Below are positions 1-64,000 of a stretch of 64,000 nucleotides of DNA, in pieces. How positions within the stretch are numbered: position 1 is the stretch's first letter; each line of letters begins with the position of its first letter. This DNA is from Flavobacteriaceae bacterium (GTDB taxonomy: Bacteria; Bacteroidota; Bacteroidia; Flavobacteriales; Flavobacteriaceae): the NCBI GenBank assembly GCA_030726725.1, contig JANRDC010000004.1, forward strand, positions 124,001 through 188,000, read 5' to 3'. Below the pieces are notes generated by a model. It was not told the origin of the DNA and made no database searches. It saw nothing but the letters and a program-made list of their open reading frames with translations. Position numbers and translations under genes: made by a program.

Positions 1-201
1 GCGTTGATCGATAAGGGACACAGTATTTTGCTCGTAGAACACCATATGGATGTGGTGAAATGCGCTGACTATGTCATTGATTTAGGGCCTGAAGCTGGAG
101 ATCAAGGCGGGCACCTGGTGGTGATGGGAACACCTGAACAGGTCGTTGCGGAAGAAGCCTCCCACACTGGAAAGGCTTTAAAAAAATACTTATTGGCCTA
201 G
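1..201 (+). CDS. uvrA: UvrA excinuclease ABC subunit A, C-terminal fragment
   Basis: Only the last 66 codons are present; the reading frame is open from base 1, so the gene begins outside the window. The fragment carries the end of the second ABC ATPase domain of UvrA, the damage-recognition subunit of nucleotide excision repair: SILLVEHHMDVV with the switch histidine, then ADYVIDLGPEAGDQGG and the GTPEQV segment, followed by SHTGKALKKYL. This order is typical of the UvrA C-terminus. A UvrA2 paralogue cannot be excluded from so short a piece. Its TAG stop overlaps by 12 bp the stop region of the convergent flippase gene on the other strand. Confidence 0.9.
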   Translation, partial: ALIDKGHSILLVEHHMDVVKCADYVIDLGPEAGDQGGHLVVMGTPEQVVAEEASHTGKALKKYLLA

Positions 202-1647
202 TTTTTTGGGCCATATAGATCGGTATTCAATCAATCCTAGTCGGTAAATACCTGCGATATAAACAAGGCTTACCAACAAAGCAATCCCTGTGATGCGCAA
301 AAATACAGGGCCATCAATATTTGAAAACACCCAGTCTACCACCCACCAACTGATCCCCCCCCACAATAGGACAGCTACCATTTTAGGTTGCCAGGGATGA
401 GCCTTAATCCAAGCGTACACCGCCCATACTTTAGCGCATTGATAAAGGAGCATCGCGCCCAATGACGCCCATGCAGCGCCAATAATTCCATAACGCGGTA
501 TCAACCAAAGGTTAAATCCCACCGTGAATAAAGCCATAACTACGCCGGTATACAAAACCCATTTGTATTTTGGAGCGTTGAGCAGCAGCGCATTATTGAT
601 ACCCATACTGGCTTCTATCCACTTGCTCATACCGATCAGCAACAACACCCAGATCGCAGATTGATATCCGGCTGGAAGCAATGAAAAAATATCTGGCGCA
701 GTGCTCCAAAGCACCAACAACACCCAACCGGAGGTCCAACTCAATTGTATGGCCGACTCCTGGTAACGGCTTTTGATGAAATCCCATTGGCCTGAAGCAA
801 TCCATTGAGCAGACATCGGCAAAGCGATTTGGTGGGTTGCCCGCGCAGGTACAGAAACCAATGTAGCCATAAACACAGCAACCGTGTAAAAAGCTACTTC
901 TGAGAGCGGCAAAAACTGATGAATCATTACTTTGTCAATTTCCAAAATCACCAAAGCCACAGCGGTACCCAAGACCACAAAAAGTCCATAGGATAGATAT
1001 TCCTTAAAAAACGCGGGGATTCCCCAGGCCAAAACCGGACGAGCGATGTATACGCTGTAAATCGCCATGCTTAAAGTGCGCACTGCATAAATCATGACCA
1101 GTCCTGTAAATAGTTGTTCCGTAGAGATCCACTGGAAATACATCATCACCAACAGCCATGTGATCAACAAACGGTGACTCACCTCTTTGAGCACATTGCC
1201 AAAAACTGACTTAAGTCTGGTTTTGGCCAACGAATAAAAAACCTCAAAATAAGCCATAAAACCACCAATGGCCCAAAAGTGAATCAGGTATGGAGAGACG
1301 GCATCCGGCGACTGAAGCCAATGCGCAGCTGCAGCATCTCCCCAAACGGCCAGAAGGATTCCCAGGGGAAGGATAACCACCAAAGGCCACCAAAGCATCC
1401 AACCCAAAAACTGAGCCCGCTCTAGATCGGTATGTATGGTCGGGAAAAACTTTAAGAGTGTATTGGGCACGCCCATAGTCATCCATGGCATGAGCAAAGT
1501 TGCAGCAGCCAAGAGCCAAGAAAGCAAACCGTAGGTATCTACATCCAACACATGCACGTAGAGCACCAAGGTATTCAGTGCCCCTAGTGCAAAACCTGCA
1601 TAGGTGCTCACTGCGTTGACCATAGATTGCTTATACAGTGAACTCAT
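190..1647 (-). CDS. Wzx/MATE-like polysaccharide flippase
   Basis: A 485-residue, almost entirely hydrophobic protein with about 12-14 predicted membrane segments. It starts with SSLYKQSMVNAVSTYAGFAL, the usual entry of the oligosaccharide flippase (polysaccharide_synt/Wzx) family, which moves lipid-linked glycans across the inner membrane. Polar loops contain R/K-rich stretches such as KTRLKSVFGNVLKE. The ATG at 1647 overlaps the end of the glycosyltransferase gene by 17 bp, so it is the last gene of a four-gene minus-strand operon with YfhO-like and GT4 genes. That context supports a role in surface glycan export. The substrate is unknown. Confidence 0.8.
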   Translation of the reverse strand: MSSLYKQSMVNAVSTYAGFALGALNTLVLYVHVLDVDTYGLLSWLLAAATLLMPWMTMGVPNTLLKFFPTIHTDLERAQFLGWMLWWPLVVILPLGILLAVWGDAAAAHWLQSPDAVSPYLIHFWAIGGFMAYFEVFYSLAKTRLKSVFGNVLKEVSHRLLITWLLVMMYFQWISTEQLFTGLVMIYAVRTLSMAIYSVYIARPVLAWGIPAFFKEYLSYGLFVVLGTAVALVILEIDKVMIHQFLPLSEVAFYTVAVFMATLVSVPARATHQIALPMSAQWIASGQWDFIKSRYQESAIQLSWTSGWVLLVLWSTAPDIFSLLPAGYQSAIWVLLLIGMSKWIEASMGINNALLLNAPKYKWVLYTGVVMALFTVGFNLWLIPRYGIIGAAWASLGAMLLYQCAKVWAVYAWIKAHPWQPKMVAVLLWGGISWWVVDWVFSNIDGPVFLRITGIALLVSLVYIAGIYRLGLIEYRSIWPKKLGQ

Positions 1648-2932
1648 GGAGCAGATTTGCGAGTTGAACGGTTTTGTTTTGGCGTGTATAGCGCTCCGTA
1701 TCTATAGGATTGGTCAATGGAGCTCCGCTCTGATGGTGTTGCCAAAGAGACCACAACAAGGATTCAATACGCTGGTCGTCTAAGGATTCAGCAAAAAAAC
1801 CTGTTTGGGTTTGGGTCAAAATTTCATGGACATCCCACCGGTCTGGTCCCAAAGCGAGAATGGGCTTATGGGTTTCCATATATTCAAAGAATTTGCCAGG
1901 AATAATCTCTGATGCCCAGGGCTGTGAAGCTTCAACCAGCAATAATACATCTGCAGACCACTGCACTTGACGCGCTTGGTGGTGGGGCAAATACCCCCTG
2001 ATGTTCACCCAAGACTGCAATCCCAGTGCTTCGATGGAGGCAACTACTGAGTCTGCAACATGCCCCACCAATTGAAGGGAGAAATGGGCCGAAAACTCAG
2101 GTGAAGCAGCAACCAATCGAGCGATTGCCAACCAAAGTCCCGCTGGATTGCGCTCAGCCAAAAGAGCACCGACATGGGCCATGACAAATCCGCTGTGCTT
2201 GTCAACCACCAGCTCCTGCACGGCCATCGGTTCATATCCGTTGGTGATACAATGAGTTTTATCCGATCCCGCTATCAGCGCCAATGAGCTTGCCGTACTG
2301 GGACTGGTCGCTATGATCAAATCAGCCTGTCGGCAAACCATTTGCTCCAATAATTGATGTTTTTTGGCCGCCCAGGGCAACAATCGCAACTTGCTGTGGT
2401 AATGAATACCCGTCCATGGATCTCTAAAATCTGCCAGCCACTTCAAGGGGTATTTGCTCGATAATTCAGCTCCGATTAAATGAACACTGTGCGGAGGACC
2501 TGTGGTGATGATCCAATCGTAAGTATCTAGATCAGACTGACTATTGGCCCAATGCAGCGCTCGCCTCACCCAGCCTATACGGGCATCTGGCACCCAAAAA
2601 TTTCCCCGAATCCAAAGCAACAATCCGGGTATCAAGCCAGGTTTTTTGGGAACAATTCCTCTGGAAAGGTTTTTTGTAGCGCTAGGTAAGCACCAAGAAA
2701 TCCAGCGATAGGGCTCTGTAATGGACACCCTATGCACCTTGATCTCTGAGGGAATATCTAGCGATAGTGCTTCATCGATCTGAGGATAATGCGCCCCCTG
2801 GGGAACTACGATGGTCGGTGTTACACCACAACTGCCGAGATATTTGGCAAAATACAACCAGCGTTGTACTCCTGGACCTCCTGCCGGTGGCCAATAGTAA
2901 GAAAAAATCAACACCTTGAGTGGTTTAGGCAT
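1631..2932 (-). CDS. GT-B fold glycosyltransferase (GT4-like)
   Basis: A 433-residue cytoplasmic glycosyltransferase. The N-terminal half begins KVLIFSYYWPPAGGPGVQRW, the glycine-rich acceptor-side loop of GT4 enzymes, and includes LADFRDPWTG and the VPDARIGW segment. The C-terminal half carries GKFFEYMETHKPILALGP near residues 345-365, the region that normally binds the nucleotide-sugar and contains the conserved glutamate. It probably adds a sugar to a growing surface glycan. The gene overlaps the YfhO-like gene by 8 bp upstream and the flippase by 17 bp downstream, implying translational coupling. Donor and acceptor cannot be inferred from sequence. Confidence 0.82.
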   Translation of the reverse strand: MPKPLKVLIFSYYWPPAGGPGVQRWLYFAKYLGSCGVTPTIVVPQGAHYPQIDEALSLDIPSEIKVHRVSITEPYRWISWCLPSATKNLSRGIVPKKPGLIPGLLLWIRGNFWVPDARIGWVRRALHWANSQSDLDTYDWIITTGPPHSVHLIGAELSSKYPLKWLADFRDPWTGIHYHSKLRLLPWAAKKHQLLEQMVCRQADLIIATSPSTASSLALIAGSDKTHCITNGYEPMAVQELVVDKHSGFVMAHVGALLAERNPAGLWLAIARLVAASPEFSAHFSLQLVGHVADSVVASIEALGLQSWVNIRGYLPHHQARQVQWSADVLLLVEASQPWASEIIPGKFFEYMETHKPILALGPDRWDVHEILTQTQTGFFAESLDDQRIESLLWSLWQHHQSGAPLTNPIDTERYTRQNKTVQLANLLHEFTV

Positions 2933-5339
2933 CCGATGTTTTTTTATACCACTGAAACGCCAAGTAAAAGAAGAAAATCAACCAAATCAAAGCGACGCCG
3001 ATTTGTATGCGGCTGCCCATCACAACAACCTGAGGTTCAAACTTAAATGAAATCGAGTGTGCTCCTGGGGGTACGATCAAAGCGCGCAATGCGTAATTCA
3101 CCCGATAATGAGGTACATTTTCTCCGTCGATATACGCATTCCATCCTGGTTGATAATACCACTCCGAAAAAACAGCCAATCGCTCTGACTTGTTTTGGCT
3201 TTGGTATTCCAGGTGATTAGGGGCATTATTGACTAATTGAATTTGATCCAAAGTATCCGCCACCCACTGTTGCCGTTTTAAACCGCTCTTGGCATCGACT
3301 AGTGCCACATTTTGGGTGTTGATTACGGCTAAATCCTGCATCACTTGGTCGAGATCTTTAGCTACTTGAACCTGTGTGACAAACCAAGCTGGACCATTGG
3401 CCTGGGCATTTCTGGTCACTTGAGGAGCTCCGTTTTCATCGGATTGAATCACGTACTTGACATTCAGCATATTCAGGGGTTCCTGAACCCCTTTGATCAG
3501 ATGATAATCAAAAATTTCTTGAATATATCTTGGCTTTGCTGCATGGTAACCGCCAATAGAGCGATGAAAAAAAGAATTTTTTGAACCGTTTAACCCTTCA
3601 TCCAAATCAAATACTCGGAAATATGTAGTGTCTTGTTGGATCAGTTGATCTGTAGCACTGGGGGAAAATGGTTGTTTCATCTGGATCGCTGGAACAAAAT
3701 CATCACTGTTGACATAGCGTTTAGCTACACTGCCTAAATCGGCGATCAACAAAAGGCCCAATAATAAATAACGCACAGATTCAGACCATTTTCGGCCCCA
3801 AAACAACAGTGAAATAGTCAATACCGCAAATCCCAATGACCGCATCATATCAGCCAAGTAGGCTGACTTTCTATCTTGTTGCAAAAGCGACACAAACTCA
3901 TCTCCGTAATACGATTGATATGTGGCATCCCCTACTGATGTAAATGCAGACAAAAAATATCCCAAACCAATGATCGAAAACACGCTCACTAAGACCCACA
4001 AAACACGAATAATCGCTTGCTGCTGCTCCTCTGACCCAAGGGCACTCCAAGATTTAAGGCCCAATACACCCAGCAAAGGCAAGGCAAATGAAAGCAAAAC
4101 CTGAATAGAAGTTACCGCCCTGAACTTGTTGTAAAGCGGGAAAAAATCAATCATCCACCGGGTGATGATACCTGAGTTATCTCCCCAAGAAAGCACCAAG
4201 GCAAACACAGATCCCAGAACCAATGGCCATTTAAGGACCCCTCTATACGTAAATAAGCCGAGTAAAAACAATACAAAAACAACTATTCCCAGGTAAGCTG
4301 GCGCACCTACAAAAGGTTGATCTCCCCAGTAAAGCGGTAGGTTTTGCGTCCACTCCATCGTTTGAGCAGGTGTCAAACCATTTTCTTGTAACCAAGGATA
4401 AAACACGGAGTCAGTTCCTAAGTCTTCGCTGTTTGAACCGCCCTTTAATCTGGGAACCAATAGATTGAACGACTCAAAAATACCATAACTGTATTCAGTG
4501 ATGTATCCGTAATCCAATCCTTGAACAGCTGTTTTAGGCATTCCATCAGGATCTAGCGTTAATTCAGAAGCGCCACGGGTGCTCCAGGAACTGTACTCTG
4601 CAGTAGCCAACATCGATGAAGCATTAAACGCCAAAGAGGCTAAAACAGCGATCAGAAACACGAAAATTCTTGAGATAAAATCTTTGTGTTGATTGGATTT
4701 AATCGCTTGATAACCCCAAAAAATCAAGGCCAATCCGACCAACATCATCAAATAATACGTCATCTGAACGTGGTTGGCCGCAAGCTCCAAGCCTAGGGTC
4801 AATGCAAGCAAAAGTCCCCCCCAGTATTTGTTTTTTTGAAACAACCACACTACCGAGGCAAATACCCAAGGAAAATAACCCAGTGCATGTGCTTTAGCAT
4901 TGTGTCCCACCCCTAATATGATCACTAAATAAGTAGATAATCCAAAAGCAAGTGCACCGATAATCGATGGTCGCCAAGATATCTTCAGACTGATTAAAAG
5001 TCCGTAAAATCCAAGTAGATACAAAAAAAGATAGTCTGCTGGTCTGGGCAAAAACCTAATCCCCTGATCGATCAACTTTACCCAATGATCTGGATATTGA
5101 GCCCCCAATTGAAAACTGGGCATACCCCCAAAAGCGTTGGACACCCAGAAAGGTTCCTCTGAGGTCGCCTCACGGAAATCGCTTTGTTCACGGGCCATAC
5201 CCAAATACTGAACAATATCTGATTGAAAAAGGGATTTGCCCTGAAGTATGGGGTAAAAAAACAAGATTGAAAAAAGGGCAAAACCCAAGACAACAACTAA
5301 GTGGATCCAAAGACCCTTAAATATGGCTATTTTGCTCAT
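2925..5339 (-). CDS. YfhO-family multi-spanning membrane protein
   Basis: An 804-residue membrane protein with about a dozen transmembrane segments in the first 520 residues, then a soluble domain, then a last membrane segment near residues 775-795. The YfhO family is thought to act in glycosylation of lipid-linked polymers, by resemblance to GT-C glycosyltransferases. Features seen include LGVGHNAKAHALGYFPW in the membrane part and FSEWYYQPGWNAYIDG in the C-terminal soluble part, both recurrent in this family in Bacteroidota. ATG 5339 overlaps the TGA of the DUF4834 gene (ATGA), and its own stop overlaps the next glycosyltransferase gene. The exact reaction is not established. Confidence 0.82.
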   Translation of the reverse strand: MSKIAIFKGLWIHLVVVLGFALFSILFFYPILQGKSLFQSDIVQYLGMAREQSDFREATSEEPFWVSNAFGGMPSFQLGAQYPDHWVKLIDQGIRFLPRPADYLFLYLLGFYGLLISLKISWRPSIIGALAFGLSTYLVIILGVGHNAKAHALGYFPWVFASVVWLFQKNKYWGGLLLALTLGLELAANHVQMTYYLMMLVGLALIFWGYQAIKSNQHKDFISRIFVFLIAVLASLAFNASSMLATAEYSSWSTRGASELTLDPDGMPKTAVQGLDYGYITEYSYGIFESFNLLVPRLKGGSNSEDLGTDSVFYPWLQENGLTPAQTMEWTQNLPLYWGDQPFVGAPAYLGIVVFVLFLLGLFTYRGVLKWPLVLGSVFALVLSWGDNSGIITRWMIDFFPLYNKFRAVTSIQVLLSFALPLLGVLGLKSWSALGSEEQQQAIIRVLWVLVSVFSIIGLGYFLSAFTSVGDATYQSYYGDEFVSLLQQDRKSAYLADMMRSLGFAVLTISLLFWGRKWSESVRYLLLGLLLIADLGSVAKRYVNSDDFVPAIQMKQPFSPSATDQLIQQDTTYFRVFDLDEGLNGSKNSFFHRSIGGYHAAKPRYIQEIFDYHLIKGVQEPLNMLNVKYVIQSDENGAPQVTRNAQANGPAWFVTQVQVAKDLDQVMQDLAVINTQNVALVDAKSGLKRQQWVADTLDQIQLVNNAPNHLEYQSQNKSERLAVFSEWYYQPGWNAYIDGENVPHYRVNYALRALIVPPGAHSISFKFEPQVVVMGSRIQIGVALIWLIFFFYLAFQWYKKTSDA

Positions 5340-5566
5340 TTTATTTCTTCAAAGTCAATGTACTCCCCGACCACTTTTGACGTTTTACCGGTTTTTTTAG
5401 CTGGGGCTGGTTGAGGGGCTGGTGTGCCAAATTCAAAACTGCTTGGGCTACCCATTTGTTTCTTGGCCCAGCGCTGAACTACAAACACCAATAACCATGG
5501 AAATACCCTTCTAAACAGCCAACCCAACAAATAAAATCCCAATACGATATACAGAAAGGTTTCCAT
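5336..5566 (-). CDS. DUF4834 small membrane protein
   Basis: A 76-residue protein: one N-terminal membrane segment (FLYIVLGFYLLGWLFRRVF, followed by a second hydrophobic stretch), then a proline/lysine-rich tail ending in GEYIDFEEIK. This matches the small DUF4834 family of Bacteroidota, whose function is unknown. The longer open frame up to 5746 is rejected because a TATTTTTG promoter box lies at 5596-5603, inside that extension, and the METFLYIV start follows it by about 30 bp. It is the first gene of the YfhO/glycosyltransferase/flippase operon and is coupled to the YfhO-like gene by an ATGA overlap. Confidence 0.75.
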   Translation of the reverse strand: METFLYIVLGFYLLGWLFRRVFPWLLVFVVQRWAKKQMGSPSSFEFGTPAPQPAPAKKTGKTSKVVGEYIDFEEIK

Positions 5567-5595
5567 GTTCTCGGTTTGTTTACCTAAATTTAGCT

Positions 5596-5603
5596 CAAAA
5601 ATA
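5596..5603 (-). promoter_or_regulatory. -7 promoter box (TATTTTTG) of the DUF4834 operon
   Basis: TATTTTTG on the minus strand matches the Bacteroidota primary sigma factor -7 consensus TAnnTTTG. The predicted transcript start lies about 25 nt before the DUF4834 ATG. I see no clear TTG at the -33 position. Confidence 0.5.
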
Positions 5604-5618
5604 CAACGAAGCAGCTTA

Positions 5619-6482
5619 GTGTCCACCCCAAATCGCAGATTATCCAGAAATCTTTGTTGCTTAACACTGGCCCTATTCGGTGCTGGGTCAACGCTCTTTG
5701 GACAATATACAGACATCATTAATTCCAACAGACCTGGAAACTCCATAGGCGCTTACTCTGTGGGAAAAGGGGTGTTACAGTGGGAACTTGGAGGGACTTA
5801 TGATCGACAAGAACACAACTTATTGCGCTATAATTCAATGTTTTACCAACAGGAGTTAAGCATGCGCTTAGGTTTGATTGGAGAGCGACTTGAAATCAGC
5901 GCACAGTGGGGATACCAATGGGAAAGCACTTTGGGAACCACCTTTAAAGATGTGCACCAATCTGATGTAGTCCTCAAATTACTGGTTTTTGATCCTTTTA
6001 AAAACCCCAATTTTGATGCGGTTAACCTGTATTCCTGGAAGGATCAACACCGTTTCAAACTCAAAAGGCTCATTCCTGCAGTATCTGTTGGCGCAGGTTA
6101 CCACTTTTTCAGTCCGGATAATGCATACAATACTTGGTATCCTACCAACTATCCTAAAGTCATGGTGCTTACCCAAAATAACTTGACCAACAAGTTGGTG
6201 TTGGTGACCAACCACATTTGGGATCACCTACAAACTGATTGGCCAGAATACCGATTTCTTGCCTCATTGAACCATAGCCTAGGTAATCAATGGAGTGTTT
6301 TTTATGAGTCTGAATGGGTAAAAAATGATTTGTACGCCGACCATTTACTCAGGTTTGGCGGTGCATTTTTACAAAACAACAACCTGCAATGGGATGCCCA
6401 CTTTGCCCTAAACTTTAAGGAAACACCCCGAAGAAAATCCGTGGGTATAGGTGTTTCCTACCGAATTGACCCGAATAAATAA
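5619..6482 (+). CDS. Secreted outer-membrane transporter-like protein
   Basis: A 287-residue protein from a GTG start. It has a Sec signal peptide (basic STPNRRLSRN, then LCCLTLALFGAG, cleavage near GSTLFG/QY). The mature part opens with TDIINSNRPGNSIGAYSVGKG, the typical beginning of the small beta-barrel family annotated as 'transporter' (Phenol_MetA_deg-like) in Bacteroidota, and continues with alternating beta-strand patterns to the final aromatic GIGVSYRI strand. An in-frame ATG at 5565 would give 18 extra residues, but it overlaps the divergent DUF4834 start and spoils the signal peptide, so GTG 5619 is preferred. Substrate unknown. It probably forms a transcription unit with the acetyltransferase-like gene 5 bp downstream. 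Confidence 0.6.
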   Translation: MSTPNRRLSRNLCCLTLALFGAGSTLFGQYTDIINSNRPGNSIGAYSVGKGVLQWELGGTYDRQEHNLLRYNSMFYQQELSMRLGLIGERLEISAQWGYQWESTLGTTFKDVHQSDVVLKLLVFDPFKNPNFDAVNLYSWKDQHRFKLKRLIPAVSVGAGYHFFSPDNAYNTWYPTNYPKVMVLTQNNLTNKLVLVTNHIWDHLQTDWPEYRFLASLNHSLGNQWSVFYESEWVKNDLYADHLLRFGGAFLQNNNLQWDAHFALNFKETPRRKSVGIGVSYRIDPNK

Positions 6483-6487
6483 AAGAT

Positions 6488-7606
6488 ATGATTGAAATTG
6501 TTCCAGCGATTAGTCAAAAACAAATGCGCGCGTTTGCCACTTTTCCCTTTAGCCTATACCGAGCTCATCCGTATTGGGTCCCTCCGATCATCAGTGCAGA
6601 ATTGGCGTCTTGGGACAAAAGCAAAAACCCTGTTTTTGAGCACGCTGAGGCTGATTTCTTTCTGGCTTACCAAGACGGTAAAATTGTAGGTCGAGTCGCC
6701 TGTATCGTCAATCGGACCGAAGTCAATCAACAGGGTATTTCAAAGATGCGCTTTGGCTGGTTTGATTTTATCGATGACTTCCAGGTCTCTAGCGCATTGT
6801 TGAACTGCGTTGCTGAGTATGGGCGAAAAAGAGGATTAGCATTTATGGAAGGCCCTGTCGGGTTTTCCAACTTGGACAAGGTTGGGGTGATGACCTCTGG
6901 TTTTGACCATATAGGGACGATGATCACTTGGTATAACCACCCTTATTACGCCGATCACTACCGAAAATTTGGCATGGTTAAAGCCAAAGGATATCAAGAA
7001 AGCAAGTTCTTGCTCAGCGCGATTGATGGAGGAAAATACGCTCGACTAGCGCATATCGTTGCTGAGCGTTTTAAGCTAAAGACACTCAATTTTCAAAAAA
7101 CAGCCGAGCTATTGCCCTATACAGATGCCATGTTTGATCTGTTTAACAAAACCTATTCAGCACTATCTTCTTTTGTTCCGATTTCTGCCAAAGAAAAGGA
7201 ATATATGACCCAACAATTTATCGGGTTTATCAATCCGAGTTATATCAAATTTGTTGTGGATGAATTGGGGAACATGGTGGGATTTGCCATTACGATGCCT
7301 TCTTTCTCCAAAGCTTTGCAGAAAGCTAAGGGCAAACTTTTTCCATGGGGATGGTGGCACCTCATCCAAGCTAAAAAGAACAACCCCGATGCGGTGTTTT
7401 ACCTCATCGGGGTGCTTCCTGAATACCAAAATAAAGGGGTAACTGCGCTTTTATTCGACGCTTTTTACAAAACCTATCTCCAAGAAGGGGTAGTTACCTG
7501 TTACAGAACACCAGAACTAGAAGATAACACAGCCATTATGAAGCTGTGGGTAGACTTTAACCCAGTCGTTCACCAAACGAGGTGTACGTTTAAGATGGAT
7601 CTTTAG
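6488..7606 (+). CDS. GNAT-like acetyltransferase family protein, conserved in Bacteroidota
   Basis: A 372-residue soluble protein with no signal peptide. It resembles a family of two fused GNAT-like domains: the first contains KIVGRVACIVNR and FGWFDFIDDF, the second contains GFAITMPSFSKAL and, near residues 305-325, VFYLIGVLPEYQNKGVTALL. That last stretch matches the acetyl-CoA-binding motif (Q/RxxGxG/A) of N-acetyltransferases. The FMEGPVGFSNLDKVGVM segment is diagnostic of this conserved family. The substrate is unknown. The gene starts 5 bp after the transporter-like gene. Its TAG stop overlaps by 4 bp the stop of the convergent alpha-oxoamine synthase gene. Confidence 0.68.
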   Translation: MIEIVPAISQKQMRAFATFPFSLYRAHPYWVPPIISAELASWDKSKNPVFEHAEADFFLAYQDGKIVGRVACIVNRTEVNQQGISKMRFGWFDFIDDFQVSSALLNCVAEYGRKRGLAFMEGPVGFSNLDKVGVMTSGFDHIGTMITWYNHPYYADHYRKFGMVKAKGYQESKFLLSAIDGGKYARLAHIVAERFKLKTLNFQKTAELLPYTDAMFDLFNKTYSALSSFVPISAKEKEYMTQQFIGFINPSYIKFVVDELGNMVGFAITMPSFSKALQKAKGKLFPWGWWHLIQAKKNNPDAVFYLIGVLPEYQNKGVTALLFDAFYKTYLQEGVVTCYRTPELEDNTAIMKLWVDFNPVVHQTRCTFKMDL

Positions 7607-8862
7607 CCTTCCATCTGCGCCGCAACAGCTGCAGATAAACGCTGATAAGTGCCATTTTCCAAACGCTCTCTAATCGATGAAAACGCATCAAGGGTGATTT
7701 GTATATCCTCCATGGTATGTACCGCTGTAGGGATCAATCTCAACAGAATCAAACCCTTTGGAATAACTGGATAAACGACTATTGAGCAAAAAATACCGTA
7801 GTTTTCTCTAAGGTCCTTCACCAATGCCATCGCTTCTGGAATACTTCCTTTTAAGTAAACTGGAGTCACACAGGTAGAAGTAGTCCCTAGATCAAATCCG
7901 CGCTCGCGCAATCCGTTTTGCAAGGCGTTTACATTCTCCCATAATTTTTCTTTTAGCTCTGGTCTAGATCGCAAAAGCTCTAGGCGCTTCAAGCCACCTT
8001 TGACAAAAATCATGGGGAGTGCTTTAGCAAACATTTGAGAGCGCAAATTGTATTTTAAGTAATCGATCACTTCCTGATCAGCCGCTAAAAAAGCGCCAAT
8101 TCCTGCCATAGACTTGGCAAACGTGGCAAAATAAACGTCGATCTGGTCTTGAACACCCTGTTCTTCTCCTGCTCCTGCTCCTGTTTTGCCCAAAGTGCCA
8201 AATCCATGTGCATCGTCGACCAACAACCTAAAGTTGTATTTTGATTTTAACGCAGCAATCTCTTTTAGTTTTCCTTGTTCACCGCGCATACCAAAAACAC
8301 CTTCGGTGATCACCAAAATACCACCACCTGTCTGCTCAGCCATTTTGGTGGCGCGATCTAGGTTTTTTTCGAGGCTTTCAATGTCGTTGTGCTTGTAAGT
8401 GAATCGTTTGCCCATATGCAGGCGAACACCATCAATAATACATGCGTGCGCATCTACATCATAGACAATAATATCGTCTTTAGACACCAAAGCGTCAATC
8501 GCAGACATAATTCCTTGGTATCCAAAATTGAGCAAATAAGAGGCTTCTTTACCTACAAAGTCTGCTAACTCCCTTTCTAGTTGTTCGTGGAAATCAGTAT
8601 GGCCAGACATCATACGTGCGCCCATAGGATAGGCAGCACCGTGCTCAGCAGCACTGGCCGCGTCAACAGCCATTACTTCCGGGTGATGTGCCAGACCTAA
8701 ATAGTCATTAATACTCCAGGTAATTACTTCCTTACCTTGGAACTTCATACGGTTGGAAATAGACCCTTCCAGCTTGGGAAATACGAAATAGCCTTCAGCT
8801 TGTGAAGCCCATTTTCCTAAAGGTCCTTTGTTATCTCTAATACGGGCAAATAAATCTCTCAT
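7603..8862 (-). CDS. Alpha-oxoamine synthase, probable cysteate (or serine) fatty acyltransferase
   Basis: A 419-residue PLP enzyme of fold type I, the family of 8-amino-7-oxononanoate synthase, 2-amino-3-ketobutyrate CoA ligase and serine palmitoyltransferase. It condenses an amino acid with an acyl thioester, with loss of CO2. Visible signatures: His139 (DAHA, stacking on PLP), LVDDAHGFGTLGKTG with Asp216/His219, and Lys250 in TFAKSMAGIGAF as the Schiff-base lysine. The 40-residue N-terminal extension (GKWASQAEGYFVFPKLEG) is unlike BioF. Adjacent to a cysteine-synthase-like gene, the enzyme fits the cysteate-fatty acyltransferase that makes 3-ketocapnine in Flavobacteriia and relatives. Serine palmitoyltransferase (sphingolipids) is the main alternative. 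Substrate choice is inference. Confidence 0.7.
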   Translation of the reverse strand: MRDLFARIRDNKGPLGKWASQAEGYFVFPKLEGSISNRMKFQGKEVITWSINDYLGLAHHPEVMAVDAASAAEHGAAYPMGARMMSGHTDFHEQLERELADFVGKEASYLLNFGYQGIMSAIDALVSKDDIIVYDVDAHACIIDGVRLHMGKRFTYKHNDIESLEKNLDRATKMAEQTGGGILVITEGVFGMRGEQGKLKEIAALKSKYNFRLLVDDAHGFGTLGKTGAGAGEEQGVQDQIDVYFATFAKSMAGIGAFLAADQEVIDYLKYNLRSQMFAKALPMIFVKGGLKRLELLRSRPELKEKLWENVNALQNGLRERGFDLGTTSTCVTPVYLKGSIPEAMALVKDLRENYGIFCSIVVYPVIPKGLILLRLIPTAVHTMEDIQITLDAFSSIRERLENGTYQRLSAAVAAQMEG

Positions 8863-8890
8863 GTGAAGAAAAACATTTTATAATATCCTG

Positions 8891-8898
8891 CAAAAGTA
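8891..8898 (-). promoter_or_regulatory. Promoter of the alpha-oxoamine synthase gene (TACTTTTG)
   Basis: TACTTTTG on the minus strand is a perfect TAnnTTTG -7 box, preceded after 21 nt by a TTTTTG -33 element. It lies about 28 bp upstream of the ATG at 8862. The gene can therefore be transcribed independently of the cysteine-synthase-like gene. Confidence 0.65.
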
Positions 8899-8985
8899 CT
8901 GATTTTTAAAACGATAATACAAAAATATTGCGCGAGCAATAACCAGTCGAATTAGGATTTAAATATCTGATTTACAGTATTTTAT

Positions 8986-10020
8986 TTATTTTGTAACAGC
9001 TGCGGCAACCGATTTTTCTTCAGGCTGCATAAACCCTTGAGCGATCATCCATTCATCGGAATAAATCTTACTCATATACCTTGACCCATGATCAGGAAAC
9101 ACAACAACTACGCGATCTTGGGGACTAAAATATCCTTGTTCATCCAATTGTTTTACTGCTTGAAGTGCTGCTCCGGAAGTATAACCTACAAAAATCCCCT
9201 CCGTTCTTGAAATACTTCTCGCCATATGGGCACTTTCCTGATCTGTCACTTTGATAAACTGGTCGATTACAGAAAAATCAGTTGCTGAAGGAATCAAATT
9301 TTTACCCAAACCTTCGATGCGGTATGGATAAATTTCATTGGGGTCCACCAAGCCAGTTTCGTGGTACTTCTTAAGGATAGAACCATAGGCATCCACACCG
9401 ATAATTTTGACTTTGGGATTCTTTTCTTTTAAATATCTACCGATTCCTGAAATAGTTCCTCCGGTTCCACTACAAGCAACCAGATGCGTAATAGCTCCTG
9501 AGGTTTGGTCCCAAATTTCCTGACCTGAAGACCTGTAATGGGCTTCGATATTTAACGGATTAAAATACTGATTGATATAGATAGACCCGGGTCTTTCACT
9601 GTGGATGCGTTTGGCAACTTCGTAATAAGAACGAGGGTCATCAGCACTGACATGCGCTGGGCAGACATGCACCTCAGCACCCATAGCCCGCAACATATCA
9701 ATTTTATCTGGTGATGATTTTGAGCTCACCGCCAAGACACATTTATAGCCTTTTACAGCACTGACCATGGCGATACTGAATCCAGTATTTCCTGAAGTGG
9801 TCTCCACAATTGTGTCTCCAGGCTTCAGTCTGCCTTCTTTTTCAGCAATATCGATAATGTGTAACGCTATCCGGTCTTTGGAGGATTGCCCAGGATTCAT
9901 TGCCTCAACCTTTGCGTAAAATTGACCTGTAAATGATGCGGTTGTTTTGGACAACTTGACCAACGGCGTATGGCCGATTAGGGAGAGCAGGTTATCGAGG
10001 GCTTGGATAGGTTCAGGCAT
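8986..10020 (-). CDS. Cysteine synthase/CBS-like PLP enzyme, candidate cysteate synthase
   Basis: A 344-residue fold type II PLP enzyme of the O-acetylserine sulfhydrylase/cystathionine beta-synthase family. Lys48 in [11 protein letters not shown] binds PLP, TSGNTG (75-80) holds the substrate carboxylate, and GTGGT (185-189) binds the phosphate. The lysine context is NPGQSSKDR rather than the NPxxSVKDR usual in CysK, and the C-terminus lacks a CBS domain. Family members add a sulfur nucleophile to an activated serine. Next to a fatty acyl-oxoamine synthase, a natural hypothesis is L-cysteate formation from O-phosphoserine and sulfite, feeding sulfonolipid synthesis. Ordinary cysteine synthase or cystathionine beta-synthase activity remains possible. 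Confidence 0.72.
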
Positions 10021-10051
10021 TTAAAGAGTTTTTTACAGGCTTTTTACCCAG

Positions 10052-10059
10052 CAAAAATA
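10052..10059 (-). promoter_or_regulatory. Promoter of the cysteine-synthase-like gene (TATTTTTG)
   Basis: TATTTTTG on the minus strand matches the TAnnTTTG consensus. It lies in the 51-bp gap after the oligopeptidase gene and about 31 bp before the ATG at 10020. No clear -33 element was identified. Confidence 0.55.
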
Positions 10060-10071
10060 ATACAATTTTAT

Positions 10072-12162
10072 TTAGACATCCTTATTTGCACATAAATCGA
10101 TGACAAAAGCATACTCCTGCGCAATCTCTTTAAGCGCTTCAAAACGTCCAGAAGCACCTGAGTGACCGGCTTGCATATTGGTTTGAAACAGAATAACTCC
10201 ATCGCTGGTGTTGTGATTCCTCAATTTAGCCACCCACTTTGCAGGCTCCCAATATTGGACCTGTGAATCGTGGTAACCAGTAAGCACCAACAGATTGGGA
10301 TATGACTGAGCGCGCACTTGATCATAGGGGCTATAAGCCAACATGCGGTGGTAATCTTCCTCTTGATTTGGATTCCCCCATTCATCGTATTCTCCAGTGG
10401 TCAGTGGTATGGTATCATCCAACATAGTGGTGACCACATCGACGAAGGGAACATTGGCCACCGCAGCTTTAAATAATTGAGGGGCTTGATTGATCACTGC
10501 GCCAATCAATAAACCACCTGCAGATCCACCATAAGCACAAAGCTTCGAGGCCTCTGTCCATCCGGTATCGATTAAGTGTTTTGCGCAGTGTATAAAATCA
10601 GTGAAGGTGTTTTGCTTGTATTCCATTTTTCCAGACTCATACCAGGAACGACCTAAATATTCGCCACCTCGGACGTGGGCAATGGCATAAACAAATCCTC
10701 TGTCTAACAAACTGAGGCGCACCGATGAAAAATAGGGTTCAATGGTGTGTCCATAGGCTCCGTACCCATAAAGCAGTAACGGCTTTGGACCAGGTGTAGC
10801 ATCTTGTTGTCTGTAAACCAGGGAAATGGGCACTTGTGTCCCATCTGCAGAGGTAGCCCAAACGCGCTCTGATGCGTAATGATCAGGGTCAAATCCGCCA
10901 TAAACTTCCTGTGTCTTTAAAATTTCCTGAGTTTTATCCACCAAGTGAAAGCTGTAAACGGTACTAGGTCGCGTAAGCGAAGAAAAATGATACCTGATTT
11001 CCTGGGTGTCAAATTCTGGATGGTAACCCATAGAGGCTGTATAAGTCTCACCTTCAAAGGGGAGTAAATAACTGCTTCCATCAAGCCAGGAAGTTATGCG
11101 CATTTGGGTTAATCCTCCTGCTCGATAAGTCAAAATATAGTGGCTGTTAAACAGCGTAAAATCCTCGATGAGTCGGTCTGGATGATGCTCGATAAACGGC
11201 TGCCAGTACTTGGAATCTGTTTGTGCCAATTCCGTGCGCATCACTTTAAAATTCTCCGCATCGTCCCTGTTGGTCGTGATGTAAAAATATTCCTTAAAGT
11301 GTGTGATGTCGTACTCAACACCAGTTTCGCGTGGGCTGAAGCAGTTAAATTCACCCAGTGGCTGGTCTGTGCTTAACCAATGGTATTCTGAAGTAAGTGT
11401 GCTGGAAGTACCTATGATGATGAAGGCACCAGATCTAGACTTGGACACAAAAACATCAAAAGTTTCATCTGACTCTTCAAACACCAAGTCATGTGCAGCC
11501 CCAGGATCAGCCCCTTGTTGCTTGCGGGCGATGGCCTGAAACAAATCACAACGCCAGATTTGAGCACAGCGCAGGCTTACCGGATCTTTGATCGCGTAAA
11601 ACAAATATCTGCTGTCCCGAGACCAACAGGCATTCCCGGGGGTATTGGCCACTTCAAAATCAAGCATTACTCCTGTTTCCAAATCCTTTACCTGAAGGGT
11701 GTATTGCCTTCTAGAAACTTGGTCTACCCCAAAAACAACATACCGATTGTCGGGGCTCACAGAGAAATGGCCTAGTTGATAATAACTGTGTCCTTGAGCC
11801 ATTTCATTAACATCGAACAACAATTCTTCCGGGGATACGCCCAGCTCTTTTTGTCTGATATACACCGGGTATTGTTGACCCAATTGATATCTGGTGATGT
11901 ACCAATAACCATTTTTAAAGTAGGGAACAGATTGATCGTCCTCCTTGATCCTGGCACGCATCTCTTGATACAATTCCTGCTCTAAAGAATTGGTGTGGGC
12001 GGTCATTTGATCGTAGTAGGCATTCTCTGCCTCTAGAAAAGCCAAGACATCAGGATGATCGCGTTCATTCATCCAAAAGAATGGATCGACGCGCTCATGG
12101 CCGTGAATATTCAGTGTCTTGGGTCTTTGTGTGGCAACGGGTGGTGTAGGATTCTTTTTCAT
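10072..12162 (-). CDS. Oligopeptidase B-like S9 serine peptidase
   Basis: A 696-residue prolyl-oligopeptidase-family enzyme: N-terminal seven-bladed beta-propeller (about residues 75-410) and C-terminal alpha/beta hydrolase. The catalytic triad is visible: Ser547 in GGSAGG, Asp632 in TGYHDSQV and His667 in MQAGHSG. The opening RVDPFFWMNERDHPDVLAFL and total length fit oligopeptidase B (PtrB), which cleaves short peptides after basic residues. No signal peptide, so probably cytoplasmic. ATG 12162 (MKKNP) is chosen; the in-frame TTG at 12171 is part of the -7 promoter box TATATTTG and cannot be the real start. Prolyl oligopeptidase specificity is less likely. Confidence 0.85.
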   Translation of the reverse strand: MKKNPTPPVATQRPKTLNIHGHERVDPFFWMNERDHPDVLAFLEAENAYYDQMTAHTNSLEQELYQEMRARIKEDDQSVPYFKNGYWYITRYQLGQQYPVYIRQKELGVSPEELLFDVNEMAQGHSYYQLGHFSVSPDNRYVVFGVDQVSRRQYTLQVKDLETGVMLDFEVANTPGNACWSRDSRYLFYAIKDPVSLRCAQIWRCDLFQAIARKQQGADPGAAHDLVFEESDETFDVFVSKSRSGAFIIIGTSSTLTSEYHWLSTDQPLGEFNCFSPRETGVEYDITHFKEYFYITTNRDDAENFKVMRTELAQTDSKYWQPFIEHHPDRLIEDFTLFNSHYILTYRAGGLTQMRITSWLDGSSYLLPFEGETYTASMGYHPEFDTQEIRYHFSSLTRPSTVYSFHLVDKTQEILKTQEVYGGFDPDHYASERVWATSADGTQVPISLVYRQQDATPGPKPLLLYGYGAYGHTIEPYFSSVRLSLLDRGFVYAIAHVRGGEYLGRSWYESGKMEYKQNTFTDFIHCAKHLIDTGWTEASKLCAYGGSAGGLLIGAVINQAPQLFKAAVANVPFVDVVTTMLDDTIPLTTGEYDEWGNPNQEEDYHRMLAYSPYDQVRAQSYPNLLVLTGYHDSQVQYWEPAKWVAKLRNHNTSDGVILFQTNMQAGHSGASGRFEALKEIAQEYAFVIDLCANKDV

Positions 12163-12168
12163 CGGGGG

Positions 12169-12176
12169 CAAATATA
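12169..12176 (-). promoter_or_regulatory. Promoter of oligopeptidase B (TATATTTG), 6 nt from the ATG
   Basis: TATATTTG on the minus strand fits TAnnTTTG. Only six bases (CCCCCG) separate it from the ATG at 12162, so transcription would begin within about 3 nt of the start codon and give an almost leaderless mRNA. Confidence 0.5.
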
Positions 12177-12180
12177 CCCA

Positions 12181-13218
12181 TTATGCCACAGAAAGTCGAT
12201 CAATAAAGGTCAAGACCCGATCGTGCATGGCATCTGTGTAATCCAGATGAGTCACCATCCGCCATTTGCCCTCGCCCATCTGGGAAATGCTCAATTGGAT
12301 TTTATTCATCTCCTGAACAAATCTACTGGAAGACATCAGCGATTCATCCAAAGTAAAAATCACAATATTGGTTTCGCATGGCTCGACTGAATGCACCCAA
12401 TTTTTTCTGGCCAGCGCTTTGGCCAATTCACCCGCTTTTTCATGATCCTCCACCAACCTGAACCTGTGGTGGTCCAGGGCGTAGATTCCAGCAGCGGCCA
12501 AATATCCCGCTTGTCTCATTCCGCCCCCAAAAACTTTGCGCACACGAATCAATTGCTGCACAAAATCTTTGCTTCCCGCAACCACAGAACCTACCGGTGC
12601 CCCCAAACCTTTGCTCAAACAAACGCTGATTGAATCAAACATACTGCCAAAAACAGCGGGATCTTCACCCTGAACTGCTAGCGCATTCCACAAACGCGCT
12701 CCATCTAAATGATAACCCAAGCCGTGTTGGACGCAGACCTCTTTGATTTTCTTGAGTTCCTTAATAGACCAACAAGCACCACCTCCTTTATTGGTAGTAT
12801 TCTCGATACAGACCAGTGAAGTCAAAGGACTGTGATAAAAATCTGGTGGATTGATCACTTGAGCTACTTGATCAGCAGTCATCATTCCGCGCTCTCCATG
12901 AACCAATCGACAAGATACGCCTGAGTTGAAACTCACCCCTCCTCCTTCGTAATGGAAAATATGCGCGTACCGATCACAAATCAATTGCTGCCCTGGTTGG
13001 GTGTGCACTTTAATGGCCGCTTGATTGGCCATGGTACCACTGGGGAAAAACAAGGCAGCTTCCTTCCCCAACAGTTTAGCCACCTTATCCTCCAGCTCAT
13101 TCACTGTGGGATCTTCCTTGTACACATCGTCACCCACCCGGGCCTCCATCATAGCTGCCAACATTCCAGGAGTGGGTTTTGTGACTGTGTCACTGACTAA
13201 ATTGATCGCTGTTTCCAT
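12181..13218 (-). CDS. Low-specificity L-threonine aldolase
   Basis: A 345-residue fold type I PLP enzyme cleaving L-threonine/allo-threonine to glycine and acetaldehyde. Opening [18 protein letters not shown], then [14 protein letters not shown], the active-site His89 region [20 protein letters not shown] (Asp172, Arg175) and the PLP lysine Lys203 in [13 protein letters not shown] are all hallmarks of the family. ATG 13218 ([10 protein letters not shown]) shares its A with the TGA of the upstream metalloprotease gene (TGATG), so the two are translationally coupled; the longer in-frame start at 13230 is not needed. Beta-eliminating lyases are close relatives, but the lysine motif favours aldolase. 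Confidence 0.88.
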
Positions 13219-15632
13219 CAAAATCCGCAATTCAAAAAATTCTGGTCATCACTTCCAATCGGAGGTCCATCAGGCAAATCGGGTAGCTCGGAAACTGTTC
13301 CTGCCGAAGCGCTGCTCCCTAAAGATTTTAAATGGTTCAGGTATAAGGAATGTACGCTTTCAGGATTTTTTTTATTCACCCACGATTTGGACAATTTGGC
13401 CAAATGATCCTGAGCCATCAAACGAACTTGAGGAAAAACTGACTCATGGACGGACAATGCATAAACATAAGACAGATATCGGGTGCCGATCATTTCTTGT
13501 ATCGATTGGTGATAGGCCGAAGCGTGCTGACGACTAAACAAATAATCACTGGTTTTGTCCAACAATTCGTCCAATCCTAGCTGCTGGTCATCCATCCATT
13601 TTTGTTGAACAACACGGCCAATGCGTTCTGGTTGGAACATAAACCCAAAGGCAATATCCGCTGCTGTTACCGCAGCAGTAAACGGATCAAAGGCACTACC
13701 TAATTGGCTTTTAAACGACTCCCTTCCTCTTTGATCGCCAAAAACTCGAGGTGGAAATAACCCTAGTTTGTCAGCGGGAATGGCGAGTTGTTCAGCATCC
13801 AATACAGAGAACAAACCATTTAATGCTTTTCTTTGAGCATCTGCTGAAAGCGGTGCAACATCTGTTTCAACTCCACCTTTTACCTGATAAGCATAAGTCA
13901 GCGCCCCCAACTGCTTGGCCACAGCTTCGGTCTGGTATCTATGCCAAAAAAATAAGGGGACAAATACATCTTCTAGCCCACTAGCGGTACCCTGTTCCAA
14001 GTTATCCCAGGAAAACCCATTCATGGCTGTCTTGCGCACCGCCAACATGTCGCTGAGCTCGTCTACTACATCCATACCGTTATCCCAGAGATGTGCCGAT
14101 GCACTAGGACTTGAGGCAGGACGTGCATCTTGATCCGTCAAATACCTCAACCCACTGGTGTAAGCATGATCTAAAATCTGAGTCAATGCTTTCTCTTGGT
14201 CCTCACCCGGAGCTACCGTGCTGTACGCATAAGCAACAGTCACTTTATCCCATGTGCCAATACCCGTTTCATATGCGTTATCTAAAGAGACTTTACCGTC
14301 AACAAGGGATAACTGCGGATGTGGGTAATCCATCACTGAAGATTTGTTCCTGGTACTGGCTGCATAGTTATGGGCAAATCCCAAAGTATGTCCAATCTCG
14401 TGGGCTGACAATTGTCGGATACGCGACAAAGCAAAGTCCATCAGTGCTTTCTTGGAGCTAGCACTGGCAAAGGGTTGCTCGGACAAAGCTTGAGCGATCA
14501 TATAGTCTTGTCGGATGCGCAAACTGCCCAAGGAGACATGCCCTTTAATGATCTCTCCAGTTCTAGGATCTGTGATACTGCTGCCATAGCTCCAACCTCT
14601 GGTCGAACGATGGACCCACTGAATCACATGATACCGCACATCTAATGGATCAATACTATCTGGAAGCACTTCAACCCTGAATGCATTTTTAAAACCCGCC
14701 GCTTCAAAAGCCTCATTCCACCAAGCTCCCCCATCCAACAAAGCGGTTCTAATCGGTTCGGGTGTGCCGTTGTCCAAGTAATAAATAATGGGTTTCACCG
14801 GTTCGGATACTGCGGCTTGAGGATCTTTTTTCACTAGACGATGCCGGGTGATCCACTTTTTGACAATGGGTTGATCCACTGGGGTCGCGTAATCCATATA
14901 ACTAAATGGATAAGCGCCACTTCTGGGATCGTAGGCCCTTGGTGTATACTGATCATCCGGAAGTTCAATAAAGGAATGGTGTTGAAAAACAGTGACCAAT
15001 CCAGGTTCAGGGGTTACCGAGCGAATCCATGCTCCTGTAGGTGTGCCCTTAAAGGTCAACATGACATCCATCTCAATGTTTTTGGGAAATGATTTAGTTC
15101 GTTCACTGTTCAAAGCGCTTTTGGACAAGTCCAGACTGTAACTTCCCTGCTTAGCACTGGCTAAACGCGCTGAAACTCCATGAGCATCTTGCAATAAAAA
15201 ATCAGTGAGCTCAATAATCAGGTCACCCTTTTCATGGCCTTTAACCTCAAAACCATAGCGCACGGACTTGGCAAACGCCTGTTCAACCGACGCCTTCTCC
15301 AAGGGGTTATTGGTCAAAGCGCGAAATGCCAAATTGGGTTGCACCAAAAACACGCGTTGTCCCCTTTGTTCGAAGTAAACGACTTGTTCGTTACCTAATT
15401 GTCCTCGGTCTAAGCCTATATCATTGCTGCCTATCCCCTGACTGAGCGAATAGACATAAAGAAATGATTCTTTTAATCGCTCTTGAGGAATACGCGCATA
15501 CAATCGGTTTAACCCAGCGTCGTAATAGGTATCGAAATAACCCTTGCGCAACACTGCCTGGGGATTCTTGGCGACCCACTGGGCGCTGATGGTTTGGGCC
15601 ATAAAAAACGTGAGCAATAGCAGTCGTCTCAT
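13218..15632 (-). CDS. Secreted zinc-dependent metalloprotease (DUF5117/DUF4953-type)
   Basis: An 804-residue exported protein. The signal peptide is [18 protein letters not shown], with cleavage after SAQ. The zinc site is [11 protein letters not shown] (His411, Glu412, His415, His421), the extended HExxHxxGxxH of metzincin-like enzymes. It lies in the arrangement characteristic of large Bacteroidota zinc-dependent metalloproteases: an N-terminal beta-rich DUF5117-like region with [14 protein letters not shown] and a C-terminal DUF4953-like region. It probably acts in the periplasm or outside the cell. ATG 15632 is chosen over the upstream in-frame start at 15662, which would bury the signal peptide. 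It is translationally coupled to the threonine aldolase gene, although no functional link is obvious. Confidence 0.82.
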
Positions 15633-15690
15633 AGTTGAATGATTTGTTCTAAAAATAATCAAAATGACACGTGTAGCGAGGGTTTATTAC

Positions 15691-15698
15691 TACTTTTG
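15691..15698 (+). promoter_or_regulatory. Promoter of prfB (TACTTTTG)
   Basis: TACTTTTG matches TAnnTTTG exactly and lies 15 nt before the prfB ATG at 15714, giving a leader of roughly 10 nt with no Shine-Dalgarno sequence. Confidence 0.6.
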
Positions 15699-15713
15699 CA
15701 CAAAATTATTCCT

Positions 15714-16821
15714 ATGGTTACCACAGAGATCACCCAAGATCTGATTAAACGCCTCGGTGCGTTAAGGAGGTATCTTTGACATCGATCAGAAAAGAATACA
15801 ACTGATCAACGAAGAAGAAAAAGCTGCAGCACCTGACTTTTGGGATAGTCCTAGAAAAGCTCAGGAGCAGATGAAATTCATTCAATCGATTAAATCCTGG
15901 ATCACTGATTTTGACTCAGCCACCCAAAAGGTAGCTGACGTAGAGGTGTATCTTGAGTTTTTTAAAGAAGGGGCTGTTACAGAACAAGAGCTGGATGATG
16001 CGGCAATAATAGCCACAGAACAAATCGAAGCGCTGGAGTTCAAAAACATGCTCTCTGCAGAAGCTGATGAGTTTGATGCTGTACTTCAAATTACTGCAGG
16101 AGCTGGAGGTACAGAAAGTTGTGACTGGGCATCTATGTTGATGCGTATGTACCTGATGTGGGCCGAGAAAAAAGGATATAAAATCAAAGAACTCAATTTT
16201 CAAGAAGGAGAAGTCGCCGGAGTTAAGACTGTCACCTTAGGCATTGAGGGCGCCTATGCATTTGGTTGGCTTAAGGGAGAAAACGGCGTGCACAGATTGG
16301 TGCGTATCTCGCCATTTGATTCCAACGCAAAACGCCACACTTCATTTGCTTCTGTGTATGTCTATCCCATGGTGGACGACACCATAGAAATTGAAATTAA
16401 TCCGGCTGATATTTCCTGGCAATTTGCCCGTTCAGGTGGTGCAGGTGGACAGAACGTGAACAAAGTAGAAACCAAAGCCATTCTTACCCACCACCCTACC
16501 GGCATTGTGATCCATAACTCTGAGACACGTTCACAATTGGACAACAGAGAAAATGCCATGCGATTGCTCAAGTCTCAACTGTACGAAATCGAATTGCGCA
16601 AGCGCATGGAAGCTCAAAATGAAATTGAAGCCTCAAAAATGAAAATCGAATGGGGTTCGCAGATCAGGAACTATGTCATGCACCCTTATCAACTGGTCAA
16701 GGACGTGCGCACAGGGGTGGAAACCGTCGAAGTAACCGACGTGATGAATGGCGCCCTAGATCCATTCTTAAAAGGCTTTTTAATGTTGAATGGGCAAAAT
16801 ACAGAGCCAGATTCGATTTAA
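15714..16821 (+). CDS. prfB: Peptide chain release factor 2, with programmed +1 frameshift
   Basis: RF2 releases the peptide at UGA and UAA codons. The gene is read as 15714-15776 joined to 15778-16821, giving 368 residues. The first 21 codons ([15 protein letters not shown]...) end at CTT followed by an in-frame TGA (15777-15779); skipping one base gives GAC ATC GAT and the remaining frame. RF2 hallmarks are the stop-recognition tripeptide SPF (about residues 199-201) and the peptidyl-hydrolase loop GGQ in [13 protein letters not shown] (about 244-246). If called without the frameshift, the protein would wrongly appear to start at 15871. RF2 normally controls its own frameshifting by UGA termination efficiency. 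Confidence 0.96.
15765..15780 (+). promoter_or_regulatory. prfB programmed +1 frameshift site
   Basis: AGGAGG (15765-15770), TAT, CTT, TGA and C form AGGAGGTATCTTTGAC, the canonical RF2 recoding element: an internal Shine-Dalgarno-like sequence 3 nt upstream of the slippery CTT, and a UGA followed by C (weak termination context). It differs from the E. coli element by one base in the purine tract. Confidence 0.95.
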
Positions 16822-16882
16822 CATATATTTAGCAAATTTGATTTAAACCAATATGGCTTTATTCCATCTAAAACAATTGTCT

Positions 16883-17359
16883 ATGAATCGATTATTCCTC
16901 CCTTTGATGACTTTAGTAGCGCTGCTTAGCGCAGTGACTGTTCAAGCACAATTTGGCAATGGCAACGGGTATGGTGGTAACCGGGATGCTTATGGTCGAA
17001 GAATTTCTGCGATGCCCAATACCCCAGCCCCCGAACCTGAACCCGAAAACCTTACTGCTGAGCAGATGGTTGAACAACAACTACCCGCCTTTAAAGCAGC
17101 TTTGGAATTGAATGATTTTGAATTGGCTGTGCTTCAATCAGTATTGACCAGGCATGTGCAAAAACGCATCGAAACCCAATTGCTTAAACTGAGTCCTGAA
17201 AAAACGATGGAGACCATGGAAGCGATCCAAAAAAGCCAAGACGAAGAATTGGCCCAAGGTTTACCCCCTGAGAAATACGAAAAGTATTTAGCGCTTCAAG
17301 AAGTCGGATTTAGCCGTATGGAGAAAAAAAACAAACAAAAAAAGAAAAAGAAAACCTAG
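16883..17359 (+). CDS. Small secreted protein, Lys-rich C-terminus, unknown function
   Basis: A 158-residue exported protein: signal peptide MNRLFLPLMTLVALLSAVTVQAQ, a short Gly/Asn-rich segment (FGNGNGYGGNRDAYGRR), a Pro/Glu spacer, then a helical region beginning NLTAEQMVEQQLPAFKAALE, and a strongly basic tail (MEKKNKQKKKKKT). No catalytic motif is recognised. The helical part with LTAEQM and LSPEKT resembles Spy/DUF-type periplasmic helical proteins, but this is weak. The ATG at 16883 is chosen because it gives a clean signal peptide; an upstream in-frame ATG exists at 16853. Its TAG is immediately followed by the ATG of the outer-membrane receptor, so the two are cotranscribed and probably work together. 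Confidence 0.6.
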   Translation: MNRLFLPLMTLVALLSAVTVQAQFGNGNGYGGNRDAYGRRISAMPNTPAPEPEPENLTAEQMVEQQLPAFKAALELNDFELAVLQSVLTRHVQKRIETQLLKLSPEKTMETMEAIQKSQDEELAQGLPPEKYEKYLALQEVGFSRMEKKNKQKKKKKT

Positions 17360-19885
17360 ATGAATAAACTAAGCGCTTTGTGGATGCTGTTCTTGATTGC
17401 ATCAATCAGCTGGGCACAAAACCCAAACCCCAAAACAGTAACCCTCAAAGGCCGTGTGCTCGAACAAAGCAGTGATTTACCGCTAGAATACGCGACCTAT
17501 ATACTTCAAAAAAGCGCTGATCAAAGCATGGTGACCGGAGGAATTACCGACGATCAAGGACGTTTCCAACTAGATATCCCTGCAGGAAATTACGATGTGG
17601 TCTTTGAATTTATTTCATATACCACAGTGCGCTTGACGAATCAAAATTACGCGCAAAATACAGACCTAGGTGATGTGCGCATGTCTGCAGATGTATCACA
17701 ACTCGATGAGGTTGAATTGATTGCAGAACGAAGCACCGTCGAACTCAGACTGGACAAAAAAATCTATAACGTTGGAAAAGACATGACCGTCAAAGGAGGT
17801 TCTGTCACCGATGTTTTGGATAATGTACCCTCAGTTTCTGTTGATGTAGAAGGGGGAATTTCGCTGCGCGGAAATGAGAGCGTGCGTATTCTCATCAACG
17901 GAAAACCTTCCGCCCTATCCGGTTTGAGCAATGATGCACTGCGCTTATTGCCCGCGGAAGCAATCGAAAAAGTAGAGGTAATCACCAATCCTTCCTCCAG
18001 GTACGATGCCGAGGGAACCGCAGGAATTATCAATATTATTTTGAGACAAAACAAAACCACAGGTATCAATGGCACAACCAACCTCACCTTAGGAGATCCA
18101 AAAAACGAAGCTGGAAGTTTGGGCTTAAACCTGCGTCAGAATAAGTTTAATCTTTTTTCAAATTGGACCTACCGCAACCAGGAAGGGCCTGGAAATTCAC
18201 TTTATGACCAGATTAACTACAACGATGATGGGAGTATTCGCGGATATCAAAATGAAGACAGAACCAATGTGCGGGCGGGGAGCAATGCCAACGCCAATGT
18301 AGGTGTTGAATATTTTATCAATCCTACGACCAGCATCACCAATTCAACTGTGTTTGGGTATTCCGAAGGGGATAATACTACAGATATAGATTTTGTCAAC
18401 TCAGATCCAAATGGTTTGCCTTTAGTGCGCAGGGTGCGCAATACCCTCCAATTGGAACAACAAAGGCAATTTGAATATTCGTTTAACCTGACCAAAAAGT
18501 TTGAGAAACCCGGCCATGAACTGCTGGTAGACTATCAGTACTCGGAGTCCGAAGGATCTGATGACTCAGTGATTGAAGAAACCTTGATCAGTGCGACTGC
18601 CGCTGATGTGCCTACAGAAAAAACAGTTAATCAGGAAGATCAAAGAAGAGCGTTGTATCAGTTTAATTATGTACTCCCTATGGGCAAAGACAACCAGTCT
18701 CAATTTGAATTGGGATACCGCGGAGGATACATCAATCAAACGACCACATTTATCGCGGGAAGTTTTGATCCATTTGGGGCGTTTGTCAACAATGAAAATT
18801 TCTCCAACACGCTGGAATACCGCGAGTGGATTCAAGCAGCCTATACCCAATTGGGCACCAAATGGGATCGATTCAACTTTTTGGGGGGATTGCGCATGGA
18901 GCATACTGATATCGATATAAACCTGGTGGAGACAAGCGATTTAAACACCAAACAATACACCAATTGGTTTCCCTCGGTGTTTTTGGGATACTCACTCAAT
19001 GATGAAGACCAAATCACCTTGAGTTACAGCAAGAGATTGAGAAGACCTTGGTCTCGATTTATCAATCCATTCCCTTCTAGGTCGAGCAACACCAACTTGT
19101 TCCAAGGTAATCCAGACCTAGATCCTACCTTTACGGACGCCTATGATTTGGGCATGATCAACCAACGAGAAAAATTCACATTCAACACCTCTGTTTATTA
19201 CAACAGAAGTACTGGAGTATTTCAATTTGTCACTCAAGAAACCGGAGAACTGATCGAAATTGAAAATCCAAACGACCCCAGCACCCCTATTTTAGTACCT
19301 GTTCAGCTGAGACAACCCATTAACTTGTCCACAGAAGACAGATATGGGTTTGAATTTAACACAACGTTTACCCCTGTGCGCAGTTGGCGTTTTTCTTGGG
19401 GCATCAATTTGTTTCAACGGTCATTGGTCGGTAGCTACACCTATATCAATAGCTTAAACCAGTCGATTACTCAGGTGTTTGACAACGATAACTTTAGTTG
19501 GCAGACCAATATGAGTGCAAAAATTGTACTGCCTAAGGACATCAATTTTCAAACCAATATTCGCTATCAAGGGAGAAGCGAAGATGCTCAATCCATCAAC
19601 AGAGGGATCGCTTCTGCTAACCTGGCCATGAGCAAAGAAATACTCAACAAAAAAGGAACACTTGCGCTCAATGTGAGCGATTTGTTCAACTCGAGAAAAA
19701 GAATCAGCGACACCAGAACACTCAATGTGCAAACGTACAGCGAGAATCAGTGGAGACAACGCCAAGTGAATTTAAACTTCACTTATCGATTTAATCAATC
19801 GCTAAAAGATCAACGCGGTCGAGGAAGAAATGGGGGTTACGGCGATGGACAGGGAGGAGATATGGATATGGAGTTTGGCGGATAA
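17360..19885 (+). CDS. TonB-dependent receptor-like outer-membrane beta-barrel protein
   Basis: An 841-residue outer-membrane protein. Signal peptide (MNKLSALWMLFLIASISWAQ), a CarboxypepD_reg-like domain at about 27-110 (VTLKGRVLEQSSDLPLEYAT), a plug domain at about 120-235 (DVLDNVPSVSVDVEGGISL, RILINGKPSAL, EAIEKVEVITNPSSRYDAEG) and a C-terminal barrel of the OMP_b-brl_3 type ending in VNLNFTYRFNQSLK. A Gly-rich tail (GRGRNGGYGDGQGGD) follows the last strand and is unusual. The ligand is not predictable; no SusD partner is nearby. It directly abuts the small secreted gene upstream and is followed by a strong bidirectional terminator. Confidence 0.85.
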   Translation: MNKLSALWMLFLIASISWAQNPNPKTVTLKGRVLEQSSDLPLEYATYILQKSADQSMVTGGITDDQGRFQLDIPAGNYDVVFEFISYTTVRLTNQNYAQNTDLGDVRMSADVSQLDEVELIAERSTVELRLDKKIYNVGKDMTVKGGSVTDVLDNVPSVSVDVEGGISLRGNESVRILINGKPSALSGLSNDALRLLPAEAIEKVEVITNPSSRYDAEGTAGIINIILRQNKTTGINGTTNLTLGDPKNEAGSLGLNLRQNKFNLFSNWTYRNQEGPGNSLYDQINYNDDGSIRGYQNEDRTNVRAGSNANANVGVEYFINPTTSITNSTVFGYSEGDNTTDIDFVNSDPNGLPLVRRVRNTLQLEQQRQFEYSFNLTKKFEKPGHELLVDYQYSESEGSDDSVIEETLISATAADVPTEKTVNQEDQRRALYQFNYVLPMGKDNQSQFELGYRGGYINQTTTFIAGSFDPFGAFVNNENFSNTLEYREWIQAAYTQLGTKWDRFNFLGGLRMEHTDIDINLVETSDLNTKQYTNWFPSVFLGYSLNDEDQITLSYSKRLRRPWSRFINPFPSRSSNTNLFQGNPDLDPTFTDAYDLGMINQREKFTFNTSVYYNRSTGVFQFVTQETGELIEIENPNDPSTPILVPVQLRQPINLSTEDRYGFEFNTTFTPVRSWRFSWGINLFQRSLVGSYTYINSLNQSITQVFDNDNFSWQTNMSAKIVLPKDINFQTNIRYQGRSEDAQSINRGIASANLAMSKEILNKKGTLALNVSDLFNSRKRISDTRTLNVQTYSENQWRQRQVNLNFTYRFNQSLKDQRGRGRNGGYGDGQGGDMDMEFGG

Positions 19886-19901
19886 ACCGTGAGCTCTACG
19901 C

Positions 19902-19930
19902 AAAAAGGCGCCCAATGGGCGCCTTTTTTT
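19902..19930. terminator. Bidirectional hairpin terminator
   Basis: Perfect 7-bp stem GGCGCCC-AAT-GGGCGCC (19907-19923) flanked by five A on the left and seven T on the right. It separates the plus-strand receptor gene from the convergent 56-aa gene and can serve both strands. The same 17-nt stem-loop recurs at 45990-46006. Confidence 0.88.
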
Positions 19931-19948
19931 GTGGTTATGATGCGTGCA

Positions 19949-20119
19949 TTAAGACTGTTTAGCCTTCTTAGCTGCTTTGATTTCTTTCAGACGTTCAATC
20001 AATGAACCGCCAATCCAATAAGGCACTACAAATGTGATCAAAAATATCATCAACCAAAATCCTATAGTGACAATGGTGAGGAATGCGATAAAGCCAAGGT
20101 ATTGATCGAACTGGAACAT
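19949..20119 (-). CDS. Small single-span membrane protein, unknown function
   Basis: A 56-residue protein: MFQFDQYLGFIAFL followed by one long hydrophobic segment (TIVTIGFWLMIFLITFVVPYW) and a short basic cytoplasmic tail (GGSLIERLKEIKAAKKAKQS). The start at 20119 is chosen because a TATATTTG promoter box with a TTG 21 nt further up lies at 20139-20146, inside the longer open frame. I do not recognise a family. It is monocistronic between two convergent/divergent neighbours. Confidence 0.6.
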   Translation of the reverse strand: MFQFDQYLGFIAFLTIVTIGFWLMIFLITFVVPYWIGGSLIERLKEIKAAKKAKQS

Positions 20120-20138
20120 AGTCAAATATTTACTGCTA

Positions 20139-20146
20139 CAAATATA
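20139..20146 (-). promoter_or_regulatory. Promoter of the 56-aa membrane protein (TATATTTG)
   Basis: Minus strand TTG-N21-TATATTTG, matching the Bacteroidota -33/-7 consensus; about 20 nt before the ATG at 20119. Confidence 0.6.
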
Positions 20147-20209
20147 GTTTAGATTCTTGGTCACTCACAAATCCAATCTAAAAAAAATAGAACTTTTTGG
20201 TCAATCCCC

Positions 20210-20217
20210 TACCTTTG
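20210..20217 (+). promoter_or_regulatory. Promoter of fumC (TACCTTTG)
   Basis: TACCTTTG is a perfect TAnnTTTG box 23 nt upstream of the fumC ATG at 20241. No correctly spaced -33 TTG is evident. Confidence 0.55.
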
Positions 20218-20240
20218 TGTTCACCAATTTAATCACCACC

Positions 20241-21641
20241 ATGAAATACAGAATTGAAAAAGATACCATGGGACCTGTTGAGGTGCCCAACGACGTTTAT
20301 TGGGGTGCCCAAACAGAACGTTCTAGAAACAACTTTAAAATTGGTCCTTCGGCCTCCATGCCACAGGATATTATTTACGGATTTGCCTACCTCAAAAAAG
20401 CGGCAGCTTATGCCAACTGTGATTTAGGAGTGTTGGATGTCGCCAAAAGAGACCTGATTGCTCAGGTATGTGACGAAATACTCACTGGATCTTTGGATGA
20501 TCAGTTCCCCTTAGTGATCTGGCAGACTGGATCTGGAACCCAAAGCAACATGAATGTCAATGAAGTCATTGCGCACAGAGCACAAGTACTGGCTGGAAAA
20601 ACAATCGGTGAAGGCGAAAAAGTGATTCAACCCAATGACGACGTCAATAAGTCTCAATCTTCCAATGATACTTTCCCTACCGGCATGCACATTGCTGCTT
20701 ACAAGAAAGTGGTTGAAGTGACACTTCCCGGTGTGCAACAACTCAGAAATACATTGGCGGCAAAAGCTGCTGAATTTAAAGATGTGGTCAAGATTGGACG
20801 CACCCACTTAATGGATGCTACACCACTCACTTTGGGACAAGAGTTTTCAGGCTATGTAGCCCAATTGGACCACGGCATGAACGCTTTGCGCAACACCTTG
20901 TCTCACTTAAGTGAGCTGGCTTTGGGTGGAACTGCTGTCGGCACTGGATTAAACACCCCTCAAGGTTACGATGTGTTGGTCGCCCAGTATATCGCTCAAT
21001 TTACGGGACATCCCTTTGTCACAGCCCCCAATAAATTTGAAGCATTGGCCGCTCATGACGCGCTGGTTGAAAGCCATGGAGCCTTAAAGCAACTAGCCGT
21101 ATCCCTGAATAAAATCGCCCACGACATCAGAATGATGGCTTCAGGTCCGCGTTCGGGTATTGGGGAGTTAATCATTCCGGCCAATGAGCCCGGAAGTTCC
21201 ATCATGCCTGGAAAAGTTAATCCAACCCAAGCTGAGGCATTGACCATGGTTTGTGCACAAGTCATCGGAAATGATGTAGCGATTACTTTTGGAGGTGCTC
21301 AAGGACACTTTGAACTCAATGTGTTCAAACCCATGATGGCAGCCAATTTTTTACAGTCTGCCCAATTACTGGGAGAAGCTTGTGTCAGCTTTGACGAGCA
21401 CTGCGCCCAAGGTATTGAGCCCAATACCCCTGTAATCAATCAATTGCTCAACAATTCATTGATGTTGGTCACTGCGCTCAACCCAAAAATCGGCTATTAC
21501 AAAGCAGCTGAAATTGCCAATGCTGCCCACCAAAACGGAACCACCCTGAAACAGGAAGCCGTTCGATTGGGCTATGTCACTGAACAGGAGTACGATCAGT
21601 GGGTCAATCCTGCTGATATGATCGGAAGTCTAAAAGACTAA
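20241..21641 (+). CDS. fumC: Fumarate hydratase class II
   Basis: A 466-residue enzyme interconverting fumarate and L-malate in the TCA cycle; class II (iron-independent, homotetrameric). It begins [28 protein letters not shown], as in FumC, and has [14 protein letters not shown], the TSSNDTFPT-like segment [24 protein letters not shown] with the catalytic histidine, and the superfamily signature [11 protein letters not shown] with the catalytic serine loop. The ATG at 20241 follows a TACCTTTG promoter; the longer frame to 20157 would include the promoter. Argininosuccinate lyase and aspartase are relatives, but motif order and length fit FumC. Confidence 0.95.
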
Positions 21642-21650
21642 AACACCTAC

Positions 21651-21690
21651 AAAAAAAGAGGGGCCCGAGTAAACTCGGGCCCCTCTTTTT
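21651..21690. terminator. Bidirectional hairpin terminator after fumC
   Basis: A perfect 13-bp stem GAGGGGCCCGAGT / ACTCGGGCCCCTC with AA loop (21658-21685), flanked by an A tract and a T tract. It lies between convergent fumC and the coiled-coil membrane protein gene and can terminate both. Confidence 0.92.
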
Positions 21691-21707
21691 ATATAAATAA
21701 CAATCGC

Positions 21708-22580
21708 TTATTTTAAAGCAACTGTTGAAGTAGACAACAAGCGCAGTTGATCGTCATATACGTTAACCGTGTATGAACCCGCAGTAAACTTAGCTCCTTT
21801 GATGTAATCGCAAACATCAATGGACTGGTTTTCATACAAGAATGTAGTTGACTTGCTGTACGCCAAAACAGTGGAACCTACAGTAGCAGACTCTCCTCCG
21901 CCGATCAAAGCACCTGAAGGATTCTTTACCTCGATGTAGAAAGTTCTGTTTCCAGAAGCTGCAATAGCATTTTCAGCCACGTTGTAGCACACTTGGAATG
22001 CATCAACTGGGTTAGCGCGTTTGCGTGTAACAAAAGAACCGTTAGACTTTTCTTTAACACCTGCAATCTGAACAGAAGTAAGCACCAAAGCAGAACCTTT
22101 TTCAACGGTTGCGCTCAGGTCGTTATTTTTGCTGACCAATTCTTTGTTTACCGTAGTTTGAACCTCAAGAGCGGCATAAGTTTCATCGCGTTCTTTAGTC
22201 AATTGGGCATTAGCTGCTTCCAACTCTGCAATGCGATTTTTCAAAGCATCACTTTGTTTTTGTAAGCTGTAAAAACGGGCTCTAAACTTGCTCAAAGTAG
22301 CGATGTCTGCATTAAGTCCACTGATAGAATCTAAAAACTGAGCAACTTCTGCTTTAGCAGCCGTTAAAGCCTGGTTCACTTCTTCGTTTTGCGTAACTAC
22401 CCCGTCGTACTCAGCCTGTAATTGAGTAAGATCTTGAATCACTAACTCTTTTTCCTGAGTCAGGGCAGCTTCTGTGTTTTGTTTCATCACAAAAAGTGCG
22501 ATGGCTAATACAGCAGTGATGGCTAATAACACCGATAAAATCGCTACTGATTTCTTTGAATTGTTTTCTGGTTGTGACAT
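21708..22580 (-). CDS. Membrane-anchored coiled-coil protein, unknown function
   Basis: A 290-residue protein with one N-terminal membrane anchor (SVAILSVLLAITAVLAIALFV, residues 11-31), a long coiled coil at about 35-160 (heptad-rich ELVIQDLTQLQAEYDGV, RIAELEAANAQLTKERDE), and a C-terminal beta-rich domain (about 165-290; QVCYNVAENAIAASG, GSYTVNVYDDQLRLLSTS). The topology suggests a periplasmic domain held away from the inner membrane. I do not recognise a named family with a known function. A TAGTTTTG promoter box lies about 53 bp upstream, and a shared terminator lies downstream. Confidence 0.65.
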   Translation of the reverse strand: MSQPENNSKKSVAILSVLLAITAVLAIALFVMKQNTEAALTQEKELVIQDLTQLQAEYDGVVTQNEEVNQALTAAKAEVAQFLDSISGLNADIATLSKFRARFYSLQKQSDALKNRIAELEAANAQLTKERDETYAALEVQTTVNKELVSKNNDLSATVEKGSALVLTSVQIAGVKEKSNGSFVTRKRANPVDAFQVCYNVAENAIAASGNRTFYIEVKNPSGALIGGGESATVGSTVLAYSKSTTFLYENQSIDVCDYIKGAKFTAGSYTVNVYDDQLRLLSTSTVALK

Positions 22581-22633
22581 AATGAGTAATTGGTGGTTAA
22601 GATTTAAAAGGAACTTTTCCCTTAAAAACGAGG

Positions 22634-22641
22634 CAAAACTA
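22634..22641 (-). promoter_or_regulatory. -7 box (TAGTTTTG) of the coiled-coil protein gene
   Basis: TAGTTTTG on the minus strand fits TAnnTTTG and would give a leader of about 48 nt. No -33 TTG at the usual distance. Confidence 0.45.
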
Positions 22642-22699
22642 AGATTTTATACCCTAAATTCCTATATTTTTATAAGTGAACTGACTAACTATCAACGAT

Positions 22700-23461
22700 A
22701 TGACACATTTTAGGTGGATTAAGTATGGATTTCAAACACTTACTGGATTGTTAATGACCACTTTAAGTGTACAGGGTCAAACCTCGTGGTCGCTGGGCAA
22801 CAGTGAAGTTCGGGTAGTCGAGCACGCTTCATTTTCACTTTTTTGGCAAGAAAAGTCCGTATTGGTGGATCCAGTAGGCGACCCAAGTTTGTATCCCCAT
22901 AACCCCCATTTAATCTTAATCACGGATGTGCATGGTGATCATTTTCAAACAGAAACGCTCTCCGGGGTGGTGGGTGTAAATACGTCCATATTGGCCCCAA
23001 AAGCAGTTTTTGATCAGATGCCCCCAGACTTACAATCCATCACAAAAACCATTTCAAATGGCCAATCCACCCAGATGTTCGGGCTGGAAATAAGCGCCAT
23101 ACCCATGTATAACCTGCGTCCAGAGGCACTCAGCTTTCATCCCAAAGGACGCGGCAATGGTTATATACTGACTATGGATGGAAAACGTTGGTATATTTCT
23201 GGGGATACCGAAGACATCCCTGAGATGAGACAGCTCAGAAACATCGATGTAGCACTTTTGTGTATGAACCTGCCATACACCATGACTGTCGAGTCAGCAT
23301 CTAGTGCCATTAAAGAATTCAAACCTCGCCATGTATTGCCCTACCACTATAGAGGCAAGCCCCAATGGGAGGATCCAAAAAAAATTGCGGGCCTTGTTCA
23401 AGACCCGCAAATTCAAATAATTCTTTTGGATTGGTACCCTAAAAATCAGCCTATCGAGTGA
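22700..23461 (+). CDS. Exported MBL-fold metal-dependent hydrolase
   Basis: A 253-residue metallo-beta-lactamase-superfamily protein. A signal peptide-like N-terminus (about residues 1-27, ending SVQGQ) is followed by the fold: VVEHASFSLFWQEKSVLVDP, the metal-binding motif TDVHGDHF (HxxxDH-type, with the first His and the Asp-His pair), the mid-region YISGDTED carrying the conserved aspartate, and VLPYHYRG with the last histidine. The pattern is closest to the UlaG/UPF0173-like branch of hydrolases; the substrate is unknown. The last 11 bp overlap the convergent ettA gene, and the ettA terminator hairpin lies within its final codons. Confidence 0.75.
   Translation: MTHFRWIKYGFQTLTGLLMTTLSVQGQTSWSLGNSEVRVVEHASFSLFWQEKSVLVDPVGDPSLYPHNPHLILITDVHGDHFQTETLSGVVGVNTSILAPKAVFDQMPPDLQSITKTISNGQSTQMFGLEISAIPMYNLRPEALSFHPKGRGNGYILTMDGKRWYISGDTEDIPEMRQLRNIDVALLCMNLPYTMTVESASSAIKEFKPRHVLPYHYRGKPQWEDPKKIAGLVQDPQIQIILLDWYPKNQPIE
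23377..23408 (-). terminator. ettA terminator embedded in the neighbouring gene
   Basis: On the minus strand, GCGGGTCTTG / CAAGGCCCGC (10 bp with one mismatch, AA loop) is followed by AA and eight T. It lies about 45 bp after the ettA stop, entirely within the 3' coding end of the convergent MBL-fold gene. Confidence 0.75.
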
Positions 23462-25142
23462 GTTTTTTGTACTTGATACGGGTAGGCATCACATCGGCCC
23501 CCAGTCTCTTGCGTTTATTTTCCTCGTAATCGGAAAACGACCCCTCAAAAAAGTAGACGGATGAATTGCCTTCAAAGGCCAATATATGGGTGCAAATTCT
23601 GTCTAAAAACCATCGGTCGTGAGAAATAACCACCGCACAACCTGCGAAATTCTCCAGACCTTCTTCCAATGCCCGTAAGGTATTCACATCTAAATCGTTG
23701 GTAGGCTCATCCAACAACAAAACATTGCCCTCTTCCTTTAAGGTCATCGCCAGATGTAAGCGGTTGCGTTCTCCACCGGAGAGCGTGCTCACTTTTTTGT
23801 TTTGATCGGAACCAGAAAAATTAAATCTGCTCAGGTATGCTCTAGAATTAACCTGTTTACCGCCCATCATGATCAACTCTTGACTGTCGCTAAAATTTTC
23901 CCAGATCGTTTTATTGGGGTCTATGTTGCTGTGGTTTTGATCTACATAGGCGATCTTGGCGGTTTCACCTACCTCAAAGCTACCAGTGTCGGGAGTTTCT
24001 TCTCCCATAACCATTCTAAATACAGTGGTTTTACCAGCTCCATTGGGGCCGATCACGCCAACAATTCCCGCTTGTGGTAAGGTAAAATTCAAAGACTCAT
24101 ACAAGAGTTTATCCCCGTAGCTTTTGCTAATTTCCGAAGCATTGAGGACTTGTGTACCCAACCTAGGTCCATTGGGAATGTAGATCTCCAATTGTTCGTC
24201 CAGCTGTTTTTGGTCTTGGTTCAACAATTTATCGTAGTTCTGCAGACGTGCCTTCTGTTTGGTTTGGCGTCCCTTAGGACCTTGTCGGACCCACTCCAAT
24301 TCTCGCTCTAAAGTTTTTTGGCGTTTGGAGGCTGTTTTGCTCTCTTGGGCTAGTCTTTTGGATTTTTGGTCCAGCCAGCTCGAATAATTTCCTTTCCAAG
24401 GAATACCCTCTCCCCGGTCCAATTCCAAAATCCAACCCGCCACATTGTCCAAGAAATAACGGTCGTGGGTCACCGCGATTACGGTGCCTTTATAGGCTGA
24501 TAAATGGTGCTCTAGCCAGTGAACTGATTCGGCATCCAAGTGGTTGGTCGGTTCATCCAACAAAAGAATTTCTGGCTCTTGCAGCAACAATCTACACAAG
24601 GCCACCCTCCTTTTTTCTCCACCGGAAAGCACCCCGATTTTTTGATCTGGGTCGGGGGTGCGCAAAGCATCCATGGCTATTTCGAGCTTAGTGTCTAAAT
24701 CCCAAGCGTTGCTCGCATCGATTTGATCTTGAAGCAAAGCTTGTCGATCCATTAATTTTTGCATTTTATCAGCGTCTTCATAGTACTCAGGAAGACCGAA
24801 TAGATCATTGATTTTGTTGTATTCCTCCAACAAAGCAACCGTCTCAGCTGCGCCTTCTTTGACCACTTCCAGTACCGTTTTATCAGGATCTAATAAGGGT
24901 TCTTGTGGCAAATAACCCACCCGATAACCGGGAGAAAAAACCACATCTCCTTGGTAATCTTTGTCCACACCTGCAATGATTTTGAGCAGCGTAGATTTTC
25001 CGGAGCCGTTTAAACCTAAAATACCGATTTTGGCACCGTAGAAAAAACTCAAATAAATGTTTTTAAGCACTGGGGTTTGGGCACTCTTATAGGTCTTGGT
25101 GACCCCTGACATCGAAAAAATAACTTTCTTATCGTCTGACAT
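23451..25142 (-). CDS. ettA: Energy-dependent translational throttle protein EttA (ABC-F)
   Basis: A 563-residue soluble ABC-F ATPase that binds the ribosomal E site and gates elongation according to ATP/ADP ratio. Two ABC domains: Walker A GLNGSGKST and GPNGAGKTT, signatures LSGGEKRRVAL and LSGGERNRLHL, Walker B LLLDEPTNHLD and LLLDEPTNDLD. The linker between domains contains LEWVRQGPKGRQTKQKARL, the P-site tRNA interaction region diagnostic of EttA, and the first domain has the EttA arm insertion (about residues 90-135). No membrane segments. ATG 25142 is chosen over the TTG at 25148. A 58-aa membrane protein gene lies 17 bp upstream, probably in the same operon. Confidence 0.93.
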   Translation of the reverse strand: MSDDKKVIFSMSGVTKTYKSAQTPVLKNIYLSFFYGAKIGILGLNGSGKSTLLKIIAGVDKDYQGDVVFSPGYRVGYLPQEPLLDPDKTVLEVVKEGAAETVALLEEYNKINDLFGLPEYYEDADKMQKLMDRQALLQDQIDASNAWDLDTKLEIAMDALRTPDPDQKIGVLSGGEKRRVALCRLLLQEPEILLLDEPTNHLDAESVHWLEHHLSAYKGTVIAVTHDRYFLDNVAGWILELDRGEGIPWKGNYSSWLDQKSKRLAQESKTASKRQKTLERELEWVRQGPKGRQTKQKARLQNYDKLLNQDQKQLDEQLEIYIPNGPRLGTQVLNASEISKSYGDKLLYESLNFTLPQAGIVGVIGPNGAGKTTVFRMVMGEETPDTGSFEVGETAKIAYVDQNHSNIDPNKTIWENFSDSQELIMMGGKQVNSRAYLSRFNFSGSDQNKKVSTLSGGERNRLHLAMTLKEEGNVLLLDEPTNDLDVNTLRALEEGLENFAGCAVVISHDRWFLDRICTHILAFEGNSSVYFFEGSFSDYEENKRKRLGADVMPTRIKYKKLTR

Positions 25143-25159
25143 ATTCAAAAAATAGTTGG

Positions 25160-25336
25160 TTAAACCCTTCCTTTTAGTGCATTAAATACCCATGCGATGG
25201 CAAAAAATCCCAAACCAACTGCGGCAAATCCCCACCCAGCGACATCATCGTACTTAAATGCGCCCAATCCGATGAGCAATAATCCCATCGCGATCATGAT
25301 TAATGTAGCATAACCCAAAACGGTATTCTTGTCCAT
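25160..25336 (-). CDS. Small two-span membrane protein (58 aa), conserved in Flavobacteriia
   Basis: An open frame too short for standard ORF listings. It starts MDKNTVLGYATLIMIAMGLL, continues with the hydrophobic LIGLGAF, a short polar turn KYDDVAGWG, a second membrane segment FAAVGLGFFAIAWVF, and ends NALKGRV before TAA. The layout (two helices with KYDDVAGWG in between) resembles the small family called CAL67264 membrane proteins in NCBI annotation, by memory, with moderate confidence. Function unknown. It lies 17 bp upstream of ettA on the same strand and probably shares its transcript. Confidence 0.75.
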   Translation of the reverse strand: MDKNTVLGYATLIMIAMGLLLIGLGAFKYDDVAGWGFAAVGLGFFAIAWVFNALKGRV

Positions 25337-25375
25337 AATTTTATCTATTTAGCGTCCAAATATCGCTATTTTTTT

Positions 25376-26377
25376 TCAGGTCCCCGATGAATTTGCAGAT
25401 TCTGCAACATCCGCCAACAAACTGTTGAGCTCCCAACTGTTTTGATGACTCCAAAGCAAACTTTCCAGCCTGCCTTGGCTGATACATTGAATCACTTCCC
25501 TGATTTCATAAGTATACCCTTTGCCATCGAGTTGAAACACCTCAGTTTCGATTCCTCGTTCAGGTGTTTGCAGGGTGAGGCGATCCGTTTCATGCCATCT
25601 GGGATGCAACAAAACACTGCCCGAAGTACCGCCTACTTGGGCGGTCATGGCTGAAAAAGTGGCAAAACTGGACAGAAGCTGAGCGGTTGCCTCTGGGTAT
25701 AAAAAATCAATGCGCAACTGAGCGTCAACACCCGTACGGGCGAGTGTCTGAGCGACCACCATGGAGGTAGGCATACCCAAAAGTTGATAGGCCCAAAAAA
25801 TGGGATATATCCCGATATCCCATAGAGAACCGCCCCCTAATTCAGGGTTGAGCAGCCTGGAATCGGGATCGCGGTCCAGCGCAAAAAAACCAAAATCCGC
25901 TTGCACATAACTCAGTTTACCCAAATGACCTTCTTGGGCATAATCAATCGCTTTTTGAACAGCTGGATTAAATCTGGACCATAAAGCCTCCATAAAAAAC
26001 AACCCCTTTTCACGGGCCAATCCAGTGACTTGTTTCACTTCTTCAGGCGTCATGGCCATTGGTTTTTCACAGAGCACATGTTTCCCAGCCGCTAGTGCCT
26101 TTAAAGACCACTCTACGTGGCTGGTATGGGGTGTGGCGATATACACGACAGACACTTCTTCCAGGGCCAACAAAGCTTCATAGCTGTCACATGCCGTGAC
26201 TGGCGTTTGTCCATCCTCAGCATACTGCTGGGCAAACGCATCCGCTTTTTCTCGACTTCGTGAACCGACTGCAACCAGGCGTGCTTCAGGCACTAAAGCC
26301 AAGTCACGGACAAATGAATGCGCGATCTTTCCCAATCCAATGATGCCCCATCCCAGGGGCTTTTGTGCTGTGTACAT
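25376..26377 (-). CDS. Gfo/Idh/MocA family NAD(P)-dependent oxidoreductase
   Basis: A 333-residue cytoplasmic enzyme. N-terminal Rossmann fold GWGIIGLGKIAHSF (residues 10-23) and VAVGSRSREKADAF, then YIATPHTSHVEWSLKALA and the catalytic lysine motif HVLCEKPMAMT near residue 100. The C-terminal alpha/beta domain includes GGGSLWDIGIYPIFW with the second conserved Asp/His-type region. The family oxidises sugars, inositols or dihydrodiols; the DIGIYPIFWA segment is similar to dihydrodiol dehydrogenase/trans-1,2-dihydrobenzene dehydrogenase-like members, but specificity is unknown. ATG 26377 is chosen; TTG 26395 belongs to the TATTTTTG promoter box. Confidence 0.83.
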   Translation of the reverse strand: MYTAQKPLGWGIIGLGKIAHSFVRDLALVPEARLVAVGSRSREKADAFAQQYAEDGQTPVTACDSYEALLALEEVSVVYIATPHTSHVEWSLKALAAGKHVLCEKPMAMTPEEVKQVTGLAREKGLFFMEALWSRFNPAVQKAIDYAQEGHLGKLSYVQADFGFFALDRDPDSRLLNPELGGGSLWDIGIYPIFWAYQLLGMPTSMVVAQTLARTGVDAQLRIDFLYPEATAQLLSSFATFSAMTAQVGGTSGSVLLHPRWHETDRLTLQTPERGIETEVFQLDGKGYTYEIREVIQCISQGRLESLLWSHQNSWELNSLLADVAESANSSGT

Positions 26378-26392
26378 AGGGGCGGTTTGGTT

Positions 26393-26400
26393 CAAAAATA
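26393..26400 (-). promoter_or_regulatory. Promoter of the Gfo/Idh/MocA gene (TATTTTTG)
   Basis: TATTTTTG on the minus strand, 15 nt before the ATG at 26377, leaving a leader of about 10 nt. Its TTG happens to be in frame with the gene and creates a false longer start. Confidence 0.55.
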
Positions 26401-26440
26401 ATCATAAATAGTACTTATCTTAGCCATCATATACCGATAT

Positions 26441-28069
26441 ATGGACCTAACCTTCAACAAAAACGAAGATTTTCACAAAACTACTTTGGCCGAACTGCGT
26501 CAAAAACTAGGTCGTGTTGCCTGGGGAGGCGGTAAAGACAAACTGGCCAAACTGCACGCACAGGGAAAGTGGAGTGCCCGTGAACGCATTGATTACCTGC
26601 TGGATCCAAAATCAAGACGATTAGAAATAGGTGCCTTGGCCGGTGAGGATATGTATGCCGAACAAGGCGGTTGTCCCAGTGCAGGTGTGGTGGTCGTGGT
26701 TGGGTATATCCAAAAAAGACTGTGTGTTGTGGTGGCCAACGATGCTACTGTAAAGGCAGGGGCTTGGTTTCCTATGACCGCAAAAAAAAATCTGAGGGCC
26801 CAAGAAATAGCTATAGAAAACCATTTACCCATCATTTATTTGGTGGATAGTGCTGGGGTGTATTTGCCCATGCAAGACGAAATTTTTCCGGATAAAGAAC
26901 ACTTTGGCCGTATCTTCAGAAATAATGCCAAGATGAGCAGTATGGGGATCACTCAAATTGCCGCCATCATGGGCTCTTGTGTGGCCGGTGGCGCTTATCT
27001 GCCGATCATGAGTGACGAAGCCATCATGGTGGACAAGACAGGCAGTGTTTTTCTGGCAGGAAGTTACCTGGTGAAAGCTGCCATTGGCGAATCCATCGAC
27101 AACGAAACCCTAGGTGGTGCCACTACCCACAATTCAATCAGCGGTGTGGCCGATTACAAAGCAAAAGACGACCGAGATGCCCTTGACCGCATCAGAAAAG
27201 TGATGGGTTCTTTGGGCCATAAGCCCACCGCAGGATTTGATCGAATCAAACCGGAAGTGCCCACCTACCCACAGGAGGAAATACTGGGTCATCTGCCCAC
27301 CTCTGTAGCGACACCTTATGACATGATGAATCTGATTGAAGGGTTGATCGACAAAGATTCCTGGGTTTCCTACAAGGAGGATTACGGAAAAACAATACTG
27401 ACCGGTTATGCGCGTATTGAAGGTTGGGCGGTAGGGATTGTAGCCAATCAGCGCTCCATCATCAAATCCGCTCAAGGAGAGATGCAAATGGGCGGGGTGA
27501 TCTATTCCGATTCCGCAGATAAAGCAACGCGTTTTATCGCCAACTGCAACCAAAAACGCATTCCTTTAGTTTTTTTGCAAGACGTTACTGGATTTATGGT
27601 GGGAAGCAAAAGCGAGCACGGAGGAATTATAAAAGATGGAGCAAAAATGGTCAATGCGGTCGCCAATTCAACGGTTCCCAAGTTTACTGTAATTGTTGGC
27701 AACAGCTTTGGCGCTGGCAACTATGCCATGTGCGGCAAGGCATTTGATCCTAGATTAATCGTCGCTTGGCCCAGTGCTCAGTTGGCAGTGATGGGTGGAA
27801 AAGCTGCTTCACAAGTGCTTTGGCAGATCGAGCAGGAACGTTTGATCAAAAGCGGAGTCGCCATAGATGATGCTGTGAAGGACAAAATGATTGGCGAAAT
27901 CACAGAGCGGTACACCAAACAAACCTCCCCTATTTATGCTGCTGCTCGTTTATGGACTGATGCAGTAATTGATCCCAGAGAAACCAGAACATGGATTTCT
28001 ATGGGCATTGAGGCTGCCAACCACAATCCAGATATAGCTCCGTTTAATATGGGTGTGCTTCAGGTTTAA
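26441..28069 (+). CDS. Acyl-CoA carboxylase beta subunit (methylcrotonyl-CoA carboxylase-like)
   Basis: A 542-residue carboxyltransferase that moves CO2 from biotin to an acyl-CoA. The N-terminal half has GKWSARERIDYLLDP, GGCPSAGVVVVVGYI, YLVDSAGVYLP and MGSCVAGGAYLPIMSDEAI; the C-terminal half has VFLQDVTGFMVG and NSFGAGNYAMCGKAFDPR. These match the MccB/PccB family, and AGGAYLPIMSDE plus the length favour the methylcrotonyl-CoA (leucine degradation) branch over propionyl-CoA. No biotin carboxylase gene is adjacent, so it is an orphan subunit here. It overlaps by 4 bp the convergent menE stop codon. Confidence 0.88.
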   Translation: MDLTFNKNEDFHKTTLAELRQKLGRVAWGGGKDKLAKLHAQGKWSARERIDYLLDPKSRRLEIGALAGEDMYAEQGGCPSAGVVVVVGYIQKRLCVVVANDATVKAGAWFPMTAKKNLRAQEIAIENHLPIIYLVDSAGVYLPMQDEIFPDKEHFGRIFRNNAKMSSMGITQIAAIMGSCVAGGAYLPIMSDEAIMVDKTGSVFLAGSYLVKAAIGESIDNETLGGATTHNSISGVADYKAKDDRDALDRIRKVMGSLGHKPTAGFDRIKPEVPTYPQEEILGHLPTSVATPYDMMNLIEGLIDKDSWVSYKEDYGKTILTGYARIEGWAVGIVANQRSIIKSAQGEMQMGGVIYSDSADKATRFIANCNQKRIPLVFLQDVTGFMVGSKSEHGGIIKDGAKMVNAVANSTVPKFTVIVGNSFGAGNYAMCGKAFDPRLIVAWPSAQLAVMGGKAASQVLWQIEQERLIKSGVAIDDAVKDKMIGEITERYTKQTSPIYAAARLWTDAVIDPRETRTWISMGIEAANHNPDIAPFNMGVLQV

Positions 28070-29181
28070 TGTTTTGTTTCTATCGGATCACCCGCAGATC
28101 CCTGGGCAATGGCTTGCCATAATTCACGGCTTTTTACTTTGCCAGAAGCAGTTTTGGGCAGATCGATCACCCATAAATATTTGGGCACTTCACTGGGCAT
28201 AAGCAAGCCAGAATCGGCCAATGTTTGAAGCAAATGAATTCCTTGCCTTTTTTCGGTAGCAAGACCCAAGGCAACCCCCCATTTTGGATCGGCTACACCT
28301 CCCAAATCAAATGGCCCATCGATCAAATGACCGATCAATTGGCCTATTTTTTCCGGGTATAGTTTTATCCCTCCTGAGTTGATCGCGTTATCTGCCCTAC
28401 CCAACCAAATAAATCCGTCCTCATTATCCAGCTCGACGACATCACGGGTTGCGAAGTTATGTATCTGAAGCGAGGGATAATCAACCACCAAACACCCCTG
28501 ATTGTTTTGGGTTAAGGTCACCCCTGGCAGCGGTTTGTATTTCAGTCTTCCTGGATCATCGCTGAGTTCTGACAAGGCAAAATGAGTCAGTGTTTCCGCC
28601 ATTCCAAAAGAAACCCAGATCTTGGTCAAGCCTGCGCCCGATAGCAAATCTGAAATGAGGGGGGCGCCTAAGGGCGCCCCCCCCACCAACACCTGTTTAA
28701 ATCGAGATAAAGTAGTTTTACAGCCAGCCAATTGAAGCGGTACCAGGGCCACAAAATCAAAAGGCCCCTGTTGCTCTGACCAAGGCGATGCTCCTGGATC
28801 GACTTCTGTAATCGACCATCCCAGCGTCAAAGCCCTAATCCACATCATTTTACCTGCCACATAATCGCAGGAAAGCGCAATTAAAGCACGGGTACCTGCA
28901 CCCAAACCCAAAAACTGACCTGTCGCCTTACAGGAATAGTGAGCTTGAGCTTTGGTAAAGAAAATTGATTTGGGCGCCCCTGTAGTCCCTGAAGTAAGTA
29001 CCTCGAGTGGGGCATCCGATTGTAGCCAGGATTGCACCCACTGGGCACGAGCGCGAATCCAAGGACGGGTATCCGATAAATCCGATTCCATGCGCGCCAA
29101 CAGTGTTGGGATGTCCATGTGAATTCCTTCCCAAGTAAAATCAGGATGAACTAAATCAAATGCAATTGGCTTCTGGTCCAT
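28066..29181 (-). CDS. menE: o-Succinylbenzoate-CoA ligase
   Basis: A 371-residue AMP-forming acyl-CoA synthetase, shorter than typical (about 450-500), as is common for MenE in Bacteroidota. The P-loop EVLTSGTTGAPKSIFF (about residues 60-75), WVSFGMAETLTHFA, GRADNAINSGGIKLYPEKI (hinge region, about 265-283) and C-terminal LPKTASGKVKSREL with the catalytic lysine are present. It activates o-succinylbenzoate for DHNA-CoA ring closure. It is the last gene of the men operon and starts directly after the CPBP protease stop (TAA-ATG). A 10-bp GC hairpin lies within the coding sequence at 28659-28682. Confidence 0.9.
   Translation of the reverse strand: MDQKPIAFDLVHPDFTWEGIHMDIPTLLARMESDLSDTRPWIRARAQWVQSWLQSDAPLEVLTSGTTGAPKSIFFTKAQAHYSCKATGQFLGLGAGTRALIALSCDYVAGKMMWIRALTLGWSITEVDPGASPWSEQQGPFDFVALVPLQLAGCKTTLSRFKQVLVGGAPLGAPLISDLLSGAGLTKIWVSFGMAETLTHFALSELSDDPGRLKYKPLPGVTLTQNNQGCLVVDYPSLQIHNFATRDVVELDNEDGFIWLGRADNAINSGGIKLYPEKIGQLIGHLIDGPFDLGGVADPKWGVALGLATEKRQGIHLLQTLADSGLLMPSEVPKYLWVIDLPKTASGKVKSRELWQAIAQGSAGDPIETKH
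28659..28682. repeat. Perfect GC hairpin inside menE
   Basis: GGGGGGCGCC-TAAG-GGCGCCCCCC: a perfect 10-bp stem with 4-nt loop, very GC-rich against its surroundings. It encodes the GGAPLGAPL part of MenE. No T tract follows on either strand, so it is not a standard terminator. Confidence 0.7.
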
Positions 29182-30111
29182 TTATTGGGCAGATTGGTCA
29201 CTAGGGGGTACCACCGGCGCCGTACACTTTTGCCAAGCGTTGGTCCAGTGATACTTGCGTTTAAAAATCCAAAAAGTGATGGGAAAGAAAATAACCACTG
29301 GCAACCAAACCTCAGCACCTAAACTGGGCTGTGACACATCCATAAACAGTGCATCTGTTTGGAAAGCTGTCCAAGTTGAAGTGACCAAAACAGCGGTAAA
29401 AATATTGTTGGCTGCGTGAAAACCCATCGCCAATTCCAATCCTTCATCGATCAAGGTGATGATCCCCAAGAAAAAACCAGTGGAGATGTAGTATACCAAA
29501 CTCAGCAGACCTAGTTTTTGCACTTCTGGATTTCCTATGTGCATCAGTCCAAATAAAACAGAAGTAACCACTAATGGTCCCCAAGCATTGCGGAACAACC
29601 TGCCCAATCCCTGCATCATGTATCCCCTAAAAAGCACTTCTTCAAATGAAGTCTGCAAAGGGATCATCGTCAGGGAAATAACCAAAAGCCACCAAAAAGA
29701 CGATCCCTTCCACACGAAAATAAAATCTTGACCGTGAAACCAAAAGCTGATCAGTAATCCTATAAGCACCATGGAACCCCAAACTGCAAAACCAAAGAAC
29801 ACACGAGACCAATCGATGCGGTCTCTTGAGCTGATCAACGAGTTAAAGCTTTGGCGATGAATCCAGCGCACCCAAAAAAGAAGTACGGCCAAACCAAGGG
29901 CAAACTGTGCCAGTGATTCGAATAGAAATCTATTGGCCCCTTTTCGCGATATTTCTTGCCCCATCAAAGCGGCAACATCGATCTGACCGTATTGAATCAC
30001 GGCGTAACTCAAGGCCATCACCATGATAAAAAAACCTGGTATGGGCAGATATTTCCAAAGGGACCCTTTGCTTTGATATCCTTGCTGTAGGTAACTATTT
30101 CTCTTGATCAT
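29182..30111 (-). CDS. CPBP family intramembrane glutamic endopeptidase
   Basis: A 309-residue membrane protein with about eight hydrophobic segments and the three CPBP/Abi motifs: SFEEVLFRGYMMQGLG (EExxxR), FGLMHIGNP (FxxxH) and GFHAANNIF (HxxxN/B), about residues 155-245. The family, related to Rce1, cleaves within membranes or acts in bacteriocin immunity; the substrate here is unknown. ATG 30111 overlaps the menC TGA (ATGA) and is chosen over the in-frame ATG at 30132. Its position between menC and menE, with direct coupling on both sides, is notable, because no peptide cleavage is needed for menaquinone synthesis. Confidence 0.82.
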   Translation of the reverse strand: MIKRNSYLQQGYQSKGSLWKYLPIPGFFIMVMALSYAVIQYGQIDVAALMGQEISRKGANRFLFESLAQFALGLAVLLFWVRWIHRQSFNSLISSRDRIDWSRVFFGFAVWGSMVLIGLLISFWFHGQDFIFVWKGSSFWWLLVISLTMIPLQTSFEEVLFRGYMMQGLGRLFRNAWGPLVVTSVLFGLMHIGNPEVQKLGLLSLVYYISTGFFLGIITLIDEGLELAMGFHAANNIFTAVLVTSTWTAFQTDALFMDVSQPSLGAEVWLPVVIFFPITFWIFKRKYHWTNAWQKCTAPVVPPSDQSAQ

Positions 30112-31166
30112 AGTTGTGGTATTGGTGACCATTCTTTATTAGTGTCGTACCAAAGCCGTCCGTGATCAACGGTCAATGGTCCTTCAATATTATTGGTAAA
30201 TAAACCTCCTGTACCCAGACCTTGCAGCAATTTGCTCTGCTGAGTAAAGGTCCATTGAGCAATGGCGTTAAGACCGATATTGCTCTCCAAGGCAGAAGTT
30301 ACCCACCACTGAATACCCCGTTGTTCCGCTCTGGAGATCCAGTCCTGAGCAGACCTAAAACCTCCGATTAAGCTGGGCTTTAAAATCAGGTATTGGGGTG
30401 ATACTTCATCGAGCAGTTCATCTCTTTCCCCAGGTTGTTCCAAACCGATCAAGGATTCGTCCAAGGCAATGGGAATAGGGCTTTGTGCACAGAGTTCGCC
30501 CAATAATTTTCTGTACTTGGGGGAAACAGGTTGTTCAATGGAATGAATACCCAAAGGGGATAATTGTTCGAGATAATGAAGCGCCTGATGGGGCGGAAAT
30601 CCTCCATTGGCATCCAAGCGAATACCCACTTGATCTTCGGGATACAGGGCGCGCACCTCTCGAATCAAGTTCAACTCTGATGTAAAATCAAGGGCACCTA
30701 CCTTAAATTTTACCGCTTTAAATCCCTGATTGATCTTGTCGGAAACCTCTTGGCGCATCTGGTCTATTGGCCCCATCCATACCAACCCATTGATGTCAAT
30801 GGGCACCTCACCCCGGGTAAAACTACTGGGAAATAAATGCATGGGGTTTTGGGCGTGAAGACTTTGCCAAGCTTGTTCCCAACCAAATCGAATGCTGGGG
30901 TATTGGCTCAACTGTTGATAAACCGTTTCAAAACCCATGGATGCGTGGGATTCCACCCACCTGAGTTGATCGACAAACCCAGACATGGGATCAGGGCTCA
31001 AATCCTGTATCAGGGAACATTCGCCTAGGCCCCAACGATCACCCTGGGTCAAATAAATCAACCAGGAGTCTTTGGTGGTGAGCACACCCCTAGAAGTTCC
31101 GCTGGGCTTTTTAAACGCCAGAGGATAGTGAACCATCTTAGCTTGAACAGGATCACCTAGTGACAT
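30108..31166 (-). CDS. menC: o-Succinylbenzoate synthase
   Basis: A 352-residue enolase-superfamily enzyme that dehydrates SHCHC to o-succinylbenzoate. N-terminal capping domain with LAFKKPSGTSRGVLTTKDSW, then AVKFKVGALDF (catalytic lysine pair, about residue 145), RLDANGGF (metal-binding Asp), GIHSIEQPV (metal-binding Glu) and IALDESLIG (metal-binding Asp). These support MenC over muconate cycloisomerases or dipeptide epimerases, as does the operon. The start may be ATG 31166, overlapping the LytTR gene by 14 bp, or ATG 31136, which gives the more usual MenC N-terminus. Translational coupling to the CPBP gene is by ATGA. Confidence 0.9.
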   Translation of the reverse strand: MSLGDPVQAKMVHYPLAFKKPSGTSRGVLTTKDSWLIYLTQGDRWGLGECSLIQDLSPDPMSGFVDQLRWVESHASMGFETVYQQLSQYPSIRFGWEQAWQSLHAQNPMHLFPSSFTRGEVPIDINGLVWMGPIDQMRQEVSDKINQGFKAVKFKVGALDFTSELNLIREVRALYPEDQVGIRLDANGGFPPHQALHYLEQLSPLGIHSIEQPVSPKYRKLLGELCAQSPIPIALDESLIGLEQPGERDELLDEVSPQYLILKPSLIGGFRSAQDWISRAEQRGIQWWVTSALESNIGLNAIAQWTFTQQSKLLQGLGTGGLFTNNIEGPLTVDHGRLWYDTNKEWSPIPQL

Positions 31167-31911
31167 CGAGCAAAAACTGTTTAAACGTTTTTGAAATAGG
31201 AATTTTTTGGCCTTGAATCAACAGGTCAATGTGGTTGACGGCTTCAATATGTTGCAGATTGACTCCGTAAGACTTATGGGTGCGAAAAAACAAATCTGCG
31301 GGCATTTTGGCCAAAAAATTGGTCAAAGATGACCTAAACAGATAAGTCTGTGTCTTGGTGTAAATTTCTACATACACGTTGTCTGACTTGACATACAGAA
31401 TATCGCGGTAGTTGATCTTGATGAGCTGGTCATCCACCGGCAAAAACATACAGTCGGTAAAAAAAGATTGCTTTGATTTTAATGCTTCGTCCAAAACTAA
31501 ATCATCCGTGACCATGGGCTCGGTGACTTCTGTGGTGAGTATTCCGTGCTGGTAAGCAGTCCACAGCGTTCCTTGCAGAGCCGTTATTCCGATGGGATCC
31601 TCGATAAATCCCTGAGGCGTGGCACCCATTAGTTCACCGATCACTTCAACCCCTGAAGCCGCATTTAAAATCCAGACCAAGGGTATTTCATGGGTGTTTC
31701 TGACCAATGCCGCTACTAGGCTCGCCTCGGGCAAATCCTGATGCAACAACACGATGTCCACGGGTTCATACATCAATACCTCGTCAACTTCATTCAAACG
31801 ATTGGAGATATACACTGGTCGGTGACCGAGCTTAAGGCACAAATCAACCAAATGTTGCACCAGTGATGGGTCATCAGCTACCAACAAAATATGAAAAACA
31901 GGGACCTCCAT
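31153..31911 (-). CDS. LytTR-domain response regulator with degenerate receiver
   Basis: A 252-residue protein. Residues 5-120 look like a CheY-type receiver (HILLVADDPSLVQHLVDL with acidic pair Asp13/Asp14), but the expected phosphoacceptor position is His57 (LLHQDLP), the Ser/Thr position near 82-83 is Leu/Asn, and the conserved lysine is Asp105 (FIEDPI). It is thus probably not phosphorylated in the usual way. Residues 150-250 form a LytTR DNA-binding domain: INYRDILYVKSDNVYVEIYT, FFRTHKSYGVNLQHIEAV and IPISKTFKQFLLD. No histidine kinase gene is in the window. It sits between menA and menC, so it may regulate the men operon or be under the control of its transcript. Confidence 0.8.
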   Translation of the reverse strand: MEVPVFHILLVADDPSLVQHLVDLCLKLGHRPVYISNRLNEVDEVLMYEPVDIVLLHQDLPEASLVAALVRNTHEIPLVWILNAASGVEVIGELMGATPQGFIEDPIGITALQGTLWTAYQHGILTTEVTEPMVTDDLVLDEALKSKQSFFTDCMFLPVDDQLIKINYRDILYVKSDNVYVEIYTKTQTYLFRSSLTNFLAKMPADLFFRTHKSYGVNLQHIEAVNHIDLLIQGQKIPISKTFKQFLLDVTR

Positions 31912-31924
31912 CTGATGAATATAA

Positions 31925-32857
31925 TTAAAAATGCGCAGTAAAAGACCACAAAAACCAACCTAATGACCAAAAAAAAGTGGAAAGCGCTACTGTCTTTAAT
32001 TCACCATCCCAACTTTTTGGTGTGCGCTCCCTCCATGCCTTTTTTAGGTGTTTACCGTAAAAAAACAGGGGAATAAACAAAGAAAACAGGGTCCAGTTCT
32101 GGAATTGAACACCTACCCAATAAAGGGTGACTAAACCGATAGAAATGATCAGAAACGAATGGTACCAAAGCATATAACGAGGACCTAATCGAACCGCCAA
32201 GGTTTTCTTTCCGCTCAAAGCATCGCTTTGTGCATCGCGCATATTGTTGAGATTTAACACCCCCACAGAACCCATGCCGATGACCCAAACCAATGGCCAT
32301 AGACTGTAAGGATCCCATATTTTGGTATATAAAAACGCGCTGCCCCAAACTCCGAGCATGCCAAAAAAAACAAACACAAATATATCGCCCAACCCCAAGT
32401 ATCCATAGGCGTGTTTGCCTACCGTATACCCAATTGCGGCTGCGATGGAAGCTGCAGTAAGCCCCATAAAAATCAACCAATATTGGCGTTCCCACCCAAA
32501 AGACAGATACAACGTCAGGGCAGCACTAGCGATACTTAACACAGCAAATGCCACCAAAACCCATTTTAGGGTTGATTTAGCCGCATCAGAATGTTGCAAC
32601 AACCGCTCAGGGCCTAAGCGACCCTGTTGATCTGTACCCTTAACTCCATCACCGTAGTCGTTGGCAAAATTGGAAAGCACCTGAAAAAAGATGGTGGTGA
32701 GCAAAGCGCTAAAAAAAATGGGCCATTGAAAAACACCTTGGGTCACGCCCCACCCAGATCCGGCCAATATACCCGATACCGAGAGTGGCAGTGTCCGCAA
32801 CCGCGCAGCCCGGATCCAAAACAACAACCCTTTTGATTTATACAAGCTGGGTTCCAT
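31925..32857 (-). CDS. menA: 1,4-Dihydroxy-2-naphthoate polyprenyltransferase
   Basis: A 310-residue UbiA-superfamily membrane enzyme with eight or nine hydrophobic segments. It attaches the polyprenyl tail to DHNA, giving demethylmenaquinone. The first Asp-rich motif is NFANDYGDGVKGTD (about residues 64-77) and the second is NNMRDAQSDALSGKKTLAV (about 205-223); RLRTLPLSVSGILAGSG at the N-terminus is typical of MenA. The 20-bp overlap with the CvfB-like gene upstream indicates coupling. UbiA or chlorophyll synthase paralogues are less likely in this operon. Confidence 0.92.
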   Translation of the reverse strand: MEPSLYKSKGLLFWIRAARLRTLPLSVSGILAGSGWGVTQGVFQWPIFFSALLTTIFFQVLSNFANDYGDGVKGTDQQGRLGPERLLQHSDAAKSTLKWVLVAFAVLSIASAALTLYLSFGWERQYWLIFMGLTAASIAAAIGYTVGKHAYGYLGLGDIFVFVFFGMLGVWGSAFLYTKIWDPYSLWPLVWVIGMGSVGVLNLNNMRDAQSDALSGKKTLAVRLGPRYMLWYHSFLIISIGLVTLYWVGVQFQNWTLFSLFIPLFFYGKHLKKAWRERTPKSWDGELKTVALSTFFWSLGWFLWSFTAHF

Positions 32858-33668
32858 CAGGAGAAAGCGTTACTTTTTGTTCTTTGTACAAGGTGCCTAA
32901 GGCTTTTTTAAATGTTTTCTTGCTCATTTGGAACACCTCTTGAAGCTCTTGCGGAGTGGAAAAATCCCCATAGGGCATTGATCCTCCGTTGTCCGCTAAA
33001 TACTGCAAAATAATTTCTGCTGCAGGGGCCAATGCCTCGACACCCAAAGGTTTTAGCTGTAGATCAATTTTACCATCTGGTCTGAGGTGTTTGATGTAAG
33101 CCGTCGTTATTTGCCCCACATGCAAGGGAGAAAACACCTCATTTTCATAAAGCAACCCTTTGTGCTTGTGCTCAATGATCGCATCCCAACCCAGGTCTGA
33201 CTTTCTGGAGATTAAAACGGAAACAGGTGTACCCACTTCATAGGAAACACCCTCGTTGGACAAAAACTTATCGATCTTGTTGGAACCCACCAAGCGAAAA
33301 GACTTTTCGTCTAAATAGCAGAAAACTACATAAGATTGTCCTGCAGTCATTTTTTGGCGTTGTTCCTTAAACGGAACAAACAAATGTTTTTCGAGGCCCC
33401 AGTCCATAAATGCCCCGATCTGATTCACCTCTACTGCCCTGAGCAATTGAAATTGGTTGCGCATGACAAATGGGGTCAACGTGGTAGCCACAGGTCTTTC
33501 CTCGTGGTCCAAATAGCAAAATACCGAAAGTTGATCCCCCAAATCGTAATGCAATGGCACGTATTTGTTGGGCAACAAGATATCTGTACCTTCTTCGTCC
33601 CCCAAAAAGAGCCCTACACTGGTTTCTCTGAGGATGGTCAAGGTGTTTAGTGTGCCAAGTACAATCAT
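32838..33668 (-). CDS. CvfB-like S1-domain RNA-binding protein
   Basis: A 276-residue soluble protein. Three consecutive S1-like segments, seen in VGLFLGDEEGTDILLPNKYV, QIGAFMDWGLEKHLFVPFKEQ and HKGLLYENEVFSPLHVGQIT, precede a C-terminal winged-helix region (YGDFSTPQELQEVFQMSKKT). This is the CvfB/YitL arrangement, an RNA-binding virulence regulator in firmicutes. Its role in Bacteroidota is unknown. It lies between menD and menA, overlapping both (ATGA with menD, 20 bp with menA), so its expression is tied to menaquinone synthesis. Confidence 0.82.
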   Translation of the reverse strand: MIVLGTLNTLTILRETSVGLFLGDEEGTDILLPNKYVPLHYDLGDQLSVFCYLDHEERPVATTLTPFVMRNQFQLLRAVEVNQIGAFMDWGLEKHLFVPFKEQRQKMTAGQSYVVFCYLDEKSFRLVGSNKIDKFLSNEGVSYEVGTPVSVLISRKSDLGWDAIIEHKHKGLLYENEVFSPLHVGQITTAYIKHLRPDGKIDLQLKPLGVEALAPAAEIILQYLADNGGSMPYGDFSTPQELQEVFQMSKKTFKKALGTLYKEQKVTLSPDGTQLV

Positions 33669-35419
33669 AATCCAATGAATTTAGCGAGGGTAGTAAAATA
33701 ATCTTTAAGGGTTTGGTCGTTTGTCTTGGGATCGGTAAATACTTCCAGCAATTGAGGGCGTGTACTGGGCCCTAGCCACTGCTGAACAGCACGGGAGAAT
33801 TCCATTGCATCGCGAGCGCTCAAGTATCCGATGTGGTAAGCGGCACAGAGGGTATCGGCACTTCTTTGGTGAGCTGTTTCCACATGTTGGGTGAATCCAG
33901 GCATGTCGATCGCTTGGGGCAGAATCCTGAAGATACCTCCACCTCCATTATTGACCAATAAAATCCTAAAATCAGGACGCAACACATCGTTCCACCACGC
34001 ATTGCTGTCGTAGAAAAAGCTTAAATCTCCTGTCACCAAAATAGTGGGGTTTTCACTGACCAGCGCGGCACCCACCGCCGTGGAGCTACTGCCTTCAATT
34101 CCGCTGGTACCGCGATTGCAATAAGCGGTAATATGTTTTGGTTGTTGAATCAGTTGGGCGTATCGAATCACTGAACTATTGGCCCACTGTAGCGTATATG
34201 GCCGATCCAAGGACTGCATGAGTTGATGGTATACCCAAAAATCAGAAAAAGGCATTTGGGCGCGATAGTCTATCGCTACTCGAGTCATTCCCGTATAGCG
34301 CTCTTGCCAAATAGCCCCATAGCTACTCGTTGGTTGGTGAGCTATCTTAATCCATCGATCCACCAAATCCTCTACTGGAATCGGCAGAGTCTGGACGCCG
34401 CAAAAATAGGTGTCAAATGCAGGTGTTTCACCCAGGTGCCAATGATGTTTCGGCGCATGGGTACGCAAAAACTGTTTGATTTTTTTTGAAACTACAGGTC
34501 CTCCCCAGGTGATCAAAAGATCCGGCTGTAAATCTGTCATCAGGGCAGCGGATTGATCGCTGATTTCTATAGGGCCGATGAACTGATCGATGGAAGCTAT
34601 CACCTTGGGATGATGAATATTTGAGGTGTTTTCAGTAAACACCAATACATGGGGCTGTTCGGCCAACCAATCCACGGCAGTTTGATGAGTTGCTCCCTGT
34701 AAGTCTACACCCACCAATACCATGACTCTGGCGGATTGTTGCCACACCGATTGAAACTGGTCCCAGTGATCCGCTAGTTCAATGGATTTACGGGCTGCAG
34801 AAGAAGACAGAATCAACGGTTCTGTCGTAGTTTGTGTGGCGTAAAGAGGTTCTTCAAAAGGAAGATTCAAATGCACCGGTCCCCGAGACTGAAACAACAC
34901 GGCAAATGCTTGCTCAAATACCTTTTGTTGGGCTTCAAGCGTTTGGGTTGAATTTTGATCGATCGACTGGTTAATTTTTTCCCGATACCACTTGGGCAAA
35001 GCGTCATCATCCATGGGAAGGGTCGCGGAAAAACGTATATGGGGCCCAAAAAAATGATCCTGAACAATGGTTTGTCCATCTGCGCGCTCCCACATATAAG
35101 GTGGGCGATCTGCTGAGAGGACCAAAAGTGGAATATTGCTGTAATGGGCTTCAAGCACAGCTGGATAGTAGTTGGCCAGCGCAGATCCTGAAGTACAGAC
35201 TAGGGCGGCTGGTTGTTGGCTTACTTGAGCCATACCTAGAGCGATAAACCCCGCACTGCGTTCATCGACCACCTGGACACAGGTGAAAAATGGATCCTGA
35301 CTAAAACCCAACAACAACGGCGCATTGCGGGATCCAGGGGACAAAACGATGCGTTGGATGCCAAAGGCCTTGCAGTAAGCAACCGCCCATCTGGCCAATG
35401 CAATTTTGGGGTACAGCAT
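33665..35419 (-). CDS. menD: SEPHCHC synthase (2-succinyl-5-enolpyruvyl-6-hydroxy-3-cyclohexene-1-carboxylate synthase)
   Basis: A 584-residue thiamine diphosphate enzyme combining isochorismate with 2-oxoglutarate. N-terminal PYR domain with IQRIVLSPGSRNAPL, VDERSAGFIALGMA (catalytic Glu region) and CTSGSALANYYPAVLEA; central domain; C-terminal PP domain with NRGTSGIEGSSSTAVGAAL, and TGDLSFFYDSNAWW / LLVNNGGGGIFRILP, the ThDP-binding GDLS...NNGGG pattern. ATG 35419 is chosen because a textbook promoter (TTG-N21-TACTTTTG) lies just in front of it; the longer frame to 35455 begins with TTG inside the promoter region. It is coupled to the CvfB-like gene by ATGA. Confidence 0.94.
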   Translation of the reverse strand: MLYPKIALARWAVAYCKAFGIQRIVLSPGSRNAPLLLGFSQDPFFTCVQVVDERSAGFIALGMAQVSQQPAALVCTSGSALANYYPAVLEAHYSNIPLLVLSADRPPYMWERADGQTIVQDHFFGPHIRFSATLPMDDDALPKWYREKINQSIDQNSTQTLEAQQKVFEQAFAVLFQSRGPVHLNLPFEEPLYATQTTTEPLILSSSAARKSIELADHWDQFQSVWQQSARVMVLVGVDLQGATHQTAVDWLAEQPHVLVFTENTSNIHHPKVIASIDQFIGPIEISDQSAALMTDLQPDLLITWGGPVVSKKIKQFLRTHAPKHHWHLGETPAFDTYFCGVQTLPIPVEDLVDRWIKIAHQPTSSYGAIWQERYTGMTRVAIDYRAQMPFSDFWVYHQLMQSLDRPYTLQWANSSVIRYAQLIQQPKHITAYCNRGTSGIEGSSSTAVGAALVSENPTILVTGDLSFFYDSNAWWNDVLRPDFRILLVNNGGGGIFRILPQAIDMPGFTQHVETAHQRSADTLCAAYHIGYLSARDAMEFSRAVQQWLGPSTRPQLLEVFTDPKTNDQTLKDYFTTLAKFIGL

Positions 35420-35423
35420 GACG

Positions 35424-35431
35424 CAAAAGTA
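35424..35431 (-). promoter_or_regulatory. Internal men operon promoter before menD, 4 nt from ATG
   Basis: Minus strand TTG-N21-TACTTTTG, a textbook Bacteroidota promoter, in the 52-bp gap between menF and menD. Only CGTC separates it from the menD ATG, so transcription is predicted to begin at or next to the A of ATG. Confidence 0.65.
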
Positions 35432-35471
35432 GGCATCAAACGCTGGTTTTCCCAAGTTTTAAGGGATAATT

Positions 35472-36533
35472 TTATTCGAGCAGCCGGGCCAATACCCGGG
35501 CCTTGGCTTGGGTCTCCTCCCATTCTTTATCCGGATGTGAACCCGCCACAATCCCACCGCCGACATAGAGGGTCACGCAATCATCTTGCCAAGACAAACA
35601 CCTCAGGGTGACATATAAATCAGCCTGAACCTCGTCGGATTCATCTGCGTCAATCCATCCGAGATAGCCCGCATAAAAACCTCGACCTTTTGGCTCTAAA
35701 TCCCTAATCAATTCCAAGGCCTTCAGTTTAGGTGTTCCACCAATGGCTGGGCTGGGGTGTAAAGCGTTGACAATCGTCTTTAAGTCCATCCCATTTCGGT
35801 CCGCACTGATGGTCTGGTTTAGATGAAACAATGGCCCGGCCTGAACTGTGGCTACTGGGCTGATTGAAGGTAATAACCCTAATTTTTGCAGGGATTGCTC
35901 GATATCACGGGTCACCCACTGTTGTTCTTGAATTTCTTTATCCCCCCATACCACCTCGTTGAGAGACGGTGCAGTTACGGTACCCGCCAACGCGACTGTT
36001 TCCAAATTTTGCGACTCAGTGCGCAACAAACGCTCTGGAGTGGCACACATCCAAACCCCAACCTTGGGATGCGACCAAACAACCACCATGGCAGCGGGGT
36101 AAGCGTGTAGCATTCGCTTAAAAAGCAACCAAAAGTCAAATGCGCCAGCAAAATCAATGGATCTAGCCACAACAACTTTGGACAAATCTTGTGCTTCAAT
36201 GGACTGAAGTGCTTTGCGCACCTGAGCTGCGTGATCGTCTCGCCCTTGGTCGCTCAACTTTATTTGGCTGGTGGGTTTTGATGGGTCCCCGAGCTCAAAT
36301 CTAAGAGCCACCCACTGTAGATCAGGTCTAAAAAACACCGATGGTTGAGCCGCTTCATCAAAAGGAGCTGCGACAAAACCTGTGGTACAAAAATCAGGGA
36401 CTAACCACTCGTCGGTGGACTGCAACACCAATTGCACCTCGTTTTGGTGGGGCATAGAAAAACAAGCCCAGGGCAAATGTTGCCCTCTGTGCTTTTCTAA
36501 TGCCATTTCAAGTGGTGTTTTTTTGGAGGACAT
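35472..36533 (-). CDS. menF: Isochorismate synthase, MenF-like chorismate-binding enzyme
   Basis: A 353-residue chorismate-utilising enzyme converting chorismate to isochorismate, the first committed step of menaquinone synthesis. Seen: KVVVARSIDF (about residue 118), GVWMCATPERLL, TVALAGTVTAPS (about 190-200), HPSPAIGGTPKLKALELI (about 285-300, with the conserved catalytic region) and GFYAGYLGWID. Length is short of the E. coli MenF (431) but usual for Bacteroidota. Salicylate synthase or anthranilate synthase I are relatives; operon position decides for MenF. ATG 36533 overlaps the thioesterase stop by one base (TAATG). Confidence 0.9.
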   Translation of the reverse strand: MSSKKTPLEMALEKHRGQHLPWACFSMPHQNEVQLVLQSTDEWLVPDFCTTGFVAAPFDEAAQPSVFFRPDLQWVALRFELGDPSKPTSQIKLSDQGRDDHAAQVRKALQSIEAQDLSKVVVARSIDFAGAFDFWLLFKRMLHAYPAAMVVVWSHPKVGVWMCATPERLLRTESQNLETVALAGTVTAPSLNEVVWGDKEIQEQQWVTRDIEQSLQKLGLLPSISPVATVQAGPLFHLNQTISADRNGMDLKTIVNALHPSPAIGGTPKLKALELIRDLEPKGRGFYAGYLGWIDADESDEVQADLYVTLRCLSWQDDCVTLYVGGGIVAGSHPDKEWEETQAKARVLARLLE

Positions 36534-36955
36534 TATTTTTTCGGCAGACTTAGTGTCGTTAATTTACAGGACGAAATCAGTGCACCTGATTCATCTGACA
36601 GATCAATTTTCCAGAGCTGCATCGTCCTTCCGGGATGAATTAATTGAGCGACAGCATATACGTAGCCTTCTCGCATACTCTTGACGTGGTTGGCAGATAT
36701 TTCTATACCGCGGACCACAGCGTTTTGGGTGTCTAAAAAAATATGGACAGCTGCAGATCCAATACTTTCAGCCAGAGCTACCATAGCGCCCCCGTGCAAC
36801 ACCCCATCCGGCTGATGGACCCTAGGGTTAACCGGCATGCGCCCAGTCAGTGTTTTAGCGGTTAAATCAACCGCAGTATATTCGATAGACAGGGTCTCCA
36901 TCAATGTGTTTGGGCAACGTTTATTGCACTGCGCCAGTATTTCTTCTTGAGTCAT
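36533..36955 (-). CDS. menI: PaaI-type hotdog thioesterase, probable DHNA-CoA thioesterase
   Basis: A 140-residue hotdog-fold protein. HQPDGVLHGGAMVALAESIG (about residues 47-66) is the diagnostic active-site helix, with Asp/Glu63 as likely general base region; RGIEISANHVKSMREG follows. It closely resembles YdiI/MenI, which releases 1,4-dihydroxy-2-naphthoate from DHNA-CoA. As the first gene of an operon with menF, menD, menA, menC and menE, that role is the natural reading. A different acyl-CoA substrate remains possible. It is preceded by a TTTG-N19-TAATTTCG promoter and by the dnaK terminator. Confidence 0.82.
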   Translation of the reverse strand: MTQEEILAQCNKRCPNTLMETLSIEYTAVDLTAKTLTGRMPVNPRVHQPDGVLHGGAMVALAESIGSAAVHIFLDTQNAVVRGIEISANHVKSMREGYVYAVAQLIHPGRTMQLWKIDLSDESGALISSCKLTTLSLPKK

Positions 36956-36976
36956 GATCTTGGTATTGTTGTGTTT

Positions 36977-36984
36977 CGAAATTA
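36977..36984 (-). promoter_or_regulatory. Main men operon promoter (TTTG-N19-TAATTTCG)
   Basis: On the minus strand a TTTG at 37004-37007 is 19 bp from TAATTTCG, a one-base variant of TAnnTTTG. It lies about 22 nt before the menI ATG and just after the dnaK terminator. Confidence 0.5.
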
Positions 36985-37008
36985 CGCTTTTAAAGGCCTA
37001 AATCAAAC

Positions 37009-37036
37009 AAAAAAGGACGGCAAAGCCGTCCTTTTT
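37009..37036. terminator. dnaK terminator (bidirectional form)
   Basis: Perfect stem GGACGGC-AAA-GCCGTCC (37015-37031) with an A tract on the left and five T on the right. On the minus strand it lies just after dnaK and is followed by a T tract, so it can stop dnaK transcription before the men promoter. Confidence 0.9.
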
Positions 37037-37052
37037 CTGGTGTATTCACCTT

Positions 37053-38954
37053 TTATTTTACCTCTTCAAAATCTACATCCTCCACTTGGTCGCCAGCGCT
37101 TTCTGGGCCTGCCTGACCATCTGGTGCAGCTCCTGCTCCACCCTGAGCTTCTGCCTGCGCTTTGTACATTTCCTCGGAAGCGTTTTTCCAAGCCTCGTTA
37201 AGCGCGTCTAAAGCTGGAGTAATCTGAGCCAAATCCTTAGTTTCAAAGGCAGTTTTGAGCGTTGATAAAGCAGTCTCCACAGGAGCCTTTTTGTCTGCAG
37301 AAATCTTATCTCCAAACTCTTTGAGTTGTTTCTCGGTTTGGAAAATCATGCTGTCTGCCTCATTGAGTTTTTCAGCTGTTTCTTTAGCTTTTTTATCCGC
37401 CTCAGCATTGGCCTCAGCCTCAGCCTTCATGCGCTTGATTTCATCCTCGGTCAAACCTGAAGAAGCCTCAATGCGAATATCTTGTGTTTTGTTGGTCGCC
37501 TTATCTGTGGCAGACACCTTGATGATTCCATTGGCATCAATGTCAAAGGTCACCTCAATTTGCGGTACACCTCTTTGTGCTGGTGGAATACCATCCAAGT
37601 GGAATCTTCCAATGGTTTTGTTGTCTTGAGCCATGGGGCGCTCACCTTGAAGCACATGGATCTCCACAGAAGGTTGATTGTCCGCAGCGGTTGAAAACAC
37701 TTGAGATTTCTTGGTAGGAATCGTGGTGTTTGACTCGATCAACTTGGTCATTACCCCACCCATAGTTTCAATACCCAAAGAAAGCGGTGTCACATCGAGC
37801 AACAATACATCTTTTACATCTCCGGTCAATACACCTCCTTGAATCGCAGCACCTACCGCTACTACCTCATCGGGGTTCACACCCTTGGAAGGTTTTTTTC
37901 CGAAGAATTTCTCTACAGCCTCTTGAACAGCTGGGATACGGGTTGATCCACCCACCAAAATAATCTCATCGATATCGCTTTTGGATAATCCTGCAGCCTT
38001 TAATGCAGATTCGCAAGGCTTGATAGTGCGCTCAACCAAGGTTGAAATCAATTGCTCAAATTTGGCACGGGTTAATGTGCGCACCAAGTGCTTAGGTCCT
38101 GAGGCTGTTGCCGTGATATAGGGAAGGTTAATCTCGGTTTGCGAAGAAGAGGAAAGCTCAATTTTGGCTTTTTCAGCAGCCTCGCGCAAACGCTGAAGCG
38201 CCATAGCATCTTTGCGCAAATCCATAGATTCTTCCGCGTTGAACTCATCAGCCAACCAATCGATGATGGTCTGATCGACGTCATCACCACCTAGGTGAGT
38301 ATCTCCATCTGTGGCAAGCACCTCGAAAACACCATCTCCTAACTCAAGAATAGATACGTCATGAGTACCGCCTCCAAAGTCAAAAACCACAATTTTTTGG
38401 TCTGTGTGTTTTTTGTCCAACCCGTAGGCCAATGAGGCCGCAGTTGGCTCATTGATAATACGCTCTACTTTTAATCCAGCGATCTCCCCTGCTTCTTTGG
38501 TCGCCTGTCTTTGGGCGTCGTTAAAATATGCAGGCACTGTAATCACAGCTCTAGTCACTTCTTGTCCCAAGTAGTCTTCAGCTGTTTTTTTCATTTTTTG
38601 AAGAATCATCGCAGATAATTCTTGTGGTGTATACAAACGACCGTCAATGTCTACCCTCGGCGTATCGTTGTCTCCTTGGACCACTGTGTAAGGGACACGA
38701 CCCACTTCCTGTTTGGACTCCGAAAATTTGTTGCCCATGAATCTTTTAATCGAGTAGATCGTTTTATGAGGGTTGGTAACTGCTTGTCTTTTGGCAGCAT
38801 CCCCTACCTTGATTTCACCGCCTTCAACAAAAGCGATTACTGAAGGTGTCGTTCTTTTTCCTTCTGCATTTGGAATAACTACTGGTTCGTTGCCTTCCAT
38901 AACGGAAACACAAGAGTTGGTTGTTCCTAAGTCAATACCTATAATTTTGCTCAT
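37053..38954 (-). CDS. dnaK: Molecular chaperone DnaK (Hsp70)
   Basis: A 633-residue Hsp70. ATPase domain opens [20 protein letters not shown], with [35 protein letters not shown] and [16 protein letters not shown]; the substrate-binding domain has [17 protein letters not shown] and the linker; the C-terminus ends in the acidic [10 protein letters not shown], similar to the EEVK-type tails of bacterial DnaK. No dnaJ or grpE gene is adjacent. ATG 38954 is chosen because DnaK proteins start there; the extended frame to 39029 adds 25 unrelated residues. No CIRCE element or clear heat-shock promoter was recognised upstream. Confidence 0.97.
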
Positions 38955-39093
38955 AACAGTTGTATTAAGTGTGATTACTCCCCTAAAAGCAAGGTTTGTG
39001 CCATGGATGAAAACATGACAAGCTGACATATTATTGACAGATAATTACGTTTTTCCGAGGCATCATCTGCTTGTTCCGCTGCTCACATTGACG

Positions 39094-39101
39094 TATATTC
39101 G
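39094..39101 (+). promoter_or_regulatory. Promoter of sdaA (TTG-N20-TATATTCG)
   Basis: TTG (39071-39073), 20 nt, then TATATTCG, one base from TAnnTTTG, 21 nt before the sdaA ATG. The same TTCG variant occurs at the men operon promoter. Confidence 0.5.
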
Positions 39102-39122
39102 TGGGACAATAGCACTGATATT

Positions 39123-40544
39123 ATGGAATACATCCGCGTTTTTGATATGCTTAAAATCGGTGTAGGCCCCTCTAGTTCCCATACCCTAGGTCCTTGGCGA
39201 AGTGCGCAAAAGTTCACCCAACACCTGCTCGAACAAAACTACCGAGCGCGGATATCCCAGATACAAGTTCACCTTTATGGATCACTGGCACTCACTGGAA
39301 AAGGACACGCCACAGATAAAGCAATTCTGTTGGGATTGGGCGGATGGGATCCGGTAACTATTCAAGCAGAGGAGATTGAAGCAGCACTGCACCAAATGCA
39401 CCACAACAAGCAAGTGATGTTGTGGGGGGTGCAACCCATCCCATTTGACCTAGACAAAGACCTATTCTTTCAAAAAACTTTTTTGGACTACCATCCCAAT
39501 GGATTGACATTTACTGCTTATGAAGCAGGAAAAGTCCTGACACAGCAAACCTATTTTTCTGTAGGAGGTGGATTTATTGTTCAAGAGCATCTCACAGAAC
39601 ACCAAAACAACACCTCCTTGCCTCAAGTGCCTTTCCCGTACAGCAGCGGCGAAGCACTTTTGGCCCACTGCAGAAAACAAGGTGCCTCAATCGCCCAAAT
39701 AGCCATGGCCAATGAGTCTGTGTTCAATACACCTGAGGAAATAGATGAGCAAATTCGGGCGATTTGGCAGGTAATGCGCGACTCAGCCTATGAAGGATGT
39801 CACAGCGAGGGCGTGTTACCCGGTGGATTGGCCGTTAAACGCAGAGCCTTCCACCTGCACCAATTGCTGATTAAGGACACCCCCTACACTGGGGTTGAAG
39901 ATTGGATTTCCGCGATTAGATCTACCGAAATTAAATTTAAAGAAATACTCAAATGGGTGAGCTGTATTGCCTTAAGCATCAATGAAGTAAATGCTGCCAT
40001 GGGCAAGGTTGTCACCGCGCCAACCAACGGAAGTGCTGGCGTGATACCCGCTGTGCTTTTCTACTATTTAGTCATTGACAACCACGACGCAAACCTGGAT
40101 GAAATCAAAGAATTTTTACTGGTCTCAGCGACCATAGGCAGCATCTTTAAACAAGGGGCTACCATTTCAGCTGCCTTAGGTGGGTGTCAGGCAGAGATTG
40201 GTGTTTCTGCCGCAATGGCAGCAGCTGGACTGACCTCTGTCTCCGGAGGATCGCCTCAGCAAGTGCTCATGGCTGCTGAAATCGCGATGGAACACCACCT
40301 GGGACTCACCTGCGACCCTATTCAAGGATTGGTTCAAATCCCCTGTATTGAGCGCAATTCTATGGGGGCCATTAAAGCGATTAACGCCGCAACATTGGCC
40401 TTAGATGCAGACCCTAGCGATGCCAAAATCTCTTTGGATGCCGTGGTAAAAACCATGTGGGAAACCGCTTTAGACATGAATGCTAATTACAAAGAAACAT
40501 CCACAGCTGGTCTTGCCCTCAGTGTAGGGTTGAGCGACTGCTGA
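39123..40544 (+). CDS. sdaA: L-serine ammonia-lyase (single-chain, Fe-S)
   Basis: A 473-residue serine dehydratase producing pyruvate and ammonia with a [4Fe-4S] cluster. N-terminal beta domain with FDMLKIGVGPSSSHTLGPWR (residues 6-25), then the alpha domain with APTNGSAGVIPAVLFYYLV, ALGGCQAEIGVSAAMAAAG (cluster cysteine near 356), LGLTCDPIQGLVQIPCIERN (two more cysteines, about 397 and 408) and MGAIKAINAATLAL. The fused single-chain layout is the SdaA/SdaB type, not the two-subunit form of firmicutes. It is followed by panB on the same strand, 44 bp later, with its own weak promoter-like TACCTTTA. Confidence 0.93.
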   Translation: MEYIRVFDMLKIGVGPSSSHTLGPWRSAQKFTQHLLEQNYRARISQIQVHLYGSLALTGKGHATDKAILLGLGGWDPVTIQAEEIEAALHQMHHNKQVMLWGVQPIPFDLDKDLFFQKTFLDYHPNGLTFTAYEAGKVLTQQTYFSVGGGFIVQEHLTEHQNNTSLPQVPFPYSSGEALLAHCRKQGASIAQIAMANESVFNTPEEIDEQIRAIWQVMRDSAYEGCHSEGVLPGGLAVKRRAFHLHQLLIKDTPYTGVEDWISAIRSTEIKFKEILKWVSCIALSINEVNAAMGKVVTAPTNGSAGVIPAVLFYYLVIDNHDANLDEIKEFLLVSATIGSIFKQGATISAALGGCQAEIGVSAAMAAAGLTSVSGGSPQQVLMAAEIAMEHHLGLTCDPIQGLVQIPCIERNSMGAIKAINAATLALDADPSDAKISLDAVVKTMWETALDMNANYKETSTAGLALSVGLSDC

Positions 40545-40588
40545 TTTGTTTTTCAAATATCCCTACCTTTAACCCCTAAACTTTAGCC

Positions 40589-41407
40589 ATGTCCGCAGCC
40601 ACACCTGAGCACAAGAAAGTGACCGTAAAAACCCTCAGCGATCTCAAGAAAAAAGGGGAGAAAATTTCTATGCTAACCGCCTATGACTTCACCATGGCCA
40701 AGATTGTTGACCACGCTCGAGTGGACGTAATTTTGGTAGGAGATTCAGCATCGAATGTAATGGCGGGACACGAGACCACTTTACCCATCACCCTAGATCA
40801 AATGATCTACCACGCCAGTGCTGTAGTTCGGGCTGTCGAAAGAGCGCTCGTCGTTGTTGATCTCCCTTTTGGCTATTATCAAAGCGATCCGAAAGAGGCG
40901 CTAAAATCTGCCATACGCATCATGAAGGAAAGCGGTGCTCACGCCGTAAAATTAGAGGGCGGTAAAGAAATCAAAGAATCGATTAAACGCATACTGCACG
41001 CGGGAATTCCAGTGATGGGACACTTGGGACTCACCCCGCAATCCATCTACAAATTTGGAACATATACGGTACGCGCCAAGGAAGAAGCCGAAGCATTGCG
41101 CCTGAAAGAAGACGCATTGCTGCTTCAAGAATTGGGATGTTTTGGTATGGTGATCGAAAAAGTACCCGCTGTATTGGCACAAGAAGTAGCGCAATCATTG
41201 GAGATGCCGGTCATCGGAATCGGCGCAGGCTCAGGAGTTGATGGACAAGTCTTGGTGATACACGATTTGTTAGGGATGACCCATGAATTTAACCCGAGAT
41301 TTTTAAGACGCTACATGAATTTATATCAAGACATGAGCCAAGCCATAGGCCAATACGTCGCTGATGTTAAATCAGTAGATTTCCCCAATGCACAAGAACA
41401 ATACTAA
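40589..41407 (+). CDS. panB: 3-Methyl-2-oxobutanoate hydroxymethyltransferase
   Basis: A 272-residue TIM-barrel enzyme, first in pantothenate synthesis: it adds a hydroxymethyl group from 5,10-methylene-THF to ketoisovalerate. Motifs: [33 protein letters not shown] (metal-binding Asp), [14 protein letters not shown] (about 119-132), [17 protein letters not shown] with catalytic Glu nearby, and [19 protein letters not shown]. All match PanB. The start at 40589 gives a short disordered N-terminus ([13 protein letters not shown]). panC and panD are not here. The RluA-type gene begins 2 bp after the stop. Confidence 0.95.
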
Positions 41408-41409
41408 CC

Positions 41410-42117
41410 TTGTCTAGCTCTAACGAAACTAACTTACAGATACTTTATGAGGACAACCACTTGGTGGTGGTCAACAAGAGATCTGGCGACCTGGTGCAGG
41501 GTGACCAAACGGGTGATTTGCCCTTGGGCGAACACATTAAAGCCTGGATAAAAAAACGAGACCAAAAACCAGGAGCAGTATATTTAGGTGTGCCCCATCG
41601 ACTTGACCGTCCGACTACAGGCTTGGTGGTCTATGCAAAAAGCTCAAAAGCGCTGCCGAGACTCAATAAAATATTTGCCGAGAAACAGGCCCAAAAAACC
41701 TATTGGGCAATTGTTAAAAATCGACCTGAATCTCCCAGCGGAGAGCTGATCCACCATTTGCTGCGCAACACGAAGCAAAACAAATCCTACGCGCATATAA
41801 AACCTGTCCCAGAAGCTAAAATCGCCTCATTGAGCTACAAGACTTTGATTTCTTTGGATCGATACACTTTGCTGGAAATCGACCTGCATACGGGAAGACA
41901 TCACCAAATCAGAGCGCAGTTGGCTGCCATTGGATGTCCGATTAAAGGCGATTTAAAATACGGATTTGATCGATCAAATCCAGACGGAAGCATTTCTTTG
42001 CACGCCAGATCATTGGCCTTTGTTCACCCCGTACAACAAAAGCCGATCAAGATTACGGCTCCTGTGCCCGAAGAATCATTGTGGCGCGCATTTGCCGAGG
42101 CGCTTCAAGTCATTTGA
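41410..42117 (+). CDS. RluA-family pseudouridine synthase
   Basis: A 235-residue enzyme that isomerises uridine in rRNA or tRNA. The catalytic motif HRLDRPTTGLVVYAK (about residues 57-71) contains the conserved Asp; LLEIDLHTGRHHQIRAQLAA and GDLKYG complete the RluA core. No S4 domain precedes the catalytic domain, so it is a short RluA/RluC-type member. The start is TTG 41410, because no ATG or GTG occurs before the first conserved beta strand (LQILYEDNHLVVVNK); it lies 2 bp after panB. The rRNA target cannot be assigned. It overlaps the convergent MFS gene by 13 bp. Confidence 0.88.
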   Translation: MSSSNETNLQILYEDNHLVVVNKRSGDLVQGDQTGDLPLGEHIKAWIKKRDQKPGAVYLGVPHRLDRPTTGLVVYAKSSKALPRLNKIFAEKQAQKTYWAIVKNRPESPSGELIHHLLRNTKQNKSYAHIKPVPEAKIASLSYKTLISLDRYTLLEIDLHTGRHHQIRAQLAAIGCPIKGDLKYGFDRSNPDGSISLHARSLAFVHPVQQKPIKITAPVPEESLWRAFAEALQVI

Positions 42118-43436
42118 ATCACCTGGTCGGGCTCTTTGACGCCGCGGAGCAACAGAATACCCAAAACAAAAAACAAACCTAGTATCGCGATGGCAATGCG
42201 CATATCTCCCGTGTATTGAGCGACTGCTCCGTATAAAAAGGTGCCCAGGACAATCCCCCACTTCTCAGCTGAATCGTAAAAACTAAAGTAGGATGCCGTG
42301 TCTTCGGTTTCGGGCAAAAATTTAGCATAGGTAGATCTGGATAACGCCTGAATTGATCCCATCACCCAACCCACAAAAAAAGCGGCCAGATAAAAATCGG
42401 CGGGGGTTTCCAAGAAAAAGGCTTCGATACAAATCAACACCCAAAGGGTATTGATCGCAATTAAAACTCGAATATTTCCCCAGCGTGCAGCTGCCTTTGC
42501 GGTGACCTGAGCTCCAGCAATCGCCACTAATTGAATGAGCAACATACTGGTAATCAGACCTGTGGTTCGCTCTTGATCACTGCCCCAAGCAATTTCTTGT
42601 TCGCCGTAAAATGCAGCGACCAGCATGATGGTTTGCACGGCCATATTGTAGACGAAATAAGCCCTGAGATAACGACTGAGCATCAACTGAGTTTTGAGTT
42701 GACGCGCCACAGCGATGAGTTCTGAGATACCTCCTAACAGCAATCTATTGGCCGATCCGTGACTCGGATGTCCTTTGGGCAAATAGTAAAATGTGTATTG
42801 ACTAAATAAAAACCACCAAAGTCCTACACTGATAAAAGAATAACGCATGGCCTTGACTGCGGCAACACCCTCCCCTCCAGAAATACCAAACAATTCAGGC
42901 TTCATCACCATAGCTAAGTTAAAGAGCAACAGCAAAACGCTGCCCACATAACCCAAAGAAAATCCTTTGGCGCTCACCTGGTTTTGCTGTTCCTTAAAGG
43001 CTACATCCGGCAGGTAGGAGTTGTTGAGCGCATAACTGACCCAAAATCCGACCAAACCGAGAAAATAGGCCCCTAAACTGAAATAAATATCAGACAGTGA
43101 GAACCAATACAAACCAATACAGGAAAGACTCCCCAAATAACAAAACGCCTTCATAAAGACTTTTTTATTGCCCAAATAGTCTGCCATACCAGCAATCACT
43201 GGGGTGATTAGCGCGATCGCCAAAAATGCCGCAGAGGTCACGTAGCTGATCAGCGGTCCTCGCTCCAAAGAAGTGCCAAAAACCTCGATGGTTTCTATGC
43301 CCTCCATACGAAACAAGGCGCCGTAAAAAATGGGAAATAATGCTGAGGTGATGACTAGGCTATAGACTGAATTGGCCCAATCGTAAAAGGCCCAGGCAAA
43401 AAGGAGTTTCTTACTCCCTTTCTCGAGTTGTGGCAT
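42105..43436 (-). CDS. MFS transporter, UMF1 (Atg22-like) family
   Basis: A 443-residue membrane protein with 11-12 hydrophobic segments. The start LLFAWAFYDWANSVYSLVIT and the ITPVIAGMADYLGNKKVFM motif in the first cytoplasmic loop (about residues 78-96) are characteristic of the UMF1 family, related to yeast vacuolar Atg22. Substrates are not established, though some members are thought to export amino acids. The loop near residues 205-240 is hydrophilic and basic. It is monocistronic and tail-to-tail with the RluA-type gene. Confidence 0.85.
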   Translation of the reverse strand: MPQLEKGSKKLLFAWAFYDWANSVYSLVITSALFPIFYGALFRMEGIETIEVFGTSLERGPLISYVTSAAFLAIALITPVIAGMADYLGNKKVFMKAFCYLGSLSCIGLYWFSLSDIYFSLGAYFLGLVGFWVSYALNNSYLPDVAFKEQQNQVSAKGFSLGYVGSVLLLLFNLAMVMKPELFGISGGEGVAAVKAMRYSFISVGLWWFLFSQYTFYYLPKGHPSHGSANRLLLGGISELIAVARQLKTQLMLSRYLRAYFVYNMAVQTIMLVAAFYGEQEIAWGSDQERTTGLITSMLLIQLVAIAGAQVTAKAAARWGNIRVLIAINTLWVLICIEAFFLETPADFYLAAFFVGWVMGSIQALSRSTYAKFLPETEDTASYFSFYDSAEKWGIVLGTFLYGAVAQYTGDMRIAIAILGLFFVLGILLLRGVKEPDQVIQMT

Positions 43437-43491
43437 CTGTTTTATTTTTAAATATAATACAAGTTGGTGATAAGTCTTACTGCGGATAAAC

Positions 43492-43499
43492 TATTTTTG
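43492..43499 (+). promoter_or_regulatory. -7 box (TATTTTTG) before the lipoprotein/msrB genes
   Basis: TATTTTTG matches TAnnTTTG 44 nt before the ATG at 43544. The closest TTG is 25 nt further upstream, longer than usual. Confidence 0.45.
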
Positions 43500-43543
43500 G
43501 TACGCTTTTTGGTTCAATATTAAAAACCCTAAATTTTATTCCT

Positions 43544-44026
43544 ATGAAACGTATTTTACTATCTCTAGTCACCTTGTTTTTTCTTTACTCCTGCGAAAAG
43601 AACACCTACGTTGAGGAAACAGCTGAATTGCCCAGAGTGATTGAAATCACTGCGGATTTTACCCCAGGCAACAACTATTCATTCCTCTACACCCTACCCA
43701 CCAATATGGTGGTTTACGAATCAGATATCATATTAGTCTATTTAGAAGAACAAGTAGTCAACGGGAATGAATCTGTGTGGACCTTACTTCCTCAAAGTTT
43801 TTTCAGCGATTTAGGCACCTTTCAATACAGTTATAACCACACCTATTACGACATTAATTTGATGATGTACGGAAACTTTAACCTTCAATTGCTTCCGACC
43901 AACCTCACACTAGGCCAGCGTTTTCGAATTGCCGTATTGCCCGCAGCTTATGCAGCAGCGCATCCAGAAGCTTTGAGCAATATGAATGCATTGATGCGCG
44001 ATGCCCAAACCCAAATCAACTTTTAA
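43544..44026 (+). CDS. Lipoprotein of unknown function
   Basis: A 160-residue predicted lipoprotein. The signal peptide MKRILLSLVTLFFLYSC ends in a lipobox (LYSC, Cys17), followed by EKNTYVEETAELPRVIEI. The mature part is short and beta-rich, with several Tyr/Asn-rich stretches (FQYSYNHTYYDINLMMYG) and an Ala-rich end (VLPAAYAAAHPEAL). No catalytic motif is seen and I cannot assign a family. It is followed 9 bp later by an exported msrB, so the pair probably forms an envelope-stress-type operon, an inference from context only. Confidence 0.65.
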   Translation: MKRILLSLVTLFFLYSCEKNTYVEETAELPRVIEITADFTPGNNYSFLYTLPTNMVVYESDIILVYLEEQVVNGNESVWTLLPQSFFSDLGTFQYSYNHTYYDINLMMYGNFNLQLLPTNLTLGQRFRIAVLPAAYAAAHPEALSNMNALMRDAQTQINF

Positions 44027-44035
44027 ATCAAAGCG

Positions 44036-44521
44036 ATGAAATTGATAAAGACCCTATCGTTTTTGTTTTTACTGGTCCTCACCACAGGAAAAACACACGG
44101 ACAATCAAACTTGCCTACACCAAAAAAATTAAGTGTGCAGCAAGATCGTGAAAAACTGAAACAAACACTGGACCCCCAAGCCTATCAGGTGTTGTGCAAC
44201 GAAGCTACTGAAGCCCCTTTTTCAAGTCCACTGCTGTCTATTAAAGACAAAGGAATCTATGTGTGTAAGGCCTGTAAAGCCCCGCTATTTCAAAGTCAAA
44301 ACAAATACGATTCAGGTTCTGGTTGGCCATCATTTGACCGTGCCATTCCCGGCAGTGTGGTCTACGCGACAGACAGAAGTCTTGGAATGACCAGAATCGA
44401 GGAGCAATGCGCTAATTGCGGTGGACACCTCGGTCATTTTTTTGACGATGGGCCCAAGGAGACCACAGGAAATAGGCACTGCATCAATGGATCGGCTCTT
44501 GAATTTATACCCGCAAAGTAG
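44036..44521 (+). CDS. msrB: Exported peptide-methionine (R)-S-oxide reductase
   Basis: A 161-residue MsrB, which reduces methionine-R-sulfoxide in oxidised proteins. A signal peptide (MKLIKTLSFLFLLVLTTGKTHG) makes it a periplasmic form. Zinc cysteines are Cys77 and Cys80 (YVCKACKAPL) and Cys125 and Cys128 (CANCGG). The catalytic Cys149 is in RHCINGSALEF. KYDSGSGWPSFDRAI and HLGHFFDDGP are the usual substrate-site segments. An extra cysteine at 54 (YQVLCNEATE) is not in most family members and may act as a resolving cysteine. It forms an operon with the lipoprotein upstream. Confidence 0.92.
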   Translation: MKLIKTLSFLFLLVLTTGKTHGQSNLPTPKKLSVQQDREKLKQTLDPQAYQVLCNEATEAPFSSPLLSIKDKGIYVCKACKAPLFQSQNKYDSGSGWPSFDRAIPGSVVYATDRSLGMTRIEEQCANCGGHLGHFFDDGPKETTGNRHCINGSALEFIPAK

Positions 44522-44531
44522 AAATCTTTTG

Positions 44532-44539
44532 TACCTTTG
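44532..44539 (+). promoter_or_regulatory. Promoter of lpd (TACCTTTG)
   Basis: Perfect TAnnTTTG box right after msrB, 33 nt before the lpd ATG at 44573. Confidence 0.55.
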
Positions 44540-44572
44540 CCCCCGAAAACCTATTCAATAAAATAGACGTAT

Positions 44573-45964
44573 ATGAGTGCATTTGACGTGATTGTTTTGG
44601 GCAGTGGGCCCGGTGGATATGTAACCGCGATCCGCGCTGCTCAGCTGGGACTAAAAACAGCTGTAGTAGAAAAAGAAAGCTTAGGTGGAGTCTGCTTAAA
44701 TTGGGGTTGTATCCCGACAAAAGCACTTTTGAAATCCGCTCAAGTATTTGAATACCTAAAACACGCCTCGGACTATGGCTTAAAAGTAAACGGCGTAGAC
44801 AAAGACTTTAACGCCGTCGTGAAAAGAAGTAGATCTGTAGCCGACGGGATGAGCAAGGGCGTTCAGTTTTTGATGAAAAAAAACAAAATTGAAGTCATTA
44901 AAGGCTACGGTACCTTGCAACCTGGAAAAAAGGTCGCTGTCAAGGACGAAACCGGCAAAGAGACCGTGTATTCGGCACAACACATCATCATTGCTACCGG
45001 AGCGCGCAGCCGAGAGCTGCCCAATCTTCCACAAGACGGTAAAAAAATTATCGGATACCGCAAAGCGATGACCTTGGAAGAACAACCCAAAAAGTTAGTG
45101 GTTGTTGGAAGTGGGGCCATTGGTATTGAGTTTGCCTATTTCTACAACTCTATGGGTACTGAGGTAACCGTGGTAGAATATTTGCCCCGCATTGTACCCG
45201 TGGAAGATGAGGATATTTCTAAGCAGTTGGAAAAAAGCTTTAAAAAGTCCGGTATCGAAATCCTGACTTCTAGCGAGGTAACTAAGGTGGACACCTCTGG
45301 TAAAGGAGTCGTTGTCCACGTAAAAACTGCTACAGGTGAAATCACCATAAACGCTGATGTTGTTCTATCTGCCGTGGGGATCAAAACCAATATTGAAAAC
45401 ATAGGTTTGGAAGCGGTAGGTATCGCTACAGATAGAGACAAGATTTTAGTCAATGACTTCTATCAGACCAATATCCCTGGTTATTACGCGATTGGAGACG
45501 TTACTGCTGGACCAGCATTGGCCCACGTAGCCTCTGCTGAAGGAATTCTTTGCGTGGAAAAAATCGCCCAAATGCATGTAGCACCTTTGGACTATGGCAA
45601 TATTCCCGGCTGTACTTATTGCACGCCAGAAATCGCTTCAGTAGGTCTTACTGAAAAGCAAGCTATCGAAAAAGGATACGAAATTAAAGTCGGTAAATTT
45701 CCATTCACCGCTAGTGGAAAAGCACAGGCCGGCGGAAATCCAGATGGTTTTGTCAAAGTGATTTTTGACGCTAAATACGGCGAATGGCTCGGGTGTCATA
45801 TGATTGGCACTGGAGTAACCGACATGATTGCAGAGGCAGTTGTCGCCCGTAAATTAGAAACTACCGGACATGAAATTCTTAAGGCGATCCACCCACACCC
45901 CACGATGAGCGAGGCGGTTATGGAAGCTGTTGCTGATGCTTACGGCGAAGTAATTCACCTGTAA
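44573..45964 (+). CDS. lpd: Dihydrolipoyl dehydrogenase (E3)
   Basis: A 463-residue flavoprotein disulfide reductase serving 2-oxoacid dehydrogenase and glycine cleavage complexes. FAD site VIVLGSGPGGYVTAIRAAQ (residues 6-24); redox disulfide Cys41/Cys46 in GGVCLNWGCIPTKALL; NAD site VVVGSGAIGIEFAYFYNSM (about 181-200); second FAD-binding GYYAIGDVTAGPALAHVA; dimerisation-domain catalytic His442/Glu447 in HPHPTMSEA. All catalytic residues are present, so it is clearly E3 rather than mercuric reductase or glutathione reductase. It is monocistronic, with its own promoter and a strong terminator downstream. E1/E2 genes are not in the window. Confidence 0.95.
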   Translation: MSAFDVIVLGSGPGGYVTAIRAAQLGLKTAVVEKESLGGVCLNWGCIPTKALLKSAQVFEYLKHASDYGLKVNGVDKDFNAVVKRSRSVADGMSKGVQFLMKKNKIEVIKGYGTLQPGKKVAVKDETGKETVYSAQHIIIATGARSRELPNLPQDGKKIIGYRKAMTLEEQPKKLVVVGSGAIGIEFAYFYNSMGTEVTVVEYLPRIVPVEDEDISKQLEKSFKKSGIEILTSSEVTKVDTSGKGVVVHVKTATGEITINADVVLSAVGIKTNIENIGLEAVGIATDRDKILVNDFYQTNIPGYYAIGDVTAGPALAHVASAEGILCVEKIAQMHVAPLDYGNIPGCTYCTPEIASVGLTEKQAIEKGYEIKVGKFPFTASGKAQAGGNPDGFVKVIFDAKYGEWLGCHMIGTGVTDMIAEAVVARKLETTGHEILKAIHPHPTMSEAVMEAVADAYGEVIHL

Positions 45965-45983
45965 TTGGTGTGATGAACACAAA

Positions 45984-46012
45984 AACAAGGGCGCCCAATG
46001 GGCGCCCTTGTT
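45984..46012. terminator. Bidirectional hairpin between lpd and aroQ
   Basis: A 13-bp perfect stem AACAAGGGCGCCC / GGGCGCCCTTGTT with AAT loop. Its inner 17 nt (GGCGCCCAATGGGCGCC) are identical to the terminator after the receptor gene at 19907-19923. The flanking T tract is short, so termination strength is less certain. Confidence 0.78.
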
Positions 46013-46033
46013 CATTGAATGCGAATCAAAAAT

Positions 46034-46459
46034 TTATCGCTTCATATTTTTTAAAGCCAGCAAGGCCAATCGATAACTGTCTAAACCAAATCCCAGAATC
46101 ACCCCGTGTACTACTGGGGATAAAAATGACTCTTTTCTGAAGGCTTCCCTTGCATGGGTATTGGAAATATGTACTTCAACAACTGGTGCAGGAACGGCTT
46201 TGACCGCATCTGCAATCCCCACAGAGGTATGGGTATATGCGGCAGCGTTTAAAACAATTCCATCGTATTCAAATCCAGATTTTTGAATCATATCGATCAG
46301 CTCCCCTTCAATATTGGATTGAAATTCTTCTAAATGATCCTCTGGGAACAAAATTTTCAACTCCGCTAAATAATCTGCAAAGGTTTTATTTCCGTAAACT
46401 TCGGGCTCGCGCTTACCTAACAAATTAATATTAGGCCCATTGATAATCATCCATTTCAT
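46034..46459 (-). CDS. aroQ: Type II 3-dehydroquinate dehydratase
   Basis: A 141-residue dodecameric enzyme of the shikimate pathway. It starts WMIINGPNINLLGKREPEVYG, containing the catalytic Tyr22 and the Asn/Arg region, continues with GIVLNAAAYTHTSVGIADAV (conserved Asn and His) and VVEVHISNTHAREAFR (active-site His and Arg). The sequence matches class II (AroQ) rather than class I (AroD). It is tail-to-tail with lpd, separated by the hairpin at 45984-46012. No neighbouring shikimate gene is present. Confidence 0.95.
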   Translation of the reverse strand: MKWMIINGPNINLLGKREPEVYGNKTFADYLAELKILFPEDHLEEFQSNIEGELIDMIQKSGFEYDGIVLNAAAYTHTSVGIADAVKAVPAPVVEVHISNTHAREAFRKESFLSPVVHGVILGFGLDSYRLALLALKNMKR

Positions 46460-46532
46460 ACCGCAATTGATTGTTTATTCAGCAAACAGATCGCAATTTA
46501 CAAATAATGAATGAAGATGTGTACTTTTAGGC

Positions 46533-47429
46533 ATGCAATGGGAAATAGCCATTAAGGGATATCTTCAATACCTCAAGTTAGAACGAGGTTTATCTGAAAA
46601 CACAGTCAAAAGCTATCATTTTGATTTGAATGATCTCGCAGTGAAAATGCAGGATTTTGGGGATAGTGCACTGCCTTTACAGGTAGATCAATCCCAGATT
46701 CAAACGTGGACTTATGGTTTGACAAAAAGCGTAAGTCCAGCTACCTCGGCGCGCATGATCTCCGCGGCCAAAGGTTTCTTTCAGTATTTGGTCCTGGAAC
46801 AATGGCGAAGCGATCATCCCATGCGCATCACCGAACGACCTCGTTTAGGCAGAAAGTTGCCTGACACCTTATCAGAGCAGGAAATCAACGCCCTGATTGA
46901 AGCGATTGACCGCAGCACCAAAGAAGGAGAAAGAAATTTCACCATGTTGGAAACACTTTATGGATGTGGACTTAGGGTAAGTGAACTGATCCAGCTCAAG
47001 TGTTCAGATCTGTTTTTCAAAGAGGGATTTATTCGGGTATTGGGCAAAGGAAGCAAAGAGAGATTAGTCCCTTTGAGCGACTATAACGCTCGGTGCATTA
47101 TTCGTTACCAAAATGAGGTAAGGCACTTGTGGACCCCAAAAAAGGGATTTGAAGATCACCTATTTCTCAACAGAAGGAATGCGCCATTAACCCGGGCGAT
47201 GGTCTTTACGGTCATCAAGCAACTCGCACAGAAGATTGGAAATCCAAAGAAAATAAGTCCGCATACTTTTAGACATTCATTTGCCACCCATCTATTAGAA
47301 AACGGTGCTGATTTAAGGTCTATTCAACAAATGTTGGGACACCAAAGCATCACCACAACGGAAATTTATATGCATGTGGACCGAAGTAAATTGGCTTCAG
47401 TGTTAAAAAAATTTCACCCAAGGAGCTGA
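46533..47429 (+). CDS. xerD: Site-specific tyrosine recombinase, XerD-type
   Basis: A 298-residue tyrosine recombinase that resolves chromosome dimers at dif. N-terminal SAM-like domain (about 1-95; YLKLERGLSENTVKSYHFDL), then the catalytic domain with Arg148 (YGCGLRVSELI), Lys172 (GKGSKERLVPL), His244/Arg247 (SPHTFRHSFATHLL), His270 (MLGHQSI) and the nucleophile Tyr279 (EIYMHV). All residues are present, and the protein has the normal length of housekeeping XerC/XerD, with no integrase-type extensions. A near-consensus TACTTTTA box ends 3 nt before the ATG, again suggesting a leaderless transcript. Confidence 0.92.
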   Translation: MQWEIAIKGYLQYLKLERGLSENTVKSYHFDLNDLAVKMQDFGDSALPLQVDQSQIQTWTYGLTKSVSPATSARMISAAKGFFQYLVLEQWRSDHPMRITERPRLGRKLPDTLSEQEINALIEAIDRSTKEGERNFTMLETLYGCGLRVSELIQLKCSDLFFKEGFIRVLGKGSKERLVPLSDYNARCIIRYQNEVRHLWTPKKGFEDHLFLNRRNAPLTRAMVFTVIKQLAQKIGNPKKISPHTFRHSFATHLLENGADLRSIQQMLGHQSITTTEIYMHVDRSKLASVLKKFHPRS

Positions 47430-47459
47430 TTTCATTATATTTAGTCAAAACAATCGATC

Positions 47460-48878
47460 ATGACCAACAAATGGATGCTGTGTTTATTCTTGGGGATATA
47501 CACAGGAATGTGGGCGCAGAAAAACAGCCCTGAAATTCAATCGCTCAATCAAAAAAAAGCAGCATATGCTGCTATTTCAGACCAGATCTGGGATTGGGCA
47601 GAAATGGGTTACCAAGAAGTCAATAGCAGTGCACTGCTGGCTGAGACACTTAAAAACAATGGGTTTAAAGTCACGATGGGCGTTGCTGGAATCCCAACAG
47701 CCTTTATCGCAGAATACGGTACCTCTGGACCCACCCTGGGAATTCTTGGAGAGTACGATGCGCTTCCTGGCCTTTCCCAACAAGCAATTCCTGCCTTGGC
47801 ACCTGCTGGTGGTGTAGGTGGTCATGGATGTGGACATCATTTATTCGGAACCGCATCTGTGGCAGCCGCCATTGAAGTGAAAAATTTTTTAACCAGAACA
47901 GGAACCCCTGGAAAAATAAGATTTTACGGATGTCCTGCAGAGGAAGGTGGATCTGGTAAGGTTTATATGGTACGCGAAGGCTTATTTGACGACGTAGATG
48001 TCGTTTTGCATTGGCACCCAGCATCAACCCATGGGGCTTCGGCTGCGGCCTCTCTGGCCAACAAGTCTGCTAAATTTAGGTTTAAAGGAATCTCTGCCCA
48101 TGCGGCAGCAGCTCCTGATCAGGGCAGATCAGCACTGGACGCCGTTGAAGCCATGAACATGATGGTCAATATGATGCGCGAGCACATGCCTGACGGGTCT
48201 CGCATCCATTACGTGATTACCGATGGAGGAAAAGCGCCTAACGTGGTGCCTAATTTCGCAGAAGTGTATTACTACGCGAGAGATAAAGACCGAAAAGTAG
48301 TCATGAATTTGTTTGACAGAATTGTCAAAGCTGCTGAGGGAGCCGCCCTGGGCACAGAAACGCAAATGGAATACGAAATTATTGGCGGCACACATGAATT
48401 ACTTCCCAACCTAACCCTACAGCGCATGGTTCACGAAAAGTTAGTTCAAGTAGGCGGATATTCATACAGTCAAGCGGATCAGCAGTTTGCCCAAAGCATC
48501 TCAACCACCTTGGATAAACCACTGCCCATTTCAGCGGCCCAAAAAATAGCTCCCTTTCAAGAAGTTGGCATCCCTGGTGGATCAACCGATGTCGGTGATG
48601 TGAGTTTTGCCGTGCCTACCGTAGGTATGCGCATCGCCACTTGGGTACCTGGCACTCCCTCACACAGTTGGCAGGCAGTAGCTACTGGAAAAACAAACAT
48701 CGCGCACAACGGAATGATGGTGGCAGCCAAAACCATCACTTTAAGCGCGATTGAATTGTTACAAAAACCAAAGTTAATCGAGCAAGCTAGGTCTGAATTC
48801 ATCCAAAGAAGGGGAAGCAATTTTGTCTATACCCCGTTAATCGGCGACCGATCCCCTGCATTGGATTACAGAAACTAA
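47460..48878 (+). CDS. Exported M20-family amidohydrolase (AbgB-like)
   Basis: A 472-residue metallo-amidohydrolase with a signal peptide (MTNKWMLCLFLGIYTGMWAQ). It resembles AbgB/p-aminobenzoyl-glutamate hydrolase and related M20D enzymes: LGILGEYDALPGLSQ, GGHGCGHHLFGTASVAAA (metal-binding region), CPAEEGGSGKVYM (catalytic and bridging glutamates), VVLHWHPASTHGA (second metal His) and dimerisation domain ISAHAAAAPDQGRSALDAVE. GIPGGSTDVGDVS near residues 375-390 is the last conserved metal segment. Substrate is unknown; a peptide or acyl-amino acid is plausible. The stop is followed at once by a terminator shared with plsC. Confidence 0.83.
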   Translation: MTNKWMLCLFLGIYTGMWAQKNSPEIQSLNQKKAAYAAISDQIWDWAEMGYQEVNSSALLAETLKNNGFKVTMGVAGIPTAFIAEYGTSGPTLGILGEYDALPGLSQQAIPALAPAGGVGGHGCGHHLFGTASVAAAIEVKNFLTRTGTPGKIRFYGCPAEEGGSGKVYMVREGLFDDVDVVLHWHPASTHGASAAASLANKSAKFRFKGISAHAAAAPDQGRSALDAVEAMNMMVNMMREHMPDGSRIHYVITDGGKAPNVVPNFAEVYYYARDKDRKVVMNLFDRIVKAAEGAALGTETQMEYEIIGGTHELLPNLTLQRMVHEKLVQVGGYSYSQADQQFAQSISTTLDKPLPISAAQKIAPFQEVGIPGGSTDVGDVSFAVPTVGMRIATWVPGTPSHSWQAVATGKTNIAHNGMMVAAKTITLSAIELLQKPKLIEQARSEFIQRRGSNFVYTPLIGDRSPALDYRN

Positions 48879-48909
48879 AAAAAAACGCTCCCTTAGGAGC
48901 GTTTTTTTT
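48877..48909. terminator. Bidirectional hairpin terminator
   Basis: Stem ACGCTCC-CTTA-GGAGCGT (48885-48902) flanked by an A tract and seven T. It lies directly at the end of the M20 amidohydrolase gene and overlaps the stop codon of the convergent acyltransferase gene, so it can end both transcripts. Confidence 0.9.
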
Positions 48910-49714
48910 GTGGTGCACTGTATCGCCTCATCTGGTTTTCTTCTTCCAGCTGACTGATTTGTTCAGGAGTCAATACCTTGAGAAAAGACGGATGTTGCTC
49001 AATAGCATACTCGATTTTCTCTACAATCTGCTCGACAGTATCCAGCTCGTAATCGATTTCCATTGGCGGTTTGATCACCATAGATTGGAGAATTCCTTTC
49101 TTCTTCACCAAGAGTCCTTTTTTGTCAAAAGATCTTCTAAAACCATCGATCACTACGGGAACTACTACGGGTTTATACTTTTTTATGATATGAGCCGTTC
49201 CTTTGCGTATCGGTTTCCAAGGAGTGGTCGTTCCTTGAGGAAATGTAATCACCCAACCGTCTTCCAAAGCGCGGCCAATATTGGTGATATCGCTCATTTT
49301 CACTTGACGGTTGACATCCTGACCTTCAGCGCGCCAAGTGCGTTCAATACTGATGGAGCCGGCGTAGGCAAGCACTTTAGCCAAGAGGCTTTGTTTCATA
49401 GTCTCCGCAGCTGCTACATAATACACATTGAGTTTAGGCTCCCACAAATAGCCGACATTCTTGATTGAATCAACCCTGCCCTTTAAACTGGCATTAAATA
49501 CGTGGAACATCGCCACCACATCTGCAAAATAGGTCTGGTGGTTGCTGACAAATAAAACATTGACTTCTGGAAGTTGGCGAATCACTTCAGAGCCCTCGAT
49601 CTGAAGCTTATTAAACCCTTTATAACGTTGATGTGTCAGTGCCCCCAGGTAACGAATCAGCCATTTCTTTAAACACAAATAATGGCCAAAAGGATTTTTC
49701 TTCAACAACAGCAT
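48893..49714 (-). CDS. 1-Acyl-sn-glycerol-3-phosphate acyltransferase family protein
   Basis: A 273-residue PlsC-type membrane-associated acyltransferase. The catalytic HX4D motif is VSNHQTYFAD (about residues 56-65), with FVSNHQ following two hydrophobic stretches; the conserved substrate-binding segment is VITFPQGTTTPWKPIRKGT, where the usual EGTRS is QGTTT. This departure from the canonical glutamate suggests a divergent member. It probably transfers acyl chains in phospholipid or lipid A-type synthesis. It is divergent from the NUDIX gene by 31 bp. Its stop lies inside the shared terminator. Confidence 0.8.
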   Translation of the reverse strand: MLLLKKNPFGHYLCLKKWLIRYLGALTHQRYKGFNKLQIEGSEVIRQLPEVNVLFVSNHQTYFADVVAMFHVFNASLKGRVDSIKNVGYLWEPKLNVYYVAAAETMKQSLLAKVLAYAGSISIERTWRAEGQDVNRQVKMSDITNIGRALEDGWVITFPQGTTTPWKPIRKGTAHIIKKYKPVVVPVVIDGFRRSFDKKGLLVKKKGILQSMVIKPPMEIDYELDTVEQIVEKIEYAIEQHPSFLKVLTPEQISQLEEENQMRRYSAPQKKRS

Positions 49715-49745
49715 ACATTCAAATTAGCAGCTAAAAATACACAAT

Positions 49746-50387
49746 TTAAGACACTACCCCAGCGACTAATGCCCTTATTTCACTTAAGATCATGGCCGTA
49801 GCCCCCCAAACAGTTTCCCCATCAACATCAAAGGCTGGAAAACTGAGTTTTTTTCCTGAATCCAAAACTACTTCGTGTTCCGTATACTTGGGTGAAAAGA
49901 TAAAATTATCAGCCGACCAGTGTATCAGTGCAGCTACTTCTCGCGTGTCTTTGATGAAATCACTACTGGGATAGATGCCCATAAATGGATGGACTAGATG
50001 GTTGGAGGGCGGAATATACAATGGGGTTAACGGAGTGATTTCGCGTATTAAACCCGGGTAAATACCCACCTCTTCCCTAGCCTCTCTCAATGCGGTATCC
50101 AGGTGGTCCGTATCACACAAATCACAACGTCCTCCAGGAAAAGCGATTTGACCCGCATGGGTTTGACCGTCGTCGGCTCGTTTAATCAGCAATAATTGGG
50201 TACTGTTGTTTTCGTCGGGAAAAAAAAGCGCGAGTACAGCAGCTTGTTTGGGATTAAATTGGGCTGGAAGTTCGCTGATCATCTGTTGGTAGCGCAAGGG
50301 ATGGGTCATTTTGCCCTGTGCGTACATACCAGGTAACGGCAAATGTTTTAATTTTGATGCTATGCCCGAAAAAACACTAAAATCCAT
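49746..50387 (-). CDS. NUDIX hydrolase, CoA pyrophosphatase type
   Basis: A 213-residue NUDIX enzyme. The box GQIAFPGGRCDLCDTDH continues to TALREAREEVGI, the pattern of the NudL/CoAse subfamily, which splits CoA or CoA derivatives into 4'-phosphopantetheine and 3',5'-ADP. The N-terminal [20 protein letters not shown] is typical of the Bacteroidota members. ATG 50387 is chosen; ATG 50402 is 15 bp upstream in frame. Its 5' end overlaps the divergent cyclophilin gene by 26 bp, with the start codons reading away from each other. Function is inferred from motif only. Confidence 0.84.
   Translation of the reverse strand: MDFSVFSGIASKLKHLPLPGMYAQGKMTHPLRYQQMISELPAQFNPKQAAVLALFFPDENNSTQLLLIKRADDGQTHAGQIAFPGGRCDLCDTDHLDTALREAREEVGIYPGLIREITPLTPLYIPPSNHLVHPFMGIYPSSDFIKDTREVAALIHWSADNFIFSPKYTEHEVVLDSGKKLSFPAFDVDGETVWGATAMILSEIRALVAGVVS
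50349..50356 (+). promoter_or_regulatory. Promoter of the cyclophilin lipoprotein gene (TAATTTTG)
   Basis: TAATTTTG matches TAnnTTTG, lies inside the NUDIX coding region (which runs on the other strand), and ends 5 nt before the ATG at 50362, predicting a near-leaderless transcript. Confidence 0.5.
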
Positions 50388-51156
50388 ACGCCAATTTAGC
50401 ATTTATCTGCTTTCCATAGTGCTTTTCACCGCCTACTTTGGGTGTCAACAACGCGCAACTACTTCCGACCTATCGGTTCAGTCAAACACTACAGAAACAG
50501 CTGTCCAGAAAGCTGAAGACACCACCCAAATCGACACCGTCCAAACCCCAGAGGAAAAAGTACTGACCATTGAGGAGGCCGTTTTAATGGAACCGGTTGA
50601 CCAAAATTTCAAAATCACCGAAGACAATGCCATCGAGTTCTTTTTTCAATACCAAAAAAAAGTGCGTGAGCAAAAAGTTCGTTTGGAGACTTCCTATGGG
50701 AATATTGTGATTGAACTTTTTGATGAAGTGCCCTACCACAAGTCAAATTTCATCTACTTAACCAAGAAAGGATACTTTGATGAAACCTATTTTCACAGAA
50801 TCGTAAAAGGTTTTATTATTCAGGGTGGCAATGCAGATCACGGTGGAATCGCAAAAAAGCGCAAGGAAATTGGGCGTTACTTGTTGCCTCCGGTCACCGA
50901 TAAGGGTTTTAAACACCATAGGGGTATTGTCTCCATGCCGAGCAGCGACATCAACAATCCCCATCAATTGGCTTCTCCGTATGAATTTTTTATCGTGGTG
51001 ACTAAGCCAGGATCCTATCACCTAGATGCTGGATACACCCCGTTTGGAAAAGTTGTTGAAGGAATGGATGTCGTGGATAAAATAAATGCTGTGGAAGTTG
51101 AAAGTGGGGATTGGCCTTTGCAAAATATCGTCATTCGAAAGGCAGTTGCTTACTAA
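50362..51156 (+). CDS. Cyclophilin-type peptidylprolyl isomerase lipoprotein
   Basis: A 264-residue protein. N-terminal signal ends in a lipobox (FGC at about residues 26-28, in [11 protein letters not shown]), so it is probably anchored in the envelope. After an acidic linker (about 30-90) comes a cyclophilin domain (about 110-264): [40 protein letters not shown] and FIIQGGNAD, then [13 protein letters not shown] and [17 protein letters not shown]. These match the prokaryotic PpiA/PpiB cyclophilins, which isomerise prolyl bonds in secreted proteins. The catalytic Arg (FHRIVKGF) is present. ATG 50362 is the only start that keeps the signal peptide. Confidence 0.88.
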
Positions 51157-52367
51157 CGGGCAATTACTCCAGAACCTATTAATTCTTGACCTAAGTAAAG
51201 CGCGGCAAATTGGCCTTGGGTAATGGCCGACTGAGGCTGTGAGAAACTTAAAAAGTAATCGAATTCAGCCCGCCAAATCACCGCCTGTTGCAAAGGTTGT
51301 CTGTAGCGAATTCGCGCACTTACTTCAAGAGATTGACCTGGGGAAAGCGCAAGGTCAGGGCGCACCCAATGCATTTCATGCCCTGAGATCTTCAATGCCT
51401 TTCGCCACAAACCAGGATGGTCACTGCCCTGGCCCACGTAAATAACATTTTGAACAACATCGGTGTCCAGGACATACAAGGCCAAAGGGGTTCCTCCCAC
51501 ATCCAGCCCTTTTCGCTGACCTACTGTAAAATAATGCGCTCCATTATGCGCTCCTTTGTCCATACCCATCTCTGGGGTATAGGAGCAGGAGACTGAGGCT
51601 TTTTGGGCTTGTTCAAGATCCTGAATGTGCCCGGTAAACGAATCTCCATAAACAGCGTGATCTCGGGAGATTTCAACAATTCGTCCAGGATTGGGTTTTA
51701 GCTGTTGTTGTAAAAAATCCGGCAAACGCACCTTACCGATAAAACACAGACCCTGAGAATCTTTCTTCTCAGCAGTGACTAAACCTTGGGCCTTGGCAAT
51801 AGCCCTAACCTCTGACTTCTGTAAACTGCCAATAGGAAATAAACTCTTGGCCAATTGATCTTGATTCAACTGACATAAAAAATAGGATTGATCCTTGTTC
51901 AGGTCCAAACCGGACAACAAATGTTGGGTGGTTACTCCGCGATCATCTGTGGTGGTCTCTTTCCGGCAGTAGTGACCAGTTGCTACGTATTCAGCACCTA
52001 GCCCAAGGGCAACTTGCATAAATACGTCAAACTTAATTTCTCGATTGCAGAGCACGTCTGGATTGGGTGTTCTACCTGCAGCGTATTCCGCAAACATATA
52101 ATCGACAATACGCTCTTTATACGTTGCGCTTAAATCAATGGTCTGGAAGGGAATACCGAGCTTTTCTGCTACGATTAATGCATCGTTGCTGTCTTCTAAC
52201 CAAGGACATTCATTGGAAATGGTCACTGAATCATCGTGCCAATTCTTCATAAATAGCCCAATCACCTCATATCCTTGCGCCAAAAGCAAATAGGCGGCCA
52301 CCGAGGAATCCACGCCTCCTGAAAGGCCGACAACCACTTTTGGTTTATGGGTGATCCCCAGGGACAT
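51153..52367 (-). CDS. mnmA: tRNA-specific 2-thiouridylase MnmA
   Basis: A 404-residue ATP pyrophosphatase that thiolates U34 in tRNA-Lys, -Glu and -Gln. It starts [19 protein letters not shown] (PP-loop SGGVDSS, residues 16-22) and MKNWHDDS, with catalytic Cys107 ([13 protein letters not shown]) and the second catalytic Cys208 (SQGLCFIGK), YVATGHYC and [12 protein letters not shown]. The C-terminal domain has the usual MnmA beta-barrel ([17 protein letters not shown]). Length is slightly above typical (about 360-380). Its TAG overlaps the cyclophilin gene stop by 4 bp. It is followed by yidC on the transcript upstream side with a 6-bp gap. Confidence 0.95.
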
Positions 52368-52373
52368 AACGAA

Positions 52374-54194
52374 CTATTTTTTTAGTTTCTTTTGTGTCTC
52401 AGCTTGTTCCATCAACTCCCTCATTTTGCGTTGAAATCCGCTTTCTTTCTTGGGTTGTTGTTTGTTAAACTCAATTTGCGCATGAATTTTCTTGTCGTCT
52501 AAAATCAAATGCTTGATGACCAGCATAATTAAGATGGTGATTAAATTCGACACGAAATAATACAAGCTCAATCCACTGGCATAAGAATTAAAGAAGAACA
52601 ACATCATCACCGGTGAGAGGTAAATGATAAATTTCATATTCGGCATACCTGGTTGTGTCGGCATGTTTTGTCCTGTGGTCATCATCATGTAGATGAAAAT
52701 CGCTATGGAAGCAAGTATCGGGAACAAACTCACATGGTCTCCATAAAAAGGGATAGAGAAAGGCAACTGCGCAATCGTATCGTAGGATGAAAGGTCATCT
52801 GCCCACAAAAACGACTGTTGACGCAGTACAAAGGATGTGGGGAAGAACATAAACAACGCATAGAAAATAGGGAGCTGCAAAAGCGCTGGCACACATCCAC
52901 TGGTGGGACTGACCCCAGCTTTTGAATAAAGCTTCATGGTCTCTTGCTGGCGCTTCATAGCGTTTTCCTTGTTTTGCTCATTGATGGCGGTAATTTCAGG
53001 TTTTAAGACCTTCATTTTTGCCTGAGAAACATAAGATTTATACGTCACTGGTGACATAACTAATCGCACCAAAACAGTCATCACAATAATGGCAATTCCA
53101 TGAGGAAAATATTCGCTCAAGAAGGTGTACATGGGGGTAAACACATATCTGTTTAACCAGCCAAAGATACCCCAACCAAAAGGGATAGAGGACTCTAAAT
53201 CCAAAGCCTTGTACTGTGACAAAACAGCTACATCAGTAGGTCCATAAAACCAAAACATTCTAGTATTTAGGGCTCCTGATTGAAAGTTTAAAGGCACTTT
53301 CAGGGTGTTTGTTTTGGTAAATGCTACAGACTTATCTTCTTCCTTGACCAAATTTACACTGCTCATGGAAGCCTGATCTACAGGGACTTCAAAGGCCAAA
53401 ATACTGCTAAAAAAGTGTTGGCGATAGGAAGCCCAATGCAGTTTTTCTGCTTGCTCCTCATCATCGCTGCTGTCCGACAATTTGCTTATTTTATCGCCCT
53501 CGTGTCGGTAGGTTAAACGCGTATATCTGTTTTCATAGACCACGCTTTTGGAGTGGCGAATCCCTTGTTGCACCCACGACAACTCTGCGGGTTGAGCAGT
53601 ATTCACTACCAGATCTAATCCAGATGTTTCCAACCAAAAATCCAGGAGGTAGTCGTCGGGTTTTATTTGGTAGTGATACGTGATGGATGCTCCTTCACCT
53701 AATGAAGCTGTCATCTTTAGGTGTTGGTTCCCCTGAGCATCTTGGGTGAGCTCTGGAAGAAAATACAGAGAAGCTGTTTGGATAACACTGTTATTCTTAG
53801 CTGGAAGTCCAATGGAAAACTGTGCGTTTTGGTCCTTGACTAAATAGACCGGGACAGAGTCATAGGTTTTAAACGACTTTATCTTGGCAAGGGTCACCAT
53901 CCCCCCCATAGGGCTGACTTCTAGGTGCAGCAATTTGTTTTCCAATACCACGGGGGTTTTGGGCAGTGAGTCCACAGCGGGTACTCCGAGATCATCTGGT
54001 GAAGCAGGAGCAATCAAGGGAAGTTGAGGAATGGCAGCCGCTGCTTCCTCAGCGACTTCTTCGAGTACTGCCTCAGCTTTTTGAGCAGCTAATTCCTCTG
54101 GAGTGGGCTGATTGATATAAAACATATAGATCAGGATTCCGAAAATAAGTACGAATCCAATGATCGAATTGAGGTCTAATTTCTTTTCTTCCAT
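52374..54194 (-). CDS. yidC: Membrane protein insertase YidC
   Basis: A 606-residue Oxa1/YidC insertase with an N-terminal membrane segment (SIIGFVLIFGILIYMFYI, residues 6-23), a large periplasmic beta domain (about 60-350; LLHLEVSPMGGMVTLAKIKS) and the C-terminal five-helix core: GIAIIVMTVLVRLVMSPVTY, PTSGCVPALLQLPIFYALFM (catalytic hydrophilic groove), IFIYMMMT and LSLYYFVSNLITIL. A Lys-rich tail follows (KKHIHAQIEF... with KKESGFQRKM). It works with SecYEG or alone to insert membrane proteins. The order pyrG-yidC-mnmA with short gaps (21 and 6 bp) suggests one minus-strand operon. Confidence 0.95.
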   Translation of the reverse strand: MEEKKLDLNSIIGFVLIFGILIYMFYINQPTPEELAAQKAEAVLEEVAEEAAAAIPQLPLIAPASPDDLGVPAVDSLPKTPVVLENKLLHLEVSPMGGMVTLAKIKSFKTYDSVPVYLVKDQNAQFSIGLPAKNNSVIQTASLYFLPELTQDAQGNQHLKMTASLGEGASITYHYQIKPDDYLLDFWLETSGLDLVVNTAQPAELSWVQQGIRHSKSVVYENRYTRLTYRHEGDKISKLSDSSDDEEQAEKLHWASYRQHFFSSILAFEVPVDQASMSSVNLVKEEDKSVAFTKTNTLKVPLNFQSGALNTRMFWFYGPTDVAVLSQYKALDLESSIPFGWGIFGWLNRYVFTPMYTFLSEYFPHGIAIIVMTVLVRLVMSPVTYKSYVSQAKMKVLKPEITAINEQNKENAMKRQQETMKLYSKAGVSPTSGCVPALLQLPIFYALFMFFPTSFVLRQQSFLWADDLSSYDTIAQLPFSIPFYGDHVSLFPILASIAIFIYMMMTTGQNMPTQPGMPNMKFIIYLSPVMMLFFFNSYASGLSLYYFVSNLITILIMLVIKHLILDDKKIHAQIEFNKQQPKKESGFQRKMRELMEQAETQKKLKK

Positions 54195-54215
54195 AATATG
54201 GTCCAGGATATACTC

Positions 54216-55912
<1,697 letters not shown>

Positions 55913-55930
55913 CAAGGTTATTTAGCCCTT

Positions 55931-56803
55931 ATGAAAAGAAGAAATTTCTTGCAAACCACCGCCTTAAGCGCACTGGGAGCTGCCGCCGTAATTCCAGCAA
56001 AAACATGGGCAAATGCTCCTGTAAAATCAACTAGAGAACCCTTAAAAAACAACATCAATCACTCGGTTTGTCAGTGGTGTTTTGGCGATATGCCTTGGGA
56101 TGATCTATTACAGGCGCTAGTTGAAATGGGGGTTAAGGCTGTGGATTTAGCCGGTCCAGAACACTGGCCCACACTCCAAAAATACGGTGTTCATTGCTCC
56201 ATGTGCGACGGAGCAGAAATCAGTCTAACCAAAGGGTGGAACAATCCAAAATACCACGATCAACTGGTTGAAAATTACACAAAAATGATCCCTTTAGTCG
56301 CTGAAGCCGGATATAGCAATTTGATTTGTTTTAGCGGAAATAGAGAGGGCATGAGCGATACTCAAGGATTGGCCCATTGCGTGACGGGACTCCGCAAAGT
56401 CTTGCCTTTGGCGGAAAAGTATGGGGTAATACTTCAAATGGAGTTGTTCAACCAACAAGACCATCCGGACTATATGTGCGATCACTCAGACTGGGGTGTG
56501 GATTTGTGTATCGCACTGGGGTCTCCGAACTTTAAACTGCTGTTCGATATCTATCACATGCAAATACAAGAGGGAGACATCATCAGAAGAATTAGAGAAA
56601 ATCACCAATATTTTGGGCATTACCATACCGCTGGAGTGCCAGGAAGACACGAAATCGACGAAACCCAAGAATTAAACTATCCAGCCATCATGAATGAAAT
56701 ACTCAAAACAGGTTATACTGGCTATGTCGCACAAGAGTATATCCCCTCGCGCGAACCCAGGTTGGAAGTGCTATTCGAATCAATAAAACGTTGTGATGTC
56801 TAG
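55931..56803 (+). CDS. Tat-exported hydroxypyruvate isomerase-like TIM-barrel protein
   Basis: A 290-residue protein with a twin-arginine signal (MKRRNFLQTTALSALGAAAV; RRNFLQ), then a xylose isomerase-like TIM barrel: NINHSVCQWCFGDMPWDDLL, ILQMELFNQ (metal-binding Glu), LLFDIYHMQIQEGD (metal-binding Asp/His), HYHTAGVPGRHEIDE and YVAQEYIPSREP (last metal-binding Glu). These match the hydroxypyruvate isomerase family. Export is unusual for Hyi itself but common for homologous proteins in Bacteroidota, and the natural substrate is unknown. Its TAG overlaps by 4 bp the stop of the convergent PBP1-like gene. Confidence 0.78.
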   Translation: MKRRNFLQTTALSALGAAAVIPAKTWANAPVKSTREPLKNNINHSVCQWCFGDMPWDDLLQALVEMGVKAVDLAGPEHWPTLQKYGVHCSMCDGAEISLTKGWNNPKYHDQLVENYTKMIPLVAEAGYSNLICFSGNREGMSDTQGLAHCVTGLRKVLPLAEKYGVILQMELFNQQDHPDYMCDHSDWGVDLCIALGSPNFKLLFDIYHMQIQEGDIIRRIRENHQYFGHYHTAGVPGRHEIDETQELNYPAIMNEILKTGYTGYVAQEYIPSREPRLEVLFESIKRCDV

Positions 56804-57951
56804 GGGCGAATCACTTGCCATTCCATATCTTTCAATGAAATCAAGACATAACCTTGGTTAACCAGATGACCTTTCGGATCATGGGCCATATCAAAAGGAT
56901 GTGTGGTTCCCGCCCATTTAAAAAATGATTTCCCCTCAGCTGAAGCGTACCCTAGGCCCATGAGTTGGGCTACCGCAAACATGACTGAATCATATCCACG
57001 CACCGCTATCTTATCCGGATATTTTCCCCATTTTACTTGGTAAATGCCACTCCAAGCGACATGTGTTAAGGGCTCTTGAACCGCTGATGTGGTGTAATTC
57101 AAATCTGATAATTGTTTAAAATCCAATACATCGTTGTCAAAGGCGTTGTTGTATAACGGACTCCACAACTTGATGTGGCCGGGATAACGCAGCTGTGCAC
57201 TGAGAATAGAGGCGACAGAAGAAGCTGTTTTTAAATTGGCCGTTTCAACGAACACCCAATTGGTATTCAGAGTATCCATGCGCTCAGTCAGTGCTTCAAG
57301 CAGGCGATTGCTCTGGGCAGTCGCATCTAATTTCTGGGCTCCAGGAAAACGCTGAGCGATATTCTGGGCCTGGTTCAGGGCTTCGCCGTCGTGGACAACA
57401 GTTACTTTTTGGCCGAGCCATTCTTTTTTGGCATAATCCAATAATTGTCTGCGCAGCGTTTCGTTCTTCGCGATCCCTTGAATCAAATATGGATGAACCT
57501 GTTGCGCATCAGCAATACTCGGCAAGAAAATAGGTTTTTTCTGCTGTAAAGACCATTGGGACAAGGGAGGAAGCACGCGATCCGACAAAGGCCCAATCAA
57601 AAAATCAATGTCATTGATTCTGTGCACTGCTTCTAGTTCTGCGAGCGCAATAGCTCCATTTAATTGGGTGTCAACAGGGTGAGGTTTCACCTGTATACCC
57701 ATAGAATCCAATCGTTCAATAGCTATTAGTGCTCCCGAATAAAAAGACAAACTCGACTTGGTGTCATTTCTCGCCTCTAAGATCTTTTGACCCAATGCTG
57801 GATCTATAAAATCCATTTTATCTGTCCTAAACGGCAGTGCAAATGCGATCCCCAAGGGCTCCTTGGTCTGGGGAACACCTTGAATCGTCTGAGCCTGTGT
57901 GCCAAAGACCCAGAAAAAAGCTAAGCCAGAAAAAAAATGTTTCAATTTCAT
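56800..57951 (-). CDS. PBP1-fold protein (ABC-type amino acid binding-like), no LysM
   Basis: A 383-residue exported protein (signal peptide MKLKHFFSGLAFFWVFGTQAQ) with a type 1 periplasmic-binding-protein fold: LGIAFALPFRTDKMDF at residues 33-48, YSGALIAIERLD, DFLIGPLSDRVLPPLSQWS and NWVFVETANLKTASSVASIL. It resembles the C-terminal part of PBP1-and-LysM proteins that often follow guaA in Flavobacteriia, but here the LysM repeats are absent: the PBP1 domain starts only about 10 residues after the signal peptide. It starts 4 bp after the guaA stop on the same strand. Function is unknown. Confidence 0.65.
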   Translation of the reverse strand: MKLKHFFSGLAFFWVFGTQAQTIQGVPQTKEPLGIAFALPFRTDKMDFIDPALGQKILEARNDTKSSLSFYSGALIAIERLDSMGIQVKPHPVDTQLNGAIALAELEAVHRINDIDFLIGPLSDRVLPPLSQWSLQQKKPIFLPSIADAQQVHPYLIQGIAKNETLRRQLLDYAKKEWLGQKVTVVHDGEALNQAQNIAQRFPGAQKLDATAQSNRLLEALTERMDTLNTNWVFVETANLKTASSVASILSAQLRYPGHIKLWSPLYNNAFDNDVLDFKQLSDLNYTTSAVQEPLTHVAWSGIYQVKWGKYPDKIAVRGYDSVMFAVAQLMGLGYASAEGKSFFKWAGTTHPFDMAHDPKGHLVNQGYVLISLKDMEWQVIRP

Positions 57952-57955
57952 CTAT

Positions 57956-59488
57956 TTACTCCCACTCTATAGTTGCGGGCGGTTTTGAACTGATATCATA
58001 CACTACTCGGTTAACGCCCTTGACTTTGTTGATGATATCATTAGAGGTTTTTTGTAAAAAAGCATAGGGCAAATCCACCCAGTCAGCAGTCATTCCATCG
58101 GTGCTTTCCACAGCGCGCAATGCGACGCACTTCTCGTAGGTGCGTTCATCTCCCATGACACCAACACTTTGAACGGGCAATAAGATTGCACCAGCTTGCC
58201 AAACCTGATCATATAAGCCCCAAGTCCTCAATCCATCGATAAAAATGGCGTCGACTTCTTGTAAAATACTCACTTTTTCGGGCGTCACTTCACCCAAAAT
58301 TCTGATGGCCAATCCCGGTCCAGGGAACGGATGCCTCCCCAATAAAGTTTGACTGATTCCCAGACTCGCCCCTACCCTTCTCACCTCATCTTTAAACAAT
58401 AGACGCAAAGGCTCAACTACTTTAAGCTTCATATAATCGGGCAAACCACCAACATTATGGTGGCTTTTAATCGTAGCTGAAGGCCCTCCAGTAGCAGAAA
58501 CAGACTCGATCACATCTGGATAAATTGTTCCCTGAGCAAGCCACTTGGCATCTACCACTTGGTGTGACTCATCGTCAAATACATCGACAAAAACTTTTCC
58601 GATGGCCTTGCGTTTTGCCTCAGGATCTGAAAGACCACTCAGAGCGCTCAAGAAACGATCTGACGCATCTACGCCCTTGACATTAAGCCCCATGTGCTTG
58701 TATTGATCCAGCACTTGGTCAAATTCGTTCTTGCGCAACAATCCATTATTGACAAAAATGCAATGCAACTGTTTACCTATGGCCTGATGCAACAAAACCG
58801 CTGCCACAGTTGAATCAACGCCCCCAGATAATCCCAAGATCACGCGATCTTCGCCTATTTGCGTTTTTAAGTTTTTTATGGTCTCATGGACAAATGAATC
58901 TGGTGTCCAATCCTGCGCTACACCCGCAATATCAACCAAAAAATTGGACAACATCTGTTTGCCATCTGTCGAATGGTACACTTCAGGGTGAAATTGAATA
59001 GCATAAGTGGTCTCACCTTCAATTTTATATGCCGCATTGGTCACATCATGGGTACTGCCGATTAATACCCCTCCAGTTGGAAGCGTCTTAATGGTGTCCG
59101 AATGACTCATCCAAACCTGGCTTTGTGGATTTACGCCTGCAAAAAACGGTTCGTTATCCGCCATAAAATCCAAGTGAGCCCTTCCGTACTCCCGGGTATT
59201 TGAAGGGGCTACTTCTCCGCCGGAGAAGTGGGCCAGATATTGGGCGCCATAACACACCGCCAGTAAAGGTTTTTTACCTCTGATTTGCGTTAAATCTGGA
59301 TGTGGCGCGTCATTTCCCCTGACTGAATGAGGGGAACCCGATAAAATCACTGCTTTGTAAGCGGACAAATCTTCTGGAAGATGGTTGTAGGGTTTGATCT
59401 CACAAAAAATATTGAGTTCACGAACCCTTCTGGCGATCAATTGAGTGTATTGAGAGCCGAAATCAAGGATGAGTACATTGTTTTGCAT
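57956..59488 (-). CDS. guaA: GMP synthase (glutamine-hydrolysing)
   Basis: A 510-residue enzyme converting XMP to GMP. N-terminal class I amidotransferase: [20 protein letters not shown], catalytic Cys79 ([14 protein letters not shown]) and the HPEVYHS His/Glu pair; then the ATP-pyrophosphatase domain with [18 protein letters not shown] and the dimerisation domain ending [14 protein letters not shown]. All catalytic segments are present. ATG 59488 is chosen; the in-frame TTG at 59494 belongs to the promoter TATTTTTG, which ends only 3 nt before the ATG. The PBP1-fold gene follows 4 bp downstream on the same transcript. Confidence 0.97.
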
Positions 59489-59491
59489 GGG

Positions 59492-59499
59492 CAAAAATA
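59492..59499 (-). promoter_or_regulatory. Promoter of guaA (TATTTTTG), 3 nt from the ATG
   Basis: TATTTTTG on the minus strand, followed by CCC and then the guaA ATG. A transcript starting at the usual distance from this box would begin at the A of the start codon. Confidence 0.5.
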
Positions 59500-59534
59500 A
59501 ACATTTGAACCTGGAAAAAAATGCCCAGGAAAAA

Positions 59535-60908
59535 TTATTCTAGGGTATCCAGAATGGATTCAATATCCTCCAGGGTAGTATCTATGTTGATAAAGCAAAA
59601 ACGGGCCACTGTCTTCCAGTGTCCATCCACTATGTCTTTGGTGGGTGCCACTAAGGCAAATCCCTTGGCCAATTGATCATAAGTCCACTGAGCATACTGT
59701 TGGTCGCTCCATCCGATACGCTCAAAGAGCACTACGGATAAGCTCGAGGGTCGGGTTACCCTGAGATATGATCTTTTTTCAATCGCAGCAACCGCCAACC
59801 CAGCCAGGGCAATACCTTGTTCAATAGCTTGGCTGTATCTATCCGTTCCGTGCATCGCCAGAGAAAACCACAAAGGGAGGCCCCTGACTCTTCGCGTCAA
59901 TTGAATTTGATAGTCCGCTGGGTTAAATCCGGTAAACTGAGGTTCATTAAAAATAGCCAAATAATTTCCTTCTTGCGTATGTGCCGCTTTGGCCTTTTGA
60001 GGGTCTTTATACAGCACCGCACCGCAATCATAGGGCGCAAAAAGCCATTTATGGGGGTCGATCGTGATGCTATCAGCCAACTCAATGCCGTCGAATAAAT
60101 GTCGCACAGATGGTGCAGCTAGTGCAGCACCCCCATAAGCGCCATCGACGTGCATCCACCAGCCTTTTTCCGCGCACAAATGTGCGCAATCTTTTAAATC
60201 ATCGATAATTCCCGCATTGGTTGTTCCAGCGGTAACCACCAAGGCAAATACGCGATCTTGATCCAGTGGACTGAGCGCGTTTACAGCTTCCCTGACTTGT
60301 TGCGCTGACAAGGCGCCATAACACTCGATAGAGATCACATCGGCATCGATCACCTGTGCCATAGCTTTTACGGAAGCATGTGCGTGATTGCTGCACACCA
60401 TCAAACCTTTTTTATCGCGGCGATCACTGGACAAAGAACGCCAATGATGCCTCGCAGCGACCAAAGCGGAAAGATTGGCCGCAGTACCTCCAGAGGTAAA
60501 GACGCCAAAAGCACCTTCAGGCATTCCCGTTAAGGAAACCAACCACTGCATGGCTTCATTCTCACAATAAATTCCTCCAGCCCCTTCCATCCAATAAGCA
60601 CCGTGAATACTAGAGGCAGAGGTCACTAGATCAAACATGATGGCTGCCCTGGTTGGTGCCGCAGGAACAAAAGCTAGGTTTCTGGGGTGATCGATGGGGA
60701 CCGTGTGCTTGACCAACACCTCTCGAAAAAGCTCAAATGCCTTCTGTCCACCTATCCCCTCGGCAGAAATAGTCTGGCCAATGCGTTCTCGCAGTGCCTG
60801 CTCAGAAATGGGAATACCGAGTTCTGGGTGTGTTTTGGTAATGCGACCAATCACGTACTTCATGACATCCAAAGTCATGTCCACTACATCGATATCAATT
60901 TTGTGCAT
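59535..60908 (-). CDS. PLP-dependent group II amino acid decarboxylase
   Basis: A 457-residue fold type I decarboxylase of the aromatic-L-amino-acid/tyrosine/glutamate group. Visible: [20 protein letters not shown] (PLP phosphate site, about residues 136-155), [18 protein letters not shown] (His stacking on PLP), [14 protein letters not shown] (Asp and Ala of PLP pyridine) and the Schiff-base lysine in [17 protein letters not shown]. The sequence is closer to the AADC/PLP decarboxylase family than to glutamate decarboxylase GadB, but substrate identity cannot be fixed. It starts 2 bp after bshC. Confidence 0.85.
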
Positions 60909-60910
60909 GT

Positions 60911-62524
60911 TTAAGGAAATATAATGAGACTACAGGCTTGATCCAGTGGATCAAAAGTTTTGAGGAGTGCATCGAAAAAATCAGGGCCGTAATCCAGATA
61001 ATAGGTTGCAAAATTTCTATTGCGTTCCTGGTATCCACCTTGGGGAAATAATTCATGATGCCAATCACTCAATCGAGCTACTTGATCTTTCAGCTTGCGT
61101 TTCTGGGCGTTGAGCAACCTTTTTTCTAACACCTCGAGTCCGTGCATCTGCTTGGCTTTTTGAGCGTGTACTGCTCCGATAAACGAAGGATCTGTCGACT
61201 CAGCCAATGTGTACAAATGTGCAAATTGAGCTTCTAACTGTTCTTTGAGAAAACCGAGGTCGAGTTCAATATTAGAAATTGATCTGATTTTTTTATTGAT
61301 CAACTGATCTTTGCTCATAAATATTTGAGCAGGTTCTATACCAAAAGAGGCTATTTTCTTCCATTGCTTTTCGGTCATCAACACCGCAGCATCTCTGTGC
61401 ACCAAAACTGGAAAAGGGATATTTGTGCCCTCAAAAAGACTTTTTAATTCAAACCAATACGAAAGTTCTCCGCCTCCCCCAATATATGCTAGATTGGGTA
61501 AAATTGTTTCTTGGTACAAGGGTCTGGTCAAGACATTTGGAGAAAAACGTTCAGGAAATTGCTGATATAAATCAATCCATTGGGCATTGGTATAGGCGAT
61601 ACTACTGCCCACCACGTGAGCGCCTGCAGCATCTCGCTCCATGCGACCCCGCACTCCATCTGCCATATAAAAAAAGTTCAAATCTCGAGGCGCAACTTGC
61701 GGCTTGTAAACCGGATAGGATACTTTAATGCGCTCAATGGTCTCCATCACCGATTGACGGGTAATGTCTTCGTTAATTTCACGGATAAATACCGGCTCAA
61801 ACAACCTCTTTAATTCAGGGTGATCTGCATCGATCACCACCAATCCAAGATCGCCAAACAAGGCGTCCGCTAATTTTAATGTGGCCTGCGCAAGGTTTTC
61901 AGACTGCAGATAAGCCAACTCAAACTGCGACTTTACCCAATCCGCCCTGGTAGAAGTTCCCATCGCTCTAGCTAGGGCTTCATATACTTGTTCGATACCT
62001 TGTGTGCTCAAATGCCCCACAGGTCCTTCTAGGTTAGTATTCGGCTCCCAGGCCAACTTTTGCTCCCCTAAAAAAAAATGATTGATTTCAGCAAAATCGT
62101 GGTCCTCGGTGGCCATCCAGTACACAGGTACAATGTGTTGATCTGGGTATTGAGCGCTCAATGACTGAGCGAGATTAATCGTAGAGATCAATTTGTACAC
62201 CACATACAACGGCCCAGTAAATAGATTCAACTGATGTCCAGTGGTTACCGTAAAACAATTCGACTGCGTCCAATGTTCTATGTGTTGCTGTACCAGTGCT
62301 CGATGCGGAAGTTGTGCATACTGGTCTCTAAGTCGCGATTGAATTACCGCTCTGGTGTTCGAGGGAAATTCACCTCTTAAATTCATTTGTGCCCGGAGTC
62401 CTTCAAGCGTAGGCCAATGTCCGACAAACGGCTCAATGGATGACTTTTTTTCCAAATAATCCCTAACCAGACTACCCGGGGCATACATGTTGGAGAGCGG
62501 AATGCGAACTTGATGGTAAGCCAT
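60911..62524 (-). CDS. bshC: Bacillithiol biosynthesis cysteine-adding enzyme BshC
   Basis: A 537-residue BshC, which adds cysteine to GlcN-malate as the last step of bacillithiol synthesis. Recognised from the opening YHQVRIPLSNMYAPGSLVRDYL, FTVTTGHQLNLFTGPLYVVY (about residues 92-111), VPVYWMATEDHDFAEINH (near residue 140), PNLAYIGGGGELSYWFELK (about 345-365) and the C-terminal QERNRNFATYYLDYGPDF. A long coiled coil lies near 400-470. This implies that the organism uses bacillithiol. bshA and bshB are not in the window. The decarboxylase gene follows after 2 bp. Confidence 0.94.
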   Translation of the reverse strand: MAYHQVRIPLSNMYAPGSLVRDYLEKKSSIEPFVGHWPTLEGLRAQMNLRGEFPSNTRAVIQSRLRDQYAQLPHRALVQQHIEHWTQSNCFTVTTGHQLNLFTGPLYVVYKLISTINLAQSLSAQYPDQHIVPVYWMATEDHDFAEINHFFLGEQKLAWEPNTNLEGPVGHLSTQGIEQVYEALARAMGTSTRADWVKSQFELAYLQSENLAQATLKLADALFGDLGLVVIDADHPELKRLFEPVFIREINEDITRQSVMETIERIKVSYPVYKPQVAPRDLNFFYMADGVRGRMERDAAGAHVVGSSIAYTNAQWIDLYQQFPERFSPNVLTRPLYQETILPNLAYIGGGGELSYWFELKSLFEGTNIPFPVLVHRDAAVLMTEKQWKKIASFGIEPAQIFMSKDQLINKKIRSISNIELDLGFLKEQLEAQFAHLYTLAESTDPSFIGAVHAQKAKQMHGLEVLEKRLLNAQKRKLKDQVARLSDWHHELFPQGGYQERNRNFATYYLDYGPDFFDALLKTFDPLDQACSLIIFP

Positions 62525-62680
62525 ATGAATATTTGCCTGGTAAATATACGTGAAGTCTTTTTGACAGATTTGATTTTTAGAAAAACTTCGGGACTTTTTA
62601 ACATTAATCCAAAGCGATTATCCCGGTCATATTGTACATTTATTGCAGTCAACAAGCCCAGCTAACTCAAAACGACAGCC

Positions 62681-63976
62681 ATGAAAAACGCAACAAAATC
62701 AATGAGCTTCAACTGGAGTACATTCATTCTTTTTTGGGTGATATCCTTGGTGTTTTTCCACACTCATGCACAGACAAATACTTTCAGAGAAGTATCGGGA
62801 AGGATTGTCGATCAGAAAACTAAGGAGCCGCTGGCATTAGCCTCAGTAACACTCATTCCCCATCAAGGTTCTACTGTCACCAATAAGGAGGGACGATTTA
62901 GCATCAAAGTACCCTTCAATGCCCCCCCTCAAGAATTGTCCGTTTCTTATATGGGATATGAATCGGCTCGATTGGCCATAGGCAAGGCTGAAGAACCGCT
63001 GATTATTTCGCTCGTGCCCAGCGCAATGATACTCCGAGAAGTTACCGTATCTGTACCTCAAGACCCTGGTGTATTGGTGGATGAAATGCTGCAAAATCGC
63101 GACCGTCAAGGCTTACAGCAAAAAGGTGTGTTGCTCACATTTTTTAGAGAAGCTGTTCGTAAAAAGAACAAAAACCTTTCTCTTGCAGAGGCCATTATTC
63201 AAATCGATAAACAACCGAACAGTGTCGATAAGAGCGACGTAGCGCGCATGATCCAATTTAGAAAAAGCACTAATTATAAGCCCAATGACACCCTAGCCGT
63301 TAAACTACAAGGGGGTCCTTACAACACCCTGTTTTTAGACATCGCAAAATATCCAACCATAGTTTTTGACCAAGAGGCCATAAAAGCATATCAGTTTACC
63401 CATATGGGCTTTACTCAGATCGACCAAAAACTGGTGCACATCGTGCATTTTGAACAAAAGAAAAATGTGATCACACCGCTATACCGGGGTGAGTTATACA
63501 TCACTACCGAAGGGAAACACTTGGCAAAAGCAATTTTTGACATGAACGTGACTGATCAAGATGCTGCCGCCGCACTGTTTGTACGCAAAAAACCAGCACG
63601 CGTCAAGCTTTGGCCTACCTCTGTAAAGTACCAAGTACAATACAGCCCCCAAAGCGATCAATGGAATTTTCAGTACAGCAAAATGGAAATGACCTTCAAA
63701 GCCCATTGGAAAAATCGTTTGTTCAATGCGCAATATCAAATTTCTGCTGAAATGGCAGTAACTGATGTAGGGCTTCCTGAATTGCTGAATTCGGCTAGGA
63801 TCTCAGAGGAAATTAAGCCTTCTGTAGTGCTTAGCGAATCAACTAAAGGCTTTGGGGATCCTGATTTTTGGGGAGAATACACCGTAATTGAGCCTGACCA
63901 ATCTATCGAAGAGGCCATCGACCGCATCGTAAAACAAATGAACAGATGGCAAAAAAAATCATCGCAGCATGAGTAA
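62681..63976 (+). CDS. CarboxypepD_reg-like domain secreted protein
   Basis: A 431-residue exported protein. After the signal-anchor region (about residues 8-31, ending HTHAQ) is a CarboxypepD_reg-like beta-sandwich at about 36-115 (VSGRIVDQKTKEPLALASVTL; GSTVTNKEGRFSIKVP; LSVSYMGYESARLAIG). The remaining 300 residues form a beta-rich domain (LLTFFREAVRKKNKN, YRGELYITTEGKHLAKAIFD, VRKKPARVKLWPTSVKYQV) that I cannot name; it resembles the region after CarboxypepD_reg in DUF5686-like outer-membrane proteins, but without the following barrel. The function is unknown. ATG 62702 is an alternative start. Confidence 0.7.
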   Translation: MKNATKSMSFNWSTFILFWVISLVFFHTHAQTNTFREVSGRIVDQKTKEPLALASVTLIPHQGSTVTNKEGRFSIKVPFNAPPQELSVSYMGYESARLAIGKAEEPLIISLVPSAMILREVTVSVPQDPGVLVDEMLQNRDRQGLQQKGVLLTFFREAVRKKNKNLSLAEAIIQIDKQPNSVDKSDVARMIQFRKSTNYKPNDTLAVKLQGGPYNTLFLDIAKYPTIVFDQEAIKAYQFTHMGFTQIDQKLVHIVHFEQKKNVITPLYRGELYITTEGKHLAKAIFDMNVTDQDAAAALFVRKKPARVKLWPTSVKYQVQYSPQSDQWNFQYSKMEMTFKAHWKNRLFNAQYQISAEMAVTDVGLPELLNSARISEEIKPSVVLSESTKGFGDPDFWGEYTVIEPDQSIEEAIDRIVKQMNRWQKKSSQHE

Positions 63977-64000
63977 ACGAAGAGACTTTATAGGACGATT
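63969..64000 (+). CDS. Start of next gene, truncated by the window
   Basis: ATG 63969 overlaps the stop of the CarboxypepD_reg gene by 8 bp and opens MSKRRDFIGR before the window ends. The RRDFIG sequence could be a twin-arginine signal (RRxFxG-like). Only ten codons are visible, so identity is unknown and even the gene call is tentative, based on the coupling pattern common in this window. Confidence 0.4.
   Translation, partial: MSKRRDFIGR

Follow-up and report, generated by a model that had tools for sequence, protein, structure and literature searches.

We propose that the programmed +1 frameshift in the gene for RF2 (prfB) of Bacteroidia involves an additional cis element, namely a short hairpin at a fixed distance upstream of the slippery codon, which would lie at the mRNA exit of the ribosome and probably supplements or replaces the duplex between the internal Shine-Dalgarno (SD) sequence and the anti-SD of the 16S rRNA. 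We regard the predicted structure itself as almost certainly real and its connection to frameshifting as very likely, while a stimulatory mechanism is the probable reading of what it does. Four things are evident at the level of sequence, namely the anatomy of the element, its conservation beyond the needs of the encoded amino acids, its covariation across a class-wide set and the way its occurrence follows both the frameshift and the state of the SD.

The window analyzed here is a stretch of 64,000 nucleotides from a Flavobacteriaceae assembly (1.73 Mb in 31 contigs, 98% complete), whose nearest relatives are MAGs such as UBA3440 (RF2 identity 95%). As an earlier note on this DNA had correctly recognized, it holds an RF2 programmed frameshift, with an ATG at 15714 opening 21 codons that run into CTT-TGA-C and AGGAGG exactly 3 nt before CTT (Table 1). 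Reading prfB through the +1 shift yields a 368-aa RF2 that scores 473 bits against TIGR00020 (cut-off 370), and the classical features of such sites are all present, namely RF2 encoded across the shift and CTT-TGA-C with an SD 3 nt upstream. By these features the gene is an autoregulatory RF2 +1 frameshift site, for which both the frameshifting and its response to RF2 are predicted. With at most two mismatches allowed, AGGAGGTATCTTTGAC has one match in the window, where 0.02 would be expected, and AGGAGGNNNCTTTGAC has a single occurrence in the whole 1.73-Mb assembly. Directly upstream of prfB, TACTTTTG (window 15691-15698) fits the Bacteroidota -7 promoter box, TAnnTTTG, which would imply a very short 5' leader for prfB, and TATCTTTG within the frameshift site also conforms to it.

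What the earlier note had overlooked is a predicted hairpin, AACGC-CUCGGU-GCGUU (15748-15763), with a single base between its end and AGGAGG. Taken alone, the fold of this hairpin is no better than that of dinucleotide shuffles (z -0.19). Rfam returned nothing above the gathering threshold at 15600-15900, with four chance matches (best E 3.1), and membership in an Rfam family was rejected on that ground. A longer SD extending into GCGTTA was also rejected, as the tail ACCTCCTTTCT pairs with AAGGAGGT only.

Table 1. Features of the prfB frameshift region, in window coordinates
Feature	Position	Strand	Remarks
prfB ORF0, ATG to CTT, 21 zero-frame codons	15714..15776	+	
Predicted hairpin, 5' arm AACGC	15748..15752	+	RNAfold -4.8 kcal/mol
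Predicted hairpin, loop CUCGGU	15753..15758	+	RNAfold
Predicted hairpin, 3' arm GCGUU	15759..15763	+	outer base at -11 from P-site codon
Internal SD AAGGAGGT	15764..15771	+	core AGGAGG 15765-15770; A at -10 adjoins hairpin
E-site spacer codon TAT	15771..15773	+	
Slippery CTTT, premature stop TGA, then C	15774..15780	+	CTT 15774-15776, TGA 15777-15779, C 15780
Main RF2 frame (+1), from GAC through TAA	15778..16821	+	

We then examined a first set of 138 prfB loci (110 + 28) from Flavobacteriaceae and near relatives, in which two genomes (G003 and G048) gave no prfB match of RF2 strength and five loci with the TGA out of frame (L006, L015, L034, L037 and L092) were filed as lacking the frameshift. 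The grouping of the loci passed over L045, L092 and L138, so that G016 has no hairpin value on the RF2 tree. Codon choice around the site is strongly constrained: among the 69 distinct sequences with an intact SD, the Ala codon preceding TTR-AGGAGG is invariably GCG, a codon whose usage in the same genes is 0.109, and the Arg codon nine bases upstream is CGC in 68 of the 69 (usage 0.205). These two codons are complementary, and in the window's gene they lie in the predicted arms AACGC/GCGUU. A stem of at least 5 bp ending at -11 is seen in 27/56 SD-intact Flavobacteriaceae, against 2.41 in shuffled sequences (maximum 7), with the remainder having mostly 3 bp. The SD-weak members show such a stem in 6/29 cases (1.85 shuffled, maximum 6), and it was absent from all 23 prfB genes of the first set without a frameshift (1.58 expected; the 23 such genes of the class-wide draw described below were left out). 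Swapping 3' arms within the family had no effect (z 0.3), which is uninformative as the arms hardly vary. On the RF2 tree, with the threshold relaxed so that 3 bp suffice, 23/23 SD-intact, 5/25 SD-weak (one of the 25 being the misfiled G055) and 0/9 no-frameshift genomes have a stem ending between -13 and -11; of five independent pairs, too few for significance, about 3.9 show hairpin and SD changing together and none shows the opposite. In two of the loci filed as lacking the frameshift, L034 and L037, the stretch from -15 to +4 reads TTA-AGG-AGA/AGG-TTT-CTT-GAC, a single-frame RF2 with an SD-like remnant that is likely to be the fossil of a lost frameshift.

Beyond the family, a class-wide draw of Bacteroidia gave 89 loci, 66 of them with the frameshift; as these are mostly loci matching near the site, they give no prevalence. 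The test set comprised 59 distinct SD-intact sequences, one of them from Flavobacteriaceae, of which 46 have a stem of 5 bp or more whose end falls exactly on -11, as opposed to a mean of 6.95 and a maximum of 15/59 over 300 synonymous shuffles; in the downstream parts of these genes, the fraction of in-frame windows with such a stem is 0.062. The placement is precise to the nucleotide: measured against synonymous shuffles, the stem score has a z of 13.8 for stems ending at -11 but of -0.1 one base on, at -10. The stems differ in their letters (AGGGAU/AUCCCU, AGGGAA/UUCCCU, AGAGAC/GUCUCU, AAAGCC/GGCUUU and AGCGC/GCGCU) and all of them end at -11. Swapping 3' arms among the genomes of this set lowers the stem score (z 6.6), and none of 300 swaps equals the real value. 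In register -37, which covers all 59 sequences, 76.9% of cells are paired, a value reached by 0/500 shuffles and compared with at most 45.4% in slid versions; the covariation score is likewise equalled by 0/500 and the number of cells changed on both sides by 6/500, whereas the two counts that shared ancestry should affect least, those of pairs changed on both sides (97/500) and of further pair types (38/500), are not significant. Register -41 (n=17, mostly picked for longer loops) is 80.4% paired (0/500) with covariation at 1/500; its other counts are 270, 4 and 386 of 500, those for pairs changed on both sides (270/500) and further pair types (386/500) being non-significant in this partly hand-picked set. 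Register -40 is weaker (cells paired, 46/500). All these shuffle nulls take related sequences as independent.

A replication test for the -11 position, written down before 39 new loci were fetched, recovered the stem in 19/26 distinct SD-intact sequences, against 2.06 (maximum 7, 200 shuffles), with an MFE z of -8.3, and in 15/21 once its five Flavobacteriaceae (four with the stem) are set aside, some of the remaining genomes sharing a genus with earlier ones. Two of these loci (L396 and L404, both labeled "weak") are not the prfB site, and one locus was dropped as a repeat (L409 being unlisted). Outside Bacteroidota, 7/11 proteobacterial sequences have a stem at -11 (1.87 expected, maximum 5), of 7-8 bp in four alphaproteobacteria and a betaproteobacterium, while E. 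coli and Enterobacter have 6 bp; none was found there in Proteus, Aeromonas, Acinetobacter or a Pseudomonas-phage record, nor in any of four further sequences, from three Bacillota and one Enterococcus-phage record. Other classes of Bacteroidota have it in 4/11, equal to the null maximum of 4. The base at -10, between stem and SD, is A or G in 140/140 loci with an intact SD from the family and class-wide sets taken together (excluding L139) and T in L422 and E. coli. A conserved hairpin, putatively stimulatory, is juxtaposed to the shift site. An IMG/VR viral contig (L369) encodes an RF2 relative of 46% identity, the one such relative from the viral-contig scan, in which a script search found no frameshift site.

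These observations bear on whether the stem, instead of stimulating the shift, damps it or affects mRNA stability or initiation, an explanation that we consider very unlikely. It would be in keeping with the poor frameshifting of F. johnsoniae (PMC12421855), and we infer the sign of the hairpin's effect; however, the stem is not enriched in prfB without a frameshift (0/23), it is tied to the SD and the slip site to the nucleotide, and designed upstream hairpins stimulated +1 shifting in vitro (PMC6321510).

A second stem position came to light in genes that have lost the SD. In 31/138 loci of the first set CTTTGAC is kept without an intact SD, and these show no excess of stems at -11. Instead, a stem lies over the former SD (z 9.7 at -6 and 8.3 at -7; 0/500 arm-swaps as good), as in GCCUUG-ACAAAC-UAAGGC-ACUAU-CUUUGAC and GCUUAAG-UACG-CUUAAGC, reaching 9-10 bp in L013, L016 and L025. 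At least 5 bp ending at -6/-7 are present in 16/29 SD-less sequences versus 2.65 (maximum 9), the other 13/29 falling short of 5 bp, and in 1/23 genes without a frameshift. In a replication fixed beforehand, 8/10 distinct new sequences, close relatives of the first set, showed the stem against 0.50 (maximum 3). These ten derive from 30 loci, of which eight from already-sampled genomes were excluded, leaving 22 new ones that comprise five chance matches outside prfB, seven repeats of known stretches and the ten distinct sequences. The underlying pattern, AVVCAVTATCTTTGAC, has matches in 93/299 family genomes, which is not a count of SD-less prfB because 5/22 of the inspected loci were chance matches outside the gene. 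On the RF2 tree, in which one genome is misfiled, the SD-weak state requires 12 changes, six of which well-supported branches make unavoidable.

The two stem positions allow an alternative to be weighed in which the hairpin acts as an insulator that sequesters upstream sequence and so keeps the SD free for the anti-SD. The co-occurrence of stem and SD speaks for it, as does a competing stem that uses the SD bases themselves (CCUU/AAGG, -22 to -7), which was observed in many SD-intact Flavobacteriaceae (z 10.1 at -7; at least 5 bp at -6/-7 in 21/56, against 6.52 and a maximum of 16). However, the class-wide sequences show no excess of this competing stem (z -1.2 at -7), and SD-less genes carry a hairpin on the former SD that would be needless for insulation, making the insulator improbable. 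The competing stem itself could be an evolutionary step to an SD-replacing hairpin, or a switch.

We next considered the SD and its partner on the ribosome. The earlier note had held that gene starts here lack an SD, which stands within the window, where an SD-like 5-mer precedes 1/50 starts of ORFs of at least 120 aa (n=50, with the most upstream ATG assumed as start), but not genome-wide, as rpsU on contig C31 is SD-led, with AAAGAAAGGAGGT preceding its ATG. A duplex with the 16S tail reaches -7 kcal/mol or stronger at 2/50 window starts, compared with 3.4% of random stretches, and mean pairing is -0.59 at window starts versus -2.12 in random stretches. The bS21 of this genome has Tyr54, as counted on its sequence. 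SD-less window starts, an SD-led rpsU and bS21 Y54 are together the markers of Bacteroidia-type sequestration, which is itself predicted for this organism. In having an SD-led rpsU and bS21 Y54 the window's genome is like F. johnsoniae with its bS21-dependent rpsU system (PMC9976891), which, unlike prfB, concerns initiation and not elongation.

Concerning the 16S 3' end, whose CCUCC the earlier note had proposed to verify, the window's assembly has no 16S gene, and the motif is present in a congener: the 16S of the same-genus genome G543 ends ACACCTCCTTTCT, with CCTCC, and its anti-SD region reads ACACCTCC. As the congener's tail has CCTCC, bS21 has Tyr54 and rpsU is SD-led, the window's organism probably has an anti-SD and uses an SD at one gene start at least. 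The AGGAGG site would form a duplex of -12.4 kcal/mol with the relatives' tail, ACCUCCUUUCU. A 16S-end pattern with an open anti-SD matches in 161/397 family genomes, and among the matches listed the tails read ACACCTCC as in G543, except for G563 (ATACCTCC, core kept), G592 (C21:201387-201413; ACATCTCC, CCTCC altered, ATCTCC) and G035 (L158; ATATATCT, CCTCC altered). The 25 CCTCC-bearing tails, from 20 genomes and five second copies, were selected for CCTCCTT and hence give no frequency; the rest of that 30-locus 16S set consists of L161-L164, without a 16S 3' end, and L158 from G035, without CCTCC. In many Flavobacteriaceae (L140-L169) AGAGAAAGACGAC follows the 16S end and is possibly a processing signal.

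Many Flavobacteriaceae (L001, L170-L257) have a second bS21 gene of distinct type and without an SD beside the SD-led one, and in a few genomes of the family all bS21 genes are SD-less. Among genomes whose prfB has lost its SD, 20/25 have a bS21 gene without an SD, against 7/23 of the others (Fisher p 0.001; G055, L139, is misfiled as SD-weak in this comparison). A link between this paralogue and the prfB SD was nevertheless rejected, as it is gone on the RF2 tree (about 1.1 pairs versus 1.0 opposite among five independent pairs), and the association looks like shared ancestry.

The genome G035 provides a natural experiment. Its full-length 16S ends GGCTGGAATATATCTTTTCT, without CCTCC (tail AATATATCTTTTCT), and its single bS21 gene has no SD. 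Its prfB (L137) keeps CTTTGAC with AGACGC in the SD place, and an 8-bp stem, CGUCUUGG-GUCA-CUGAGACG, ends at -5 over the former SD. This is what one would predict if the hairpin replaces the SD, as seen in one MAG. It also bears on whether the classical mechanism suffices, with AGGAGG pairing with a 16S tail that is freed either in the elongating ribosome or where bS21 is missing, and the hairpin being incidental. The strong pairing with the relatives' tail, the CCTCC of the congener and the combination of bS21 Y54 with an SD-led rpsU, as in the F. johnsoniae system (PMC9976891), are all compatible with that account, which nonetheless leaves unexplained the position-fixed stems of varied sequence, the SD-less frameshift sites with stems in the SD place and the retention of the frameshift site in G035 without CCTCC; we therefore regard it as unlikely to be the whole mechanism.

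Returning to the hairpin as a supplement to or replacement of the SD-anti-SD duplex, we envisage two arrangements. In SD-intact genes, i.e. those of the window, of most SD-intact Bacteroidia sampled and of several Proteobacteria, a stem of 3-8 bp would refold with its 3' arm ending at -11, directly 5' of the SD. From there it may stack on the helix of SD and anti-SD, keep the mRNA in place and favor forward slippage from CUU to UUU; alternatively, it may act when the 16S tail stays bound. In SD-less Flavobacteriaceae a different stem ends 4-5 nt further downstream, at -6/-7, and this intramolecular duplex would occupy the place of the SD-anti-SD duplex and act instead of it. We infer that the stem forms on the ribosome, stimulates rather than damps the shift and does so by stacking and pushing. 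A minimal E. coli prfB cassette works well without the hairpin, which counts against a role for it.

The prfB sites of E. coli and F. johnsoniae share with the window's the CTTTGAC, the SD 3 nt upstream, the early UGA and the RF2 product, and that of F. johnsoniae, described as AGGAGGUAUCUUUGAC (PMC8710568), is the same as the window's, letter for letter from AGGAGG to C. The prfB of F. johnsoniae UW101 also has the same predicted hairpin, as AGCGC-CTTGGT-GCGTT lies within the published primer prZM53 (PMC8710568). Accounts of these two genes, in the sections drawn on here, name the SD, the spacer, the slip site and the following C, and no hairpin. The earlier note had posed the paradox that an SD-like sequence should stimulate the shift in bacteria that sequester their anti-SD; this is correct and, as a question, had already been published by authors who counted the frameshift in 523/726 Bacteroidia and supposed other cis-acting elements or trans factors (PMC8710568). 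The choice that the note left between a free tail and another mechanism is now sharpened by a concrete second element, the hairpin at the SD. A survey of 12,753 genomes cites Naeem et al. 2024 for low efficiency in F. johnsoniae (PMC12421855).

The closest precedent is the work of Huang et al. 2018 (PMC6321510), who replaced the SD upstream of CUUUGA by a designed hairpin and observed, with 70S ribosomes and only in the absence of RF2, a +1 stimulation of about 60% of that by the SD. Like the natural stems, these hairpins lie 5' of CUUUGA, and an action confined to the absence of RF2 would be a further shared trait; the natural -6/-7 stems in particular resemble the SD-replacing design. The designed ones, however, consist of a 12-bp GC-rich stem replacing the SD in a reporter, whereas the natural stems have 3-10 bp and stand beside the SD or where it used to be. 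For bypassing in T4 gene 60, a 5' stem located at the mRNA exit has been proposed to pull on the message (PMC5009743 section 36), an idea akin to ours in that a stem there moves the ribosome relative to the mRNA, although gene 60 involves bypassing of a long gap and not autoregulation. In general terms, the possibility that minor hairpins upstream of frameshift sites have been ignored has also been raised (PMC10885494). We found no description of a natural prfB hairpin in the open-licence literature, including the relevant parts of PMC12421855, PMC13245932, PMC8710568, PMC3711429, PMC10885494 and PMC5009743 section 36; as far as checked, the hairpin is new and the SD puzzle itself was already known.

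A broader picture, which we advance only tentatively, is that RF2 frameshifting in Bacteroidia is mainly hairpin-driven, with the SD serving as a helper that was repeatedly lost and replaced by the hairpin in Flavobacteriaceae, in G035 together with loss of the anti-SD, and that the textbook RF2 cassette is perhaps missing a described part, the same hairpin being predicted in several Proteobacteria, E. coli among them. RF2 autoregulation is a model of programmed frameshifting, and a hairpin conserved at a set distance from the slip site would be an additional component of that model as well as a natural counterpart to the designed hairpin stimulators. The hairpin matters for annotation tools that detect prfB frameshifts via the SD. 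It is also a concrete candidate for the cis element supposed for Bacteroidia (PMC8710568), and may explain how the frameshift works where ribosomes hide their anti-SD.
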